A DNA stretch of 64,000 bases from Rhizophagus irregularis. Its lineage: Eukaryota; Glomeromycota; Glomeromycetes; Glomerales; Glomeraceae. Both the position numbers and the translations under genes were made by a program. The notes beneath the pieces are model-generated. The model ran no database searches. It was not told the origin of the DNA and worked only from the letters and a program-made list of their open reading frames with translations. Below are positions 1 through 64,000 of the stretch, one piece after another (within the stretch, counting starts at the first letter, position 1; each line of letters begins with the position of its first letter). The stretch spans positions 3,683,001-3,747,000 of the forward strand of contig NC_089433.1 in assembly GCF_026210795.1 (NCBI RefSeq), given 5' to 3'.

Positions 1-449
1 AGAAATACCTAGAATATGTGCAACACGATATGACTCTATAACAAAACGTAATCTATCCTAAAAAAACATACAAAAACATATAAAAACAGAAACATAAACA
101 GTCCCTGACTGCACTAATAACTAACTCTATACTAAGATTACAAGTGCTCTCCGGTAACGAAAGTGGTGCCTATCCTTAACAAAACTCCTCCTCCACTTGT
201 TTATGCGATATTCACCCCTCTTCCAACGTCAAACACCCGCAACCCCATCCATCCTACAAAACAAAAACTATTAGTATGTATCCCCAAGAAACTAGACTAG
301 CCGTAACTCCATTTGAACATGAAGCAAAAAAGCAAATCGTCCGTCTTAACGGTGCGGTTGGTTTGGCGGTGCCCTTGTCCAGGTCAAATTCCTCGAAAAT
401 CCATACCGAGATCCATTAGGAGACCTTTTATTTGTTTCTTGAAAATTTT
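1..449. other. Flank left of LINE copy 1, no gene recognised
   Basis: This stretch is visibly richer in G and C than most of the window and has no open frame I can support on either strand. Its composition resembles the untranslated part of a retroelement, but no homology to the LINE copies in this window is visible. It ends at the 15-bp target duplication of LINE copy 1. Confidence 0.4.
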
Positions 450-464
450 TTTTTCATGCAAGAT
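450..464. repeat. Target-site duplication of LINE copy 1, left copy
   Basis: TTTTTCATGCAAGAT is repeated exactly at 13067-13081. The two copies bracket the LINE. The left copy is followed by the (AAAT)n-type tail of the minus-strand element. Confidence 0.9.
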
Positions 465-2805
465 ATATTTATTTATTTATTTTATGTGAAGACGGACAGA
501 CTATTAACAGGACATATACGTAACCGTGCTATCCTACTTCTAGCTATCATCCCCCCGAGGACGGACCCGAACTTCTTTAAATCCAACGAACCAGGATGAT
601 CCCCTCCCCTACCAGAAAGGAACCAATGAACCGAAAGAAAGAAAATGATAAAGGACACTAACAAAATATTAAGAAGTTGTGGCAATCTACACATTATAAA
701 TAGCAAAATTAAAGGGACTATTATTAGTAATTACATTATTAAAAGAAAAAACTTCATCTAAATGTGAAAAGAAAGAACCACTATGTAAAAAATTGGATGA
801 CGAAAATAAAATAAATAAAAAATCTTTATCTAATTTAAAATTACGAAAGTCATTAAAAGGATTAATATATCCACGTTCCATATCTCTATTATTATCGATA
901 ACTACCGGCCTATTAAGGGCAGCTGCGGTTCTTTGATTGCGCAAGAAAATATCCCGATATTTTGTAAAAGACGTTTTTGTGATTCCCCAGGTGTCTCTTA
1001 AAGCTTTCCATTTCTGGTTGCGAGCTTTCCAAATATTAATTTTGATGAGGATACTACATTGGTGCATATAATGCATAATTAATTTAACAATGTGTTTCAT
1101 AGTATTAATATGTGCTCGAAAAATCCCTAATAAATCATTGGAAATATATGATTTAAGAAGTAAATAAGCCACAGGATGAATGGGTTCAGAACGATACGCC
1201 CATCTGAAAGTAGGAGAGTATTTGATTGAATCAGAAATTACTAGAGATAGTCTATCAGTGTGAGATTTCAGCAGGTCGATTAAAATGGCTCCCATTTGGA
1301 TAAAAGAGGATTTGATAAGTTCATAATTATCTGAACATTCCCATAAATGAATATTTGTTTCAACGTGGTTATGACATGATAGGCATTGTGTACGGTCTTT
1401 AATGAGTAGAGGGAAATTCCTATTCAAAATGTCCAAGGTTGGTAACGTGAGCGTTGAACATCTGATTTTCCATTTTAGATCTTTAGTATGTAACAGTGAT
1501 GTAGTATCGTTACGGCCATTATAATTAAACCATTTGCTGGATAATGCCCAATTAATTAGAAGATTTTTGGTGTCGTTCTTAATTGATTCCAAAGAAGCGT
1601 GATTGAGGTGATTATCTAAACGCTGATAATTCAGTATAGTACCGACACATTTACGAACATCCTTATCCAGGGTACTTCATTGTTCCAGTTTAAAGTGATA
1701 GTTTGGTTGGGTAAGTGATCGTGTATGATTGTCGTAGGTATAGGTTGGGTGCGGCCTAATTTGGCTTGAATATCCGCAATGTCATTAAACTGGTTACCCG
1801 AGTGGGCTTTGACCTTCAAAAGTTTCACTTTCAATGATAAGGATTTTATGGTAAAATGGATTGATGACCAAAGTATATTGTTGTTAATTTTGTTGAAGCG
1901 CCTCGGCGATATGGTGTGTAAATTTTTTGATTTATGAAACGAATCAATTGCTGCTTGTGAATCAGTATGAATGACAATTTTACCAAACTCTGGGCACACG
2001 ACTAACGCCGTTAAAATAGCCATAGTTTCCGCCTTGGTTGATGAAGGAAAGAATTGTAAAGATCCATTATAGGTGATGTTACTATTGAATAAATTGGAAG
2101 TAGTCCAACCATAGCCCATAGGAAAACCTGCTTGGGAATTAGTGGAATCATAAGAACCATCAGTAAAAAATTCTAAATCAATGAAGGGCGCGAGCGTAGT
2201 AGCTATATCTTGTAAATCTTCTGATATTTTAAGATCATCAAATAATTTCGTAATTAGATCCATGTTGCGTAAAGTATTTGGAACATTAGAATTATCTTGA
2301 ATAGGGGGATTAATGGGTCGAAAATTCACAGTAGAGTTGTAACCTCTTTGGATTAAATGATCATTAAACGCCATAAGGCGGTAGTTAGGATGACTATATT
2401 TAAGTAATTGGAAGTCTTTAATCGGAACGTTAGGACGAGGAAAGAGGTCTTCTTTTTTCTTTTTGGGTAATGCTTCAAGAAGAATCAAATCTTTATGCTT
2501 AACTTGAATAATGCATTTTGGTCTCATGTCTCCGACATAATAAGAGAAATGTTGAGCACAACCTTGACAACGAATCAAAATATTGGGAGTTGAACGAGGT
2601 GAAGTGTGGAGTGAAGACGCCGATATATCTTTATGAATCCAATGTTCCATATAAGATACTGGACAACAATTAGGAAAGTTGTTGGTACTAAGAAGTTTTC
2701 CATAGACGATATCTGAAAGATGCGGTATCCAAGATGTTACCCATTGTTGAGATCTTTTCGGGTGATGTAAAGTGTTACCATCGATCGGAGGGGTGGGAGG
2801 ACGTG

Positions 2806-2862
2806 GTGCCATATAACAGGGCGGACATGCTAAATATCACATTGCCGATCATTTGCCGATCA
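2806..2862 (+). repeat. Left end of DNA transposon: 9-bp TSD, TIR and subterminal repeats
   Basis: GTGCCATAT (2806-2814) recurs at 6591-6599. The uninterrupted LINE copy 2 has this site once (with one base difference), which proves the insertion. The terminal repeat AACAGGGCGGACAT starts at 2815. Two subterminal units of the TTGCCGATCAT type follow at 2841-2862. Confidence 0.9.
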
Positions 2863-5800
2863 TATATATATTGATTATCCCATTTTTTTGAGGCTTCGGG
2901 CAAAGCCATATTTGCTCAAAAAAATTACACTAATTATTTTATTTGGTAGTTTAGGTTATCAAAAATATACTATAAAAATTTTGTGGCAAAAAAAAATGTA
3001 ATGCCAAAGTTAGCTTTGAGCCAAAATTTTCAATAATTATAGTATTTACCAATCATATGCCGATCATCTGCTAATTTGACTTTGAAGCTTCAGGCGAAGC
3101 CACAGATGTTCGGGCGAAACTTGAAACTTTTATAGTATATTATTTAGGTATTCAAGAATCTGTAGCTAAAATAAACCTGGATAATTTTTGATAACCCAGA
3201 AGTTATTGTTAAATAAATACTTGCAATTATTTAAGGTTAATAAGACTAATTTTTGGTATAGTTTTTATGAACTGTTTTAAGGGTTAATTCATTTATAATA
3301 AATAGAGAATAAAGTAAAATAATTGAATTTTATATATATTGTTCATTTTTTTATAAATAGTTTTTAAAATTTACAGAAAATACTTATAAAAATTGTATCA
3401 ATTTTAATATAAAATATTATTATCTAATTTAAATATAATATAAAACAGCATTATTTTTTTTTAACTTAATAAAAAACAACACTTTTTTTGAATTTAATAT
3501 AAAAGTTTTGAATAAATTATTCAATAAAATGTCAACAGATTCTACTTGCAGTTTTAATTCAACTGATTGCAAAGGAGCAATTAAGCAAATTACTAATAAT
3601 ACAAAAATTCCAATAACAAATAAAGAAATTATTTTAGTTGGCATGAAACTATGTCAAACTCACTATAATAAATTTATTATTAATGAAGCTCATAACCTTA
3701 AACATAATGAAACTTGCTCTCATCCAAAGCATGATGAATATAAAAGTCAATCAAAAAATACAAATAAAAGATCAAAAAACCTTAATCTTGAAAAGGTTCC
3801 AAAGAGATTGATGTTAATTTTAAATTTAGATGAGACTGCTAAAATTTGTAGCTTATGCAGAAAAAGGACAGATAAAGATCCTGATTATAATATATTAGAA
3901 GAATATAATGCACCAATTTCTAAAAAAGAAAATGATAATAATATATTAAATATAGGAAATCATGCTTATTCATTTAGAAAAGATGTTTTATACAGTGGAG
4001 AAGAATTAAAGCAGTTTGAATCAGATTATCAAGAGATTATAACACAATTAACAATTTCAAATGAAATTAGTTTAAGTGATAAAATTAAAAAAATGTCTAA
4101 CATTCTTTATAAAAATCAAAGAGTATTAAAACAAAAAACAATTTATGATCCTGATGAATTTAAAATTATGTTAGAAGAAGCAGATACAGATTTAATTGGA
4201 TTTTTTGATGAATTATATAAGGGAACTAATCCTAATACAAAATCTGTTAAAACAAATAATAATAATAAGAAAAAACTAGTTTCTTTATGTTATTTTTTAG
4301 CTAGTATTAATAACAAATATATAAATGGAATTAAAGCAGATATTGGATCATATTTAGAAACTTCTGGAGCATCAGCTTCTTCTATTGATACACTTGCAAA
4401 TATAGGATTATCAGTATCTCGAAGAACAGTAAATCGACAAAAAACTTATATTTCAGAAGATCATCAGTATACTGTAAATGACTATTGTTTACAAAACATT
4501 GAAAATATGTTTATACTTAATATTGATGATTATCATAATATTCATAGAAGAAATCAACCAACTCTATTAAAAACACATGACATTAATCACTTTGTAACAA
4601 TTTTATTAAATTCAAATTCTAATATTCCTAAAATACCTTATTACTCATTAAACAGAATTCCAATTCATAATCCTAAAGGTGTTGATTTTAAATTAATTAT
4701 AGATTATATTGATGTTAGCTTCATGAGTAAATTAGGAAAAAGTTATTATCAACAAAATGAAATGTGGAAGCAATATTTATCTGATGATTCTTATGAAAAT
4801 AAATTGGAATTTCTTACTGTTCATAATTATGATGGACGTGTTCAAAATCAACAAGAACTAAGATCAATGAAAAATAGTAAGTTGGTGGATTTTATTTTAC
4901 ATCCTTTGCACAATACAAAGGATTATATTGAATCTTCAAATATTTTATTTAAAGTATTTGAAAAAATAGAACAAGAGGATTATTTAAATAATTTTGTAAT
5001 ACCTACAATTTGTGATTGGCCTGGTCAAGTAAATTTAAAAAGAGCTATTACATTAAGACTTAATAAAAAAGAAAATTCTGGAATTTCACCTCAAATATTA
5101 AGTATAATTCCTATGATTGGTCCACTACATATTTCTTTAAATAGCAGAGAAACATTATTTCAACAATATCATTTCTTTTTTGAAATGATATATCATGATC
5201 TCTTTGGAGCTAACAAGATTTTAGCACAAAAACCAAAGCCAAGACTTATTAATCTTATATTAAATTTAACATTTTATGGATGGAAAAATATTCGCAATTT
5301 AATTATTAATCGTTTTGGAAATATAAAAGATGTTGAATATTTAATGATGATAGATTTATTAGACAATTCTTTACCACTTACTTTAGATATATATACTAAA
5401 CTTTTTAGATGTGGATTTTTTGAAGGATATTTAGAAAGTGTTATAAAAATTTGGATTTTATTTCAAAGATTGCATAGACATAATTATAATAAAGCACCAC
5501 TTATATTTTTAAGTGATGTGTTTTATTGGACATTAAATGATCATCCAATACTAGATGTTTTAAAAAATAATTTACCAATTTTTAATGATTATTTTGTTGA
5601 AAATTTTCATAGTTCTCTTAGATATCAAACAGCTGAATCAAATACTGATAAACAAATTATACAAAAAGCAAAAACTATTGATATTGAAAGAAATGATGAT
5701 GGATTTAAAAATACTTTTATTAACACAAGAAATACAAATATTTCAAAGGTTAAATTAATATCTTTAGAAAAGAAAGTTTCATTATTCTTATTATCTCTTT

Positions 5801-6590
5801 TTGATATAATTTATCATAATATTGGAAAATCAAGTAATAATAACAATAATAATATGTTTGAACTTCCAAGTTTTAATAATAGAAATGTAAATGTTAAGCT
5901 TTTTCCTTTAGCTTGGAGTACTTCAAATATACCTGATAATGATAAAATTTGTGATGCAGAAAATTGTCTATCATCAAATTCATCAAATATTATTTTAATA
6001 TGTGGCCATAGCTATCATAAAGAATGCTTAAGTCTACTAGATGAAAAGTGTAAATATTGCTTTAATTATTTATCAGAAAGCATTAAAACAAATATTACTA
6101 GTTTGAATAAAAGATTATTTAAACCATTAAAAGATAATGAAATATCTGAATTTACAGAAGATAAAGGTTTAGATGAAGATTATGATGATGAAAATATTGA
6201 TAGTCTTTTAGAACAAGAAGAATATAATATAAATAATCAATATGAAATTCAATATAATATATGGTTAAACTATAATAATATGTAAATGATAGATAAAAAT
6301 CCTTTATTTTATTTTAATTTTAATAAAAATACTTATTTTCATTAAATTATAAAAAGTTTCCATTAGTAAAATTGCTTAATAATATTCTGATTTAGGTAAA
6401 AATTAATATACTATAATTCTGAAGTAAAATTAAGCTATTCTTAAAATTTTAGTATACATTAATATGTAAATTTTGCAAAAAATAACTGATAACAGTATTT
6501 TTCTTATGTGATATGATTGAATAAATGATCGACAAATGATCGGCAAAATGATCGGCAAAATCGTGATAAAATAGAGATGTCCGCCCTGTT
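2815..6590 (+). mobile_element. DNA transposon, unclassified superfamily, nested in LINE copy 1
   Basis: The element is 3,776 bp with 14-bp identical inverted ends (AACAGGGCGGACAT) and a 9-bp target duplication. Both ends carry arrays of TTTGCCGATCA-like units pointing inwards, the usual layout of transposase binding sites. It encodes a single long plus-strand protein at 3529-6285. A 9-bp duplication is compatible with Mutator-like and some KDZ/Zisupton-like elements, but neither the ends nor the protein let me assign it. Its base composition is more AT-rich than the LINE around it. It inserted after the LINE. Confidence 0.9.
3529..6285 (+). CDS. Transposase-like protein with C-terminal RING-type zinc cluster
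   Basis: This intact 918-aa frame is the only gene of the transposon, so it is the candidate transposase. The first ATG is 3529 (MSTDSTCSF); the frame is open slightly further from a TTG. The N-terminal ~130 residues hold scattered Cys/His pairs (CSFNSTDC, CQTHYNKF, CSHPKH, CSLC), likely a zinc-binding DNA-recognition region. Possible catalytic acidic residues lie in NIDDYHNIH (D333/D334), CDWPGQ (D496, followed by GPLHISLNSRE at ~531) and VENFHSS (E691); this assignment is inference. Residues 808-844 form a RING-type pattern: CDAENC, then CGHSYHKEC, then CKYC. The tail is acidic. I believe similar unnamed proteins are common in Glomeromycotina genomes, but I cannot name the family. A host-derived gene captured by the element is the alternative. 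Confidence 0.75.
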   Translation: MSTDSTCSFNSTDCKGAIKQITNNTKIPITNKEIILVGMKLCQTHYNKFIINEAHNLKHNETCSHPKHDEYKSQSKNTNKRSKNLNLEKVPKRLMLILNLDETAKICSLCRKRTDKDPDYNILEEYNAPISKKENDNNILNIGNHAYSFRKDVLYSGEELKQFESDYQEIITQLTISNEISLSDKIKKMSNILYKNQRVLKQKTIYDPDEFKIMLEEADTDLIGFFDELYKGTNPNTKSVKTNNNNKKKLVSLCYFLASINNKYINGIKADIGSYLETSGASASSIDTLANIGLSVSRRTVNRQKTYISEDHQYTVNDYCLQNIENMFILNIDDYHNIHRRNQPTLLKTHDINHFVTILLNSNSNIPKIPYYSLNRIPIHNPKGVDFKLIIDYIDVSFMSKLGKSYYQQNEMWKQYLSDDSYENKLEFLTVHNYDGRVQNQQELRSMKNSKLVDFILHPLHNTKDYIESSNILFKVFEKIEQEDYLNNFVIPTICDWPGQVNLKRAITLRLNKKENSGISPQILSIIPMIGPLHISLNSRETLFQQYHFFFEMIYHDLFGANKILAQKPKPRLINLILNLTFYGWKNIRNLIINRFGNIKDVEYLMMIDLLDNSLPLTLDIYTKLFRCGFFEGYLESVIKIWILFQRLHRHNYNKAPLIFLSDVFYWTLNDHPILDVLKNNLPIFNDYFVENFHSSLRYQTAESNTDKQIIQKAKTIDIERNDDGFKNTFINTRNTNISKVKLISLEKKVSLFLLSLFDIIYHNIGKSSNNNNNNMFELPSFNNRNVNVKLFPLAWSTSNIPDNDKICDAENCLSSNSSNIILICGHSYHKECLSLLDEKCKYCFNYLSESIKTNITSLNKRLFKPLKDNEISEFTEDKGLDEDYDDENIDSLLEQEEYNINNQYEIQYNIWLNYNNM

Positions 6591-6599
6591 GTGCCATAT
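6524..6599 (-). repeat. Right end of DNA transposon: subterminal repeats, TIR, 9-bp TSD
   Basis: Three units related to AATGATCGGCAAA lie at 6524-6560, pointing opposite to the two units at the left end. The inverted terminal repeat ends at 6590 and the second GTGCCATAT copy is 6591-6599, after which the LINE ORF2 sequence resumes. Confidence 0.88.
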
Positions 6600-9500
6600 G
6601 GTTTTGAATGATCGGTTTATCTAGATCGAAGATTAGTCTTCCTTGGTTATTGATGGTGATATTGTTTTTTAGAAAAGTGTACCAACGGGGTATCTTGCCT
6701 CCTTTGTGCTGGAGATTTTTCTTTATAGTATTATAGTCTTCCAGGAACGCGTTATCTTTCGTTATGATGTGGTCTAAGAACATGATTCCTTTGTTTTTAA
6801 GGCTGTTCAAATGGGCAAAAAGAAATTTTTTGTCTATGACAAAATGTGCTAGTGGATAGAAACCTCCTTTCGTAACAAATTTAAAATTAGTTGATAAAGA
6901 AAGATTATAAAATTTAAAGAAAGTAAGTAAAGATTCTATTCTAGAAAAACAAATTAACGGTTTATCAAATAAATCAAAAAAATTAATAAGAGAATCAGGT
7001 AAAAAAAATTTTTGTTGACATAATAAAAAAAGAAATTTTAAAGTATTAGAAGTATGTGGATTGTTTGCTTGTGCGACCAGTAAAGAAGATTGAACTTTTA
7101 ATTGATGATCAAAAAAATTAATTATATGGGGATAAATGTTACTATGTAAAACCGAATTAAAAGTACTTTTGGGAAGATTAAGGGCTTGTTTAATAACAGA
7201 GCGTAAGGAGATATTAATTTTGTTGCATTGATTGATTGAAAGCATAAAATGCTGTGACAGATATTCTATTCTCGGTATAATCACTTTGTTAATCACGTAA
7301 ATCACGTGATCATGAGTAAGTTTTTTCTTCCTGATAAGCATAGTAACGTAATTGATTGTATTGAAAATTTTCTTTGTACTTGTTTTGTGAAAATCATCCG
7401 GATTGAAATAAACTCCTAAGATTCGTGCAGCTTTATACTTAGCTAATAAGGGCACTTTAATTACAGAACCAAATTCAATATCTATATGAGTTGGTGATGA
7501 AGAAGCTCCGTTTTTTATTATTTTCTTTGCATGTTTGTTAGCCAAGATGACGGTCTTTTCTTTGTTAATGTGAATATTAGCTAATTCATAAAAACTATGT
7601 GCAATTTTCAAATTTTCTATGAGGTTGGGTAGTTGTTCTGCCAACCATGTCGTATCGTCTAAGTATCCTAGCACTTTATGAGATAATATTTCTTTAATTT
7701 CATCATTGTCGTCTGATTGAGACGCATTTTTAGGAAAGAAACATGTGCGTGGTATTGTTGAAGTATATTCTATTCCTGGAAATCTAGAGGAATTAATCGC
7801 CTCAAACATTGGGTCGTAGTAAATAACCCACAATAGCGGACATATCGAGTCACCTTGGTCTATACCATTAATAACGTCATAGGGATCACCAATCCAATCC
7901 TCAAATATTACATAATTCGATCTATTAGTGAAAAGATTTAAGATGAAGGCGATAATATTTGGTGGGAGACAAATTCTCTCTAGCGCCTTGTTTAAAAGAG
8001 GAATATCTACTCTGTCATATGCTTTTGATAAATCTTGAATCATGATGAATAATGGCTTCTTGAGATTGGTTGCTGCCGTTATGGTTGCTTGTATATTGAA
8101 AATAATTTCCATGCATGAAGAACCTTGTATTCCAGCTCTGTTATTGTGCTGTAGGACGTTATTTTGACTGATAAATTTATTGAGGTGTGCATTAATCAGC
8201 TTTGTTAGAATTTTCCGGAACGTGTCTAATAATACTATCGGACGAGTATATCTAATGTCGTTATCCCACCATTGGGGTTTTGGTATTGGATAAAGTAGAG
8301 CTTGTTGCCAACTATCGGGAATAACATTATGTGATAGAGAGAAGTTAAAAAGGTATAAAATTTCTTTAAGGAAATTTGTAGGAAATTTTTTGATTATCTC
8401 GTAATTAACTTTAGATAAACCCGGTGCTTTGTTATTAGGTAAGGTTTTGATAATTTCACATAGTTCATCCATATGAATTTCAATAGATAATGATTCAATT
8501 TCATCAACTGGTATATTTGTACGTGGTTGATAAAAAATTTTCCAATAATCGTCAAAACCAACTGTTGGATCATATTTTGAATTACTTGTAAAAGATGACC
8601 CTATATATTGAAAATGGTTATTAGTTATTTCTGTGATCTTGTTTCGATCATTGGAGAATTTAACTTCGCCGTTATCTGTATATTTGATGCGATCTAATGT
8701 TATTTTTCTTGGGTGACGTTCCAAAATTGAATTTAACATTCTTTTGTTGTTTGTTTTGATGTCATCATCTCTTCTTTCAATAAATTTTTTGATTTGTTCT
8801 GAATCCTATGCTGAACGATCCAAAAGCAATTGTTTATTAATCGCCGTTTCTAATTGATTAATAAAGGATAGAATTCTTTCAAGCTCTACTACCGTGTCCA
8901 AAATTAAAGGAAGAGGTTGAATGGGAACAATGTTATTAAATTGCAATAATTTCGATAACCACTTTCTTTTATATTTCCAATGTTTATCGAAAATTTCAAG
9001 TATTTCTTTGAGATCAATATTATCACGCTCATTTTGATTAAGTGTGTTGTTAACATTTATAAAGTTATTCCTATTTTCAATTATAGATACTTTGTCGCGT
9101 AGATATCTTTTTAGAGATGCAAGTTGATATAGTTGATTGAATTGACGTCTGATGTGTAACGGAAGGTCATTTCTTTTAGGGGCTCCACGTTTGTATTTTT
9201 GAACATTAGCTAAGTTTAAGGCCTCTTCTATATCTTTTAAGATTCTATTCATACGTTCATTGATGAAATTTTGAGATGAACGGAAAGGGATGGAAGTATC
9301 TTTTGAATAATCTTCATAAGTTGGATAAGCGTTTTTATTAATTTCTATCTGAAAAGTATTCCATTGATCCACATCTATGTCCTTTATTTTATATTGTTGT
9401 TCGTGGGATGGTAAGTCACGTGATAAATTATAATATTTTTGGTTTTTGGATAAGTTGGCGTTAGGATGATCAATACTTGTAAGAAGCAATCTATGATCTG

Positions 9501-10633
9501 AAGAATAATAACTAGTATTAGTATTAAAAATATTAAATTCTGTAACTTTGTTACATAAATTTTTGGAACCAAAGATATAATCAATCCTTGAAGGTATTTT
9601 TGATGTATCATTAGAATAATGAGTAGGCGTTATTTTATGACCAAATTTTTCTCCTATATGAACCATGTCAAATTTCTGAAGAATTAATTCCATGGCCCTA
9701 TATATATTGTTAAGGATATAACTTTTTGAGTAATCATCAATTTTGTTTTTGCCACGCGAAGAAGAGGTATTATTATTTAGGTTGTTGATGTTGAGATCTC
9801 CTAATATTAGGGTCACGTGATTTGTTTTGTTTGGCTGTTGATTTAATTTCTCAAAAAGATTATTGATAATATCAATATATATTTCTTTATGTGCATGATC
9901 ACATTCAGGTAAATAAATGGAATGTGTATAAATCTTTGTTTTGTTTTTAAAATTAAAAGTTGTAGAAATGTAACGTCCTTGTGTTTGAATAACGGTACTT
10001 TCCAAATGATTATGTAGTTGTTCACTGATGATTAGTCTAGATCCGCTACCACGTTTTTCTTTGTCGGGATTGTTAATAATAAAAAAAAATTTACTAAAAT
10101 TATTATTAAAAGGGACCTGATATTTTAAATGTGCTTTCGATTTGCTGATGTCAAAATTGTTATCTCGTTCGTTAGTTTCACAAACATGTAAGAAATCAAT
10201 CTTGTTAACAACCATTAATTCAATGATCTTGTCTTTTTTTGATTGGAAACCTCCTTGTATATTGTGTGTAGCGAAAATTATTTGTTTATAATCAGAAATT
10301 ATATCTAAGTAATTATGAAAAGTTGATTGAGAATTTTGATGATCTGTGGAAACAAAGTTACTGTTTACTTCGTTATTCGAAGTTGAAGAAAAAGAAGGAG
10401 AAATAATATTATGTATGTTATTAGATTTTTTTGGTTTTTCTAAAGGGTTTTGTAAATTTTTTTCCGGATTTTTTGGATTTTTTGTTTTTTTGTTAAATTT
10501 AATATTAAAAGAAGAAGAAATATTCGTAACCGTGTTTTGTAACCGTTGTAAAGTTTTCTTTGTGTTGTCCATCATTAGTCCACCCTGATATTTTGAGAGA
10601 TATGTACTTGGTGATAAATAGACTATAGGTCTA

Positions 10634-12922
10634 TTAGTTTTTTCGTTGGCCGTAGCCAATCATATTACTAAATTTGCTTCCAATGGATGAAGTAATAGTC
10701 GGATAACCACCTGTAGGTTGTGATGGGGTGTAATCAGGATCGGGGAAGATGTTACGTGTTTCGACCGTATTGGATGATTCGTAACCACTATTAGAACCAT
10801 CAAAATCTTCATTGTAATAAGATTGTTGTTGTTCCTCGGTAAAATTACCATGATGGGGATAAGAGTAGTTATTTTCGCCGTATGCATTGGCGTCATCCTG
10901 ATTTGGCTGATTAAATAATCCACATCTTTCCATATTTTCTAGCATGGCAACAATTCTAGGAATGCCGCTGATGGTTACTTTCTGTTCAGTCATATTATTA
11001 TTGATAGCGGTCAATTGTTGGTTCAGGTTAGCCATATCTTTCTGGTGACGACGTTCTTGTTCCTGTAGAAGGGTGATGTTCTTTGTATGTTCTTTTTGTT
11101 TAATATTAAGAGCACCGACTTCTGAAGAGAGGTCCTTAATGATCGTTTCAAGATGTGTAATCTTTTTGATTAATTCATCATTAGAAGCATTGGAATATTC
11201 CGGTTGCTTGCATTTGGGTGTCGGTGATGGTCGATTTATATGCGCCGTTGGTTGTTCGTCCCAGTTATATAAGTTTTTATATGGAGTTGCTTGTGGGCGA
11301 CGTTGAAAGTTATTGGAGTGGTTGTTGTGATTCGGATTTTGTAATGTCCTTCTGTTCGTCCTTTCTTGATTATGCATTGGATCTGGATTGTATCTTTGAT
11401 GTGATTGAGGACGGTTTCTATGTGATTTGGTTAATGATTTTATTTGATCATATGAGTTTTTGATATTATCCTTGAGGTTGTATGAGTTTGGTCGTTTTAT
11501 AAATTTTTTCCTGAATTTTCTTTCTTGATTATGGGGGATGATGGCATAGTCTTTTTCCGTGCAAAAAAATACATTGTGACCGTTAAGGCCACAGTAACCA
11601 CAGGTGTCATTTAGATTGAAGTCGTTAGCTGGATATATGTGAAGTTTGAATTCCTGAAAGAGCGTATCAAATTTGTTGTATGTGATGAAGTCTTGATCGC
11701 TGGTGTTGCAATAAATGTTGGCAATTTTGTGTAGGGATACTGATTTGGTCAGTAAGAATTCAATAGATCTTGCTTTTAAATGATCAGTTAAAGGTAATAA
11801 ATCCAATACTGTGGCATTTAGAGGGATTCCAGTAACTATATAAGTAGGATTGGTGCGTTCCTTGAAATTTGCTTTGTCTTCTTCTATAGGAGTTATTCTG
11901 ATGAGAAAATTTTCTATGAGTATGCCCCATTTATGTTGTGATAGTAGGTATTCTACCGCATTTGGCTTGTCAAAGGTGAGCGTAACTTTTTTATATGTGG
12001 GTGCTTTATAATTATATCTCAATTTTGGAGGTAAGTTACGAATGTTGGTTCTTTTGTTGGGGATGAATTCTTTATAACTATCAATAGAGCTACTGGTAAA
12101 GTTGGCTATATGTTTGATAAGAAGGTTTATGTCGTAGTTGATTGGTACATTTAGAAGGTTGATTGAACGTGATTTCAATCTATCAATATTTTGTTCAATT
12201 AATTCATCTAGTTTTTCATTGGAGAAAATTTGAGGCACCGCGTTGTTGAGTAACGGTACGGGTTTTTCCTTGAGTTTGTCGAAAGTTTCTTTTGTTCCAA
12301 TCAGGATAGTAAAAAATTCTATGGTGGCTCTTTTTACTGGTCTATATGATATGATGTCATGTTCTGTTAAAAAGGCATTTTTTAAGTCATTTAAAATTTC
12401 GTTGTTTGATTTTTCTTTGTCGAAAATATTCCTCATGAAGAATAATATATATTCAGTATTTGATCGTGAGTTATAATCCTTAAACAGCTCTAATGTCTGC
12501 GAAGTTACATCATTGTTTACGTTGGAAGGAGTTTGTGAACTAGTAGATCCTTGTGTTGATACTGAATTTGTATGGTTGATCTGTTGATCTGTGTCCATTG
12601 CATCTTGGCTTGCAATGATTGGTGTAGTTGATTCAACGGAATTCGTATCACGTGATGAAATGTCAATTTCCGAGGAAATTGGATGTTCGTTTGTAGTTTT
12701 ATCGTCGACTTCCATATTGTTGTTATCGTCTGTAGGGGACGAAGGTAAAGAAGAGTTTTCAATTCTTTTTTGTTTTTTCTTTGTTTGAGCTGTTGGAGAT
12801 ACGTTTTGGTTTTGGCCGTAGGTTTCTGCGACCATTTCTTCGTCTGATAAATTGGTATGGTTGTCAAATTGTGTTTTTTGGTTATTTCGTTTAGCAGTTT
12901 TGGCGCGAGTGTTATCTGCCAT
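10634..12922 (-). CDS. LINE ORF1, nucleic-acid-binding gag-like protein (copy 1)
   Basis: This is an intact 762-aa frame beginning MADNTRAKTAKRNN. The N-terminal ~150 residues are low-complexity (Ser, Thr, Asn, Gln). The middle is a more folded region. A zinc knuckle CGYCGLNGHNVFFC (C-x2-C-x4-H-x4-C) sits at about residues 441-454 and is followed by a basic Arg/His/Asn-rich stretch. Residues ~600-690 look coiled-coil (ITHLETIIKDLSSEVGALN), and the tail is Tyr/Pro-rich. In LINEs such a protein coats the RNA and forms the ribonucleoprotein used for target-primed reverse transcription. Copy 2 encodes a 763-aa near-identical protein, so ORF1 has stayed open in both copies while ORF2 is broken in both. 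Confidence 0.92.
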   Translation of the reverse strand: MADNTRAKTAKRNNQKTQFDNHTNLSDEEMVAETYGQNQNVSPTAQTKKKQKRIENSSLPSSPTDDNNNMEVDDKTTNEHPISSEIDISSRDTNSVESTTPIIASQDAMDTDQQINHTNSVSTQGSTSSQTPSNVNNDVTSQTLELFKDYNSRSNTEYILFFMRNIFDKEKSNNEILNDLKNAFLTEHDIISYRPVKRATIEFFTILIGTKETFDKLKEKPVPLLNNAVPQIFSNEKLDELIEQNIDRLKSRSINLLNVPINYDINLLIKHIANFTSSSIDSYKEFIPNKRTNIRNLPPKLRYNYKAPTYKKVTLTFDKPNAVEYLLSQHKWGILIENFLIRITPIEEDKANFKERTNPTYIVTGIPLNATVLDLLPLTDHLKARSIEFLLTKSVSLHKIANIYCNTSDQDFITYNKFDTLFQEFKLHIYPANDFNLNDTCGYCGLNGHNVFFCTEKDYAIIPHNQERKFRKKFIKRPNSYNLKDNIKNSYDQIKSLTKSHRNRPQSHQRYNPDPMHNQERTNRRTLQNPNHNNHSNNFQRRPQATPYKNLYNWDEQPTAHINRPSPTPKCKQPEYSNASNDELIKKITHLETIIKDLSSEVGALNIKQKEHTKNITLLQEQERRHQKDMANLNQQLTAINNNMTEQKVTISGIPRIVAMLENMERCGLFNQPNQDDANAYGENNYSYPHHGNFTEEQQQSYYNEDFDGSNSGYESSNTVETRNIFPDPDYTPSQPTGGYPTITSSIGSKFSNMIGYGQRKN

Positions 12923-13066
12923 ATTAAGATTATACTATTCACGCCGGAGAGTCTGAATTTTTAATAATTTTTATATGTTGAGATACTAGATAAAATGTTT
13001 TCTATAGACAATTCCTTTAGCTGGATTTTTGGTCAGAGGATCGGCGTGAAAAGTCCTTCATTTGCC

Positions 13067-13081
13067 TTTTTCATGCAAGAT
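13067..13081. repeat. Target-site duplication of LINE copy 1, right copy
   Basis: Exact second copy of the 15-bp sequence at 450-464. It abuts the 5' end of the LINE. About 11 bases next to it are not shared with LINE copy 2, so the LINE 5' junction carries extra nucleotides. Confidence 0.9.
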
Positions 13082-13737
13082 GAGATTTGAGAATAAGGTT
13101 CCTAACGTCGTTCGTCCCATCACGTGATTTGCTGCAGATATGGCTGATCCCTACTCAGATAAATTTGTTGCCGCAATTTGTCCCACAGTAAATCACCTCA
13201 TTTCTCGTCAATCCTATTGGAACTTTCTGTTAATACTTTTGGATTCCAGCCACGTGCTAAATTTTGCTGCGCCGACCGAAAAAATTTGCGATGAAAAATC
13301 CCCAAGAAACCTCCAAGTCGTCTAGGCCCAAGAAGCTGCTATCCCATCCCTCAGTACGTTTTCTTCGTTTTCCGAGCCTCTGTTGCCGCCTACTATCAAC
13401 ACTTTTTTGGAAAACGACACCTCGCCCTACTTGGCCTTTTTATGGGTCGCCACCATATTGGCTGACAGCAAGAAGTAACTTTGTGGTCGAGAAGTCGAAA
13501 ACTACTAGGCGACGCCTACTGAAACTGGCCTCAAACGGTTCGTAAAGGAGTGAATAAACAGTTGTCGTGTTGAAATGCGTAAAAAACTGACTTTCCATAA
13601 GCACTTTTGAACTCTTCCGCCTTTTGTTTCGTCCTGCTGTACCGAATGATCGGCGGGAAGAGTTCCTACTTTTTTTCATCTTGTACACAAATATCTAATT
13701 TGGTCGAATATGAAACAAATATAAATAGTCGGTCTTC
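13082..13737. other. Intergenic, unrecognised
   Basis: This is the unique sequence between LINE copy 1 and the first BTB gene. It has several short overlapping open frames on both strands with no recognisable domain and a more balanced base composition than its surroundings. A TCACGTGA palindrome lies at 13120-13127. Confidence 0.4.
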
Positions 13738-13769
13738 CTCCAACTTAGGACTTTATTCTTTTTAACAAA
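13738..13769 (+). promoter_or_regulatory. Class 1 upstream block of BTB-TLDc genes
   Basis: CCAACTTAGGACTTTATTCT followed by an A-rich stretch and ATG is shared with the gene at 16725 but not with the other copies. It is probably core promoter or 5' leader; the function is inferred from conservation alone. Confidence 0.45.
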
Positions 13770-15551
13770 ATGTCTACCCATTTTTTTTCAAAATTAAGTC
13801 AAAATTACATTGAATTATTGAAAGATGATCAATATTATGATATTACAATTGAAGTTGGTGAAGATCCTAATGTAAAAATATTTCGTGCTCACATGGATAT
13901 TTTGTGTTACCGTTCTCCATATTTACAACGAATTTTAGCTTCCAACAAAAAGAACAATGATAACGTATTAGCCCATATTAAATTACCAAAAATTTCACCA
14001 GAAATATTTCAAACTATTTTAGAGTAAGTAATTAATTAAATTTAATAAATATACTCAAGCTGTATGCTATATTACTGGATAAAATTGTTTCTCACATTCA
14101 TAAAATTTTTGTTATATACTGTAGGTATATTTATGGTGGTATTCTTTCATTGAATTCACATGACATTTCAGATTCTCTTAAAATTTTGGTCGCTGCAGAT
14201 AACTTCGTCTTCAAGAACTAGTTGATTATTTACAAAAATATTTAATTGAAAATAAGACAGATTGGATAGAACAACATTTTGGGTCTACTCAACAAATTAG
14301 TTCACAATCTAATAATTTATTAGTACTTCAAGAATTTTGTACAAATTTAATGGCTAAATCACCTGAAAGAATATTTAAATCATTCGATTTTACTTTACTT
14401 TCTGAAGCATCTTTAATTTCACTTATTAAAAGAGATGATTTATAAATGAACGAAATTGAAGTATGGGAGCATGTATTAAAATGGGGTCTCGCACAAAATC
14501 CAAATCTTATTCTAGATCCTAAAACTTGGTCAGTTGATGATTTCAAAACGATGAAAAATATCTTACAACACTGTTTGCCTTTAATTAGATTTTTTAGTTT
14601 ATCTTCTATAGCATTCTCGCAAAAAGTTCGTCCATATCGAAAACTCTTAGATAAACAACTATATGAAGAATTATTGAATTCTTATTTGGAACCTGGTAGT
14701 GTGTCAAGATACAACGTTTTACGTCCAAGAAAAATTAAGAATAATGAAATTAAAATTGATGATTCCCAAATTATTGATTCAAAGATTGTTGATTCTAATA
14801 TTATTTCAACTGTTTCAAAATGGGTTAATAAAGTGGTTATTAATGATAATAATTATGAGGAATTAATATATTTACCATACAAATTTGAATTACTATTAAG
14901 AGGAAGTCGAGATGGATTTACTCCTAACAAATTTCATGAGTTATGTGATGGCAAAGCTAATACAGTCAGACCTCTATAATTGCACTCTCCATAATTGCAC
15001 CCACTATGTATACCCTCTCTAAATGCACCCTCTGGTTCGGTCCCAAGCTTATATGATCTCTAATTATTTTACCTCTATAAATGCACACCCTCTTTAAATG
15101 CACTATTTTGAAAATTATGCATATGGTCCCAAGGGGTGTGCAATTATGGAGGTCTGACTGTACAGTTACATTTATTAAGGTAAAAGGAAACGAAGAAATT
15201 CTTGGCGGATATAATCCTTTGAAATGGGAAACTACTGATAGGTGGGGAATAACTGAAGATAGTTTTATTTTTTCTTTTAAAGATAAAAATGTTAAAAATG
15301 CAATTTTAAGTAATGTAATAGATGCGTATAATGCGTTAGATTATATCACTTCATGTGGTCCAAAATTTGGAAGCGATCTTAATATATATAGTACCTATAG
15401 CTATAGAAACCATGGATCTAAAGCTTTTGATATAACTCGTTGTAGAAAAGTGCATTATGAAAGAAATATAAGAGATACTGAATACAAATTTTCAATAGAA
15501 GATTATGAAGTATTTCAAATTACGAGGAGAAATATAATGTTAGATAAATAG
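13770..15551 (+). pseudogene. BTB-BACK-TLDc gene copy A, broken
   Basis: Exon 1 (13770-14023) encodes a complete BTB start like that of the intact genes; the intron is 14024-14124 (101 nt). Breaks seen against the intact copies: a one-base deletion near 14203 that brings a stop in exon 2; a CAA-to-TAA change just before the ATG at 14446; and a 198-bp MITE with TA duplication at 14963-15160 inside the TLDc region. The C-terminal TLDc part is otherwise readable to the stop at 15551. Distinctive features of the copy are HDISDSLKILVAADN in place of GQETSDILNTLVAADE and an insertion near IIDSKIVDSN. It belongs to the same promoter class as copy B. Confidence 0.9.
14963..15160. mobile_element. Short MITE, Tc1/mariner (pogo/Tigger-like) type
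   Basis: The 198-bp element has inverted ends beginning CAGTCAGACCTC (about 23 bp, one mismatch) and is flanked by TA at 14961-14962 and 15161-15162. Removing it plus one TA restores the TLDc reading. TA targets and CAGTCA-type ends are typical of pogo/Tigger MITEs. The interior consists of degenerate repeats of the type CTCTAAATGCACC and has no gene. Confidence 0.88.
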
Positions 15552-16690
15552 ATGATAATCCTATACGCGTTGTTCTTAATTAGTAGATAGAATAGGTTTT
15601 ACTGTTTAATGTATTAATTTTATTTTGTTTTTATTCTTTTTGTTTTATTTTTGGATTTTCACAAAATTTAGGACAATTTTTTTTAGAAATAAGGGATATA
15701 GTATATACAAATTAGTAAAGCGCTGTGAAATATAGAAAATTAGGAAAATATCAAAAAAAAATAAAAATAATTAGTAAAATCTTTTAGTAATAGTATTAGC
15801 AATTTTTATAAGATAGATTCAACCATTAATACGAGTCTATATTTAGTTAGTTATTAGTTAAATCAATTTAGACTAGATTTCGGTTAGTTATAGAGCCTTT
15901 TATATATTTTATATATTAGGTTCTAGGTATTTTGTATATTATGATTAAATCTTTGATTTAACCCTTGATTTAATTAATAAAAAAGATGCATTACTAATCT
16001 AAAAAAAAAAATCGTTTGTTCTTATTTATTCCAGGCGAAAACAAATTTCATTATAAAAGATATGATGATAAGTTTAATACTGTTATATTTTAAATTAAAA
16101 GAAATTCATAATGGATATGATCTTCAATGAGTTTTATAGCAGTTTAAAATTATTTTTTAATTTCTTTATTTAAAAAATTTATTATCAAACAAAGAAATAA
16201 AATTAATTATAAGGAAAAAGAATCATATTTTTGTCTTGTTTTATTTAATAAACACTATTTTGAATCATGCTAATAATATGGAATATAAAAATTTATTCAC
16301 TTTTTAATTTCGCTTTTTTTCCCTTATGATCTCTAAATTTAATAAAACGCCTAAAGTAAATTATCTCGTGTTATAAGCACTAATTCAACCAACATTATAG
16401 TTATTTCGGCCAGCATTAACTTTATTCATCGATCCCAATTTTTTTCAGGTGATCAAAATTTACTGATGAACCGATAATTGGCTCGGTTAAAAGTTTACTG
16501 GTTTAAATAAATAATAAATGTCTCCTATAAAACGTTCAATAAAATGATGAAATTTTGTTCTGCCAAATTATTCAAATTGTATAAATTCGATTTTAAATTT
16601 AAGGAATAACCGCTTAGCCGCAGACTGCGCAGATTTGCGTAATAAACATGGTAGTACAATAATAGTACAACGATAGCTATAAATATTGAC
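15552..16690. other. AT-rich intergenic region with a TLDc scrap
   Basis: No gene is seen. A short stretch at about 16040-16130 reads like the decayed TLDc segment that includes the HELCDDK..NTV motif of the neighbouring genes, with several stops, so it is probably a further relic of the family. The rest is low-complexity AT-rich sequence. Confidence 0.4.
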
Positions 16691-16724
16691 TTTTTCCAAC
16701 TTAGGACTTTATTCTTTTTAAAAA
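16691..16724 (+). promoter_or_regulatory. Class 1 upstream block of gene B
   Basis: Nearly identical to the block at 13738-13769 (CCAACTTAGGACTTTATTCT and an A-rich spacer) and placed directly before the ATG. A conserved leader or core promoter is inferred. Confidence 0.45.
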
Positions 16725-18227
16725 ATGTCTACCCAATTTTTTTCAAAATTAAGTCAAAATTATATTGAATTATTAGAAGATAGTGAATATTATGATATTA
16801 CAATTGAAGTTGGTGAAGATCCTAATGTAAAAATTTTTCGTGCACATATGAATATTTTGTGTTACCGTTCTCCATATTTACGACGAACTTTAAGTTCTAA
16901 TAAAAAGAATGATAATGGCGTTTTATCACATATTAAATTACCAAATATATCACCAGAAATTTTTCAAATCATATTAAGGTAAGTTTTTTACTTAATATAC
17001 TAGTAATATACTTGTAACCACCTAATTTTAATTTTTTTTTATAGGTATATTTACGGTGGCATTCTTCCATTGAATGGGCTAGAAGCTTCAAATATTCTAA
17101 ATACATTGGTAGTTGCAGATGAGCTTAATCTTCAAGAACTAATTAACTATTTACAAAATTACTTAATTGAAAATAATTCAGAGTGGTTGGAACAACATTT
17201 TGAACTTGTTCATCGGAAGAGCATTCAATCCAAATATTTATCAGAACTTCAACAATTTTGCACAAATTTGATGGCAAAATCTCCTGAAAAAATATTTAAA
17301 TCGTTTGATTTTACTTCACTTCCTGAAAAATCGCTAGTTTCACTCATTAAAAAGGATGATTTACAAATGAGAGAAATTGAAGTATGGGAGCACGTGTTAA
17401 AATGGGGCCTTGCACAAAATCAAACTCTCACCCAAAATCCAGATACTTGGTCAGATGATGATTTCAAAACGATGAAAAATGTTCTACAAAATTGTTTACC
17501 CTTAATTAGATTTTTCTGTTTATCATCCAAAGAATTAAGACAGAAAGTCCGACCATATCAAAAACTATTGAATCAACAACTTTACGAAGACTTGATAGAC
17601 TCTTATATGGATCCTGATAATATATCAATTGATAATATTTTACCTCCTAGAAATATTAAAATCGATAAAATTATTGATTCGAAAATAGTTAATTTAGATA
17701 TTGTTTCGGCTATTTCAAGATGGGTTGACAAAATAGACATGAATTATAGTAACAAATTCGCTAATATTAGAAAGTTATATTTACCATACAAATTTAAACT
17801 ATTATTAAGAGGAAGTAGAGATGGATTTACACCTAAAAAATTTCATGAATTATGTGATGGTAAATCTAATACTATTACTTTATTTAAAGTAAAAGAAAAT
17901 GAAGAAATTATTGGTGGATACAACCCTTTAAAATGGGAATCTAAAGGTGGTTGGGTTACAACTAAAGATAGCTTTATTTTTTCTTTTATAAATAAGAATA
18001 TTAAAGACGCAATTATTAGTAATGTAGAAAATACAAATTATGCATTTAATAATTACTTAACACAAGGTCCATATTTTGGCAAAGATATTATTATATACAG
18101 TTCTGCAGATCAATTAGATTATGAAAGAATTCACTGTAGAAGGCAATATTATGAAAAAAAAATAAGGGATTCTGAAGATTATTTTTCTATAGAAGATTAT
18201 GAAGTATTTCAAGCCGTAACGCGCTAG
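16725..18227 (+). CDS. BTB-BACK-TLDc protein, copy B
   Basis: Two exons, 16725-16978 and 17045-18227, are joined across a 66-nt GT-AG intron and encode 478 aa. The intron splits an Arg codon inside the BTB domain, at the same place in every copy. Domains: BTB (about residues 10-125; YYDITIEVGED, IFRAHMNILCYRSPYLRR, YIYGGILPL), BACK (about 130-240; EVWEHVLKWG) and TLDc (about 310-478; LLLRGSRDGFTPKKFHELCD, GGYNPLKW, DSFIFSF, IEDYEVFQ). BTB-BACK proteins usually recruit substrates to Cul3 ubiquitin ligases. TLDc is known from oxidation-resistance and V-ATPase-binding proteins. The combination is expanded in Glomeromycotina, but its role there is not known to me. No signal peptide is seen. It shares upstream class 1 with copy A, and its TLDc end is AVTR rather than the usual IIKR. 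Confidence 0.92.
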
Positions 18228-18475
18228 TTTGAGATTTCATCATAAGAAATTGAAATAAAAAAAAAATAATAAAAATAACAAATTTAATTGTAGAGAACGT
18301 ATTCGTATTTTATTTTGAAATTTTTTTTTCTTTTTTTTTTACAATTAGAACATTATTGGAATAATTCTATAATTCCATAATTTGTAGTACGTTTAATATA
18401 TGAATCTTTCTCTAATGAAAATTTTAACATGATAATTTAGTAAAGTAAACAAATATAAATAAATCGTCAATTTTT

Positions 18476-18658
18476 TTTTATCGCCGTTTTCAAAATGATG
18501 TACGCAGTTAAATTTGAATAAAAAAAAAAGAAAACCGAAACCCGGACGAAAACCGGACGTAATATGGACAAAAAACGGATGAAAACCGGGCGAATATTGG
18601 TATTTGAATATACAATCACAAATAAACTGCGTACACCATTTTGAAAATGGCGATAAAA
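18476..18658. mobile_element. MITE-like element with ~30-bp imperfect inverted ends
   Basis: The left end (TTTTATCGCCGTTTTCAAAA) and the right end are inverted copies over about 30-35 bp with two mismatches. The centre (about 18535-18595) holds four loose repeats of AAAACCGGACG. There is no coding capacity. The target duplication is unclear because the insertion lies in an A/T run. It sits between the 3' flank of gene B and the upstream block of gene C. Confidence 0.7.
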
Positions 18659-18684
18659 TGAAAATTCGTATTTATGTTTATTAT

Positions 18685-18737
18685 TTATTAACTTTATTTA
18701 TAGCGGCGTATCTTGCATTGTGAAACGAAATTTATAC
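18685..18737 (+). promoter_or_regulatory. Class 2 upstream block of BTB-TLDc genes (gene C)
   Basis: TTATTAACTTTATTTA is followed after a short spacer by TTGCATTGTGAAACGAAATT (18713-), 143 nt before the ATG. The same block precedes copies E, F and I and pseudogene G at 109-154 nt; copy H has a diverged version. It is a candidate upstream control element; it may also simply be part of the duplicated unit. Confidence 0.45.
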
Positions 18738-18855
18738 ATACATGTCTAGCCACAAATTATATAATTGTACATCAATATATAAATATTATTTAACTTACCA
18801 AATTTAAAAAAAAAAGTTTTTCTCTTTTTTCTTAAAAAAAAAAATTCGTAAAATT

Positions 18856-20368
18856 ATGACTACTGAACTGTTTTCTAAATTATTAAGCCAAAATTATATT
18901 GAACTATTAGAAGATAATGAATACTATGATATTACAATTGAAGTTGGTGAAGATCCTAATGTAAAAATTTTTCGTGCACATATGAATATTTTGTGTTACC
19001 GCTCTCCATATTTACGACGAACTTTGGTTTCTAATAAAAAGAATGACAATGGTGCCTTATCGCATATTAAATTATCAAATATTTCACCAGAAATTTTTCG
19101 AATTATTTTAAGGTAATTTTTTTTTGTTTATTTTACAATCGAATTTAAATTTAAACGTAATTACTTAATTTAAAAATATTATTCAATATAGGTATATTTA
19201 TGGTGGTATTATTTCATTGAATGGACAAGAAACTTCGGAAATTTTAAATACGTTGATAGCTACAGATGAGCTTCATCTCCAAGAATTAGTTAATTATTTA
19301 CAAAATTATTTAATTGAAAATAATTCTGAATGGTTGGAACAACATTTTGAACTAATTCATCGAACGAGCTTCCAATCCAATTCTTTATCAGAACTTCAAA
19401 ATTTTTGCACAAATTTAATGGCCGAATTTCCCGAAAAAATATTTAAATCGTTTGATTTTACTTCTCTTTCTGAAAAATCTCTAATTTCACTCATTAAAAA
19501 GGATGATTTACAAATGAGAGAAATTGAAGTGTGGGAGTACGTGTTGAAATGGGGCCTTGCACAAAATCCAACTCTCACTCAAAATCCAGATACTTGGTCA
19601 GATGATGATTTTAAAATAATGAAAAACACACTACAACATTGTTTACCTTTAATTAGATTGTTTAGTTTATCATCTAAAGAATTGACACTAAGAGTTCGTC
19701 CGTATCAAAAACTCTTTAGTAAACAACTTTATGAAGACTTAATAGACTCCTATATGAATCCTGATAGGGTATCAACTGATAATATTTTATTTCCTAGAAA
19801 TATCAGAACTATTGATTCAAAATTAGTTAATTCAAATATTGTTTCATTTATTTCGAAATGGATTGATAAAACAATTATTAACAATAGCAAATTCGATCAT
19901 TTAAGAGAATTATATCTACCGTACAAATTTAAATTATTATTAAGAGGAAGTAGAGATGGATTTACTCCTAAAAAATTTCATGAATTATGTGATGATATAT
20001 CTAATACTGTTACGTTTTATAAAGTAAAAGGGGAGAATGAAATTATTGGCGGATATAATCCTTTAAAATGGATGTCTACTAGTGGATCTTGGCATAAAAC
20101 TGATGAAAGTTTTATTTTTTCTTTTAAAAATAAGGATATTAATAATGCAATAATTAGTGATATAGAAAATACAAATTATGCATTGTGTAATAACTTTCGA
20201 TATGGTCCATCCTTTGGCAATGATGTTAATATATGGAATTCTAACGATCAATTAACAGATTATAATAATATTCGCTATAAAAAGCTATATTATAAAAAGA
20301 GGATAAGAGATTCTGAAGGTAATTTTTCTATAGAAGATTACGAAGTATTTCAGATCGTAAAGCGCTAG
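18856..20368 (+). CDS. BTB-BACK-TLDc protein, copy C
   Basis: Exons 18856-19112 and 19192-20368 (intron 79 nt) give 477 aa. BTB exon 1 is almost identical to the other copies (start MTTELF instead of MSTELF). The linker between BACK and TLDc lacks the KIID-type insertion of copies B, D, E and H and reads NIRTIDSKLVNSN. The TLDc segment contains GSWHKTDESFIFSFKNKD, shared with copies F and I, so these three form a sublineage. The start is fixed by the conserved MSTELF-like N-terminus. The 3' flank contains the family-wide block (about 20425-20540). Confidence 0.92.
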
Positions 20369-21639
20369 TTTTACTAAGACAAATAATTCCTTTTATCACA
20401 TAAGAAATAGACGTAAACTATAAGGATTTAATTAGAGGAAACGTATTCTATTTTAAATTTTTTCTTTTTTTTTCAATTAAGAATTATTGGAATAATTCCA
20501 TAGTTCCGTAGCTTCTAGTACGTTTAATACTCGTGATATTATTTAACACATATGAATCCTTTTTATGACATGAAATTTAATACAAATACGAATAAATAAA
20601 TAACCAATCTTTTTTTGAATTATTTCTTTGTAATAATTAATTCAACTCACAATCAAAACAATTTGATTCGAGTATTTTGTTGATTGCAGATTAACAAACA
20701 TTTTATATTCACAAAGCTTTTCAAATTGCTTGTTATCCTAATAAATCTTTGTTGAACCACTATAAAAAAAACATGAACTAGAAGTTCTGAAAGGTCTCTT
20801 GGAATTTCGTCTTAATGAGATTATTAGTGACCAAATAAGTGTAAATCTTAAAAATTTCATAAAAAATATTTAATTATTAACTTCTTTATATTAAGCTTTA
20901 TTTCGTTTCAACAATTTTTTAAATTTTCACAATTTTCACATAAATATATTTATTAAAAAAATCAATTACAGTATTATAAAATAATTTTTTTATTTTCATT
21001 TAAAGATTTTTAATTTTTGTGTGACTTAATACAATAAAGTCGTTACTCGTTACATGGTCAAATCACTTTAATCAAAAAAAAAAAAAAAATCAATTAAAAA
21101 AAAAATATTTTCATGTAAAAAGAAAAATAAATTTTGCATTCATAATTTTTGTAATTTTTGTTATTTTTTATTATCGCCTTTTTATTTATATTTATTTAAG
21201 TTACTATTTTCACGATTTTCAGATATTTCAGATATTTCACGTAATGAACTGGCAAAATATCACGTGTCAAACCATGTGAACTTATCTCACGTTATTATTT
21301 GTAAATCTTTATCTATTCGCTCCATGTGATTTAAGTGATAATTGGGCACAATGGACTAAAAAAATCTCTTATGGTCGATGTTTTTATGCTAACGATTATT
21401 AATTCTTACTGGAATTGTAAATTCGTTATGGGAATCATGAATCAAAGTCATAGTAGTTTTAAGTGCTAATCCTTTTTTGTAATTACTATCAAGCTTTCCC
21501 ATAGAAAATTACCTATTGTAGTCTTGTTATACTTATATATATATTTAATCACCAATCATGTAATCGTATATCAATATCAAATCTGAACAATAAAAACGTC
21601 TTTTCTCTTTCTCATTTTTTATTTGAAATACGTAAAATA
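20369..21639. other. Intergenic: duplicated 3' flank, then AT-rich sequence
   Basis: The first ~450 bp (to about 20830) resemble the 3' flanks of the other BTB genes, including an AATTCCATAGTTCCGTAGCT-type block and a segment with GTCTCTTGGAATTTCGTCTT that recurs near 46460. The rest is AT-rich with no gene. The class 2 upstream block is absent before gene D; only a TCGTATATCAATAT-like piece remains. Confidence 0.5.
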
Positions 21640-23148
21640 ATGTCTACTGAACTGTTTTCTAGATTATTAAGCCAAAATTATATTGAACTATTAGAGGATA
21701 ATGAGTATTATGATATTACAATTGAAGTTGGTGAAGATCCTAATGTAAAAATCTTTCGCGCTCATATGAATATTTTATGTTACCGTTCTTCGTACTTACG
21801 ACGAACTTTGACTTCTAATAAAAAGAATGATAATGGCGTTTTATCACATATCAAATTACCAAATATATCTCCAGAAATCTTTCAAATTGTTTTAAGGTAA
21901 ATTTATTAAATATTATATAATTGAACCTTAACTAATATACTTGTAACTACAAAATTTAAAATTTTTTCATATAGGTATATTTACGGTGGCATTCTTTCAT
22001 TGAATGGACAAGAAACTTCGGATATTCTAAATGTATTGGTAGCTGCAGATGAGCTTCATCTTCAAGAACTAGTTAACTATTTACAAAAATATTTAATTGA
22101 AAATAATTCTGAGTGGTTAGAACAACATTTTGAACTTATTCATCAAACAAGTTTTCAATCCAAATCATTATCAGAACTTCAAGAATTTTGTACAAATTTA
22201 ATGGCCGAATCTCCTGAAAAAATATTTCAATCGTTTGATTTTACTTCTCTTCCTGAGAAATCTTTAGTTTCACTTCTCAGAAGGGATGATTTACAAATGA
22301 AAGAAATTGAAGTGTGGGAACATGTATTAAAATGGGGTCTTGCGCAAAATCCAAATCTCATTCCAGATCTTGAAACCTGGTCGGATGATGATTTCAAAAC
22401 AATGAAAAATACTCTACAACATTGTTTACCTTTAATTAGATTTTGTTGTTTATCATCTATTGAATTCTCACGAAAAATTCGGCCGTATAAAAAACTTTTA
22501 AGTCATCAATTATATGAAGGCCTATTAAATTCCTATTTGGATCCTGATAGAGTATCCACTGATAATTCTTTACTTCCCAGAAATTTTAGTATGGATAAAA
22601 TTATTGATTCAAAATTAGTTAATTTAAATATTGTTTCATTTATTTCAAAGTGGATTGATAAAATAGAAATTGACAAATTTTCTCATCTTAGAGAATTATA
22701 TTTACCATACAAATTTAAATTATTATTAAGAGGAAGTCGAGATGGATTTACCCCTAAAAAGTTTCATGAATTATGTGATTATAAATATAATACTGTTACA
22801 TTCATTAAAACAAAAGGGATAGATGAAATTTTTGGTGGATATAATCCTTTAAAATGGGAATCTTCTAATACTTGGGGTGAAACTAATGATAGTTTTATCT
22901 TTTCTTTTATAAATAAGAATATTAAAGATGCAATTGTAAGCAAAGTAGAAAATATAGATCATGCATTGAACTATCACCCTAAACATGGTCCATATTTTGG
23001 TCAGGATATTGTTATATGGAATGAAAATCAATTTGCGGATTATAAAATAATTCGCTGTAAAAAGAACATTTATAAAAAAAAGATAAGGGATTCTGAAGAT
23101 TATTTTTCTATAGAAGATTACGAAGTATTTCAAATCATAAAGCGCTAA
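21640..23148 (+). CDS. BTB-BACK-TLDc protein, copy D
   Basis: Exons 21640-21896 and 21975-23148 (intron 78 nt) encode 476 aa. The BTB exon differs at a few residues (SSYLRRTLTSN, IVLR). BACK has the variant SLLRRDDLQMKEIEVWEHVL. TLDc reads LLLRGSRDGFTPKKFHELCD and FIFSFINKNIKDAIVSKVEN, ending FQIIKR. It lacks the TTGCATTGTGAAACG upstream block found before most other copies, so its expression may differ. The 3' flank block is present from about 23210. Confidence 0.92.
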
Positions 23149-23895
23149 TTTAATTTGAAATAAAAATAATTTCTTTTTATTATAACAATCAATATAATAA
23201 ACCATAAGAATTTAATTGGATGGAACGCAATCGTATTTTAATTTTTTTTTTTCTTTTACAATTAAAAATATTATTTGAATGATTTCATAGTTCCGTAACT
23301 TGTGATATTTTTAACACTTGGATATTATTTAACACTTATAATTTATGAAATATTTAAGAAAAAGTTAAAGTTTTAACATGAATTTTTATTTATATAGTAA
23401 ACCAACTTTATTTAAAAAAGAAAAAGTAGTACAAATATAAACATATATATATAAATTAGTAAGCAGAATTTTAAATAAAAAACGAATAATTTGTTTCTTC
23501 GTAATGATTAACAAGGAATCTAACCAAAATAATGTCCTTTTTGGATAATACTAGGCGGCATTATGTAGTTCTGGTTCTGAAGAGACGCGTAGAGCTAACA
23601 ATAAACGAGTTGTTATCAATTTACAGTATATATTGCTCGAGTCCTATACAAGTGCTTTGAATTTAAAATTGGGAACGAGATTGATTAGACTCATGACCAT
23701 ACATTATAAAATTCGCAAATTAACGAGATTTTATGTTCGCACAGTTAGTCATTCCAACTTAATTGTTTAAAATTACTCACCCCTCTATTTTTTTTTGCAT
23801 GAAATTTACCATTAAACATCATCCCATACCGAACAAATTCAATACAGATGATTTGTAATTGCAAATACGAATGCATCTAAATTATCTATCTACAT
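23149..23895. other. 3' flank of gene D and unrecognised sequence
   Basis: About 23210-23320 matches the 3' flanks of the other BTB genes, and 23620-23760 shows weaker similarity to the farther 3' flanks near 36100 and 52600. No gene is seen. Confidence 0.5.
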
Positions 23896-24273
23896 TTAAC
23901 TACAGCAGTATTTCTCTAAAATTTTTTCTATCTTCTCTGACCTCACCGCTGTTAACACGCTTCTTAATATCTTTATTAACTTCTTGATCTTTATGAAGTC
24001 TTGACTATAAACCGCGTTCAGAGCGTAGTATTCTTCAACTCTCTTCACTAATAAATCGTTTCTTCCTATTCTTTTCCAGTAAATCCCACTCAGATAATCA
24101 TCCGTAACTGAAGACTTACCTTCCTGCACTGAATCTCTATATTTTGGTCTTTTTTCATCTTTATGTTTCGATTTCACTATCCAAACGTAGTCGGTGCCTA
24201 TCTCTTCCTATTTTTAAAAAATCTAAATTTAATAAACATATAAAATATATATGTTAAATACGTATTCATCCAT
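23896..24273 (-). CDS. Hypothetical 107-aa protein, two exons
   Basis: The model uses exon 1 24262-24273 (ATG, four codons) and exon 2 23896-24207, joined over a 54-nt intron with GTATTT donor and TAG acceptor; both junctions are in phase 0. The product starts MDEYEEIGTDYVWIVKSKHK and is rich in Lys, Arg and Glu, without membrane segments or a motif I recognise. The only support is the open frame extending exactly to a splice acceptor and a matching short first exon. It could be the 3' exon of a decayed larger gene. Confidence 0.33.
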
Positions 24274-25333
24274 TTTACAAACACCTGCTTAAATTTACTG
24301 ACTTCACTGTGCCGCTTGCCGACTTGCCATTTCTCAAACATTTCAACGAATTACTATTTATTTTACAAGCATGATCGACATATTGACATGAAATTTTGCC
24401 TTTACACTTGGCCGGGTTGTCGGATTGTCGGTAGCCAATCAGCTCAAAAAATTGAGTCACGTGATATTAGCTAAATCATGTGTTCGTTATTTTTTCAATT
24501 TGCCAACAACCAGACAAGCCGGAAACTCTCGCATAAAAATTTGCCAAGTGTTCTGTACATTATGAAATCAGCTGATAAAGTTTTTTTACTGACGGAATTT
24601 ATTGCATGTAACAAGCAAAATAGAATTTTTATTTATTAAATAAATTTAGTTTTATCTATTAACTATAAAAATACGCGATAATCATTCTTTTGCTTTTTAA
24701 AGGTTGAAATTAAGGCGCAGTAGGAAGTAGTTGATAAATTATAAATTTTCTGTGAGAAGTCGGGTAATTTTTATGTAATTTCAGTAAAATGAAGTTAGGT
24801 ATTTTTTTCATGTCAGCAAAATAGAAATCGACATTCGACATGTCGGTGAAATGTCTGTAAATCAGAATCGTAGGCTGTTTTCAAAAAGGCAATGCCAAAG
24901 ACATTAAAATAACCATAGTATATATAACTCGACCAATTCTCATCCTTTTACAATTACTAGATGCCAAGTAATTACATTTACGTTTTTATTTCGAAGATAA
25001 AAAATTCAAAATACTCATTTTCGAACTTATTATATTGTTTCCAGATTTTAATTAAATCATTTAAATCATCATCATAGAGAATACTTCTTTAATATCATTT
25101 TCCGTATCTTTATTTTAATTGTTTGTATCGTTACATTCCATTGACTTTCTGGTTTTTATAATAATTCCAATAGTAAAAAAAGAGAAACTGATAGTTATAA
25201 GACGTGAATAAATACGTTCGAAGAAATCTCATCATTTTACTAGACCATCAACGAAAGTTTTAATAATTTTATTTATAACAAAATTTTTATCACTAGTAGT
25301 CAATTCCATTTATTTTCGTTTCCTATTTAACAC
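24274..25333. other. Intergenic, no supported gene
   Basis: 24280-24540 is less AT-rich, with repeated TTGCCGACTTGCC-like words and a TCACGTGA at 24457-24464, and may be a decayed element. A short minus-strand reading near 25050-25100 looks protein-like but is bounded by stops. Nothing else is recognised. Confidence 0.4.
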
Positions 25334-26965
25334 TCACTTTGTCGGAACTTTTCTTATTGATAACAGATAAATAAGTATTCCAACTAAAATCCTATAATTC
25401 AATGGAATAAAATGAAAATTGAGCAATTGTACCACCGACCACAATTTATAATTATTAATTAAAGTAGGTACAAAAGCCTGTGTATATTGAGAAGGAAAAA
25501 AAATATTAATATTAAGTAAAACAATATCTTTAAGATAAATATTCTGGGAGGAATTTATATTTACATCTCCAATCTTTTCTAAAATTTAAGATTTTTCTTG
25601 ACCTTCTAATAATGCCTGACCTACGAAAAATGTTGTAATAAAACATGGTGCGAATATAGCCTGATCTAAAGTGACACGCGTTAATAGTCCTTTATAGAAA
25701 AAGAAAATAAATAAATAAATTAATTTGGAATAAAATAATTAATATTATAATGTATAGGTATATATTACCTAACATGGGATTAATTGTAGTGTTATCACCG
25801 ATTTGGTATGGAGTGATAACTAACGTCAGAGATGTTAAAGTGAACAGTCAATGACAAAAAGGCCAAGTAATAAAATGATAAGTGTTTTGATAATATTGTG
25901 ATCAAATATAAGAGTATCACTAATAATTCTCAGTAGAAAATTAATAATGATGATGGTAAACAATGTAAGAGTTTCTTAAGATAGAAATCTATCAAACAAA
26001 TAATAACAAACACAAAGGTAAAACAAATAAAACACGCAAAAAGTTTACTACAAAGAAAAACTAACAACAAATCATACAAAAACACAATACTTCGGATAAC
26101 ACAATCTAAACTCACTGTTAGATTACCCAGGTGTTAACAACCTTTATTCAAAAGAAAATATTGCTCTATATATGTTTACATTTGCACACATGACAGTTTG
26201 AACTTATCAATATTATCCTATTATACTAATACGATTAATCAATCAATTGTCCTTTTTCCATTGCAATTATCTGTAGAAACCTTCCTATTGCTATTTCGTA
26301 TAAGTTCTATGTGTCTATATGATTCATCAACTATGTAAAGTTCAAGAAACTTCTCTAGCTAAACTAATAAAGCAATTTTCTAAGGTTATAATAATTAAAC
26401 TGATACTTATAATTGAATACTTATGAGTCAAAAGTACTAATAATACTAAAAGTGGTTAATTAATGTAAATAACTAATAAAACTAAATTATATTATAAGTA
26501 ATGTTTCATATTGTAATAAACTCAGCCATAATCATAGGATTTCTGTGTACTATATCATGTGACTTGTTCGATCTTCAACTATTTTCATGGGCAACCCTAA
26601 CAATAATCTTTGATTAATTCTATCTCAAGCAAAAATTTTGGTAACAGTAGCAAACCGGTCTAAATAAAGACCAGATAGCTGTGGATGGGCCCTTATTTAA
26701 TTTATTACAAAAAATTTTAGAAATAAAATTTTTCATCTTTAAATAATAATGCTTACAGCTATACTGCCTATACATAAACCAAATCCTCCAAGTCTTAAAA
26801 TTCTATAAAAATTATGAGATTTTAACCCTCTTGGTTTAACAAATTGTTGTGCTATAATATTTCCTGTAACAAATAATGTTCCTGAATAAATTCAAATTTA
26901 TAATAATATTAAATTCTTATTTCATTACGGAATAAATGATTTTTGTACCAACTGAAAAAAGACAT
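25334..26965 (-). pseudogene. Mpv17/PMP22-family (SYM1-like) membrane protein gene, decayed
   Basis: No long open frame exists, but exon-sized pieces in order match the Mpv17/PMP22 family: a start MSFFSWYKNHLF (26929-26965); GNIIAQQFVKPRGL and FYRILRLGGFGLCIG (from 26881, after a TTCAG acceptor); a GPIHSY / YLDRFATVTK part near 26600-26692; LLTRVTLDQAIFAPCF (about 25600-25700, joined in phase to TTINPMLG at ~25765-25790); and NYKLWSVVQLLNFHFIPLNY (~25350-25450), stop at 25334-25336. Defects: a frameshift in the LDRFATV part, an in-frame TAA at 25586-25588, and an ~800-bp gap before LLTRV. Family members are four-helix proteins of the inner mitochondrial or peroxisomal membrane. Exon borders are inferred. 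Confidence 0.72.
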
Positions 26966-27358
26966 ATCGTAGTATATAATTGAAGAATTTTAGGAAAGGA
27001 AAATGGAGGAGTTGAAAAAGTTTAAATCTATATTTAGAATTTGACCCTCCACCCTTCCATATAAGGGTTTTAAATTTGCACGACTAAGGTCGGATTTAGA
27101 GTAATAATTCTCCGACACCCAATTATTACTTTTTCAAGTGTTTTTGCAGTAATGATAAACAATATATAATAATAATATGATGATCTAAGTAATAGGAACG
27201 ATCAGTAATATTGAAACTTTTTTTTTTAGCTATGTCAACACGTCATAAAGATACCTATTTAAATTAAATAATTTGTATATGTTTAATTAAGATTTTTTTT
27301 AAAAAATAATAGTACTATTAACCAGAAATAAACGAAATAAACGGAAATGTTATTAATA

Positions 27359-27510
27359 TAGTCAAGACCTGTTATTCGTTATTCGATATACCGATATACA
27401 GTATATATTAAATTTTACTTTCTCACTATATGAGAGTAAATATCGGTATAATTTGATATATCGGAATTTTTCAATGATCTTCAACATATCGTTATATCGG
27501 AGTTTGACTG
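27359..27510. mobile_element. 152-bp pogo-type MITE
   Basis: Ends are TAGTCAAGACC at the left and, inverted, CAGTCAAACTCCGATATAAC at the right. Both are flanked by TA (27357-27358 and 27511-27512). The interior contains mirrored GATATACCGATAT-like words. No coding capacity. Confidence 0.65.
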
Positions 27511-27565
27511 TATTTATTAATATAACTTACAAAATGAGAGTGTACATGAAATTCCGTGTTAAGTT

Positions 27566-27632
27566 ATGCGACATTTTTGTTACGCGACATACGCGACATA
27601 CGCGAAAATTAATATAGAAATACGCGACAATT
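27566..27632. repeat. Short interspersed repeats of (A)CGCGACA
   Basis: The word CGCGACA or GCGACA occurs five times within about 70 bp, partly in tandem (ACGCGACATACGCGACATAC). It is unusual in such AT-rich DNA. No function is known. Confidence 0.6.
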
Positions 27633-29169
27633 ATTGATAGATTGATCGGTAACTATGTTGATTATATTGTGATTGATTGAGGCGTAGTGCAGTAATGGGT
27701 CATTGCGAATTACATAATTTGTAAAAAGTTTGTACTACAAAAAAATATATAAAAAGGCCTTACCTCCTTTTTTTTTATTATTATTTCTAAATTTCTCTAA
27801 TATATATCCGAACCAACTACTTGAGATGACCCAAATACTCCACCCAAATACTCTAGGCGGCCAGGTCCACCAAAACTTTTACGATATATGTGAGAGGTCT
27901 TTTTATTCCTCTTAAACTATTTTATAAACAAAAAACTTCTTTCTTACCGAAAGCAAACTTACACACAAAACTCCTTCCATATCTTCAAAGCGGAACAGCA
28001 TTAAGTGGTGAGTATAAATAACAATTTGCCGGATGGACGTACGAGTACGAGTTCACCGGAGAAGGGTTCGCTGAAAGTCTTCCGGATGGTGGACTGTTAT
28101 GATTGACATAGAGGTTTATGTGCTCGGAGTACGTACCATTTGCTACTGGCTATGTAGTCATCTGCTTTGTGCACAAGTCGTAGCTACAATGATGCCACAT
28201 AGGTGATCCCCAAGCCGATCCATATGGGAGGGCAGGCCGTGGTGCCCGTGGAAATGACACATATTTTTATGTCATCATGGTCACTTAGTTATTATTATTG
28301 AATACTATGTAAGATTTGCCATAGATCCTATGATGGCCACATAGGTGTCCTGGGGTTCCCTGCTTAGGCATAATTAACAGGGTGATAAATCTCATATGGT
28401 ATGAGGTGATAGTTACTAAAAATTTTGTAAATTCTATAGGGTATGCTGTACATGACCAAATCGTCTTGAAAATAGTTAACTGTCTCCCTTACTAGCTTTC
28501 TTATACATTATGGCACATTGTAGTATTCTGCCTTTCTAAAGCAAGCAGAGGCACTCGAAAAGGATAATAATAATTTATTTAGTAATAATAAGTGAGTATT
28601 ATCAAAATTTATGAAAAAGATTGATTTAATTTTAATTCTTTAATTTTTAATTCTTGTTTCTTGTATTTCCAGATGGATATACTTTTTTTTTTATTTTTGA
28701 AACCTGATTTTCGCTCTTTTCTTAGTTTGCGTTGTTCAACTAGTAAAACTTAGATTCTGCTTTTATTATCAATTTTACAGTTTATACTATTGTGAAAAAG
28801 TTTGTTATTTTTTTATAATATATTTATCTTTTTGCATAAATATCATGATTAATAATGGACCAAATTTTTTAATAACAACTACTGACATTTAAACTAATGA
28901 CAACTACCGCAGTTGAACCACAATTGAATCGCGCATTCATACGCTCAAGAATTTTTGGACTTTGAAACATAATAGCTTTATTAGATAGCTATTGACGCGC
29001 TTTATTCAGAAAAACTTTAATCAGTAGAGACGAAGGTAAAGTAATTATTTTATAATGCTGACTGAAATTAACCGAAATTCTATTGTGGATTTGTTGTATT
29101 TGAACACCAACAGAAAGTTAAAAGTAGACATTGAAAATTTGGAAAAATTTGGAAATTAATAATATGCCA

Positions 29170-29843
29170 ACCGGGATAATATAATGCTTTACCCATATTT
29201 TTTTACATGACTTATAAAAATTGACTTATCAAATTTATTTTTATTCTTAAAAGAAAATATAAAACTATAATAAGATTGACTCCAATTACCAGACGATTTC
29301 CATATTGAAGGATTATATCACTCAGAATTTCTCCAGTTCCTTTTACTTCAATAAAAGTAACGGTATTAAGCTTATCATCGCATAATTCATGAAATTTTTT
29401 AAGAGAAAATCCATCTTGGCTTTCTCTTAACGACAACTTAAAATTGTACGGCTAATTTTCTAAGATACGCAAATTTATTATTAATATCAACTTTATCAAT
29501 CCATATTTAAATTAATAATCTTTGAATCAATAATTCCGTTAATTTTAGATCTCTAGGAAGTGGAATGTTATTAGAATTTGGTTCACTATCAGTATCAGGA
29601 TCCATATAAGAATTTAATAAATCTTTGTAAATTTGGTGATTTAAAAGTTTTTTATATGACTAAAAAAATCTGATTAAAGGTATACAATTTTGTAAAGTAT
29701 CTTCCATCATTTTGAAATCATCACTGTCTAAGTATCAAGGATCTGAAATGAAGATTCTGATTTTGTGCGACACCCCATTTTAACATATGATCCAAACTTC
29801 ATTTGTAAATCATCTCCTTTAATAAGTGAAATTAATGATTTTT
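29170..29843 (-). pseudogene. Inverted BTB-BACK-TLDc relic (BACK to TLDc)
   Basis: Read on the minus strand, it follows the family from SLISLIKGDDLQMK through the WSDDDFK-like part to LRESQDGFSLKKFHELCDDK and the SFIFSFKNKN part. It has many small deletions and stops. The BTB exon is absent. It is the only family member in the opposite orientation, so it moved by an inversion or an ectopic copy event. Confidence 0.8.
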
Positions 29844-30355
29844 CGTATTATGTTTTTCAATGTATGTGTTAACCCGAGTATTTCTCTTTTTTGAATTTTC
29901 TATTTATATATATATATTTTTTCTGTAATACCTTTTTCTTTTACAGTCTTCAGCTTCAGTAAGTTTTTTTTGTAGAATCGGTAAGTTTTATTTTTTATTA
30001 TTAATTTTGGTTTTTTTGTATTAATTTTTTTTTATCTTTTTTTGTAGTTTTATAGATTATTTTCCTGCTAATATATCAGTTATATCTAAAACATGTACGT
30101 AATAAAAATAAATAATTATGTAATCGATGATTTTTTCCAAAGTTTCTATACCACTAATCAAGTGTCTGTCATGATGTATTCAAAAAAGTTTTTAACATTA
30201 TATTTATATTAATCTTTACTGACAAATTAAACTACCTGTATTCAGAAAGGTCTTTACAAATATATATATACCCTTTCAAAAAAATATTACGATTCATTAT
30301 CATACTGTATTGCGTAATCGATTAATATTCTAATTTTTTTTTATCACTTATGCAG
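29844..30355. other. Pyrimidine-rich intron-like sequence
   Basis: AT-rich with long T runs and several splice-like words (TTTTACAG, GTAAGT, TTTTTGTAG). It probably includes upstream introns of the coding exon at 30356, but I could not define an upstream exon with confidence. Confidence 0.35.
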
Positions 30356-30517
30356 GAAATCCAGGAAAGAATTTCAAATTTACACGAAAAAAAAATTCAT
30401 ATACTCAAAAAAGCGGTTAGACACATACAAACCAAAAAATTACGAAAACCAACGAAATTTGAAATCTTTTATAACGTAATAGGATCACAAACTAAAAAAA
30501 CCACCCCAGCCAAATGA
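30356..30517 (+). pseudogene. Coiled-coil coding exon interrupted by the foldback element
   Basis: After a TTATGCAG acceptor a frame reads EIQERISNLHEKKIHILKKA and onward, basic and coiled-coil-like, to a stop at 30515-30517 that lies inside the foldback element. At the other side of the element, from 34043, the same frame resumes after the duplicated target and reads TLRRIKKLELQI before a TAA at about 34071-34073. The empty site would thus give one continuous C-terminal exon of about 60 codons. The upstream exons and the function are unknown. The related ending GCAGATCTAAAT recurs near 46635 before gene H. Confidence 0.5.
30494..30501. repeat. 8-bp target duplication of foldback element, left copy
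   Basis: AAAAAAAC occurs at 30494-30501 and again at 34035-34042, directly outside the inverted ends. Because it is an A run the match is weaker proof than usual, but the frame continuity of the interrupted exon supports it. Confidence 0.7.
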
Positions 30518-33500
30518 TCGACATAGTTTCTAAGCTAAGTGGGCGTGTAATTTCAAATACTAACCACATGTATTACAGAAATCAAAGAAAATTTCTTATT
30601 CTAATAAATAAAAAAAAAAATTAGTAATTTTATTTATATATTTTATTAAATATTTTACAATTGATTTCTTATATCAAAAATTTAATCATTATAAGGGCGA
30701 TTTTAACGCTAAATCGGCGGTGAAACACTACATCCTAGCTTATAAACTGCCCATGGGCCAGATTAGCCCACGAGATCTGATTGGTCCAAACAACTTACCA
30801 ACATTTAATTACAAATAAGGCAATTTTATAACTTTTGACCGGATATTTACTTATAAACTCATGGTTAAGGATTGCATTAATGTACATTTTGTACCACCTT
30901 GTAACTATAAAAAAGGCAAAAATTTTTTCAAGGTTACACATTAATTTGGCCAGAATTAAGATAATTTCGCCCAGAAAAATTTGGCCGGAATTATAAAACG
31001 GACATAAATGTCCGTTTGCAAATTTGGCCAGAATTATAAAAACGGACATAATTTGGCCGGAATTATAAAAACGGACATTAATGTCCGTTTTTGTAAATTT
31101 GGTCAGCATTATAAATGCAAATATTATAAATTGCATCAATTTATGTAATCATAGAAAAAATAAATTATAACTTGTTAGCTTTGTCTCATCAAGACATTAA
31201 ATTGTTAAATTGTGGTTTCTATCATCAATAGATCATGGAAAGTTATTGGCATTTGGAAATATTTAAGAATACAAAAAAATTCTTTTCAAACAATGTAAAT
31301 ATCTTATTATTTATTAATCCTAAAGGTATAAAACTCCTACCACTTAATACATCTCAATACAATCCAACAAGCTGTGTATTATTTTTTTACAATTACTTGA
31401 TGACAAGTTAATGCAATTTAACTTTTAGCAATTTGGTATATTTTAACCAAAAAAAATTTTTTTATTGTAAATTTAAGTTATTTAACATTTAAAAAATGAT
31501 TTTTTGTTTTTATTTTTTACTATTAAATACAAATTATTTCAAAAATGCAGAAAATTAAATCTTTTAATTATTATTTAAAAATTATGCTATTAAATAAAAC
31601 ATTATTTTTTTTTGTTTTTTATTTACTTTTTTATTAGATCTAAAAATTGTCAGAAATTTAAATCCTTCAATTATTAATACATTACATATTTATGGAAGTT
31701 AAATAAACATACTTATTTAGTAATGTAATTTAGCAATTAACATTGATTAATTTTGATTTTATTAATTTTTTTTTTTATTTGATGATTTTGATCCAAATTA
31801 TTTCGAAAATTGATAGAAATTTAAATGATTTGGCTCTTTTAATTATTAATACATTACATATTTATAGAAGTTAAATAAACATACTTATTTAATCTATTTA
31901 ATGTAATTTAGCAATTAACATTGATTTTATTTTAATATTATTTTATTTTTTTATTTGATCTAAATTATTTAAAATTTGATAGAAAATTAAAGGATTTGAT
32001 TCTTAATTATTAGTACATTATATATTTATGGAAGTTAGATAAACATACCTATTTACTAATAATGGAATTTAATATTTAAAATTATTTTATTAATATAAAA
32101 CTTAATTTTTGTTTGTTTTTATTTACAGTATTTTTAGTATTTTTTTATTTTTTTTATTTTTTTATTAGATACAAATTATTTTAAATATTGTTAGAAATTG
32201 GATCAACAAAATTTATTGAAAAAATTTGGATTTGCAAATATTGCAGTAAATGTTTACCAGTACATTTCGCAAATCCAAATTTTTTTTAATGAATGATTTT
32301 GTTGATCTAATTTCTAACAATATTTAAAATAATTTGTATCTAATAAAAAATAAATAAATAATAAATACTGTAAATAAAAACAAAACAAAAATTAAGTTTT
32401 ATATTAATAAAATAATTTAAATATTAAATTCCATTAAATAGGTATGTTTATTCAATTTCTATAGATATAATAATATACTAATAATTAAAAGAATCAAATC
32501 ATTTAACTTTCTAATAATATTTAAAATAAATTATATCTAATTAAAAAAAAGAATAAAACTAAAATAAAATCAATGGCCTATTAATAAAATAATTTTTCAA
32601 TTGCTAAATTGCATATGTAATGTACTAATAATTAAAGAATCTAATTTTTTGACAATTTTTAGCATCTAATAATAAAAAAAATATTTTAATTAATAAAATA
32701 ATTTTAATTACCAAATTACATTATTAAATACCAATATGTTTATGTAACTTTTACATATATTTAATTTACTACTAAATACTAGGTATATTTATATATGTAA
32801 CTTCCACATATATTTAATATACTAATAATTGAAAGATCCAATTTTTTGGCAATTTTAAAAATAAAAAAACCAAAAAGTCAATATTTTTTCAATAAAACAA
32901 TTTTTTAAATGCCAAATAGCATTAAATAAATAGTATATTTATGTAACATTATCTACAAAGATAGTATATAATGAATTGGATAATTAAATAATTATTTATA
33001 TATTCTTAATGTAATATATATATATTATATTAAAGTAAACTTCCATAAATAGCATGTGATGTATTATTTTATAACAATTAGAATAATAAATTAAATTATT
33101 AATAAATTATATCAATTATAAATTTTTGTAAATTTTCTTTACAAAATTTTCGTATAATATTTATAAAACACAATGTTCATATAACTTTTATATATTAAAT
33201 AAATAATAAACAATATCTAGTATTCTGATTTAAAAAAAAAACAAATGTCTATTATCTGATTAAATATTTACATTAAATTGCTAAAAGCTAAACTGCTTTA
33301 GCTTGAAATCAAGTAATTACAAATAGAAAGATAAAATATATATAGCTTATTGAATTGTTTTTTTGAGATATTTAAATGGTAGCAGTTTTATACCTTTAGG
33401 ATTAATAAATAAATAATAAAATCATATTAACATTTTCTTGAAATAATTTTTTATATATTTATAAATGATAATAACTTTTATTTATTGATAATAGAAATAT

Positions 33501-34034
33501 GAAATTACCACTATTTAGCATATTTTGATGAGACAAAGCAAACAAAATATAATTTATTTATTTATGATTACTGAATAATTAGTTAAAATATTTACATTCA
33601 TAATGCTGGCCAAATGTACAAAAACGGACATAAATGTCCGTTTTTATAATTCCGGCCAAATTTATGTCCGTTTTTATAATTCTGGCCAAATTTGCAAACG
33701 GACATTTATGTCCGTTTTATAATTCCGGCCAAATTTTGCTGGGCGAAATTATCTTAATTCTGGCCAAATTAATGTGTAACCTTGAAAAAATTTTTGCCTT
33801 TTTTATAGTTACAAGATGGTACAAAATGTACATTAATGCAATGCTTGACCATGAGTTTATAAGTAAATATCCGGTCAAAAGTTATAAAATTGCCTTATTT
33901 GTAATTATAATGTTGGTAAGTTGTTTGGACCAATCAGATCTCGTGGGCTAATCTGGCCCATGGGCAGTTTATAAGCTAGGATGTAGTGTACGCCCACTTA
34001 GCTTAGAAACTATGCCGATCATTTGGCTGGGGTG
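30502..34034. mobile_element. 3.5-kb foldback transposon, palindromic along its length
   Basis: The ends are CACCCCAGCCAAATGATCG and its inverted copy. The two arms mirror each other almost to the centre: both hold CCCATGGGC, GGCCAGAATTAAGATAATTT-type, and GGACATAAATGTCC motifs, then AT-rich tandem units, and the apex (about 32235-32265) is flanked by inverted TTTGGATTTGC words. The left arm carries about 180 bp (30547-30726) absent from the right arm. There is no transposase gene; open frames in the arms are mirrored and not coding-like. The element is non-autonomous. An 8-bp target duplication and CA-start ends are compatible with hAT-type mobilisation (inference). Confidence 0.85.
31670..32110. 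repeat. Tandem ~165-172-bp units in the left arm of the foldback element
   Basis: The anchor ACATTACATATTTATGGAAG or a close variant occurs at 31679, 31851 and 32015, giving unit lengths of about 172 and 164 bp; a more degenerate unit may precede them from about 31490. Inverted counterparts lie in the right arm at about 32430-32850. Tandem units inside long inverted arms are the hallmark of foldback elements. Confidence 0.7.
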
Positions 34035-34086
34035 AAAAAAACTTTACGTAGAATTAAGAAGTTAGAATTGCAGATCTAAATCTGCT

Positions 34087-34135
34087 TATTAACTTTATTT
34101 ATAATGTACCTTGCATTGTGAAACGAAATTTATAC
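34087..34135 (+). promoter_or_regulatory. Class 2 upstream block of gene E
   Basis: TTATTAACTTTATTTATAAT is followed by TTGCATTGTGAAACGAAATT (34111-), 137 nt before the ATG. It is almost identical to the block before gene C. It lies just outside the foldback element, so that insertion left the gene's near promoter intact. Confidence 0.45.
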
Positions 34136-34247
34136 AAATTTATCTATATTATTGTACATAAATATTATTTAACAAATTTAAAAAAAAAGTTCTTTCTTTC
34201 ATTTTTCCTTTTTTTCTTTTTTTTAAAAAAAAAAAATACGTAAAATA

Positions 34248-35754
34248 ATGTCTATTGAACTATTTTCTAAATTATTAAGTCAAAATTATATTGAACTATT
34301 AGAAGATAATGAATATTATGATATTACAATTGAAGTTGGTGAAGATCCTAATGTAAAAATCTTTCGTGCTCATATGAATATTTTATGTTATCGTTCTCCG
34401 TACTTACGACGAACTTTGGCTTCTAATAAAAAGAATGATAATGGTGTTTTATCACATATTAAATTGCCGAATATATCACCGGAAATCTTTCAAATTATCT
34501 TGAGGTAAATTTTTTATTTATTATGCAATCAAATTTAATATAAAATACCTAATTTAAATTTTTTTTTTTTAATATAGGTATATATATGGTGGTATTCTTT
34601 CATTCAATGGACAAGAAACCTCAGATATTCTAGGTACATTGGTAGCTGCAGATGAGCTTCATCTTCAAGAACTAGTTAATCATTTACAAAATTATTTAAT
34701 TAAAAATAATTCTGAGTGGTTGGAACAACATTTTGAACTTGTTCATCGGACGAGCTTCCAATCCAAATCATTATCAGAACTTCAACAATTTTGCATAAAT
34801 CTAATGGCTGAATCTCCTGAAAAAATATTTAAATCGTTTGATTTTACTTCACTTTCTGAAAAATCTTTAGTTACACTTATTAAAAGAGATGATTTACAAA
34901 TGAAAGAAATTGAAGTATGGGAATATGTTTTAAAATGGGGACTTGCTCAAAACTCAACTCTTAATCAAAATCCAGATACTTGGTCAGATGATGATTTTAA
35001 AACAATGAAAAATACCCTACAACATTGTTTACCCTTAATTAGATTTTTCTGTTTATCATCAAAAGAAATAATGCAAAAAGTTCGACCTTATCAAAAACTC
35101 TTAAGTAAGCAACTATATGAAGACTTAATATGCTCTTATATGGATCCTGATATTGTATCAACTGATAGTATTTTACTTCCTAGAAAAATTAAAAATAATA
35201 AAATTATTGATTCAAAAATTGTGGATTTTGATATTTTTTTAACTATTTTAAGATGGATTGACAATAATGATAGCAAATTTGCTCATGTCAGAGAATATTA
35301 TTTACCGCGTGAGTTTAATTTACTATTACGAGGAAGTAAAGATGGATTTACTCCTAGAAAATTTCATGAATTATGTAATGGTAAATATAATACTATTACG
35401 TTCATTAAAATAAAAGGAACAGATGAAATTATTGGTGGATATAATCCTTTAAAATGGGAATCTTCTGCTGATACTTGGGGTATTACTAATGGTAGTTTTA
35501 TTTTCTCTTTTATAAACAAGAATATTAAAGATGCAATTATTAGTAATGTAATAAATTTAAATCATGCTATTTATTTTAACACTAATTGTGGTCCATATTT
35601 TGGCGATGATATTGTTTTTTATAATTCGAAAGATCAATTTACAGATTATGATAAAATCCGCTGTAAAAAGTGTTGTTATGAAAAAAAGATAAGAGACTCT
35701 GAAGATTATTTTTCTATAGAAGATTATGAAGTATTTCAAATCATAAAGCGATAA
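34248..35754 (+). CDS. BTB-BACK-TLDc protein, copy E
   Basis: Exons 34248-34504 and 34578-35754 (intron 73 nt) encode 477 aa. BTB and BACK are as in copy B. TLDc departs more from the family consensus: LLLRGSKDGFTPRKFHELCN, GSFIFSF in place of DSFIFSF, and HAIYFNTNCGPYFGDD. The fragment at 46105-46358 carries the same variant (AIYCNIDC) and so derives from an E-like copy. It has a class 2 upstream block and the conserved 3' flank from about 35810. It ends FQIIKR. Confidence 0.92.
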
Positions 35755-36500
35755 TTTTATGGCGACAAGAATAATTTCTATTAATCATAAGAAATCAAAA
35801 TCACAAACTAAATTAGAGAAAACGCATTAATATTTATTTTAGTTTTTTTTTCCTTTTTTTATAATTAAAATACTACTGGAATAATTCCGTATAGTTCCAT
35901 AACTAGTATAACATTTAATACTTGGATATTATTTCTTAAAATTTCAACATGAAGTTTTATTTATGTAGTAAAGTAATCTCTTTTTTTGATACAAATATAA
36001 ATAAATACAAGTAAATAATCGATCCTTTTGTATTCATTTATTTATAAAATAATTAACTAAATATCATGAGCAGAACTGCCGTGATCATATCAAATTTGCA
36101 ATTAGCAAGAATTGTTATAATAAACTGTTGAATTGTTTAATTAATCAATAAGAATAATGAAACTAAAATTCAGATAACCGATTCCAGTTGAATTATATTG
36201 CAAATTGCAACTATGGGTAGAAAAAGATTGAAATTGCGCAACCGTGAACTAACCCCTTGTGAGTTTCATTTTATTTTAATAAAATTATTTATAGTGGCGA
36301 AACCGAAATAATTGTTGGTTTGCATTTTGCAATAATGTAGGATAACGTAATATATGTCAACTTTAAAAGGCGTAGGGTGAGATCTAGCAGAGGAATGAGA
36401 GTTAGAATCACAGATCTAATTAAAAACGTTAATTTAATTAATCTATGATATTTTCTATATTATAAAAGTTCAAATATCATTATCATATTATGTTTTTTAC
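35755..36500. other. Duplicated 3' flank of gene E
   Basis: 35810-35930 matches the family 3' block. 36290-36430 contains TTTGCAATAATGTAGGATAA and AGAATCACAGATCTAA, both shared with 46500-46640, so the duplicated unit extends well past the gene. No gene is seen. Confidence 0.5.
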
Positions 36501-36501
36501 A

Positions 36502-36905
36502 ATCAAGGCTCGTTATAACGAAGTTCGTTATAGTAAATTCAGCTTATAGTAATATTTTTCTATTTTCCCGGTTTACTTTTTTTATAATAATTTTATTCGT
36601 TATAGTAAACTTACTAATAAAATCTCGATATTGGATATAGTGAACTTTTTTAAAAAATTTACTATAGAACATATACTATAAATTTATGCTAATTGCGAAC
36701 TACTTTTTTTGTATTTATCTAATTTAGTGAATATCAAGATGATATCAATAAAGTTTATTTGGAATTACAAAAAACTAAATTTACAAGGTCATATTATAGC
36801 TGAGGAATTTATTTATATTGACAATTAAATCCCAATAGTACCATTATCAAATAAAAAAATTATAGATATAATAATTAAAAAATTAGAAATTAATATTATC
36901 TAGTA
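36502..36905 (+). mobile_element. Possible pogo/Tigger-type transposon relic
   Basis: It begins with CAATCAAGGCTCGTTATAAC, like the CAGTCAA..TCG.TATAACGA ends of pogo-type elements, then repeats CGTTATAGTAAA. A decayed plus-strand reading at about 36738-36903 (HIIAEEFIYIDN, stop, IPIVPLSNKKIIDIIIK) resembles the C-terminal tail I associate with CENP-B/Tigger-type transposases. The right end was not found. Treat as tentative. Confidence 0.3.
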
Positions 36906-37551
36906 AAAAATTTTAAAATCCGCTCATAATATTATAATTAATTAGAATTCTATAATTATGTGTATACCGAACGAAATGAAATATTTTATTCTCTTTTATG
37001 TTTTCTCAAAAAATGCTTTGTTTTTACTTTTTTGATAAAAAAAAAAAGTTCATTAATTATTGTAAATAACAGGATATTAAGAAAAAAGCTTCCTTCTTTC
37101 ATTGTAGAATATTCAATGCTTGAAGAATATGATGTTCCTTTAAATGTAAAATTTGATGTTATTAGCCATATTTCTTAAATATAATACAAAATATTGTGCT
37201 TGGTAGATGAAATCCTCACAAGATACATAATTTAGTAACTGAATAAAAAAAATATTCTTGAAAAATTTGGGTTGACCAGGATAAATTGAAAACACTAAAG
37301 AAAAGCTCTAAATTAATTTAAGTTTTTAAGAATTTTTCTCGTTTTTTAAATTATGATTGTCGAAAAATAACTTTAAATTTTTAAGGGAGAACAATAAATA
37401 TCATAATTCTAATAATATTAAATACTTTTCTTGGGGACAAAATCCCCTCGCTAAGAAAATCATCTGAAAAAACTTAATTTGCTAGTTTAACTTTATTTAT
37501 TTGATTTATTTGTAAGAAAATTCAAATATGATAATCACTAATTCATAGTAA
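36906..37551. other. Intergenic, possible terminal exon
   Basis: A plus-strand frame from a TAACAG acceptor (37073-37178) reads LPSFIVEYSMLEEYDVPLNV and ends at TAA. It looks protein-like, but no upstream exon or family was recognised. The rest is AT-rich and unannotated. Confidence 0.3.
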
Positions 37552-39761
37552 TTAATAAATAAATTTTCCACCATTTAATGCATGATTCCAAGCATGATAC
37601 CAAAGATGTTGCTTTGGTTCAATTGGAATATCTCCTTTACTTTTTAATCCATTAATCCAATATTTAAGTGGTGTCTCTCCATTATTTTGTATAGTTGGTT
37701 GTAAACAATCAAGCACATATTTAAATAATAAATCACCAGTAAGAACAGGGATTTTAAGTACACTAGCAATATAATCAGCTGATTTGGCTTTAATACATAT
37801 TGGAGCCCAAAGATCTGCTACATTTGGACTGTCCATATGCCAACTTCCGTCGTTATTATCTACACTAGCTCCAAATACAAAAACATGCTTAGAAGTTAAT
37901 TCTGAAAGTTCTCTAACATCATAATAATAATAAGGGTGAAGATTCAATGGATCTTCATAATCATATTGTTCAAGTGGATCTCTAAAATAAATTTTTAAGT
38001 TAAATTTGAGATTTCTTATGATGAAAATAATTATTTTGACACATTAAAACACTTACATGTTTTTGGCATGACCATTTTTTTTTTCGTTACTTAAAATTAA
38101 ATAATGTTAATAAATAAACACATAAGTATAAATAAATACAGAAAAGTTGACATATACTTTATGATTTCCAGATCTTCACTAGGTAAGATTACAACAGAAG
38201 CTGTCCAAATAGCACTTACGGTACAATCATAATGGGTAGAAACATAGTTGTAATGATAGCTGTAATGGATATGTTACTATTTACTGGAGAAGTAATCTTG
38301 ATTCCAGTTCTATTAACACTAATGTTATAAATATTACGAAAGCACTCAAATGATGAAATTGGCTCAGTATAGGGACGAATAGATTCAAAAATAGCTTGAG
38401 TTTCCGGGTCATGTACTAATGCATCTGATTTTTTTTGTTTAATAGGAAATTTTTGAATTATGTCATAAGCTATTGGTAATAAATCTTTATCAAGATTTGA
38501 AAGTCTAGAATAATTATCAATTGCAAATTGGCGAAACCATCCTCTTGTCAATGTAGTGCAAATCCTAGCAAGTGCTAAACTGTAAGAAGTTTCTTGATTT
38601 TTGGAAATCATTGGAATAAGATATCTTTCAAGTGCAATTACCATTGCTTCTTCTTTAACGCAATTAAGCTTTGTTTTATAGTCAAGGTTCTCAAAAAGAG
38701 ATTTTTTTGTCCATGCTTTAGACTATTTTGCATTTTTTTTTTATGTTAGTATTTAGGTTTTATACAAATAATGACTTATAATAATTAAATTTTTATACCT
38801 GATCATCTTTTAAACTTTTATAAATTGGTTGATCACCATATTTAACGAGTTCATGTAAGTAATCATGGGGAACATGCTTTTGTACAAATAGAATGTCTTC
38901 GTGATCCAAGAATTCTTCATTGGTCATATTTAATTTGATGTGTGCGCCTGGTTTACCTCGTATGATTTCAGTTTCCTTGATACGAGTCTTTAACATAAGT
39001 TCAATTGGCTTATCACGTTGTGGACTGCATAATGGTTGAGTCATTGATACTTTATTATATCCCAATAAAATTCTTAACAAATGTAAGTCTGCAATATTCT
39101 TTTGAAAATCAGCTGGCCAATAAATGTGAGATGTTTTCAAAGCTTCAAGAATTTTTAATGGAGCAACAATACATGGAAAACTTGATAATAATGGAAACAA
39201 CATTTTATCTTCAATATTGCGACACAAATCACTAATCATCAGAGCACTTATTTTTTGTTGAATATCATTAAACATTTCAAATTCAATTTTACTTTCACTT
39301 AAGTTTATGTTGTCCTCAACATAGTTGTCATCTTCATTATTATTATCATTCTCATCACTTTCTTCTTCATTTAGAATAACATTTGACTTCATATTTCTAA
39401 GATCCATTTTATCAGAGACAAGTTCAATATCAAAGTTGATAGATTTTCCATTTGTAAATGGGTCAATACACCCTCCAACAAGTTTTAATCCACCCCCTGG
39501 ATAATGAATTAATTTTATATTTTTAAAAGTTACATTAGAACTTTTAGCTTTATTAATAAATAAAGTTGATTGTGAAGGGGTTGCAACTAAATCCCAATCA
39601 TTAGGTTCACGGAAGAAAGGCACGTGCCATTTTGCAGCACGAGAACCAATAAGCACAGGATATTTTATAAGAGAAGTGCAGCCTCCATCAATTTTGGAGA
39701 TATTATTTAGAATTGATAATATTTTCTTAGAATTATAAGCGAGGGTTTGAGGTTTAATCAT
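37552..39761 (-). CDS. Nucleotidyltransferase-like protein, five exons
   Basis: The model is exons 38799-39761, 38346-38722, 38158-38259, 38057-38089 and 37552-37981 on the minus strand: 634 aa, all phases consistent. The junction at 38346/38259 uses a weak GTGCTT donor (86-nt intron) and is the least certain. Exon 1 has LIGSRAAKW (G39, S40) followed by PNDWDL (D55, D57), the Gly-Ser then Asp-x-Asp arrangement of the nucleotidyltransferase fold. An acidic Asn/Asp/Glu stretch follows at ~130-150, and HDYLHELVKYGDQPIYK (H299, D300, H303, E304) at ~299-315. I associate that second motif with uncharacterised nucleotidyltransferase-like proteins of phages and large DNA viruses, from memory and not checked. 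Substrate unknown. It interrupts the BTB array and is not part of it. Confidence 0.65.
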
Positions 39762-40503
39762 TTTTTTTTAATAAAATTTTTAATTTATCAGATGAGTTGG
39801 AAACAAAAAAAAAAAAATACTTAGGGGTTTAGTTAAATAATCGAATATAGTGTTTCTATTTTTGTATTAACTTTCTTTTCTTACGTAAACATTAACGTTA
39901 AATTAACACATGATTATCAATGTGAAGTGTTGTATAATCAACAAAAAGGTTTAAATTAAAAATCATGTTCAGGAAAGGATGTCTCAAACAAAATTATGAA
40001 CTTCAAATTATAATAGTAAGAGATTAAACAACACATGCAGAAATCAAGGAGAATAAGGTGAAATCAAATAGAAGGAATAAATCATATTATAGAAAATGTG
40101 ATTTTTTTTTTAATTAATTTTCATATTTTGTTATATCATTATGATAAATAATGAAATAGTGAATTGTAATTTGAATTTTAATATAAGTATTAAATTATCC
40201 GTACATTTAATTTGCTGATGATCCAATATTTGTAATAATTATTATAAATTATATATTTCAATGTCAATATTCGTGATCGTCAATGATAAATATTATGTGA
40301 TTTGATGAGATCGATCATTGGGTCAAAATGCACGTGATTAATTGATATCTTGGAATATTTTTATAATTTGGTTATTCCATTTTAAACCAAGGCATCTTTG
40401 GTGTTAAGCTTAACTTAGTGTTAAAATGTGTTTATTTGTATACGCTGATATCAATTAATCCATAAAAAAAACTAAATAAAAATAAATTCTTCCATTTTAC
40501 TTA
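39762..40503. other. Intergenic upstream of the nucleotidyltransferase-like gene
   Basis: AT-rich, with no supported gene. It must include the minus-strand promoter of the gene ending at 37552. No specific site was recognised. Confidence 0.4.
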
Positions 40504-40674
40504 CTATATATTAATGATAGGATTAATTTTATTACGTTCTTTTAATAGTCCTTCATATAGAAAATAAACAAAATTTAATGAACAAATCATACCAAATGAT
40601 AAAATTGATAGACTGTCACTCATAGACAAAATACTAGTTGGATTTTTGAATGGCAGAAAGGAATCCTTTCTCAT
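40504..40674 (-). CDS. Small hypothetical membrane protein, 56 aa
   Basis: A short frame runs from an ATG (40672-40674) to a TAG (40504-40506). The product starts MRKDSFLPFKNPTSILSMSD, then has one hydrophobic segment (ILSFGMICSLNFVYFLY, about residues 24-41) and a short basic tail. Composition and the single membrane span look like a small organelle or ER membrane protein or the last exon of a larger one. I do not recognise a family. An unspliced accidental frame is possible in this AT-rich DNA. Confidence 0.33.
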   Translation of the reverse strand: MRKDSFLPFKNPTSILSMSDSLSILSFGMICSLNFVYFLYEGLLKERNKINPIINI

Positions 40675-41621
40675 AATAATTTATTTATATAATTTGTTAG
40701 ATAAAAAATTTTTTATAGATAAGTCATAATAATAAAAATAGAGAGAAAATCACTGTAGATGAGTTTATAAATAAAGTTACTGATAGTATAGTAGGTCAAC
40801 TACTGGGCGGTCATTCTTGAAAAACAAGAACCAATAAATTACACACAAATAGACAGAACCCACTTGTGCTGCTTTGAAGGAAATTATATTGCAAGTATGT
40901 GACTAATATATCTAGTTATCTAATAAAAGAAAAATAACTTGTTTTATTTTACACAGTATACCATATTAATCTTTAGAGCGTCTGAAGTGCTATAATCACA
41001 ATAAAGGATATAAACATCATTAAATTTATTATAAATATTAAATTATATGTTAGATTATATGTTAAAAGTTAGTGCTTTGTTGCAAATTTTTAATTTATTT
41101 CTAGTTTATTCAGTTTAACTCAGTTTAATTATGATTGAAACTCCTGATTGTGAAGGGATTTGCTTTCTAAGAATTTTTTTTGCTGTAAATTTTTAAAACA
41201 GAAAGGGCATCTTAAAACATTAGGTCAATTAATTATGCAAATAATTAAAATACTTATTTGTAAATAAATGTTAATATATTATACATTTCATACCAATTAA
41301 ACAAATTTTAAAAACGCCAATATGATGAAAATTGCAGATCTATCCATTCCAAGTTAGAACATTTATATTATTTCCACAAAAATTGAATCAGAACTCTTTA
41401 CTCATAAAAATGATTTACTTGAATTTCAATATAATATTATATCATCAAAAAAGCTTTTTTATTTTAATATGAGAACTTGGGAGCTCTTGATGCTTTAAAA
41501 TGATAAAATTGAAAACTTTCGTTTAAAGGAACTTTTTATATTAATATAAAGTTTACTATATAAAAATCTTTGAATATTCGGTTATAGTTGAACAAAAATA
41601 GTTAGACCCGAGTAACGTGGC
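40675..41621. other. Intergenic, AT-rich
   Basis: No gene, repeat or element is supported here until the upstream block of gene F. Confidence 0.4.
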
Positions 41622-41646
41622 TTGCATTGTGAAACGAAATTTATAC
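41622..41646 (+). promoter_or_regulatory. Class 2 upstream block of gene F
   Basis: TTGCATTGTGAAACGAAATT plus TATAC, 154 nt before the ATG. The preceding TTATTAACTTTATTTA part found in other copies is missing here, so the conserved core is the TTGCATTG half. Confidence 0.45.
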
Positions 41647-41775
41647 TTATTTTATCTAGTCAATGATTATATAATTGTACATCAATATAATAATTATTAT
41701 TTAACTTGCCAAATTTAAAAAAAAGTTTTTTTTTCTCTTTTTTTTATTTTTTTTTTAAGAAAAAAATCGTAAATA

Positions 41776-43280
41776 ATGTCTACTGAATTGTTTTCTAAAT
41801 TATTAAGCCAAAACTATATTGAACTATTAGAAGATAACGAATATTATGATATTACAATTGAAGTTGGTGAAGATCCTAATGTAAAAATTTTTCGTGCTCA
41901 CATGAATATTTTGTGTTACCGTTCTCCATATTTACGACGAATATTAGCTTCCAATAAAAAGAACAACGATAACGTATTAACCCATATTAAATTACCGAAT
42001 ATATCACCGAAAAATTTTGAAATTATTTTAAGGTAAGCTTTTTAATTCTCACAATCAAATTTATATTACTATAAATAATTAATATTTAAATTTTTTATTA
42101 TAGGTATATTTATGGTGGAATTATTTCATTGAATGGACAAGAAACTTCGGAAATTTTAAATACATTGGTAGCTGCGGATGAGCTTCATCTTCAAGAGCTA
42201 GTTAATTATTTACAAAAATATTTAGTTGAAAATAATTCTGAATGGTTAGAACAACATTTTGAACTTATTCATCGGACAAGCTTCCAATCTAATAATTTAT
42301 CAGAACTTCAACAATTTTGTACAAACTTAATGGCTGAATTTCCCGAAAGAATATTTAAGTCATTTGATTTTACTTCCCTTCCTGAAAAATCTCTAATTTC
42401 ACTCATTAAAAAGGATGATTTACAAATGAAAGAATTTGAAGTGTGGGAACATGTATTAAAATGGGGTTTTGCACAAAATCCAAATCTTGTTTCAGACCCT
42501 GACGCTTGGTCAGACGATGATTTCGAAACAATGAAAAATACTTTGCAAAATTGTTTGCCCTTAATTCGATTTTTTTGCTTATCATCTAAAGAATTAACAC
42601 AAAAAGTTCGTCCGTATCAAAAACTCTTAAGTAAACAACTTTATGAAGACTTAATAGATTCTTATATGGACCCTGATAGGGTATCAACTGATAATATTTT
42701 ATTTCCTAGAAATATCAAAACTATTGATTCAAAATTAGTTAATTCAAATATTGTTTCATTTATTTCAAGAAGGATTGATAAAATAGATGTTAATTATAAT
42801 AGAAAATTTACTTATATTAGAGAATATCTACCGTACAAATTTAAATTATTATTAAGAGGAAGTAGAGATGGATTTACTCCTAAAAAATTTCATGAATTAT
42901 GTGATGATATATCTAATACTGTTACGTTTTTTAAAGTAAAAGGGGAGAATGAAATTATTGGCGGATATAATCCTTTAAAATGGATGTCTTCTGATGGATC
43001 TTGGCATAAAACTGATGAAAGTTTTATTTTTTCTTTTAAAAATAAGGATATTAATAATGCAATAATTAGTGATATAGAAGAAACAAATTGTGGCTTTTAT
43101 AATGGCTTTCAATATGGTCCATCCTTTGGCAATGATATTAATATATTTAATTCTAACGATCAATTTGCAGATTATAATAATATTAGTTATTCGAAGCAAC
43201 ATTATAAAAAGAAGATAAGAGATTCTAGAGGTGATTTTAATATAGAAGATTACGAAGTATTTCAAATCGTAAAACGCTAG
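41776..43280 (+). CDS. BTB-BACK-TLDc protein, copy F
   Basis: Exons 41776-42032 and 42104-43280 (intron 71 nt) encode 477 aa. The BTB exon ends NISPKNFEIILR (others NISPEIFQIILR). BACK carries KEFEVWEHVLKWGFAQN. The linker NIKTIDSKLVNSN and the TLDc piece GSWHKTDESFIFSFKNKD place it with copy C. The TLDc loop is EETNCGFYNGFQYGPSFG. It ends FQIVKR and is followed by the 3' block at about 43335-43450. The next, decayed copy G starts only about 480 bp downstream. Confidence 0.92.
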
Positions 43281-43761
43281 TTTTATGAGACAAATAAATT
43301 CCTATTACCATAAGAAATCGAAATTATAAACTAAGGATTTTAATTGGAGAACGTATTCGTGTTTTATTTTAATCATTTTTCTTTTTTTTTTACATTACTG
43401 AAATAATTCCATAGTTCCGTAGCTTGTATTACGTTTAATACTCGGACATTTACCAATCTTTTCTCTTATGAAAGCTTTATGTATTAAAGTAAACCTATTT
43501 TTTAATGCAAATAACAAATAAATATAAATAAATCATAAATTTTTTTTTAAAATCCAAAAATAATAACAAAAAATTCCGCAACAAAAAGTTCAAATGTATT
43601 AAATGTATTGTATTGTCGTATTTGTATTTATTAACTTTATTTATAACGTATCTTGCATTATGAAACGAAAATATCTAGCCATAGATTATAATTGTAACAA
43701 TTATTATTAACAAATTTAAAAAAAAATTTTTTTTTTTTAATAAAAAAAAATTCGTAAAATA

Positions 43762-45189
43762 ATGTCTACTGAACTGTTTCTAAATTATTAAGTTGAAAAT
43801 TATATTAAACTACTATTAGAAGATAATGAATATTATGATATTACAATTGAAGTTTTTCGTATTCATATGAATATTTTATGTTATTTCACGAAGATTGATT
43901 TCTAGTAAGATAATGTTATCACACATTAAATTACCAAATATCACCGGAAAATTTTCAAATTATTTTAGTGTAAATTTTTTTAAATATTATACACTCAAAC
44001 TTATCTACATAATTTTTTTTATGTAGGTATATTTATGGTGGTATGTTTTCGTTAAATAAACTTGACATTTCAGATTTTCTTAAAATTTTGGCGCTGCAGA
44101 TAACCTTCATCTTCAAGAACTAGTATTGAAAATAATTCAAATTGGATGGAGCAACATTTTGGGTTTACTCAACAAATTAGTTCACAATCTAATAATTTAT
44201 TAGAATTTTGTACAAATTAAATGTGAAAAAAAATATTTAAATCTTTTGATTTCACTCACTTTTTGAAAATCTTTAATTTTACTTATTAAAAGAGCCCCGT
44301 AAAAAAAGTCGATCCGTTTTTTATATTCCATCTTTTTTCCGTAAAAGGCTCATATTTCCGGAATTAATAACCTTATATCACGGAATTTATCGAATTATTT
44401 ACATTTTCCGTTGAATGGATCCGGGTTTTTACAAAAATAGCGGATAAAATTTTTATAGAAGAAATTGAAGTATGGGAGCATTTACTAAAATGGGGTCTTG
44501 CAGAGAATCCAAATCTTATTCCAGATCCTAAATCTTACTTCAAAACGATAAAAATATTGTTTACCTTTATTTAGATTTTTTTGGTTTATCATTTTGAGAA
44601 TTCTCATAAAAAGTTCGACCATATCAAAAACTAGATCGACAACTATTAAATATCTTGGTAGTGTGTTAAAATACAACGTTCAAGAAAAATTAATGATTCT
44701 CAAATTAATGATTGATCCTAATATTATTTCAACTGTTTCAAAATGGGTTGAATAAAGTGGTTATTAATGATGTTTACCATATAAAATTTGAACTATCTAT
44801 AAAAGGATATACTCCTAATAATTATGTGATGATAAATCTGATACTGTTACATTTATTAAAGTAAATGGGATGGAAGAAATTGTTGGTGGATATAATTCTT
44901 TAAATGGGAATCTTCTAATATTTGGGAACTAATGATAGTTTTATTTTTCTTTTAATAATAGAAATATTGAAGATGTTATAATAAGTAATGTTAAAAATAC
45001 AGATCACGCATTGAATTATCGCTCTGATTATAGTACATATTTTGGCCGAGATATTATTACATCATATAGTTCTAGTGATCAATTTACAGACTATGACAGT
45101 ATTCGCTGTAAAAAGGAAAATGATAAGAGATTCTGAAGGTTTATTTTTCTATAGAAGATTACGAAGTATTTCAAAACATAAAGCTCTAG
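43762..45189 (+). pseudogene. BTB-BACK-TLDc copy G, heavily decayed
   Basis: It has a recognisable class 2 upstream block (TTGCATTATGAAACGAAA at 43653), an ATG (MSTELF reading), a shortened BTB part, the exon 2 start (TATATTTATGGTGGTATG at ~44027), BACK, and TLDc ending with the KAL stop at 45187-45189. Small deletions throughout shift the frame repeatedly. About 160 bp at 44296-44457 are inserted between IKR and EEIEVWEH; this insert has loosely inverted ends (CGTAAAAAAAGTCGATCCG) and may be an uncharacterised short element. The upstream variant LDISDFLKIL links the copy to pseudogene A. Confidence 0.88.
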
Positions 45190-46104
45190 TTTTATTGGGA
45201 CAAAATAATTTCTTATTATCATAAGAAATTATTAAGATTTTAATTGGACGGAACATCAGTATTCGTACCTTATTTTAACTTTTTTTCTTTTCTTTTCTTT
45301 TTTTACAACTAGACTGGATTAGATACCCGTATTTCCGGTAATTAATAATTAATACGGTTTAGGTAACGTCATTTTTACAATAAATAAAGTTTAAAATAAA
45401 AACAGATATGATTATTGCATATTATAGTAAGAAGATAACAAAAATGATACAACAAAAAATTCCATATTTAAAAAATTTAATAATGTACAACATTACTGTA
45501 CTTATAGATAATGGATATAATAGCACTTTCATGCGTATTTGCACAATATATGATGTTATCTTTTAAAATATGAAGAAACGTGATAAAAATGGGGAATGGG
45601 CACTTGCTTTAATTAACATTGTTTTGTGCCAAGGGTCAATATTATATAAACAATTTTCTAAAAATTGAATATGCCCTGTTTTATTCTGACGAAGTATTTC
45701 ATGAATCAAAACTTTGATAAAATATCTAATTTTAACAAACTTCTTTGTTTACAAAATAAAGTGGCATCAATATCTTTTCAGAAACATATGAAAAAATTAA
45801 TTATCTCTAGATAATGAACGTGTGATTAAAGGAAAAATTAAATCAGTCCTATTATTATAAGATATAAACGGGACCCAGAAATATACTGTATATATGGATC
45901 GGGTGGAGAAAAATTTTTTTACTATGAATTGTACACAGAAACTTTTTATATGAGTAATACGCATAATTGACACCTGATATTGAAAATCCTGCAAAAATAC
46001 GCAAATAAAATTCAAACATTAAGTTATAATTATTTTATCATGACTTCTATATTATTTATAAAACCAAATACTACTGTGAAAAAATAGAATTTATTCTAAT
46101 TGTA
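45190..46104. other. 3' flank of copy G and unrecognised sequence
   Basis: 45190-45310 matches the family 3' flank. 45330-45360 contains ATTTCCGGTAATTAATAATT, similar to the insert inside copy G (44355-), so the same short element may have been here. A minus-strand frame at 45797-46015 after a TTTGCAG word is of unknown meaning. Confidence 0.4.
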
Positions 46105-46358
46105 GTTGAGGTATAACTAAAGATAGTACTATTTTTCTTTTACGAATAGGAATATTAAAGATGCAATTATTAGTAACGCAATAAATGTAAATCGTGCAAT
46201 TTATTGTAACATTGATTGTGATCCATATTTTGGCGATGATATTATTATATGGAATTCTAAAAGTTAATCTATAGATTATTATGGAATTTGCTGCAATATT
46301 ATGAAAAAAAGATGAGAGATTCTGAGATTGCGAAGTATTTTAAATCATAAAGCGCTAG
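46105..46358 (+). pseudogene. TLDc C-terminal fragment
   Basis: Reads the last third of the TLDc domain (NRNIKDAIISNAINVN, PYFGDDIIIWNSK, then decayed to the KAL stop), with internal stops. No BTB or BACK part is found upstream. It is most like copy E. The family 3' block follows at about 46400. Confidence 0.82.
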
Positions 46359-47079
46359 TTTGAGATAAAAATAATTTTATTTCATATAAAAAATCGATAT
46401 TACAAACTATTAGGATTTTAATTGTAGGGAACGTATTCGTATTCGTCACTACGGACTAAAAGATTTGAAGGTCCTTTGGAATTTTCGTCTTAGTGGCTGG
46501 GCAAGATATTGGTTTGCAATAATGTAGGATAAAATTGTACTATTTGAATATTAAATGAAAACTTTGGGTGGGTGGGTATCAAAGTCGTAGAGTTAGATCT
46601 ACTGTAGAAGTTGAATTAAGGTTAGAATCGCAGATCTAAATTAAAAGTATTGCTTTTATATCTATATTTTAAATAAATACACTATGAGTTCTGCAACAAA
46701 CCATGGCGAATTTATGAAATACTCCAAAATTTGTCCGTCATGTAAATTAAATAAAAAATATTTGACAATTGACAGTATTTTAACAAAATTTATTAGTGAT
46801 CAGTCAAAAATGAGTCCCAAAAAATTTTTTGTACCCCAAATCTTGTCTCTAATCAATTTTTCCAGCGTCATTATTTGACATTTTTTGGATTCCAGAGGGA
46901 GCATGTCAAATTTCATAAATCCGTCGCAATGTTATGTTAATTAACTTTATTAGTAAGTTGGGCTTGAATTGTGAAACAATTGTGTAACGAAATTTATATT
47001 TTACATATATCTAGCCACGGGTACATCATAATACCAAATTTTTTTAAAAAAAAATTTTTTAAAAAAAATTCGTAAAATA
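46359..47079. other. Duplicated flank before gene H
   Basis: The stretch contains the 3' block, then GGTCCTTTGGAATTTTCGTCTT, TTTGCAATAATGTAGGATAA and AGAATCGCAGATCTAAAT, all shared with flanks of other copies. A 64-aa frame at 46684-46878 has no recognisable domain. A diverged class 2 block (TTGAATTGTGAAACAATTG) lies near 46964. Confidence 0.5.
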
Positions 47080-48586
47080 ATGTCTACTATACTGTTTTCT
47101 AAATTGTTAAGTCAAAATTATATTGAACTATTAGAAGATAATGAATACTATGATATTACAATTGAAGTTGGTGAAGATCCTAATGTAAAAATATTTCGTG
47201 CTCATATGAATATTTTATGTTACCGTTCTCCATATTTACGACGAATATTAGCTTCCAATAAAAGAAACAACGATAACGTATTAGCCCATATTAAATTACC
47301 AAATTTATCACCGGAAATTTTTCAAATTATTTTAAGGTAAACTTTTTGTTTATTTTTACAATCGAACTTAATTAAATAAATCACTTAATTCTATATTTCA
47401 ATATAGGTATATTTATGGCGGTATTCTTTCATTGAATGGACAAGAAACTTCAGATATTTTAAATACGTTGATAGCTGCAGATGTACTTCATCTTCAGGAA
47501 CTAGTTAATTATTTACAAAATTATTTAATTGAAAATAATTCTGAATGGTTAGAACAGCATTTTGAACTTATTCATCGGACAAGCTTCCAATCTAATAATT
47601 TATCGAAACTTCAACAATTTTGCATAAATTTAATGGCTGAAAATCCTGAAAAAATATTTGAATCGGTTGAGTTTACTTCTCTTCCTGAAAAATCTTTAAT
47701 TTCGCTTATTAAAAAGGATGATTTACAAATGAGAGAAATTGATGTATGGGAACATGTGTTAAAATGGGGTCTTACACAAAACCCGACTCTTGTTTCAGAT
47801 TCTAAAAATTGGTCAGATGATGATTTCAAAACAATGAAAAATACCCTACAAAATTGTTTGCCGTTAATTAGATTTTATTGTTTATCATCTATTGAATTCT
47901 CGCAAAAAGTTCGACCATATAAAAAACTTTTAAGTCAACAACTATATGAGGATTTATTAAATTCCTATTTGGATCCTAATAGTATATCAGCCGATAATAT
48001 TTTACTTCCTAGAAAGATTAGAATGGATAAAATTATCGATTCAAAAATAGTTAATTTAAATATAGTTTCAGTTATTTCAAGAAGAATTGATAAAATTGAA
48101 ACTGGTTATAATATCAAATTTGCTCATATTAGAGAATTTCATTTATCATACAAATTTAAATTATTATTAAGAGGAAGTAGAGATGGATTTACTCCTGAAA
48201 AATTTCATGAATTATGTGATGGTATATCTAATACTGTTACATTTATTAAAATAAATGGGATGGAAGAAATTGTTGGGGGATATAATCCTTTAAAATGGAA
48301 AAATAGTGGTTTGGGTAAAACTAATGATAGTTTTATATTTTCTTTTAATAATAAAAATATTATAGATTTTGTCATAAGTAATGTTAAAAATACAGATCAT
48401 GCATTGAATAATAGTCACTTTAATTTTGGTCCATATTTTGGTCAAGATATTATCATATATAGTTCTAAAGATCAATTTACAGATTATGATAGAATTCGCT
48501 GTAAAAAGCAATGTTATGAAAAAAAAATAAGAGATTCTGAAGATTATTTTTCTATAGAGGATTACGAAGTATTTCAGATCGTATAG
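47080..48586 (+). CDS. BTB-BACK-TLDc protein, copy H
   Basis: Exons 47080-47336 and 47407-48586 (intron 70 nt) encode 478 aa. The BTB exon has MSTILF and ASNKRNNDN. The linker RMDKIIDSKIVNLNIVSVIS is shared with copy I, whereas the TLDc end (SFNNKNIIDFVISNVKN, YFGQDIIIYSSKDQ) is like D, E and B. A single base change makes the last Lys codon TAG, so the protein ends FQIV instead of FQIVKR; the domain itself is complete. Its upstream block is the most diverged of the class 2 group. Confidence 0.9.
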
Positions 48587-50589
48587 TGTTAGTTTTATTA
48601 TGACAAAATAATTTCTTGTTATCATAAGAAATCGATGAAGATTTTAATTAGAAGAAACGTATTTGAATTTTTTTCACAATTAAAACATTATTGTAATAAT
48701 TCCATACCTCCATAGCTTGTAGTACGTTTAATACTATTATACTGATTACTCAAAAAAAAAAAAAAAAGATGCGCATTTTGTTGAAACTGTTGAATTTTAA
48801 CCTTCAAATTTTCCGGTGCACATCAAAGTAATCAAACTGCTTCTTCCTATGAATCTGTAATACTATAAAGAATTTTTTTTGTACATCGGAATAAAAACTA
48901 GTAAATTTGATTAGTACTTTAAAAATTGTAAGATAAAAAAAATTTTTTATTTATTTAATCTAAAAAATATTATATAATTTAGTCTTAAGTAGTCACATTA
49001 TGTAGCGACGGATGTATAAAAAGTTGCCCCAAATATAATATACAAAGGTATTATGGATAATATTTAATTTAATTAATTATAAATTAAACATTTTAGGATA
49101 TGGTTTTATTATTAACGCTTACTACTGTCTACTGTACTAGATTTTTATATAACGATGACGCGCAAACGTCACACATCATTTAATCTTTGTCTATCATTAA
49201 AATTATGTCCTTTGCGTTTAAAATTATCATTTATAAACATCAGTACACCAATCACATCACATCATAATCATTTTAATGACACTTACCATCGCTCGGAGAA
49301 AATTTCATTCAATTTCATTGAGTTTATTTTAATTAGATAGCACCTTCTGCTACATTTAGATAACATGTAACATAATCCTGCGTCAAATTCTTATTTTAGG
49401 TCGTATGGATTGTTTAGCCGTAATTGGAGTCGTGTTGATACAAAATCCGTATCATTCCATTTCGAGTCATATATTCCATTTAGGAATTCTTAAAAACTCA
49501 AAAAAACTCAGTGATATAGTAGTAAAGCTCAAATAGTTTTCAAGATTTTTTATATGAAGGATATTAAAAATCCATACTAGAAAAATTTTAATTTTGTATA
49601 CATAGACGAAAAAGTTTAAAGGAGTATTTATAAAAAAAGAAAAACTTTATTTTTAATTAAATTTATTTTTCTTTGGATTAAATTGATTTTTTTTTTTTTT
49701 TTTGGTTTAAATTAAAAAATTTCTATTTATTGTATTAAAATGACAAATAAAAATATTTCTATTGTGATTCATTCTTTATTATTATCTTAGATAATTCTAA
49801 ATACTGTACAAACATTAAAGTTCTTTCTTAAAAATTTTATATTCCTTTATCACTTACAAGTTACAATCTTAAATTTCATTGTAACCTCGTCTTAAGTCGA
49901 AACTGAGTAGTGGTATCGCGGGACATGATATTGTCGAAATAGATGAAAAAGAAATCGTATTTTAAATATAGCTCGCGATTTAATTTTTGTTGCAAAGTTA
50001 ATGTACTATATTTGTATTTCAAATCATTTACATCAAAATCAATTTCATAAACCTTCTTGTAAATTTATAAAGTATATTGAACAAGTGAAATGTCGCGCAT
50101 TAATAATATCATTTGACTGCGGTAGAAGACATTTGCTGCGTTGTTTCCGTGGTGACTCTTTGTATGGTTTCTGTCGATTGGTCTAGACGAACGTAAAATA
50201 TATTCTTATTTATTTAAAAAGAATTCTTTTTGCGGTAATAAAATTATGAGGCCGCCAAAAGTAAGGGAAGTTACGAATAAATTTCTTTTTTTTAAAAAAT
50301 AACGTCGAAATATATCACCCACTAAGCGAATGAGGCAAGAAAAAATTAAAATTTGGTATAGATAATAAAAATATTAAATATTTTGAAGGTTTAAAGACCA
50401 AAACAGTTGAAAGTATTTTTTTTCATACGAAACGATTTTGAATGAGGTGTAAAGTTAAAACGTAAAGTAAAAGATTTATTGTATTTGGAATTTTTTTTTT
50501 TCGCAAAAATTAATACAAAAAAATTTTTTTTTATACAAATAAAAGATAAGTGAAACTCGGAATTGTAGATCTAAATTAACATTACTCTA
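48587..50589. other. Intergenic, about 2 kb, no supported gene
   Basis: The first ~150 bp are the family 3' flank. Beyond that are long A and T runs and short frames. A minus-strand reading at about 50115-50200 (QSTETIQRVTTETTQQ, stop) is protein-like and could be a terminal exon, but nothing upstream supports it. Confidence 0.4.
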
Positions 50590-50648
50590 TTAACTTTATT
50601 TATAACGTAAGTATAACGTACCTTGCATTGTGAAACAGAAATTTATAC
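50590..50648 (+). promoter_or_regulatory. Class 2 upstream block of gene I
   Basis: TATTAACTTTATTTATAACG is followed by TTGCATTGTGAAACAGAAAT (50623-), 143 nt before the ATG; it differs from gene C by a one-base insertion and a duplicated GTATAACGTA spacer. Confidence 0.45.
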
Positions 50649-50765
50649 TTATATGTCTAGTTACAGATTATATAATTGTACATCAATATATTTAACTTTG
50701 CTAAATTTAAAAAAAAGTTTTTTTTTCCGTTTTTATTTTTTATTTTTTTTTTAATATGAAAAATA

Positions 50766-52271
50766 ATGTCTACCGAACTGTTTTCTAAATTATTAAGCCA
50801 AAATTATATTGAACTACTAAAAGATAATGAATATTATGATAATACAATTGAAGTCGGTGAAGACCCTAATGTAAAAATATTTCGTGCTCATATGAATATT
50901 TTATGTTATCGTTCTCCATATTTACGAAGAACTTTGGCTTCTAATAAAAAGAATGTCAATGATGTTTTATCGCATATTAAATTACCAAATATATCACCGG
51001 ACATTTTTCGAATTATTTTAAGGTAAATTTTGTTTATTTCACGATCGAATTTAAATTTAATTCCCTAATTTTAAAATTTTTAATATAGGTATATTTATGG
51101 TGGTATTCTTTCATTAAACGGACAAGAAACTTCAGATATTTTAAAAATATTGATAGCTGCAGAAGTGCTTCATCTTCAAGAACTGGTTGATTATTTACAA
51201 AAATGTTTAATTGAAAATAATTCCGAATGGTTAGAACAACATTTTGAACTTATTCATCGAACGAGCTTTCAATCCAATTCTTTATCAGAACTTCAACAAT
51301 TTTGCACAAATTTGATGGCTGAATCTCCTGAGAAAGTATTTAAATCGTTTGATTTTACTTCACTTTCTGAAAATTCTTTAACTTCGCTTATTAAAAAGGA
51401 TGATTTACAAATGAGAGAAATTGATGTATGGGAATATGTGTTAAAATGGGGTCTTGCACAAAACCCAACTCTTGTTTCAGATTCTAAGAGTTGGTCAGAT
51501 GATGATTTCAAAACAATGAAAAATACTCTACAAAATTGTTTGCCCTTAATTAGATTTTTTAGTTTATCATCTATTGAATTCTCGCAAAAAGTTCGTCCAT
51601 ATCAAAAACTTTTAAGCCAACAACTATATGATGACCTATTAGATTCCTATTTGAATCCTAATGTTATATCAACCGATAATATTTTACTTCCTAGAAATAT
51701 TAGAATGGATAAAATTATTGATTCAAAAATAGTTAATTTAAATATAGTTTCAGTTATTTCAAGAAGAATTGATAAAATTGAAACTGGTTATAATAGCAAT
51801 TTTGCTCGTATTAGAGAATTACATTTACCATACAAATTTAAATTATTATTAAGAGGAAGTAGAGATAGATTTACTCCTGATAAATTTCATGAATTATGTG
51901 ATGATATATCTAATACTGTTACATTCATTAAAGTAAAAGGGGAAAATGAAATTATTGGTGGATATAATCCTTTAAAATGGATATCTTCAAGTCTATCTTG
52001 GCATAAAACTGATGAAAGTTTTATTTTTTCTTTTAACAATAAGGATATTAATAATGCAATAATTAGTGATATAGAAAATACAAATTTTGCATTGTATAAT
52101 AACTATCAATATGGTCCACATTTTGGCGATATTACTATATATAGTTCTAATCGATCTTCAGATTATAATAATATTTACTATAAAAAGCAAAATTATAAAA
52201 AGAGGATAAGAGATTCTGAAAGTAATTTTTATATAGAAGATTACGAAGTATTTCAAATCGTAAAGTGCTAG
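50766..52271 (+). CDS. BTB-BACK-TLDc protein, copy I (mosaic)
   Basis: Exons 50766-51022 and 51089-52271 (intron 66 nt) encode 479 aa. The front and middle follow copy H (RMDKIIDSKIVNLNIVSVIS, IDKIETGYN) but the TLDc part from about HELCDDISNTV (~51890) onward follows copies C and F (KVKGENEIIGG, HKTDESFIFSF, INNAIISDIENTN). This indicates recombination or gene conversion. Unusual residues: YYDNTIEVG where others have YYDITIEVG; RGSRDRFTP where others have RGSRDGFTP; and a final Cys in place of Arg. These may mean relaxed constraint, though the frame is intact. Confidence 0.9.
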
Positions 52272-53151
52272 TTTTATGAGACAAATAAATTCCTATTATC
52301 ATAAGAATTCGATGAATATTTTAATTAGAGGAACGTATTCCGGTATTCGTATTATTTTGAATTTTTGTTTTTTTTTACAATTAAGACATTATTGGAATAA
52401 TCCCATACGGATATTGATTAACACTTACAAATCTTTTTCTTATGAAAATTTTTAGCATATAATTTCATTTATATAGTAAAGTAAACTACTTTTTTAAAAT
52501 AAATAATCAATTTTTTTTTAAATCTAAAGTAACAAATGAACAATTCGTTTCTTCGTATTAAATTAATTTTCAACTCATAAAGAAATTGATTTAATTCAAG
52601 TACTTTGAATTTAAAATTGGTTGCAAATTAGCAAGATTTTTATGTTCGTAAAGCATTTCAACTGTTTGGAATTCGTAATAAACCTTTGTTGAATTAATTG
52701 AGAATTAATCAAACTGTGAAATCAGAATAGTTGATCCAAGATTTACTCACAAATTATAACATATAATATACCCCTCTGGCCAACATTATGCACTGATACG
52801 TGATATCGCTTTGGCCAAATTTTCCTTAATTCTGGCCATGGAGGTATTTAGTTATTACAACTAACTAAAAAGTAATGACACATCGAGCAAAAAGAAAAGA
52901 GTAAGACAAAAAGAAAATCACGGGTTCGGAAAAAAAATAACCAAATTCCAATTCTGGAAACGACTCAGAACAATGATGACGTCATGAAAATCCGTGACCT
53001 AATTTTTACGAGATGATTCGTTACATCAAACATTTAAGTATTAAACGACAAAAAAAAATACCAAACCGTTAAGGCTAGTATCAATCTCCTTAGATATCAA
53101 ATAGAATGTTTTGTTAATGCGTTAGTTATGTAATAAATAATCAAGTGATAT
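52272..53151. other. 3' flank of gene I and unrecognised sequence
   Basis: 52315-52420 is the family 3' block, and 52600-52720 matches the more distant flanks near 23640 and 36100. 52770-52850 contains TTCCTTAATTCTGGCCA and related words like those in the foldback arms (30949-, 33750-), perhaps a small relative. No gene. Confidence 0.45.
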
Positions 53152-53640
53152 AGGAAGTTGATATAGTCAATAAATTTAGAAGAAGTTTGTTAAAGGAACA
53201 ACCACCGAGAGTGGTATTGCAACCTATAAATTTATACTACACCGGATGAAGTTGCTGATATTGTAAGAAAAAACAGAAACTTTCCACAAAACATTGCGAA
53301 TGGTGTAACAAAAACTACTATAACCAAAGATATTTTAGGAAAACCACTTGTTCTTTTCAGAATGGAACAATGAAGTATCGAAGAGTTCGCAAGGAAGACA
53401 GAGAAACTTGTATCTGTCCTACTACCGAACAACAAAGATGAAGATAAAGGTGACGGAAATAAAACAGTAGAAAATAAACAAGTCGTATTTGCTGAAGACA
53501 GAATTTGGTCTCACGTACTGTCATTTGCAAGAACAACGAAGTAACGACGACGAATTCATCTTTTGTAGAGGATACGATTTCAGAAAAGAGTACGGACAGA
53601 GAAAGAATCAAAAAAGTAAGGTATTCTTATGAAAGAAGAA
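53152..53640 (+). pseudogene. Decayed coding region of unknown family
   Basis: In plus-strand order it reads KFRRSLLKEQPPRVVLQPIN, then with a one-base shift near 53238 TPDEVADIVRKNRNFPQNIA and GKPLVLFRME, an in-frame TGA at 53371-53373, then SIEEFARKTEKLVSVLLPNN and a Lys/Glu-rich part to a TAA at 53542-53544. A further Lys/Arg-rich reading follows in another frame. The composition is clearly protein-like and less AT-rich than the surroundings, which suggests recent decay. No family was recognised; a retroelement gag-like region is one possibility. Confidence 0.45.
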
Positions 53641-54078
53641 TTTAAAGAATATACGGAAACTAACGCAGAGTGTTCTGCTAGACTTCCAAAAATAATAAAG
53701 AAGAGGAAGACAAAAATGTTCTTAACAAACGCGATAAGGTTATTAATAAGGATGTACAGGTATTAAAATGTTGCTGCTGATGACGTACCAATATATAATG
53801 TAAACAATAGACTTTCATGACATTCGTAGTTTATAATTGTTAAAAATTTTTTATTTTTATTTTTCAAGGATTAGTATTAGTAGTCTTTTTATATTTATAC
53901 TAGGAAACAGGAACTGTTGGAACGTCCAAAGCGTTATAATCACATGATCATCAATTACATATTACAAAAAATTAAAATCGTCTACAAAAAATATGTATTG
54001 CTAAAGTTAAAGAAAAATGTATAGTTAAAAATGTATCATTGCTAAGTTATAGTTAAAAATGTTAAAAATGTATAAGCT
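53641..54078. other. Intergenic
   Basis: Lys/Glu-codon-rich at the start (tail of the decayed coding region), then AT-rich with GTTAAAAATGTA-type short repeats near 54000-54070. It ends at the hAT target duplication. Confidence 0.4.
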
Positions 54079-54086
54079 AAATAATC
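54079..54086. repeat. 8-bp target duplication of hAT-like element, left copy
   Basis: AAATAATC lies directly before the CAGTGTT end and is repeated exactly at 63760-63767 directly after the inverted end. Confidence 0.88.
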
Positions 54087-54636
54087 CAGTGTTCGGAAAT
54101 GACCTGGTCATTTGACCATTTTTCGGATTAGGAGGCATTTGGTCAAATGACACCCCATCATTTGGCATTTGGCATTTGAATTATTCGTGAAATGACAAAT
54201 GCCAAATGATTGGGTATCATTTGAATGTCATTTGCGTCCTTTGTCATTTGGTCATTTGTCATTAAAATATTTAAAGATTATTGGACAATTTATAATCACG
54301 TGATGTATAAAAAGGAAGGACGTAATCGAAATAATCACAAACAGAATCAATTTCACAAAATTATTTATTTTTTACTGTAATCTGAAAATAATAAATAATA
54401 CAACCATAATTATTAAAGTGATAATAATATCTGATATGTTATTTATTATATATAATTTTATTATATAATTATATGCATAAATAAATGTTATGGCCATCTT
54501 ATGATTAAATAAAGACAACAATTATATATATGGGATCCACTACATGTGTTACAATTAAATATTTTATTGCATAATTAATTAACTTTTATCTGTATGGATA
54601 AAATGATCATTAGTGAAATAATTATAAGTGAAATAA

Positions 54637-54652
54637 TCCTGTCTATAATAAT
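54637..54652. repeat. Target-site duplication of LINE copy 2, left copy
   Basis: TCCTGTCTATAATAAT, repeated exactly at 63465-63480. The left copy is followed by the (TTTA)n tail of the minus-strand LINE. Confidence 0.92.
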
Positions 54653-54877
54653 TTATTTATTTATTTATTTATTTTATGTGAAGACGGACAGACTATTAAC
54701 AGGACATATACGTAACCGTGCTATCCTACTTCTAGCTATCATCCCCCGAGGACGGACCCGAACTTCTTTAAATCCAACGAACCAGGATGATCCCCTCCCC
54801 TACCAGAAAGGAACCAATGAACCGAAAGAAAAAAAATGATAAAGGACACTAACTAAATATTAAGAAGTTGTGGCAAT

Positions 54878-57800
54878 CTACACATTATAAAAAGCAAAAT
54901 TAAAAGGACTATTATTAGTAATTATATTATTGAAAGAAAAAACTTCATCTAAATGTGAAAAGAAAGAACCACTATGTAAAAAATTGGATGACGAAAATAA
55001 AATGAATAAAAAATCTTTATCTAATTTAAAATTACGAAAATCATTAAAAGGATTAATATATCCACATTCCATATCTCTATTATTATCGATAACTACCGGC
55101 CTATTAAGGGCAGCTGCGGTTCTTTGATTGCGCGAGAAAATGTCCCGATATTTTGTAAAAGACTTTTTTGTGATTCCCCAGGCGTCCCTTAAAGTTTTCC
55201 ATTTCTGGTTGCGAGCTTTCCAAATATTAATTTTGATGAGGATACTACATTGGTGCATATAATGCATAATTAATTTAACAATGTGTTTCATAGTATTAAT
55301 ATGTGCTCGAAAAATCCCTAATAAATCATTGGAGATATATGATTTAAGAAGTAAAAAAGCCACAGGATGAATGGGTTCAGAACGATACGCCCATCTGAAT
55401 GTAGGAGAGTATTCGATTGAATCAGAAATTACTAGAGATAGTCTATCAGCGTGAGATTTCAACAGATCGATTAAAATGTCTCCCATTTGAATAAAAGAGG
55501 ATTTGATAAGTTCATAATTATCTGAACATTCCCATAAATGAATATTTGTTTCAACGTGGGTATGACATGATAGGCATAGTGTACGGTCTTTAATGAGTAG
55601 AGGGAAATTCCTATTCAATATGTCCAAGGTTGGTAACGTGAGCGTTGAACATCTGATTTTCCATTTTAGATCTTTAGTATGCAACAGTGAAGTGGTATCG
55701 TTACGGCCATTATAGTTAAACCATTTGCTGGATAATGCCCAATTAATTAGAAGATTTTTGGTGTCGTTCTTAATTGATTCCAAAGAAGCGTGATTGAGGT
55801 GATTATCTAAACGCCGATAATTCAGTATAGTACTGACACATTTACGAACGTCCTTATCCAGGGGTACTTCATTGTTCCAGTTTAAAGTGATAGTTTGGTT
55901 GGGTAAATGATCGTGTATGATTGTCGTTGGTATAGGTTGAGTGCGGCCTAATTTGGCTTGAATATCCGCAATGTCATTAAACTGGTTACCCGAGTGGGCT
56001 TTGACCTTCAAAAGTTTCACTTTCAATGATAACGATTTTATGATAAAATGGATTGATGACCAAAGTATGTTGTTGTTAATTTTGTTGAAGCGCCTCGGCG
56101 ATATGGTGTGTAAGTTTTTTGATTTATGAAACGAATCAATTGCTGCTTGTGAATCAGTATGAATGATAATTTTACCAAACTCCGGGCATACGACTAACGC
56201 CGTTAAAATAGCCATAGTTTCCGCCTTGGTTGATGAAGGAAAGAATTGTAAAGATCCATTATAGGTGATGTTACTATTGAATAAATTAGAAGTAGTCCAA
56301 CCATAGCCCATAGGAAAACCTGCTTGGGAATTAGTGGAATCATAAGAACCATCAGTAAAAAATTCTAAATCAATGAAGGGCGCGAGCGTAATAGCTATAT
56401 CTTGTAAATCTTCTGATATCTTAAGATCATCAAATAATTTCGTAATTAGATCCATGTTGCGTAAAGTATTTGGAACATTAGAATTATCTTGAATAGGGAG
56501 ATTAATGGGTCGAAAATTCACAGTAGAGTTATAACCTCTTTGGATTAAATGATCATTAAACGCCATAAGGCGATAGTTAGGATGACTATATTTAAGTAAT
56601 TGAAAGTCTTTGATCGGAACGTTAGGACGAGGAAAGAGGTCTTCTTTTTTCTTTTTGGGTAATGCTTCAAGAAGAATCAAGTCTTTATGCTTAACTTGAA
56701 TAATGCATTTTGGTCTCATGTCTCCGACATAATAAGAGAAATGTTGAGCACAACCTTGACAACGAATCAAAATATTGGGAGTTGAACGAGGTGAAGTGTG
56801 GAGTGAAGACGCCGATATATCTTTATGAATCCAATGTTCCATATAAGAGACTGGACAACAATTAGGAAAGTTGTTGGTACTAAGAAGTTTTCCATAGACG
56901 ATATCTGAAAGATGCGGTATCCAAGATGTTACCCATTGTTGAGATCTTTTTGGGTGATGTAAAGTGTTACCATCGATCGGAGGCGTGGGAGGATGTGGTG
57001 CCATAGGGTTTTGAATGATCGGTTTATCTAGATCGAAGATAAGTCTTCCTTGGTTATTGATGGTGATATTGTTTTTTAGAAAAGTGTACCAACGGGGTAT
57101 CTTGCCTCCTTTGTGCTGGAGATTTTTCTTTATAGTATTATAGTCTTCCAGGAACGCGTTATCTTTCGTTATGATGTGGTCTAAGAACATGATTCCTTTG
57201 TTTTTAAGGCTGTTCAAATGGGCAAAAAGAAATTTTTTGTCTATGACAAAATGTGCTAGTGGGTAAGAACCTCCTTTTGTAACAAATTTAAAATTAGTTG
57301 ATAAAGAAAGATTATAAAATTTAAAGAAAGTAAGTAAAGATTCTATTCTAGAAAAACAATTTAACGGTTTATCAAATAAATCAAAAAAATTAATAAGAGA
57401 ATCAGGTAAAAAAAATTTTTGTTGACATAATAAAAAAAGAAATTTTAAAGTATTAGAAGTATGTGGATTGTTTGCTTGTGCGACCAATAAAGAAGATTGA
57501 ACCTTTAATTGATGGTCAAAAAAATTAATTATATGGGGATAAATGTTACTATGTAAAACTGAATTAAAAATACTTTTGGGAAGGTTAAGGGTTTGTTTAA
57601 TAACAGAGCGTAGAGAGATATTAATTTTGTTACATTGGTTGATTGAAAGCATAAAATGCTGTGACAGATATTCTATTCGCGGTATAATAACTTTGTTAAT
57701 CACGTAAATCACGTGATCATGAGTAAGTTTTTTCTTCCTGATAAGCATGGTAACGTAATTGATTGTATTGAAAATTTTCTTAGTACTTGTTTTGTGAAAA

Positions 57801-60800
57801 TCATCCGGATTGAAATAAACTCCCAAAATTCGTGCAGCTTTATACTTAGCTAATAAAGGCACTTTAATTACAGAACCAAATTCAATATCTATATGAGTTG
57901 GTGATGAAGAAGCACCGTTTTTTATTATTTTCTTTGCATGTTTGTTAGCCAAGATGACGGTCTTTTCTTTGTTAATGTGAATATTAGCTAATTCATAAAA
58001 ACTATGTGCGATTTTCAAATTTTCTATAAGGTTGGGTAGTTGTTCTGCCAACCATGTCGTATCGTCCAAGTATCCTAGCACTTTGTGAGATAATAATTCT
58101 TTAATTTCATCATTGTCGTCCGATTGAGACGCATTTTTAGGAAAGAAACAAGTGCGTGGTATTGTTGAAGTATATTCTATTCCTGGAAATCTAGAGGAAT
58201 TAATCGCCTCAAACATTGGGTCGTAGTAAATGACCCACAATAGCGGACATATCGAGTCACCTTGGTCTATACCATTAATAACGTCGTAGGGATCACCAAT
58301 CCAATCCTCAAATATTACATAATTCGATCTATTAGTGAAAAGATTTAAGATGAAGGCGATGATATTTGGCGGGAGACAAATTCTCTCTAGCGCCTTGTTT
58401 AAAAGAGGAATATCTACTCTGTCATATGCTTTTGATAAATCTTGAATCATGATAAATAATGGCTTCTTGAGATTGGTTGCTGCTGTTATGGTTGCTTGTA
58501 TATTGAAAATAATTTCCATGCATGAAGAACCTTGTATTCCAGCTCTGTTATTGTGCTGTAGGACGTTATTTTGACTGATAAATTTATTGAGGCGTGCATT
58601 AATCAGCTTTGTTAAAATTTTCCGGAACGTGTCTAATAATACTATCGGGCGAGTATATCTAATGTCGTTATCCCACCATTGGGGTTTTGGTATTGGATAA
58701 AGTAGAGCTTGTTGCCAACTATCGGAATAACATTATGTGATAGAGAGAAGTTAAAAAGGTATAAGATTTCTTTAAGAAAATTTGTAGGAAATTTTTTGAT
58801 TATCTCGTAATTAACTTTAGATAAACCCGGTGCTTTGTTATTAGGTAAGGTTTTGATAATCTCACATAGTTCATCCATATGAATTTCAATAGCTAATGAT
58901 TCAATTTCATCAACTGATATATTTGTACGGGGTTGATAAAAAGTTTTCCAATAATCGTCAAAACCAACTGTTGGATCATATTTTGAATTACTTGTAAAAG
59001 ATGACCCTATATATTGAAAATGGTTATTAGTTATTTCTGTGATCTTATTTCGATCATTGGAGAATTTAACTTCGCCGTTATCTGTATATTTGATGCGATC
59101 TAATGTTATTTTTCTTGGGTGACGTTCCAAAATTGAATTTAACATTCTTTTGTTATTTGTTTTAATGTCATCATCTCTTCTATCAATGAATTTTTTGATT
59201 TGTTCTGAATCCCATGCTGAACGATCCAAAAGCAATTGTTTATTAATCGCCGTTTCTAATTGATTAATAAAGGATAGAATTCTTTCAAGCTCTACTACCG
59301 TGTCCAAAATTAAAGGAAGAGGTTGAATGGGAACAATGTTATTAAATTGCAATAATTTCGATAACCACTTTCTTTTATATTTCCAATGTTTATCGAAAAT
59401 TTCAAGTATTTCTTTGAGATCAATATTATCGCTCTCATTTTGATTAAGTGTGTTGTTAACGTTTATAAAGTTATTCCTATTTTCAATTATAGATACTTTG
59501 TCGCGTAGATATCTTTTTAGAGATGCAAGTTGATATAGTTGATTGAATTGACGTCTGATGTGTAACGGAAGGATATTTCTTTTAGGGGCTCCACATTTGT
59601 ATTTTTGAACATCAGCTAAGTTTAAAGCCTCTTCTATATCTTTTAAGATTCTTTTCATACGTTCATTGATGAAATTTTGAGATGAACGGAAAGAGATGGA
59701 AGTATCTTTTGAATAATCTTCATAAGTTGGATAAGCGTTTTTATTAATTTCTATCTGAAAAGTATTCCATTGATCCACATCCATGTCCTTTATTTTATAT
59801 TGTTGTTCGTGGGACGGTAAGTCACGTGATAAATTATAATATTTTTGGTTTTTGGATAAGTTAGCGTTAGGATGATCAATACTTGTAAGAAGCAATCTAT
59901 GGTCTGAAGAATAATAACTAGTATTAGTATTAAAAATATTAAATTCTGTAACTTTGTTACATAAATTTTTGGAACCAAAGATATAATCAATCCTTGAAGG
60001 TATTTTTGATGCATCATTAGAATAATGAGTAGGCGTAATTTTATGACCAAATTTTTCTCCTATATGAACCATGTCAAATTTCTGAAGAATTAATTCCATG
60101 GCCCTATGTATATTGTTAAGGATATAGCTTTTTGAGTAATCATCAATTTTGTTTTTGCCACGCGAAGAAGAGGTGTTATTATTTAGGTTATTGATGTTGA
60201 AATCTCCTAATATTAGGGTCACGTGATTTGTTTTGTTTGGCTGTTGATTTAATTTCTCAAAAAGATTATTGATAATATCAATATATGTTTCTTTATGTGC
60301 ATGATTACATTCAGGTAAATAAATGGAATGTGTATAAATCTTTGTTTTGTTCTTAAAATTAAAAGTTGTAGAAATGTAACGTCCTTGTGTTTGAATAATG
60401 GTACTTTCCAAATGATTATGTAGTTGTTCACTGATGATTAGTCTAGATCTGCTACCACGTTTTTCTTTGTCGGGATTGTTGATAATAAAAAAGAATTTAC
60501 TAAAATTATTATTAAAAGGGACCTGATATTTTAAATGTGCTTTCGATTTGCTGATGTCAAAATTGTTATCTCGTTCGTTAGTTTCACAAACATGTAAGAA
60601 ATCAATCTTGTTAACAACCATTAATTCAATGATCTTGTCTTTTTTTGATTGGAAACCTCCTTGTATATTGTGTGTAGCGAAAATTATTTGTTTATAATCA
60701 GAAATTATATCTAAGTAATTGTGAAAAGTTAATTGAGAATTTTGATGATCTGTGGAAATAAAGTTACTGTTTACTTCGTTATTCGAAGTTGAAGAAGAAG

Positions 60801-60981
60801 AAGGAGAAGTAATATTATATATATTATTAGATTTTTTTGGTTTTTCTAAAGGATTTTGTAAATTTTTTTCCGGATTTTTTGGATTTTTTGTTTTTTTGTT
60901 AAATTTAATATTAAAAGAAGAAGAAATATTCGTAACCGTGTTTCGTAACCGTTGTAAAGTTTTCTTTGTGTTGTCCATCAT
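54878..60981 (-). pseudogene. LINE ORF2, endonuclease-RT-RNase H polyprotein, one frameshift (copy 2)
   Basis: Near-complete: APE endonuclease (GDFNINN here, against GDLNINN in copy 1), reverse transcriptase with YLDD near 58068, a Cys/His segment (CCPVSYMEHW and RCQGCAQHFSYY, about 56730-56880), RNase H (TDGSYD near 56355, TDSQAA, KAHSG) and the C-x2-C-x8-H-x3-C knuckle CLSCHTHVETNIHLWEC. The only break seen is a one-base deletion near 58727 within the first RT motifs, which splits the frame into 58642-60981 and the downstream part starting before 58519. Counted from the ATG at 60981 the ancestral frame is about 2,030 codons, long for this class of LINE. A single repair-scale lesion means it decayed recently. 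Confidence 0.93.
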
Positions 60982-61036
60982 TAGTCCACCCTGATATTTT
61001 GAGAGATATGTACTTGGTGATAAATAGACTATAAGT

Positions 61037-63328
61037 CTATTGGTTTTTTCGTTGGCCGTAGCCAATCATATTACTGAATTTGCTTCCAATGGATGAAGTA
61101 ATAGTCGGATAACCACCTGTAGGTTGTGATGGGGTGTAATCAGGATCGGGGAAGATGTTACGTGTTTCGACCGTATTGGATGATTCGTAACCACTATTAG
61201 AACCATCAAAATCTTCATTATAATAAGATTGTTGTTGTTCCTCGGTAAAATTACCATGATGGGGATAAGAGTAGTTATTATCGCCGTATGCATTGGCGTC
61301 ATCCTGATTTAGCTGATTAAATAATCCACATCTTTCCATATTTTCTAGCATGGCAACAATTCTAGGAATGCCGCTGATGGTAACTTTCTGTTCAGTCATA
61401 TTATTATTGATAGCGGTCAATTGTTGGTTCAGGTTAGCCATATCTTTCTGGTGACGACGTTCTTGTTCCTGTAGAAGGCTGATGTTCTTTGTATGTTCTT
61501 TTTGTTTGATATTAAGAGCACCGACTTCTGAAGAGAGGTCCTTAATGATCGTTTCAAGATGTGTGATCTTTTTGATTAAATCATCATTAGAGGCATTGGA
61601 GTATTCCGGTTGCTTGCCTTTAGGTGTCGGCGATGGTTGATTTATATGCGCCGTTGGTTGTTCGTCCCAGTTATATAAGTTTTTATGTGGAGTTGCTTGT
61701 GGGCGACGTTGAAAGTTATTAGAGTGGTTGTTGTGATTCGGATTTTGTAATGTCCTTCTGTTCGTCCTTTCTTGATTATGCATTGGATCTGGATTGTATC
61801 TTTGATGTGATTGAGGACGGTTTCTATGTGATTTGGTTAATGATTTTATTTGATCATATGAGTTTTTGATATTATCTTTGAGGTTGTATGAGTTTGGACG
61901 TTTTATAAATTTTTTCCTGAATTTTCTTTCTTGATTATGGGGGATGATGGCATAGTCTTTTTCCGGGCAAAAAAATACATTGTGACCGTTAAGGCCACAG
62001 TAACCACAGGTGTCATTTAGATTGAAGTCGTTAGCTGGATATATGTGAAGTTTGAATTCCTGAAAGAGCGTGTCAAATTTGTTGTATGTGATGAAGTCTT
62101 GATCGCTAGTGTTGCAATAAATATTGGCAATTTTGTGTAGGGATACTGATTTGGTCGGTAAGAATTCAATAGATCTTGCTTTTAAATGATCAGTTAAAGG
62201 TAATAAATCCAATACTGTGGCATTTAGGGGGATTCCAGTAACTATATAAGTAGGATTGGTGCGTTCCTTGAAATTTGCTTTGTCTTCTTCTATAGGAGTT
62301 ATTCTAATGAGAAAATTTTCTATGAGTATGCCCCATTTATGTTGTGATAGTAGGTATTCTACCGCATTTGGCTTGTCAAAGGTGAGCGTAACTTTTTTAT
62401 ATGTGGGTGCTTTATAATTATATCTCAATTTTGGAGGTAAGTTACGAATGTTGATTCTTTTGTTGGGGATGAATTCTTTATAACTATCAATAGAGCTACT
62501 GGTAAAGTTGGCTATATGTTTGATAAGAAGGTTTATGTCGTAGTTGATAGGTACATTTAGAAGGTTGATTGAACGTGATTTCAATCTATCAATATTTTGT
62601 TCAATTAATTCATCTAGTTTTTCATTGGAGAAAATTTGAGGCACCGCGTTGTTGAGTAACGGTACGGGTTTTTCCTTGAGTTTATCAAAAGTTTCTTTTG
62701 TTCCAATCAAAATAGTAAAAAATTCTATGGTGGCTCTTTTTACTGGTCTATATGATATGATGTCGTGTTCTGTTAAAAAGGCATTTTTTAAGTCATTTAA
62801 AATTTCATTGTTTGATTTTTCTTTGTCGAAAATGTTCCTCATGAAGAATAATATATATTCAGTATTTGATCGTGAGTTATAATCCTTAAACAGCTCTAAT
62901 GTCTGCGAAGTTACATCATTGTTTACGTTGGAAGGAGTTTGTGAACTAGTAGATCCTTGTGTTGATACTGAATTTGTATGGTTGATCTGTTGATCTGTGT
63001 CCATTGCATCTTGGCTTGTAATGATTGGTGTAGTTGATACAACGGAATTCGTATCACGTGATGAGATGTCAATTTCCGAGGAAATTGGATGTTCGTCTGT
63101 AGTTTTTTCGTCGACATCCATATTGTTGTTATCGTCTGTGGAGGACGAAGGTAAAGAAGAGTTTTCAATTCTTTTTTGTTTTTTCTTTGTTTGAGCTGTT
63201 GGAGATACGTTTTGGTTTTGGCCGTAGGTTTCTGCGACCATTTCTTCGTCTGATAAATTGGTATGGTTGTCAAATTGTGTTTTTTGGTTATTTCGTTTAG
63301 CAGTTTTGGCGCGAGTGTTGTCAGCCAT
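61037..63328 (-). CDS. LINE ORF1, nucleic-acid-binding gag-like protein (copy 2)
   Basis: Intact 763-aa frame, near-identical to the copy 1 protein and one residue longer at the C-terminus (ends GQRKNQ). The knuckle reads CGYCGLNGHNVFFC followed by PEKD (TEKD in copy 1). It has the same low-complexity N-terminus, basic Asn/Arg/His-rich part after the knuckle and coiled-coil near residues 600-690. It probably binds the LINE RNA. ORF2 starts downstream at the first ATG (60981), 55 nt after the stop. Confidence 0.92.
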   Translation of the reverse strand: MADNTRAKTAKRNNQKTQFDNHTNLSDEEMVAETYGQNQNVSPTAQTKKKQKRIENSSLPSSSTDDNNNMDVDEKTTDEHPISSEIDISSRDTNSVVSTTPIITSQDAMDTDQQINHTNSVSTQGSTSSQTPSNVNNDVTSQTLELFKDYNSRSNTEYILFFMRNIFDKEKSNNEILNDLKNAFLTEHDIISYRPVKRATIEFFTILIGTKETFDKLKEKPVPLLNNAVPQIFSNEKLDELIEQNIDRLKSRSINLLNVPINYDINLLIKHIANFTSSSIDSYKEFIPNKRINIRNLPPKLRYNYKAPTYKKVTLTFDKPNAVEYLLSQHKWGILIENFLIRITPIEEDKANFKERTNPTYIVTGIPLNATVLDLLPLTDHLKARSIEFLPTKSVSLHKIANIYCNTSDQDFITYNKFDTLFQEFKLHIYPANDFNLNDTCGYCGLNGHNVFFCPEKDYAIIPHNQERKFRKKFIKRPNSYNLKDNIKNSYDQIKSLTKSHRNRPQSHQRYNPDPMHNQERTNRRTLQNPNHNNHSNNFQRRPQATPHKNLYNWDEQPTAHINQPSPTPKGKQPEYSNASNDDLIKKITHLETIIKDLSSEVGALNIKQKEHTKNISLLQEQERRHQKDMANLNQQLTAINNNMTEQKVTISGIPRIVAMLENMERCGLFNQLNQDDANAYGDNNYSYPHHGNFTEEQQQSYYNEDFDGSNSGYESSNTVETRNIFPDPDYTPSQPTGGYPTITSSIGSKFSNMIGYGQRKNQ

Positions 63329-63464
63329 ATTAAGATTATACTATTCACGCCGGAGAGTCTGAATTTTTAATAATTTTTATATGTTGAGATACTAGATAAA
63401 ATGTTTTCTATAGACAATTCCTTTAGCTGAATTTTTGGTCAGAGGATCGGCGTGAAAAGTCTCC

Positions 63465-63480
63465 TCCTGTCTATAATAAT
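63465..63480. repeat. Target-site duplication of LINE copy 2, right copy
   Basis: Exact second copy of the 16-bp sequence at 54637-54652, adjacent to the LINE 5' end; the hAT-like sequence resumes after it. Confidence 0.92.
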
Positions 63481-63767
63481 ATTATTAACAAATAATAACC
63501 TGTAAAAATAATGACAAATCACGTGATTAAAAAATATTTACTACTATTGAAACTTTTTTGATTATATATATTAAACCAATTTTGTTTTAATATTTTTGTT
63601 TTCTTAATTAAAATAAATAAAATAATTAATAAGAATTCTCAGAATATTTAATATTTTTCAAATGACTTAAATGACAGGTCATTTGAGTTGCAAATGACAA
63701 ATGACAAATGAATTGTCATTTGAGTCATTTGTTCATTTCAAGTCATTTGCCAAACACTGAAATAATC

Positions 63768-64000
63768 GGGTTCAAGCTACGATTTAGAGGATCACACTTT
63801 ATTTTATCAAATTTTTAGAAGCAACGATTTATTTACACTTTAGAAAGCCAATGATATTTTTTATTTAAAATTTTATTATAATTTAAAAAATAAATTAAAA
63901 ACTATAGCCCTGTTTACTTCTAGATCGGACCGGATTGATCGCAAATTTGTACCCTAAAATAATCGGTTACTGATGCGGTCAGCGGTCAGTCATGCTGATC
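63768..64000. other. Right flank, no gene recognised
   Basis: AT-rich sequence beyond the hAT-like element. The last ~60 bp (GATCGGACCGGATTGATCGC and a GCGGTCAGCGGTCAG repeat) look like the start of another repeat cut by the window edge. Confidence 0.35.

What the first reader, a model, noticed from the sequence alone, without database searches (positions are those of the whole stretch)
2815..6590. DNA transposon of uncertain superfamily with a RING-tailed transposase
Directly visible: 14-bp inverted ends AACAGGGCGGACAT, an exact 9-bp duplication confirmed by the empty site in LINE copy 2, and one intact 918-aa gene. The protein has an N-terminal Cys/His region, conserved-looking D/H/E motifs (NIDDYHNIH, CDWPGQ, GPLHISLN, VENFHSS) and a C-terminal RING-type cluster (808-844). 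RING fingers are typical of ubiquitin ligases and unusual at the end of a transposase. Combination with 9-bp duplication does not match a superfamily I can name. The intact frame and recent insertion suggest activity not long ago.
Basis: partly seen in the sequence, partly recalled or inferred. Interest (0 to 1): 0.75.

Follow-up and report, generated by a model that had tools for sequence, protein, structure and literature searches.

The report
RING-tailed transposon family in a fungus
A jumping-gene family that moved recently in a fungal genome carries a large, probable transposase that matched no protein family searched here and ends in a conserved RING-type zinc finger, a part usually found in other kinds of protein, so it may be a new branch of the cut-and-paste transposons.

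Summary
A 3,776-bp element (2815-6590) has exact 14-bp inverted ends, an exact 9-bp duplication, an ungapped empty site at 56207-57806 and one open 918-aa gene. The same genome holds 370 exact ends of two related types, near-identical long copies, miniature derivatives (22 of 31 examined with exact 9-bp duplications, 2 with 10-bp) and two distant clades (37-40% protein identity) in which some copies show inverted ends and 9-bp duplications. D333/D334, D496, E691 and all eight zinc ligands of the C-terminal RING are invariant in the aligned rows. Pfam, NCBIfam, PHROGs and PDB give no convincing match to the core. MULE, the likeliest superfamily on duplication length, is abundant in the genome but does not match by HMM or by a shallow profile comparison. 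The RNase H-like fold was not shown: both structure predictions failed. Best reading: an autonomous, recently active TIR transposon family with a DDE-type transposase of an undescribed lineage; a very diverged MULE/Rehavkus relative is the main rival. Repbase was not available.

The parts
2806..2814 (+). left copy of the 9-bp target site duplication GTGCCATAT
   Evidence: empty site
2815..2828 (+). left terminal inverted repeat AACAGGGCGGACAT
2844..2863 (+). two subterminal GCCGATCAT repeats 11 bp apart (element positions 30 and 41), facing inward; candidate transposase binding sites (a third match lies at position 245)
   Evidence: inward motifs (at most 1 mismatch) near both ends in 31 of 31 miniature copies. 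The motif is not unique to the element: 14 of the 20 matches in the window lie outside it
3529..6285 (+). 918-aa open reading frame (P0001), probable DDE-type transposase with C-terminal RING
   Evidence: relatives
3547..3858 (+). N-terminal Cys/His region (C7, C14, C42, H45, C63, H65, H68, C107, C110); duplicated in the 1,054-aa subfamily B protein
   Evidence: invariant in the 4 rows; DNA-binding role inferred; not examined in the distant clades
4525..4536 (+). motif DDYH (D333, D334, H336), proposed first catalytic acid
   Evidence: invariant
5014..5028 (+). motif D-W-P-G-Q (D496; W or F in second place), proposed second catalytic acid
   Evidence: D496 invariant
5119..5142 (+). motif GPLHISLN (G531-N538), in the place where several eukaryotic superfamilies have C/D(2)H (recalled)
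   Evidence: G531, L533, L537, N538 invariant; H534 invariant in the 8 rows, but L in row L032 and F in the badly aligned row L024
5596..5613 (+). motif VENFHS (E691), proposed catalytic glutamate
   Evidence: E691, N692, H694, S695 invariant
5950..6060 (+). C-terminal RING-H2 type finger, ligands C808 C813 C825 H827 H830 C833 C841 C844
   Evidence: invariant in the 10 rows that cover it; dN/dS 0.09-0.21, (see caveat in full report); PDB profile hits nearly all RING proteins
6525..6556 (-). three inward-facing subterminal GCCGATCAT repeats (43, 55 and 66 bp from the right end, at most 1 mismatch)
6577..6590 (-). right terminal inverted repeat
6591..6599 (+). right copy of the 9-bp target site duplication
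56207..57806 (+). homologous copy of the surrounding LINE-like sequence without the insertion (empty site)

Best explanation
This is an autonomous copy of a terminal-inverted-repeat DNA transposon family that moved recently. The 918-aa protein is most likely its transposase, with an RNase H-like DDE active site (D333 or D334, D496, E691). It would bind the 11-bp-spaced GCCGATCAT repeats just inside the ends, pair the ends, cut at the AACAGGG tips and join them to target DNA with a 9-bp stagger, which repair turns into the 9-bp duplication. Shown: ends, duplications, empty site, open frame, conserved residues, miniature copies that keep the ends. Inferred: which residues are catalytic, cut-and-paste rather than another route, what binds the repeats. 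The C-terminal RING is a part shared by all three clades. Its lack of an Arg/Lys after the last cysteine, and its best PDB match to a vacuolar-tethering (Pep3/Vps18) RING, make a structural or protein-contact role (multimer assembly, or contact with host chromatin or ubiquitin machinery) likelier than a plain ubiquitin ligase. By sequence the transposase belongs to none of the families searched here and is best treated as an undescribed lineage.
For: Ends, duplication, empty site. Other copies: C1:7435192 copy 99.7% identical with its own duplication GATAAATAT; six subfamily B copies of about 4.55 kb (L003-L007, L009), 99.69-99.93% identical in all 15 pairs. Of the seven subfamily A and B copies examined for duplications, six have exact 9-bp ones (L001, L002, L004, L005, L006, L009) and L007 has none. 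A scan of the 34 loci then held for 9-bp duplication plus inverted ends recovered elements in 12 loci, including two distant clades (L021, L024, L026; L031), against 9 hits in 5 shuffled sets of 34. Miniature copies: 31 pairs, 22 exact 9-bp duplications, 2 exact 10-bp, 2 imperfect (8/9, 7/9), 2 offset by a few bases, 3 none. 21 of 31 are internal deletions of a long element and 10 of 31 share mainly the terminal 60-76 bp. End counts with zero reversed-pattern control: 137 and 233. Invariant D333, D334, H336, D496, E691 and eight zinc ligands. dN/dS well below 1 over the whole protein in three comparisons: 0.25, 0.37, 0.44. PDB profile searches: with the full-length profile 16 of 16 hits are RING proteins, all at the C-terminus (best E 0.047); with the RING-only profile 48 of 51 are proteins that have a RING by name or to my knowledge (best Pep3, E 0.0012; AMFR, E 0.0021). 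A 93%-identical intact relative with the same ends lies on a separate soil contig.
Against: No fold evidence: AlphaFold2 mean pLDDT 29.4 and 48.6 for the RING alone. Core has no match to any solved transposase. D333 to D496 is 163 residues, long for a DDE core (recalled comparison). One A2 member matches the HEPN family PF18735 at E 0.00087 (its score was not shown), and two other relatives, L030 and L031, match it at E 1.2 and 0.034, below the cut-off; this is unexplained. Full-length RING hits are individually weak, Pfam RING hits are all below their cut-offs, and a single-sequence PDB search with the RING piece also returned a syncytin and a BRD1 construct among 10 hits. The RING's low dN/dS comes partly from a high dS there; its dN is not lower than the core's. 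L007 and three miniature copies lack duplications, and L028 has none. Repbase could not be searched, so 'undescribed' means absent from Pfam, NCBIfam, PHROGs, PDB and the papers seen; a published R. irregularis library (PMC11075540) may hold the family under some name.
Confidence: 0.62

Rival explanations
1. A very diverged member or sister of the Mutator (MULE) superfamily, near Rehavkus, that has lost recognisable sequence similarity and carries a RING in place of the usual SWIM, CCHC or PHD finger.
For: Duplications of mostly 9 and sometimes 10 bp fit MULEs (8-11 bp) and Rehavkus (9 bp, PHD finger, single ORF); one Phytophthora MULE has a C3HC4 RING (PMC6446971 passages). DDE order with an H-bearing motif after the second acid is shared in outline (recalled).
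Against: No MULE or other transposase model matches in the Pfam scans at E up to 10, whose filters drop most matches above about 0.1. The MULE model PF10551 itself gives 150 matches in this genome (150 of 407 candidates scored, best E 4e-24), none of the listed places overlapping the family's listed matches. hhalign of the family against five MULE-locus frames of this genome: probability 0.5%; only shallow alignments. The motif is GPLH, not C(2)H.
Confidence: 0.25
2. A relative of the fungal protein family DUF6589 (Pfam PF20231), which would then itself be a transposase family, so the lineage is broader than it looks here.
For: One distant-clade exon (L030) matches PF20231 at E 0.35 in the helical region. 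From recall, DUF6589 proteins share the order of an aspartate motif, a G-D-Q/G-D-L motif, a G-L-F-H motif and a late acidic motif.
Against: E 0.35 is not significant; the longer spliced proteins gave no match; the genome's only four sub-threshold PF20231 matches (E 0.013-0.031) are another repeat family. The motif comparison is recalled, not tested.
Confidence: 0.25
3. The RING protein is a passenger or regulator and the catalytic transposase is encoded elsewhere, so the element is itself non-autonomous.
For: No catalytic fold was demonstrated; RING proteins are often regulators.
Against: It is the only frame of 100 aa or more lying wholly inside the element, the homologous frame is in long copies of all three clades with 9-bp duplications, and it has three widely separated invariant acidic motifs and is under purifying selection.
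Confidence: 0.06

Closest known systems
Mutator-like elements (MULE) and Rehavkus
   Same: 8-11 bp (MULE) or 9 bp (Rehavkus) duplications, inverted ends, accessory zinc fingers; a RING in one Phytophthora MULE and a PHD in Rehavkus (PMC6446971 passages)
   Different: no sequence match to the MULE model, short 14-bp ends, GPLH instead of C(2)H (recalled motif), RING present in all three clades examined
KDZ (Kyakuja-Dileera-Zisupton) and Plavaka
   Same: fungal transposases with cysteine-rich parts (recalled)
   Different: Zisupton and Dileera make 8-bp duplications, Plavaka 2-3 bp with TGT or CATCA ends (PMC12730594 passages); no Pfam match
piggyBac / PiggyMac
   Same: C-terminal cross-brace zinc domain that in piggyBac binds DNA and in PiggyMac binds histone H3 (PMC8086355 passages)
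   Different: TTAA target (PMC7351741, abstract start in the listing) instead of 9-bp duplications; here the ligand order is RING-H2; no core match
RAG1 / Transib
   Same: a transposase-derived protein that carries a RING (recalled)
   Different: RAG1's RING is N-terminal and Transib makes 5-bp duplications (both recalled); no core match in PDB searches
DUF6589 (PF20231)
   Same: similar order of motifs by recall; one E 0.35 match
   Different: no significant match; no terminal repeats known to me for DUF6589

Membership tests
TIR (class II, DDE-type) DNA transposons | terminal inverted repeats flanked by a fixed-length target duplication, with an empty site | tested here: met
   a few copies lack the duplication
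TIR (class II, DDE-type) DNA transposons | conserved D, D, E triad in an RNase H-like fold | tested here: inconclusive
   invariant D333/D334, D496, E691; fold not obtained
TIR (class II, DDE-type) DNA transposons | non-autonomous derivatives that keep the ends | tested here: met
   31 miniature pairs
MULE | 8-11 bp duplication | tested here: met
   9 bp, sometimes 10 bp
MULE | transposase matching the MULE model | tested here: not met
MULE | C(2)H motif after the second D (recalled) | tested here: not met
   GPLH in its place
Rehavkus | 9-bp duplication and PHD finger | tested here: inconclusive
   9 bp met; C-terminal ligands are C3H2C3 RING, not PHD; no Rehavkus sequence was available to compare
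hAT / KDZ / P / Merlin | 7-9 bp duplication (lengths partly recalled) and a matching transposase model | tested here: not met
   no such family in Pfam scans, within the limits of HMMER's filters; Zisupton and Dileera make 8 bp
RING-type zinc finger | C3H2C3 ligand order C-x2-4-C...C-x-H-x2-H-x2-C...C-x2-C | tested here: met
   all eight ligands invariant in the 10 rows that cover them; PDB profile hits; Pfam RING hits all below the curated cut-off
active RING E3 ubiquitin ligase | Arg/Lys 'linchpin' after the last cysteine (recalled) | tested here: not met
   F, Y or E in all 10 rows; AMFR has R in the alignment. Many E3s lack it (recalled), so ligase activity is not excluded
DUF6589 | match to PF20231 above cut-off | tested here: not met
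any Repbase superfamily | similarity to a Repbase transposase | not testable with these tools
   Repbase is not held

The most novel reading that the evidence does not exclude
The family is the founding group of an undescribed superfamily of eukaryotic DDE transposons, with 9-bp duplications, short A(A/G)CA ends and a transposase whose C-terminal RING is an ancestral, essential part. It has spread into at least three clades and hundreds of ends in one fungal genome and was active very recently, so its RING could tie transposition to the host's ubiquitin or chromatin machinery.
Probability: 0.45. Interest if true: 0.68.

Novelty: new variant of a known kind. Interest (0 to 1): 0.56.

Why it matters
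About two thirds of transposable elements in Rhizophagus irregularis, probably the species or a near relative here (inference), were reported as unclassified before curation (PMC11075540, passages). A family with intact near-identical copies, matching miniature elements and measurable 9-bp duplications gives a concrete anchor for some of that dark fraction and a candidate for a current source of variation in fungi long considered asexual (PMC8647823, abstract start in the listing). If the RING is needed for movement, the family links transposition with ubiquitin or chromatin contacts and can be tested with a two-component yeast assay.

Tried and rejected
Structure route: AlphaFold2 on the window protein aligned with the L028 protein gave pLDDT 29.4; on an 83-residue RING piece alone 48.6. 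No fold search was run on such models. The rule of structure prediction names loci from the search for related loci, the DNA search and the look-up of encoding contigs; the diverse relatives came from the genome search and the fetch from genomes, so I did not hand them in.

Relatives elsewhere: two viral-contig scans found none (20 and 41 pattern matches, no relative); one genome-contig scan found one contig, L028, among 45 pattern matches.

Families: Pfam, PHROGs and NCBIfam gave no transposase match. Best non-RING results: HEPN PF18735 in one A2 member (E 0.00087), set aside as a possible chance match of a helical stretch but unexplained; DUF6589 E 0.35, kept as a lead only; CRIPT PF10235 in the N-terminal module of L004 (E 0.033). 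The PF20231 searches of the genome led to a different repeat family, L071-L074. hhalign with the longest frames of five MULE loci and with that family gave nothing; the 17-column match to L073 sits in the wrong order and was rejected. Single-sequence PDB search with the RING piece: 10 hits, 8 RING chains (six of XIAP, also named BIRC4), one syncytin, one BRD1 construct, best E 0.14.

Papers: PMC11075540, passages and section 10; PMC8647823, passages; PMC12730594, outline with abstract, and passages; PMC6446971, passages incl. parts of table 1; PMC8086355, passages; others only in search listings. No paper on this family was seen in searches; that is not proof of absence. Supplementary files and published repeat libraries were not read.

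Rows left out: the alignment used 13 of the 33 family loci held (L001-L026, L028-L034; L027 is a flank); L022, L023, L026, L033, L034 and most close copies were left out as near-duplicates or fragments. In it L024 aligned badly (joined frame off) and L018 and L025 are partial, so columns rest on 9-13 of 13 rows. One search used 8. L032's spliced protein has two stops and was not sent to hmmscan. L003's second end and L025's duplication were not resolved.

Full report
WHAT IS THERE. The element spans 2815-6590 (3,776 bp) with perfect 14-bp inverted ends inside a 9-bp duplication GTGCCATAT. It interrupts a LINE-like sequence with RNase H and reverse-transcriptase-like frames on the minus strand (that reading of those frames is mine). 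Joining 800 bp of each flank with one duplication copy gives an ungapped 1,600-bp match at 97.8% to window 56207-57806, the empty site. One ATG frame, 3529-6285, encodes 918 aa without a stop. Just inside the ends lie inward-facing GCCGATCAT repeats, two on the left 11 bp apart and three on the right, at most 1 mismatch. The motif also occurs elsewhere: of 20 matches in the window, 6 are in the element.

HOW COMMON. The window lies in an unnamed 146.7-Mb, 32-contig genome. From recall this fits Rhizophagus irregularis; no call names it. The 14-bp end occurs 137 times (72 + 65) against 0 for the reversed pattern, and the related end AGCATAGCGRACAT 233 times (116 + 117), control 0. A protein search scored 50 of 288 candidates and listed 69 matches, so counts are lower bounds; a search with a distant-clade exon scored 105 of 140 and listed 110.

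LONG COPIES. L002 (C1:7435192) is 99.7% identical over the whole element with its own duplication, but its frame is broken. Six subfamily B copies (L003-L007, L009), about 4.55 kb, are 99.69-99.93% identical in all 15 pairs; five of the six (L003-L007) show no stop in the match, L009 has four. L004 encodes 1,054 aa with a duplicated N-terminal Cys/His module. Of the seven subfamily A and B copies examined, six have exact 9-bp duplications and L007 has none. Near-identity of copies at different sites implies recent movement.

DISTANT CLADES. Clade C (L021-L026) and clade D (L029-L032) share about 37-40% identity with the window protein over aligned columns (the badly aligned L024 row gives 27). 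They have intron-like gaps; those just before the first aspartate motif in L021 and L031 begin GTAAGT and end AG. A scan of all 34 loci then held for any 9-bp direct repeat flanking inverted ends found elements in L021, L024, L026 (AGCATAGGGAAA-like ends) and L031 (AGCATAGGTAAA), besides eight close copies. Two extra hits, in L006 and L009, look like AT-rich chance matches; five shuffled sets of the 34 loci gave 9 hits in all, so about two are expected.

MINIATURE COPIES. From the first 100 of 137 listed end sites I paired and fetched 31 short elements of about 430-1,290 bp. 22 of 31 have exact 9-bp duplications, L040 and L041 exact 10-bp ones, L060 and L038 imperfect ones (8/9, 7/9), L053 and L057 a 9-bp repeat set off by a few bases, and L036, L054, L058 none. 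21 of 31 are internal deletions: 20 match the left end of the window element over 255-551 bp at 77-85% identity, and L040 matches an inner part of it. The other 10 of 31 match the left end over only 60-76 bp, with a further stretch of about 155 bp at 74-76% in those listed. All 31 keep inward GCCGATCAT motifs near both ends. This natural experiment points to ends plus repeats as the sequence that the transposase needs. The 35 duplications tabulated show no sharp target motif (A+T favoured in the centre; 38% G+C against 28% in the window).

THE PROTEIN. In a 13-row alignment, 81 columns are invariant among rows with letters (at least 8), including D333, D334, H336, D496, E691, N692, H694 and all eight cysteine/histidine ligands C808 C813 C825 H827 H830 C833 C841 C844. 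An 8-row alignment agrees and adds H534 of GPLH; row L032 has L there. The first ligand pair is C-x4-C in the rows shown except L021, which has C-x2-C. dN/dS against L028, L004 and L008: whole protein 0.25, 0.37, 0.44; RING 0.09, 0.21, 0.19; core 0.09, 0.28, 0.35; linker 0.23, 0.54, 0.60; acidic tail 0.31, 0.68, 0.54. Caveat: the RING (43 codons) has an unusually high dS (0.32, 0.91, 1.27). Its dN (0.029, 0.194, 0.245) is above the core's (0.010, 0.153, 0.154); it is below that of linker and tail against L004 and L008 and about equal to theirs against L028. So the RING is constrained, and its ligands fixed, but it is not shown to be more constrained than the core.

IS THE TAIL A RING. Pfam RING models hit it below their cut-offs (best E 0.00039, in L030). 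A full-length family profile against PDB returned 16 distinct sequences at E up to 10, all RING proteins and all at the C-terminus (best RNF38, E 0.047); several are versions of one protein. A RING-only profile returned 51, of which 48 have a RING by name or to my knowledge and three are RAF kinases; best are Pep3/Vps18 (E 0.0012) and AMFR (E 0.0021). The window's RING piece alone gave weaker and mixed results (8 of 10 RING chains, best E 0.14). After the last cysteine stand F, Y or E in all 10 rows, not the Arg/Lys linchpin of many active ubiquitin ligases (recalled). A role in assembly or protein contact is my preferred reading; ligase activity is not excluded.

WHICH SUPERFAMILY. No transposase family matches in Pfam, PHROGs or NCBIfam and no solved transposase matches in PDB searches. 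The MULE model gives 150 matches in this genome (150 of 407 candidates scored), none of the listed places overlapping the family's listed matches, and hhalign against five such loci gives 0.5% probability. The duplication length alone would suggest MULE or Rehavkus (8-11 and 9 bp; PMC6446971 passages). That paper also records one RING in a Phytophthora MULE and a PHD finger in Rehavkus, so zinc fingers of this broad kind in elements with such duplications have precedent. Weak matches to DUF6589 (E 0.35, one exon) and HEPN (E 0.00087 in one member) are unresolved. Both AlphaFold2 jobs failed, probably for lack of alignment depth. The RNase H-like fold is therefore inferred, not shown.

OUTSIDE THIS GENOME. 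A 4.3-kb contig deposited as a Bacteroidetes MAG (VBAS01000141.1, L028) holds an intact relative, 93% identical in protein, between the same 14-bp ends. It is almost certainly a mis-binned fungal contig (inference). No duplication flanks it. Its first 130 codons are far more diverged (dS 0.48 against 0.09-0.12 in the other regions, the RING's 0.32 apart), as if recombined.

VERDICT. An ordinary kind of thing (a TIR DNA transposon family, recently active) with an unusual and apparently undescribed transposase lineage whose RING tail is shared by all three clades seen. Placement above family level stays open between a new superfamily and a very diverged Mutator relative.

Noticed in passing
L071-L074 (G000 C1:2886500-2891500, C22:1040800-1045800, C9:3564900-3569900, C10:1546600-1551600): Another repeat family of about 4.4 kb, copies about 98-99% identical, with long frames (up to 664 aa in L073) and sub-threshold DUF6589 matches (E 0.013-0.031); no 9-bp duplication found; unclassified.
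   Followed up: partly
L004 (subfamily B), protein residues about 1-260: The N-terminal Cys/His module is present twice in the 1,054-aa protein, once in the window protein; the first copy has a weak match to CRIPT (PF10235, E 0.033).
   Followed up: partly
L028 = VBAS01000141.1: A contig filed as a Bacteroidetes MAG carries this fungal transposon: probable contamination of the public record.
   Followed up: partly
G000 C1:6052408/6052419, C6:4874673/4874679, C6:5642264/5642275: Ends of the two TIR types lie back to back 5-10 bp apart at three of the places listed; by a rough estimate of mine (no call) far more than random placement would give. Elements may prefer to insert beside relatives' ends.
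   Followed up: no
L044, L055: Composite miniature copies: two partial or whole copies joined or nested, with one 9-bp duplication around the whole.
   Followed up: no
L032 (G000 C1:7439700-7442700): A decayed distant-clade copy begins about 0.7 kb beyond the near-identical copy L002.
   Followed up: no
L025 and G000 C23:413421-414602: Two copies of a clade C frame, identical over the query, about 3.2 kb apart on the same strand, perhaps a tandem duplication.
   Followed up: no
one member of alignment A2; L030:1674-2639; L031: Weak repeated matches to the HEPN family PF18735 (E 0.00087, 1.2, 0.034), in L030 and L031 in the helical stretch between the second D and E.
   Followed up: no
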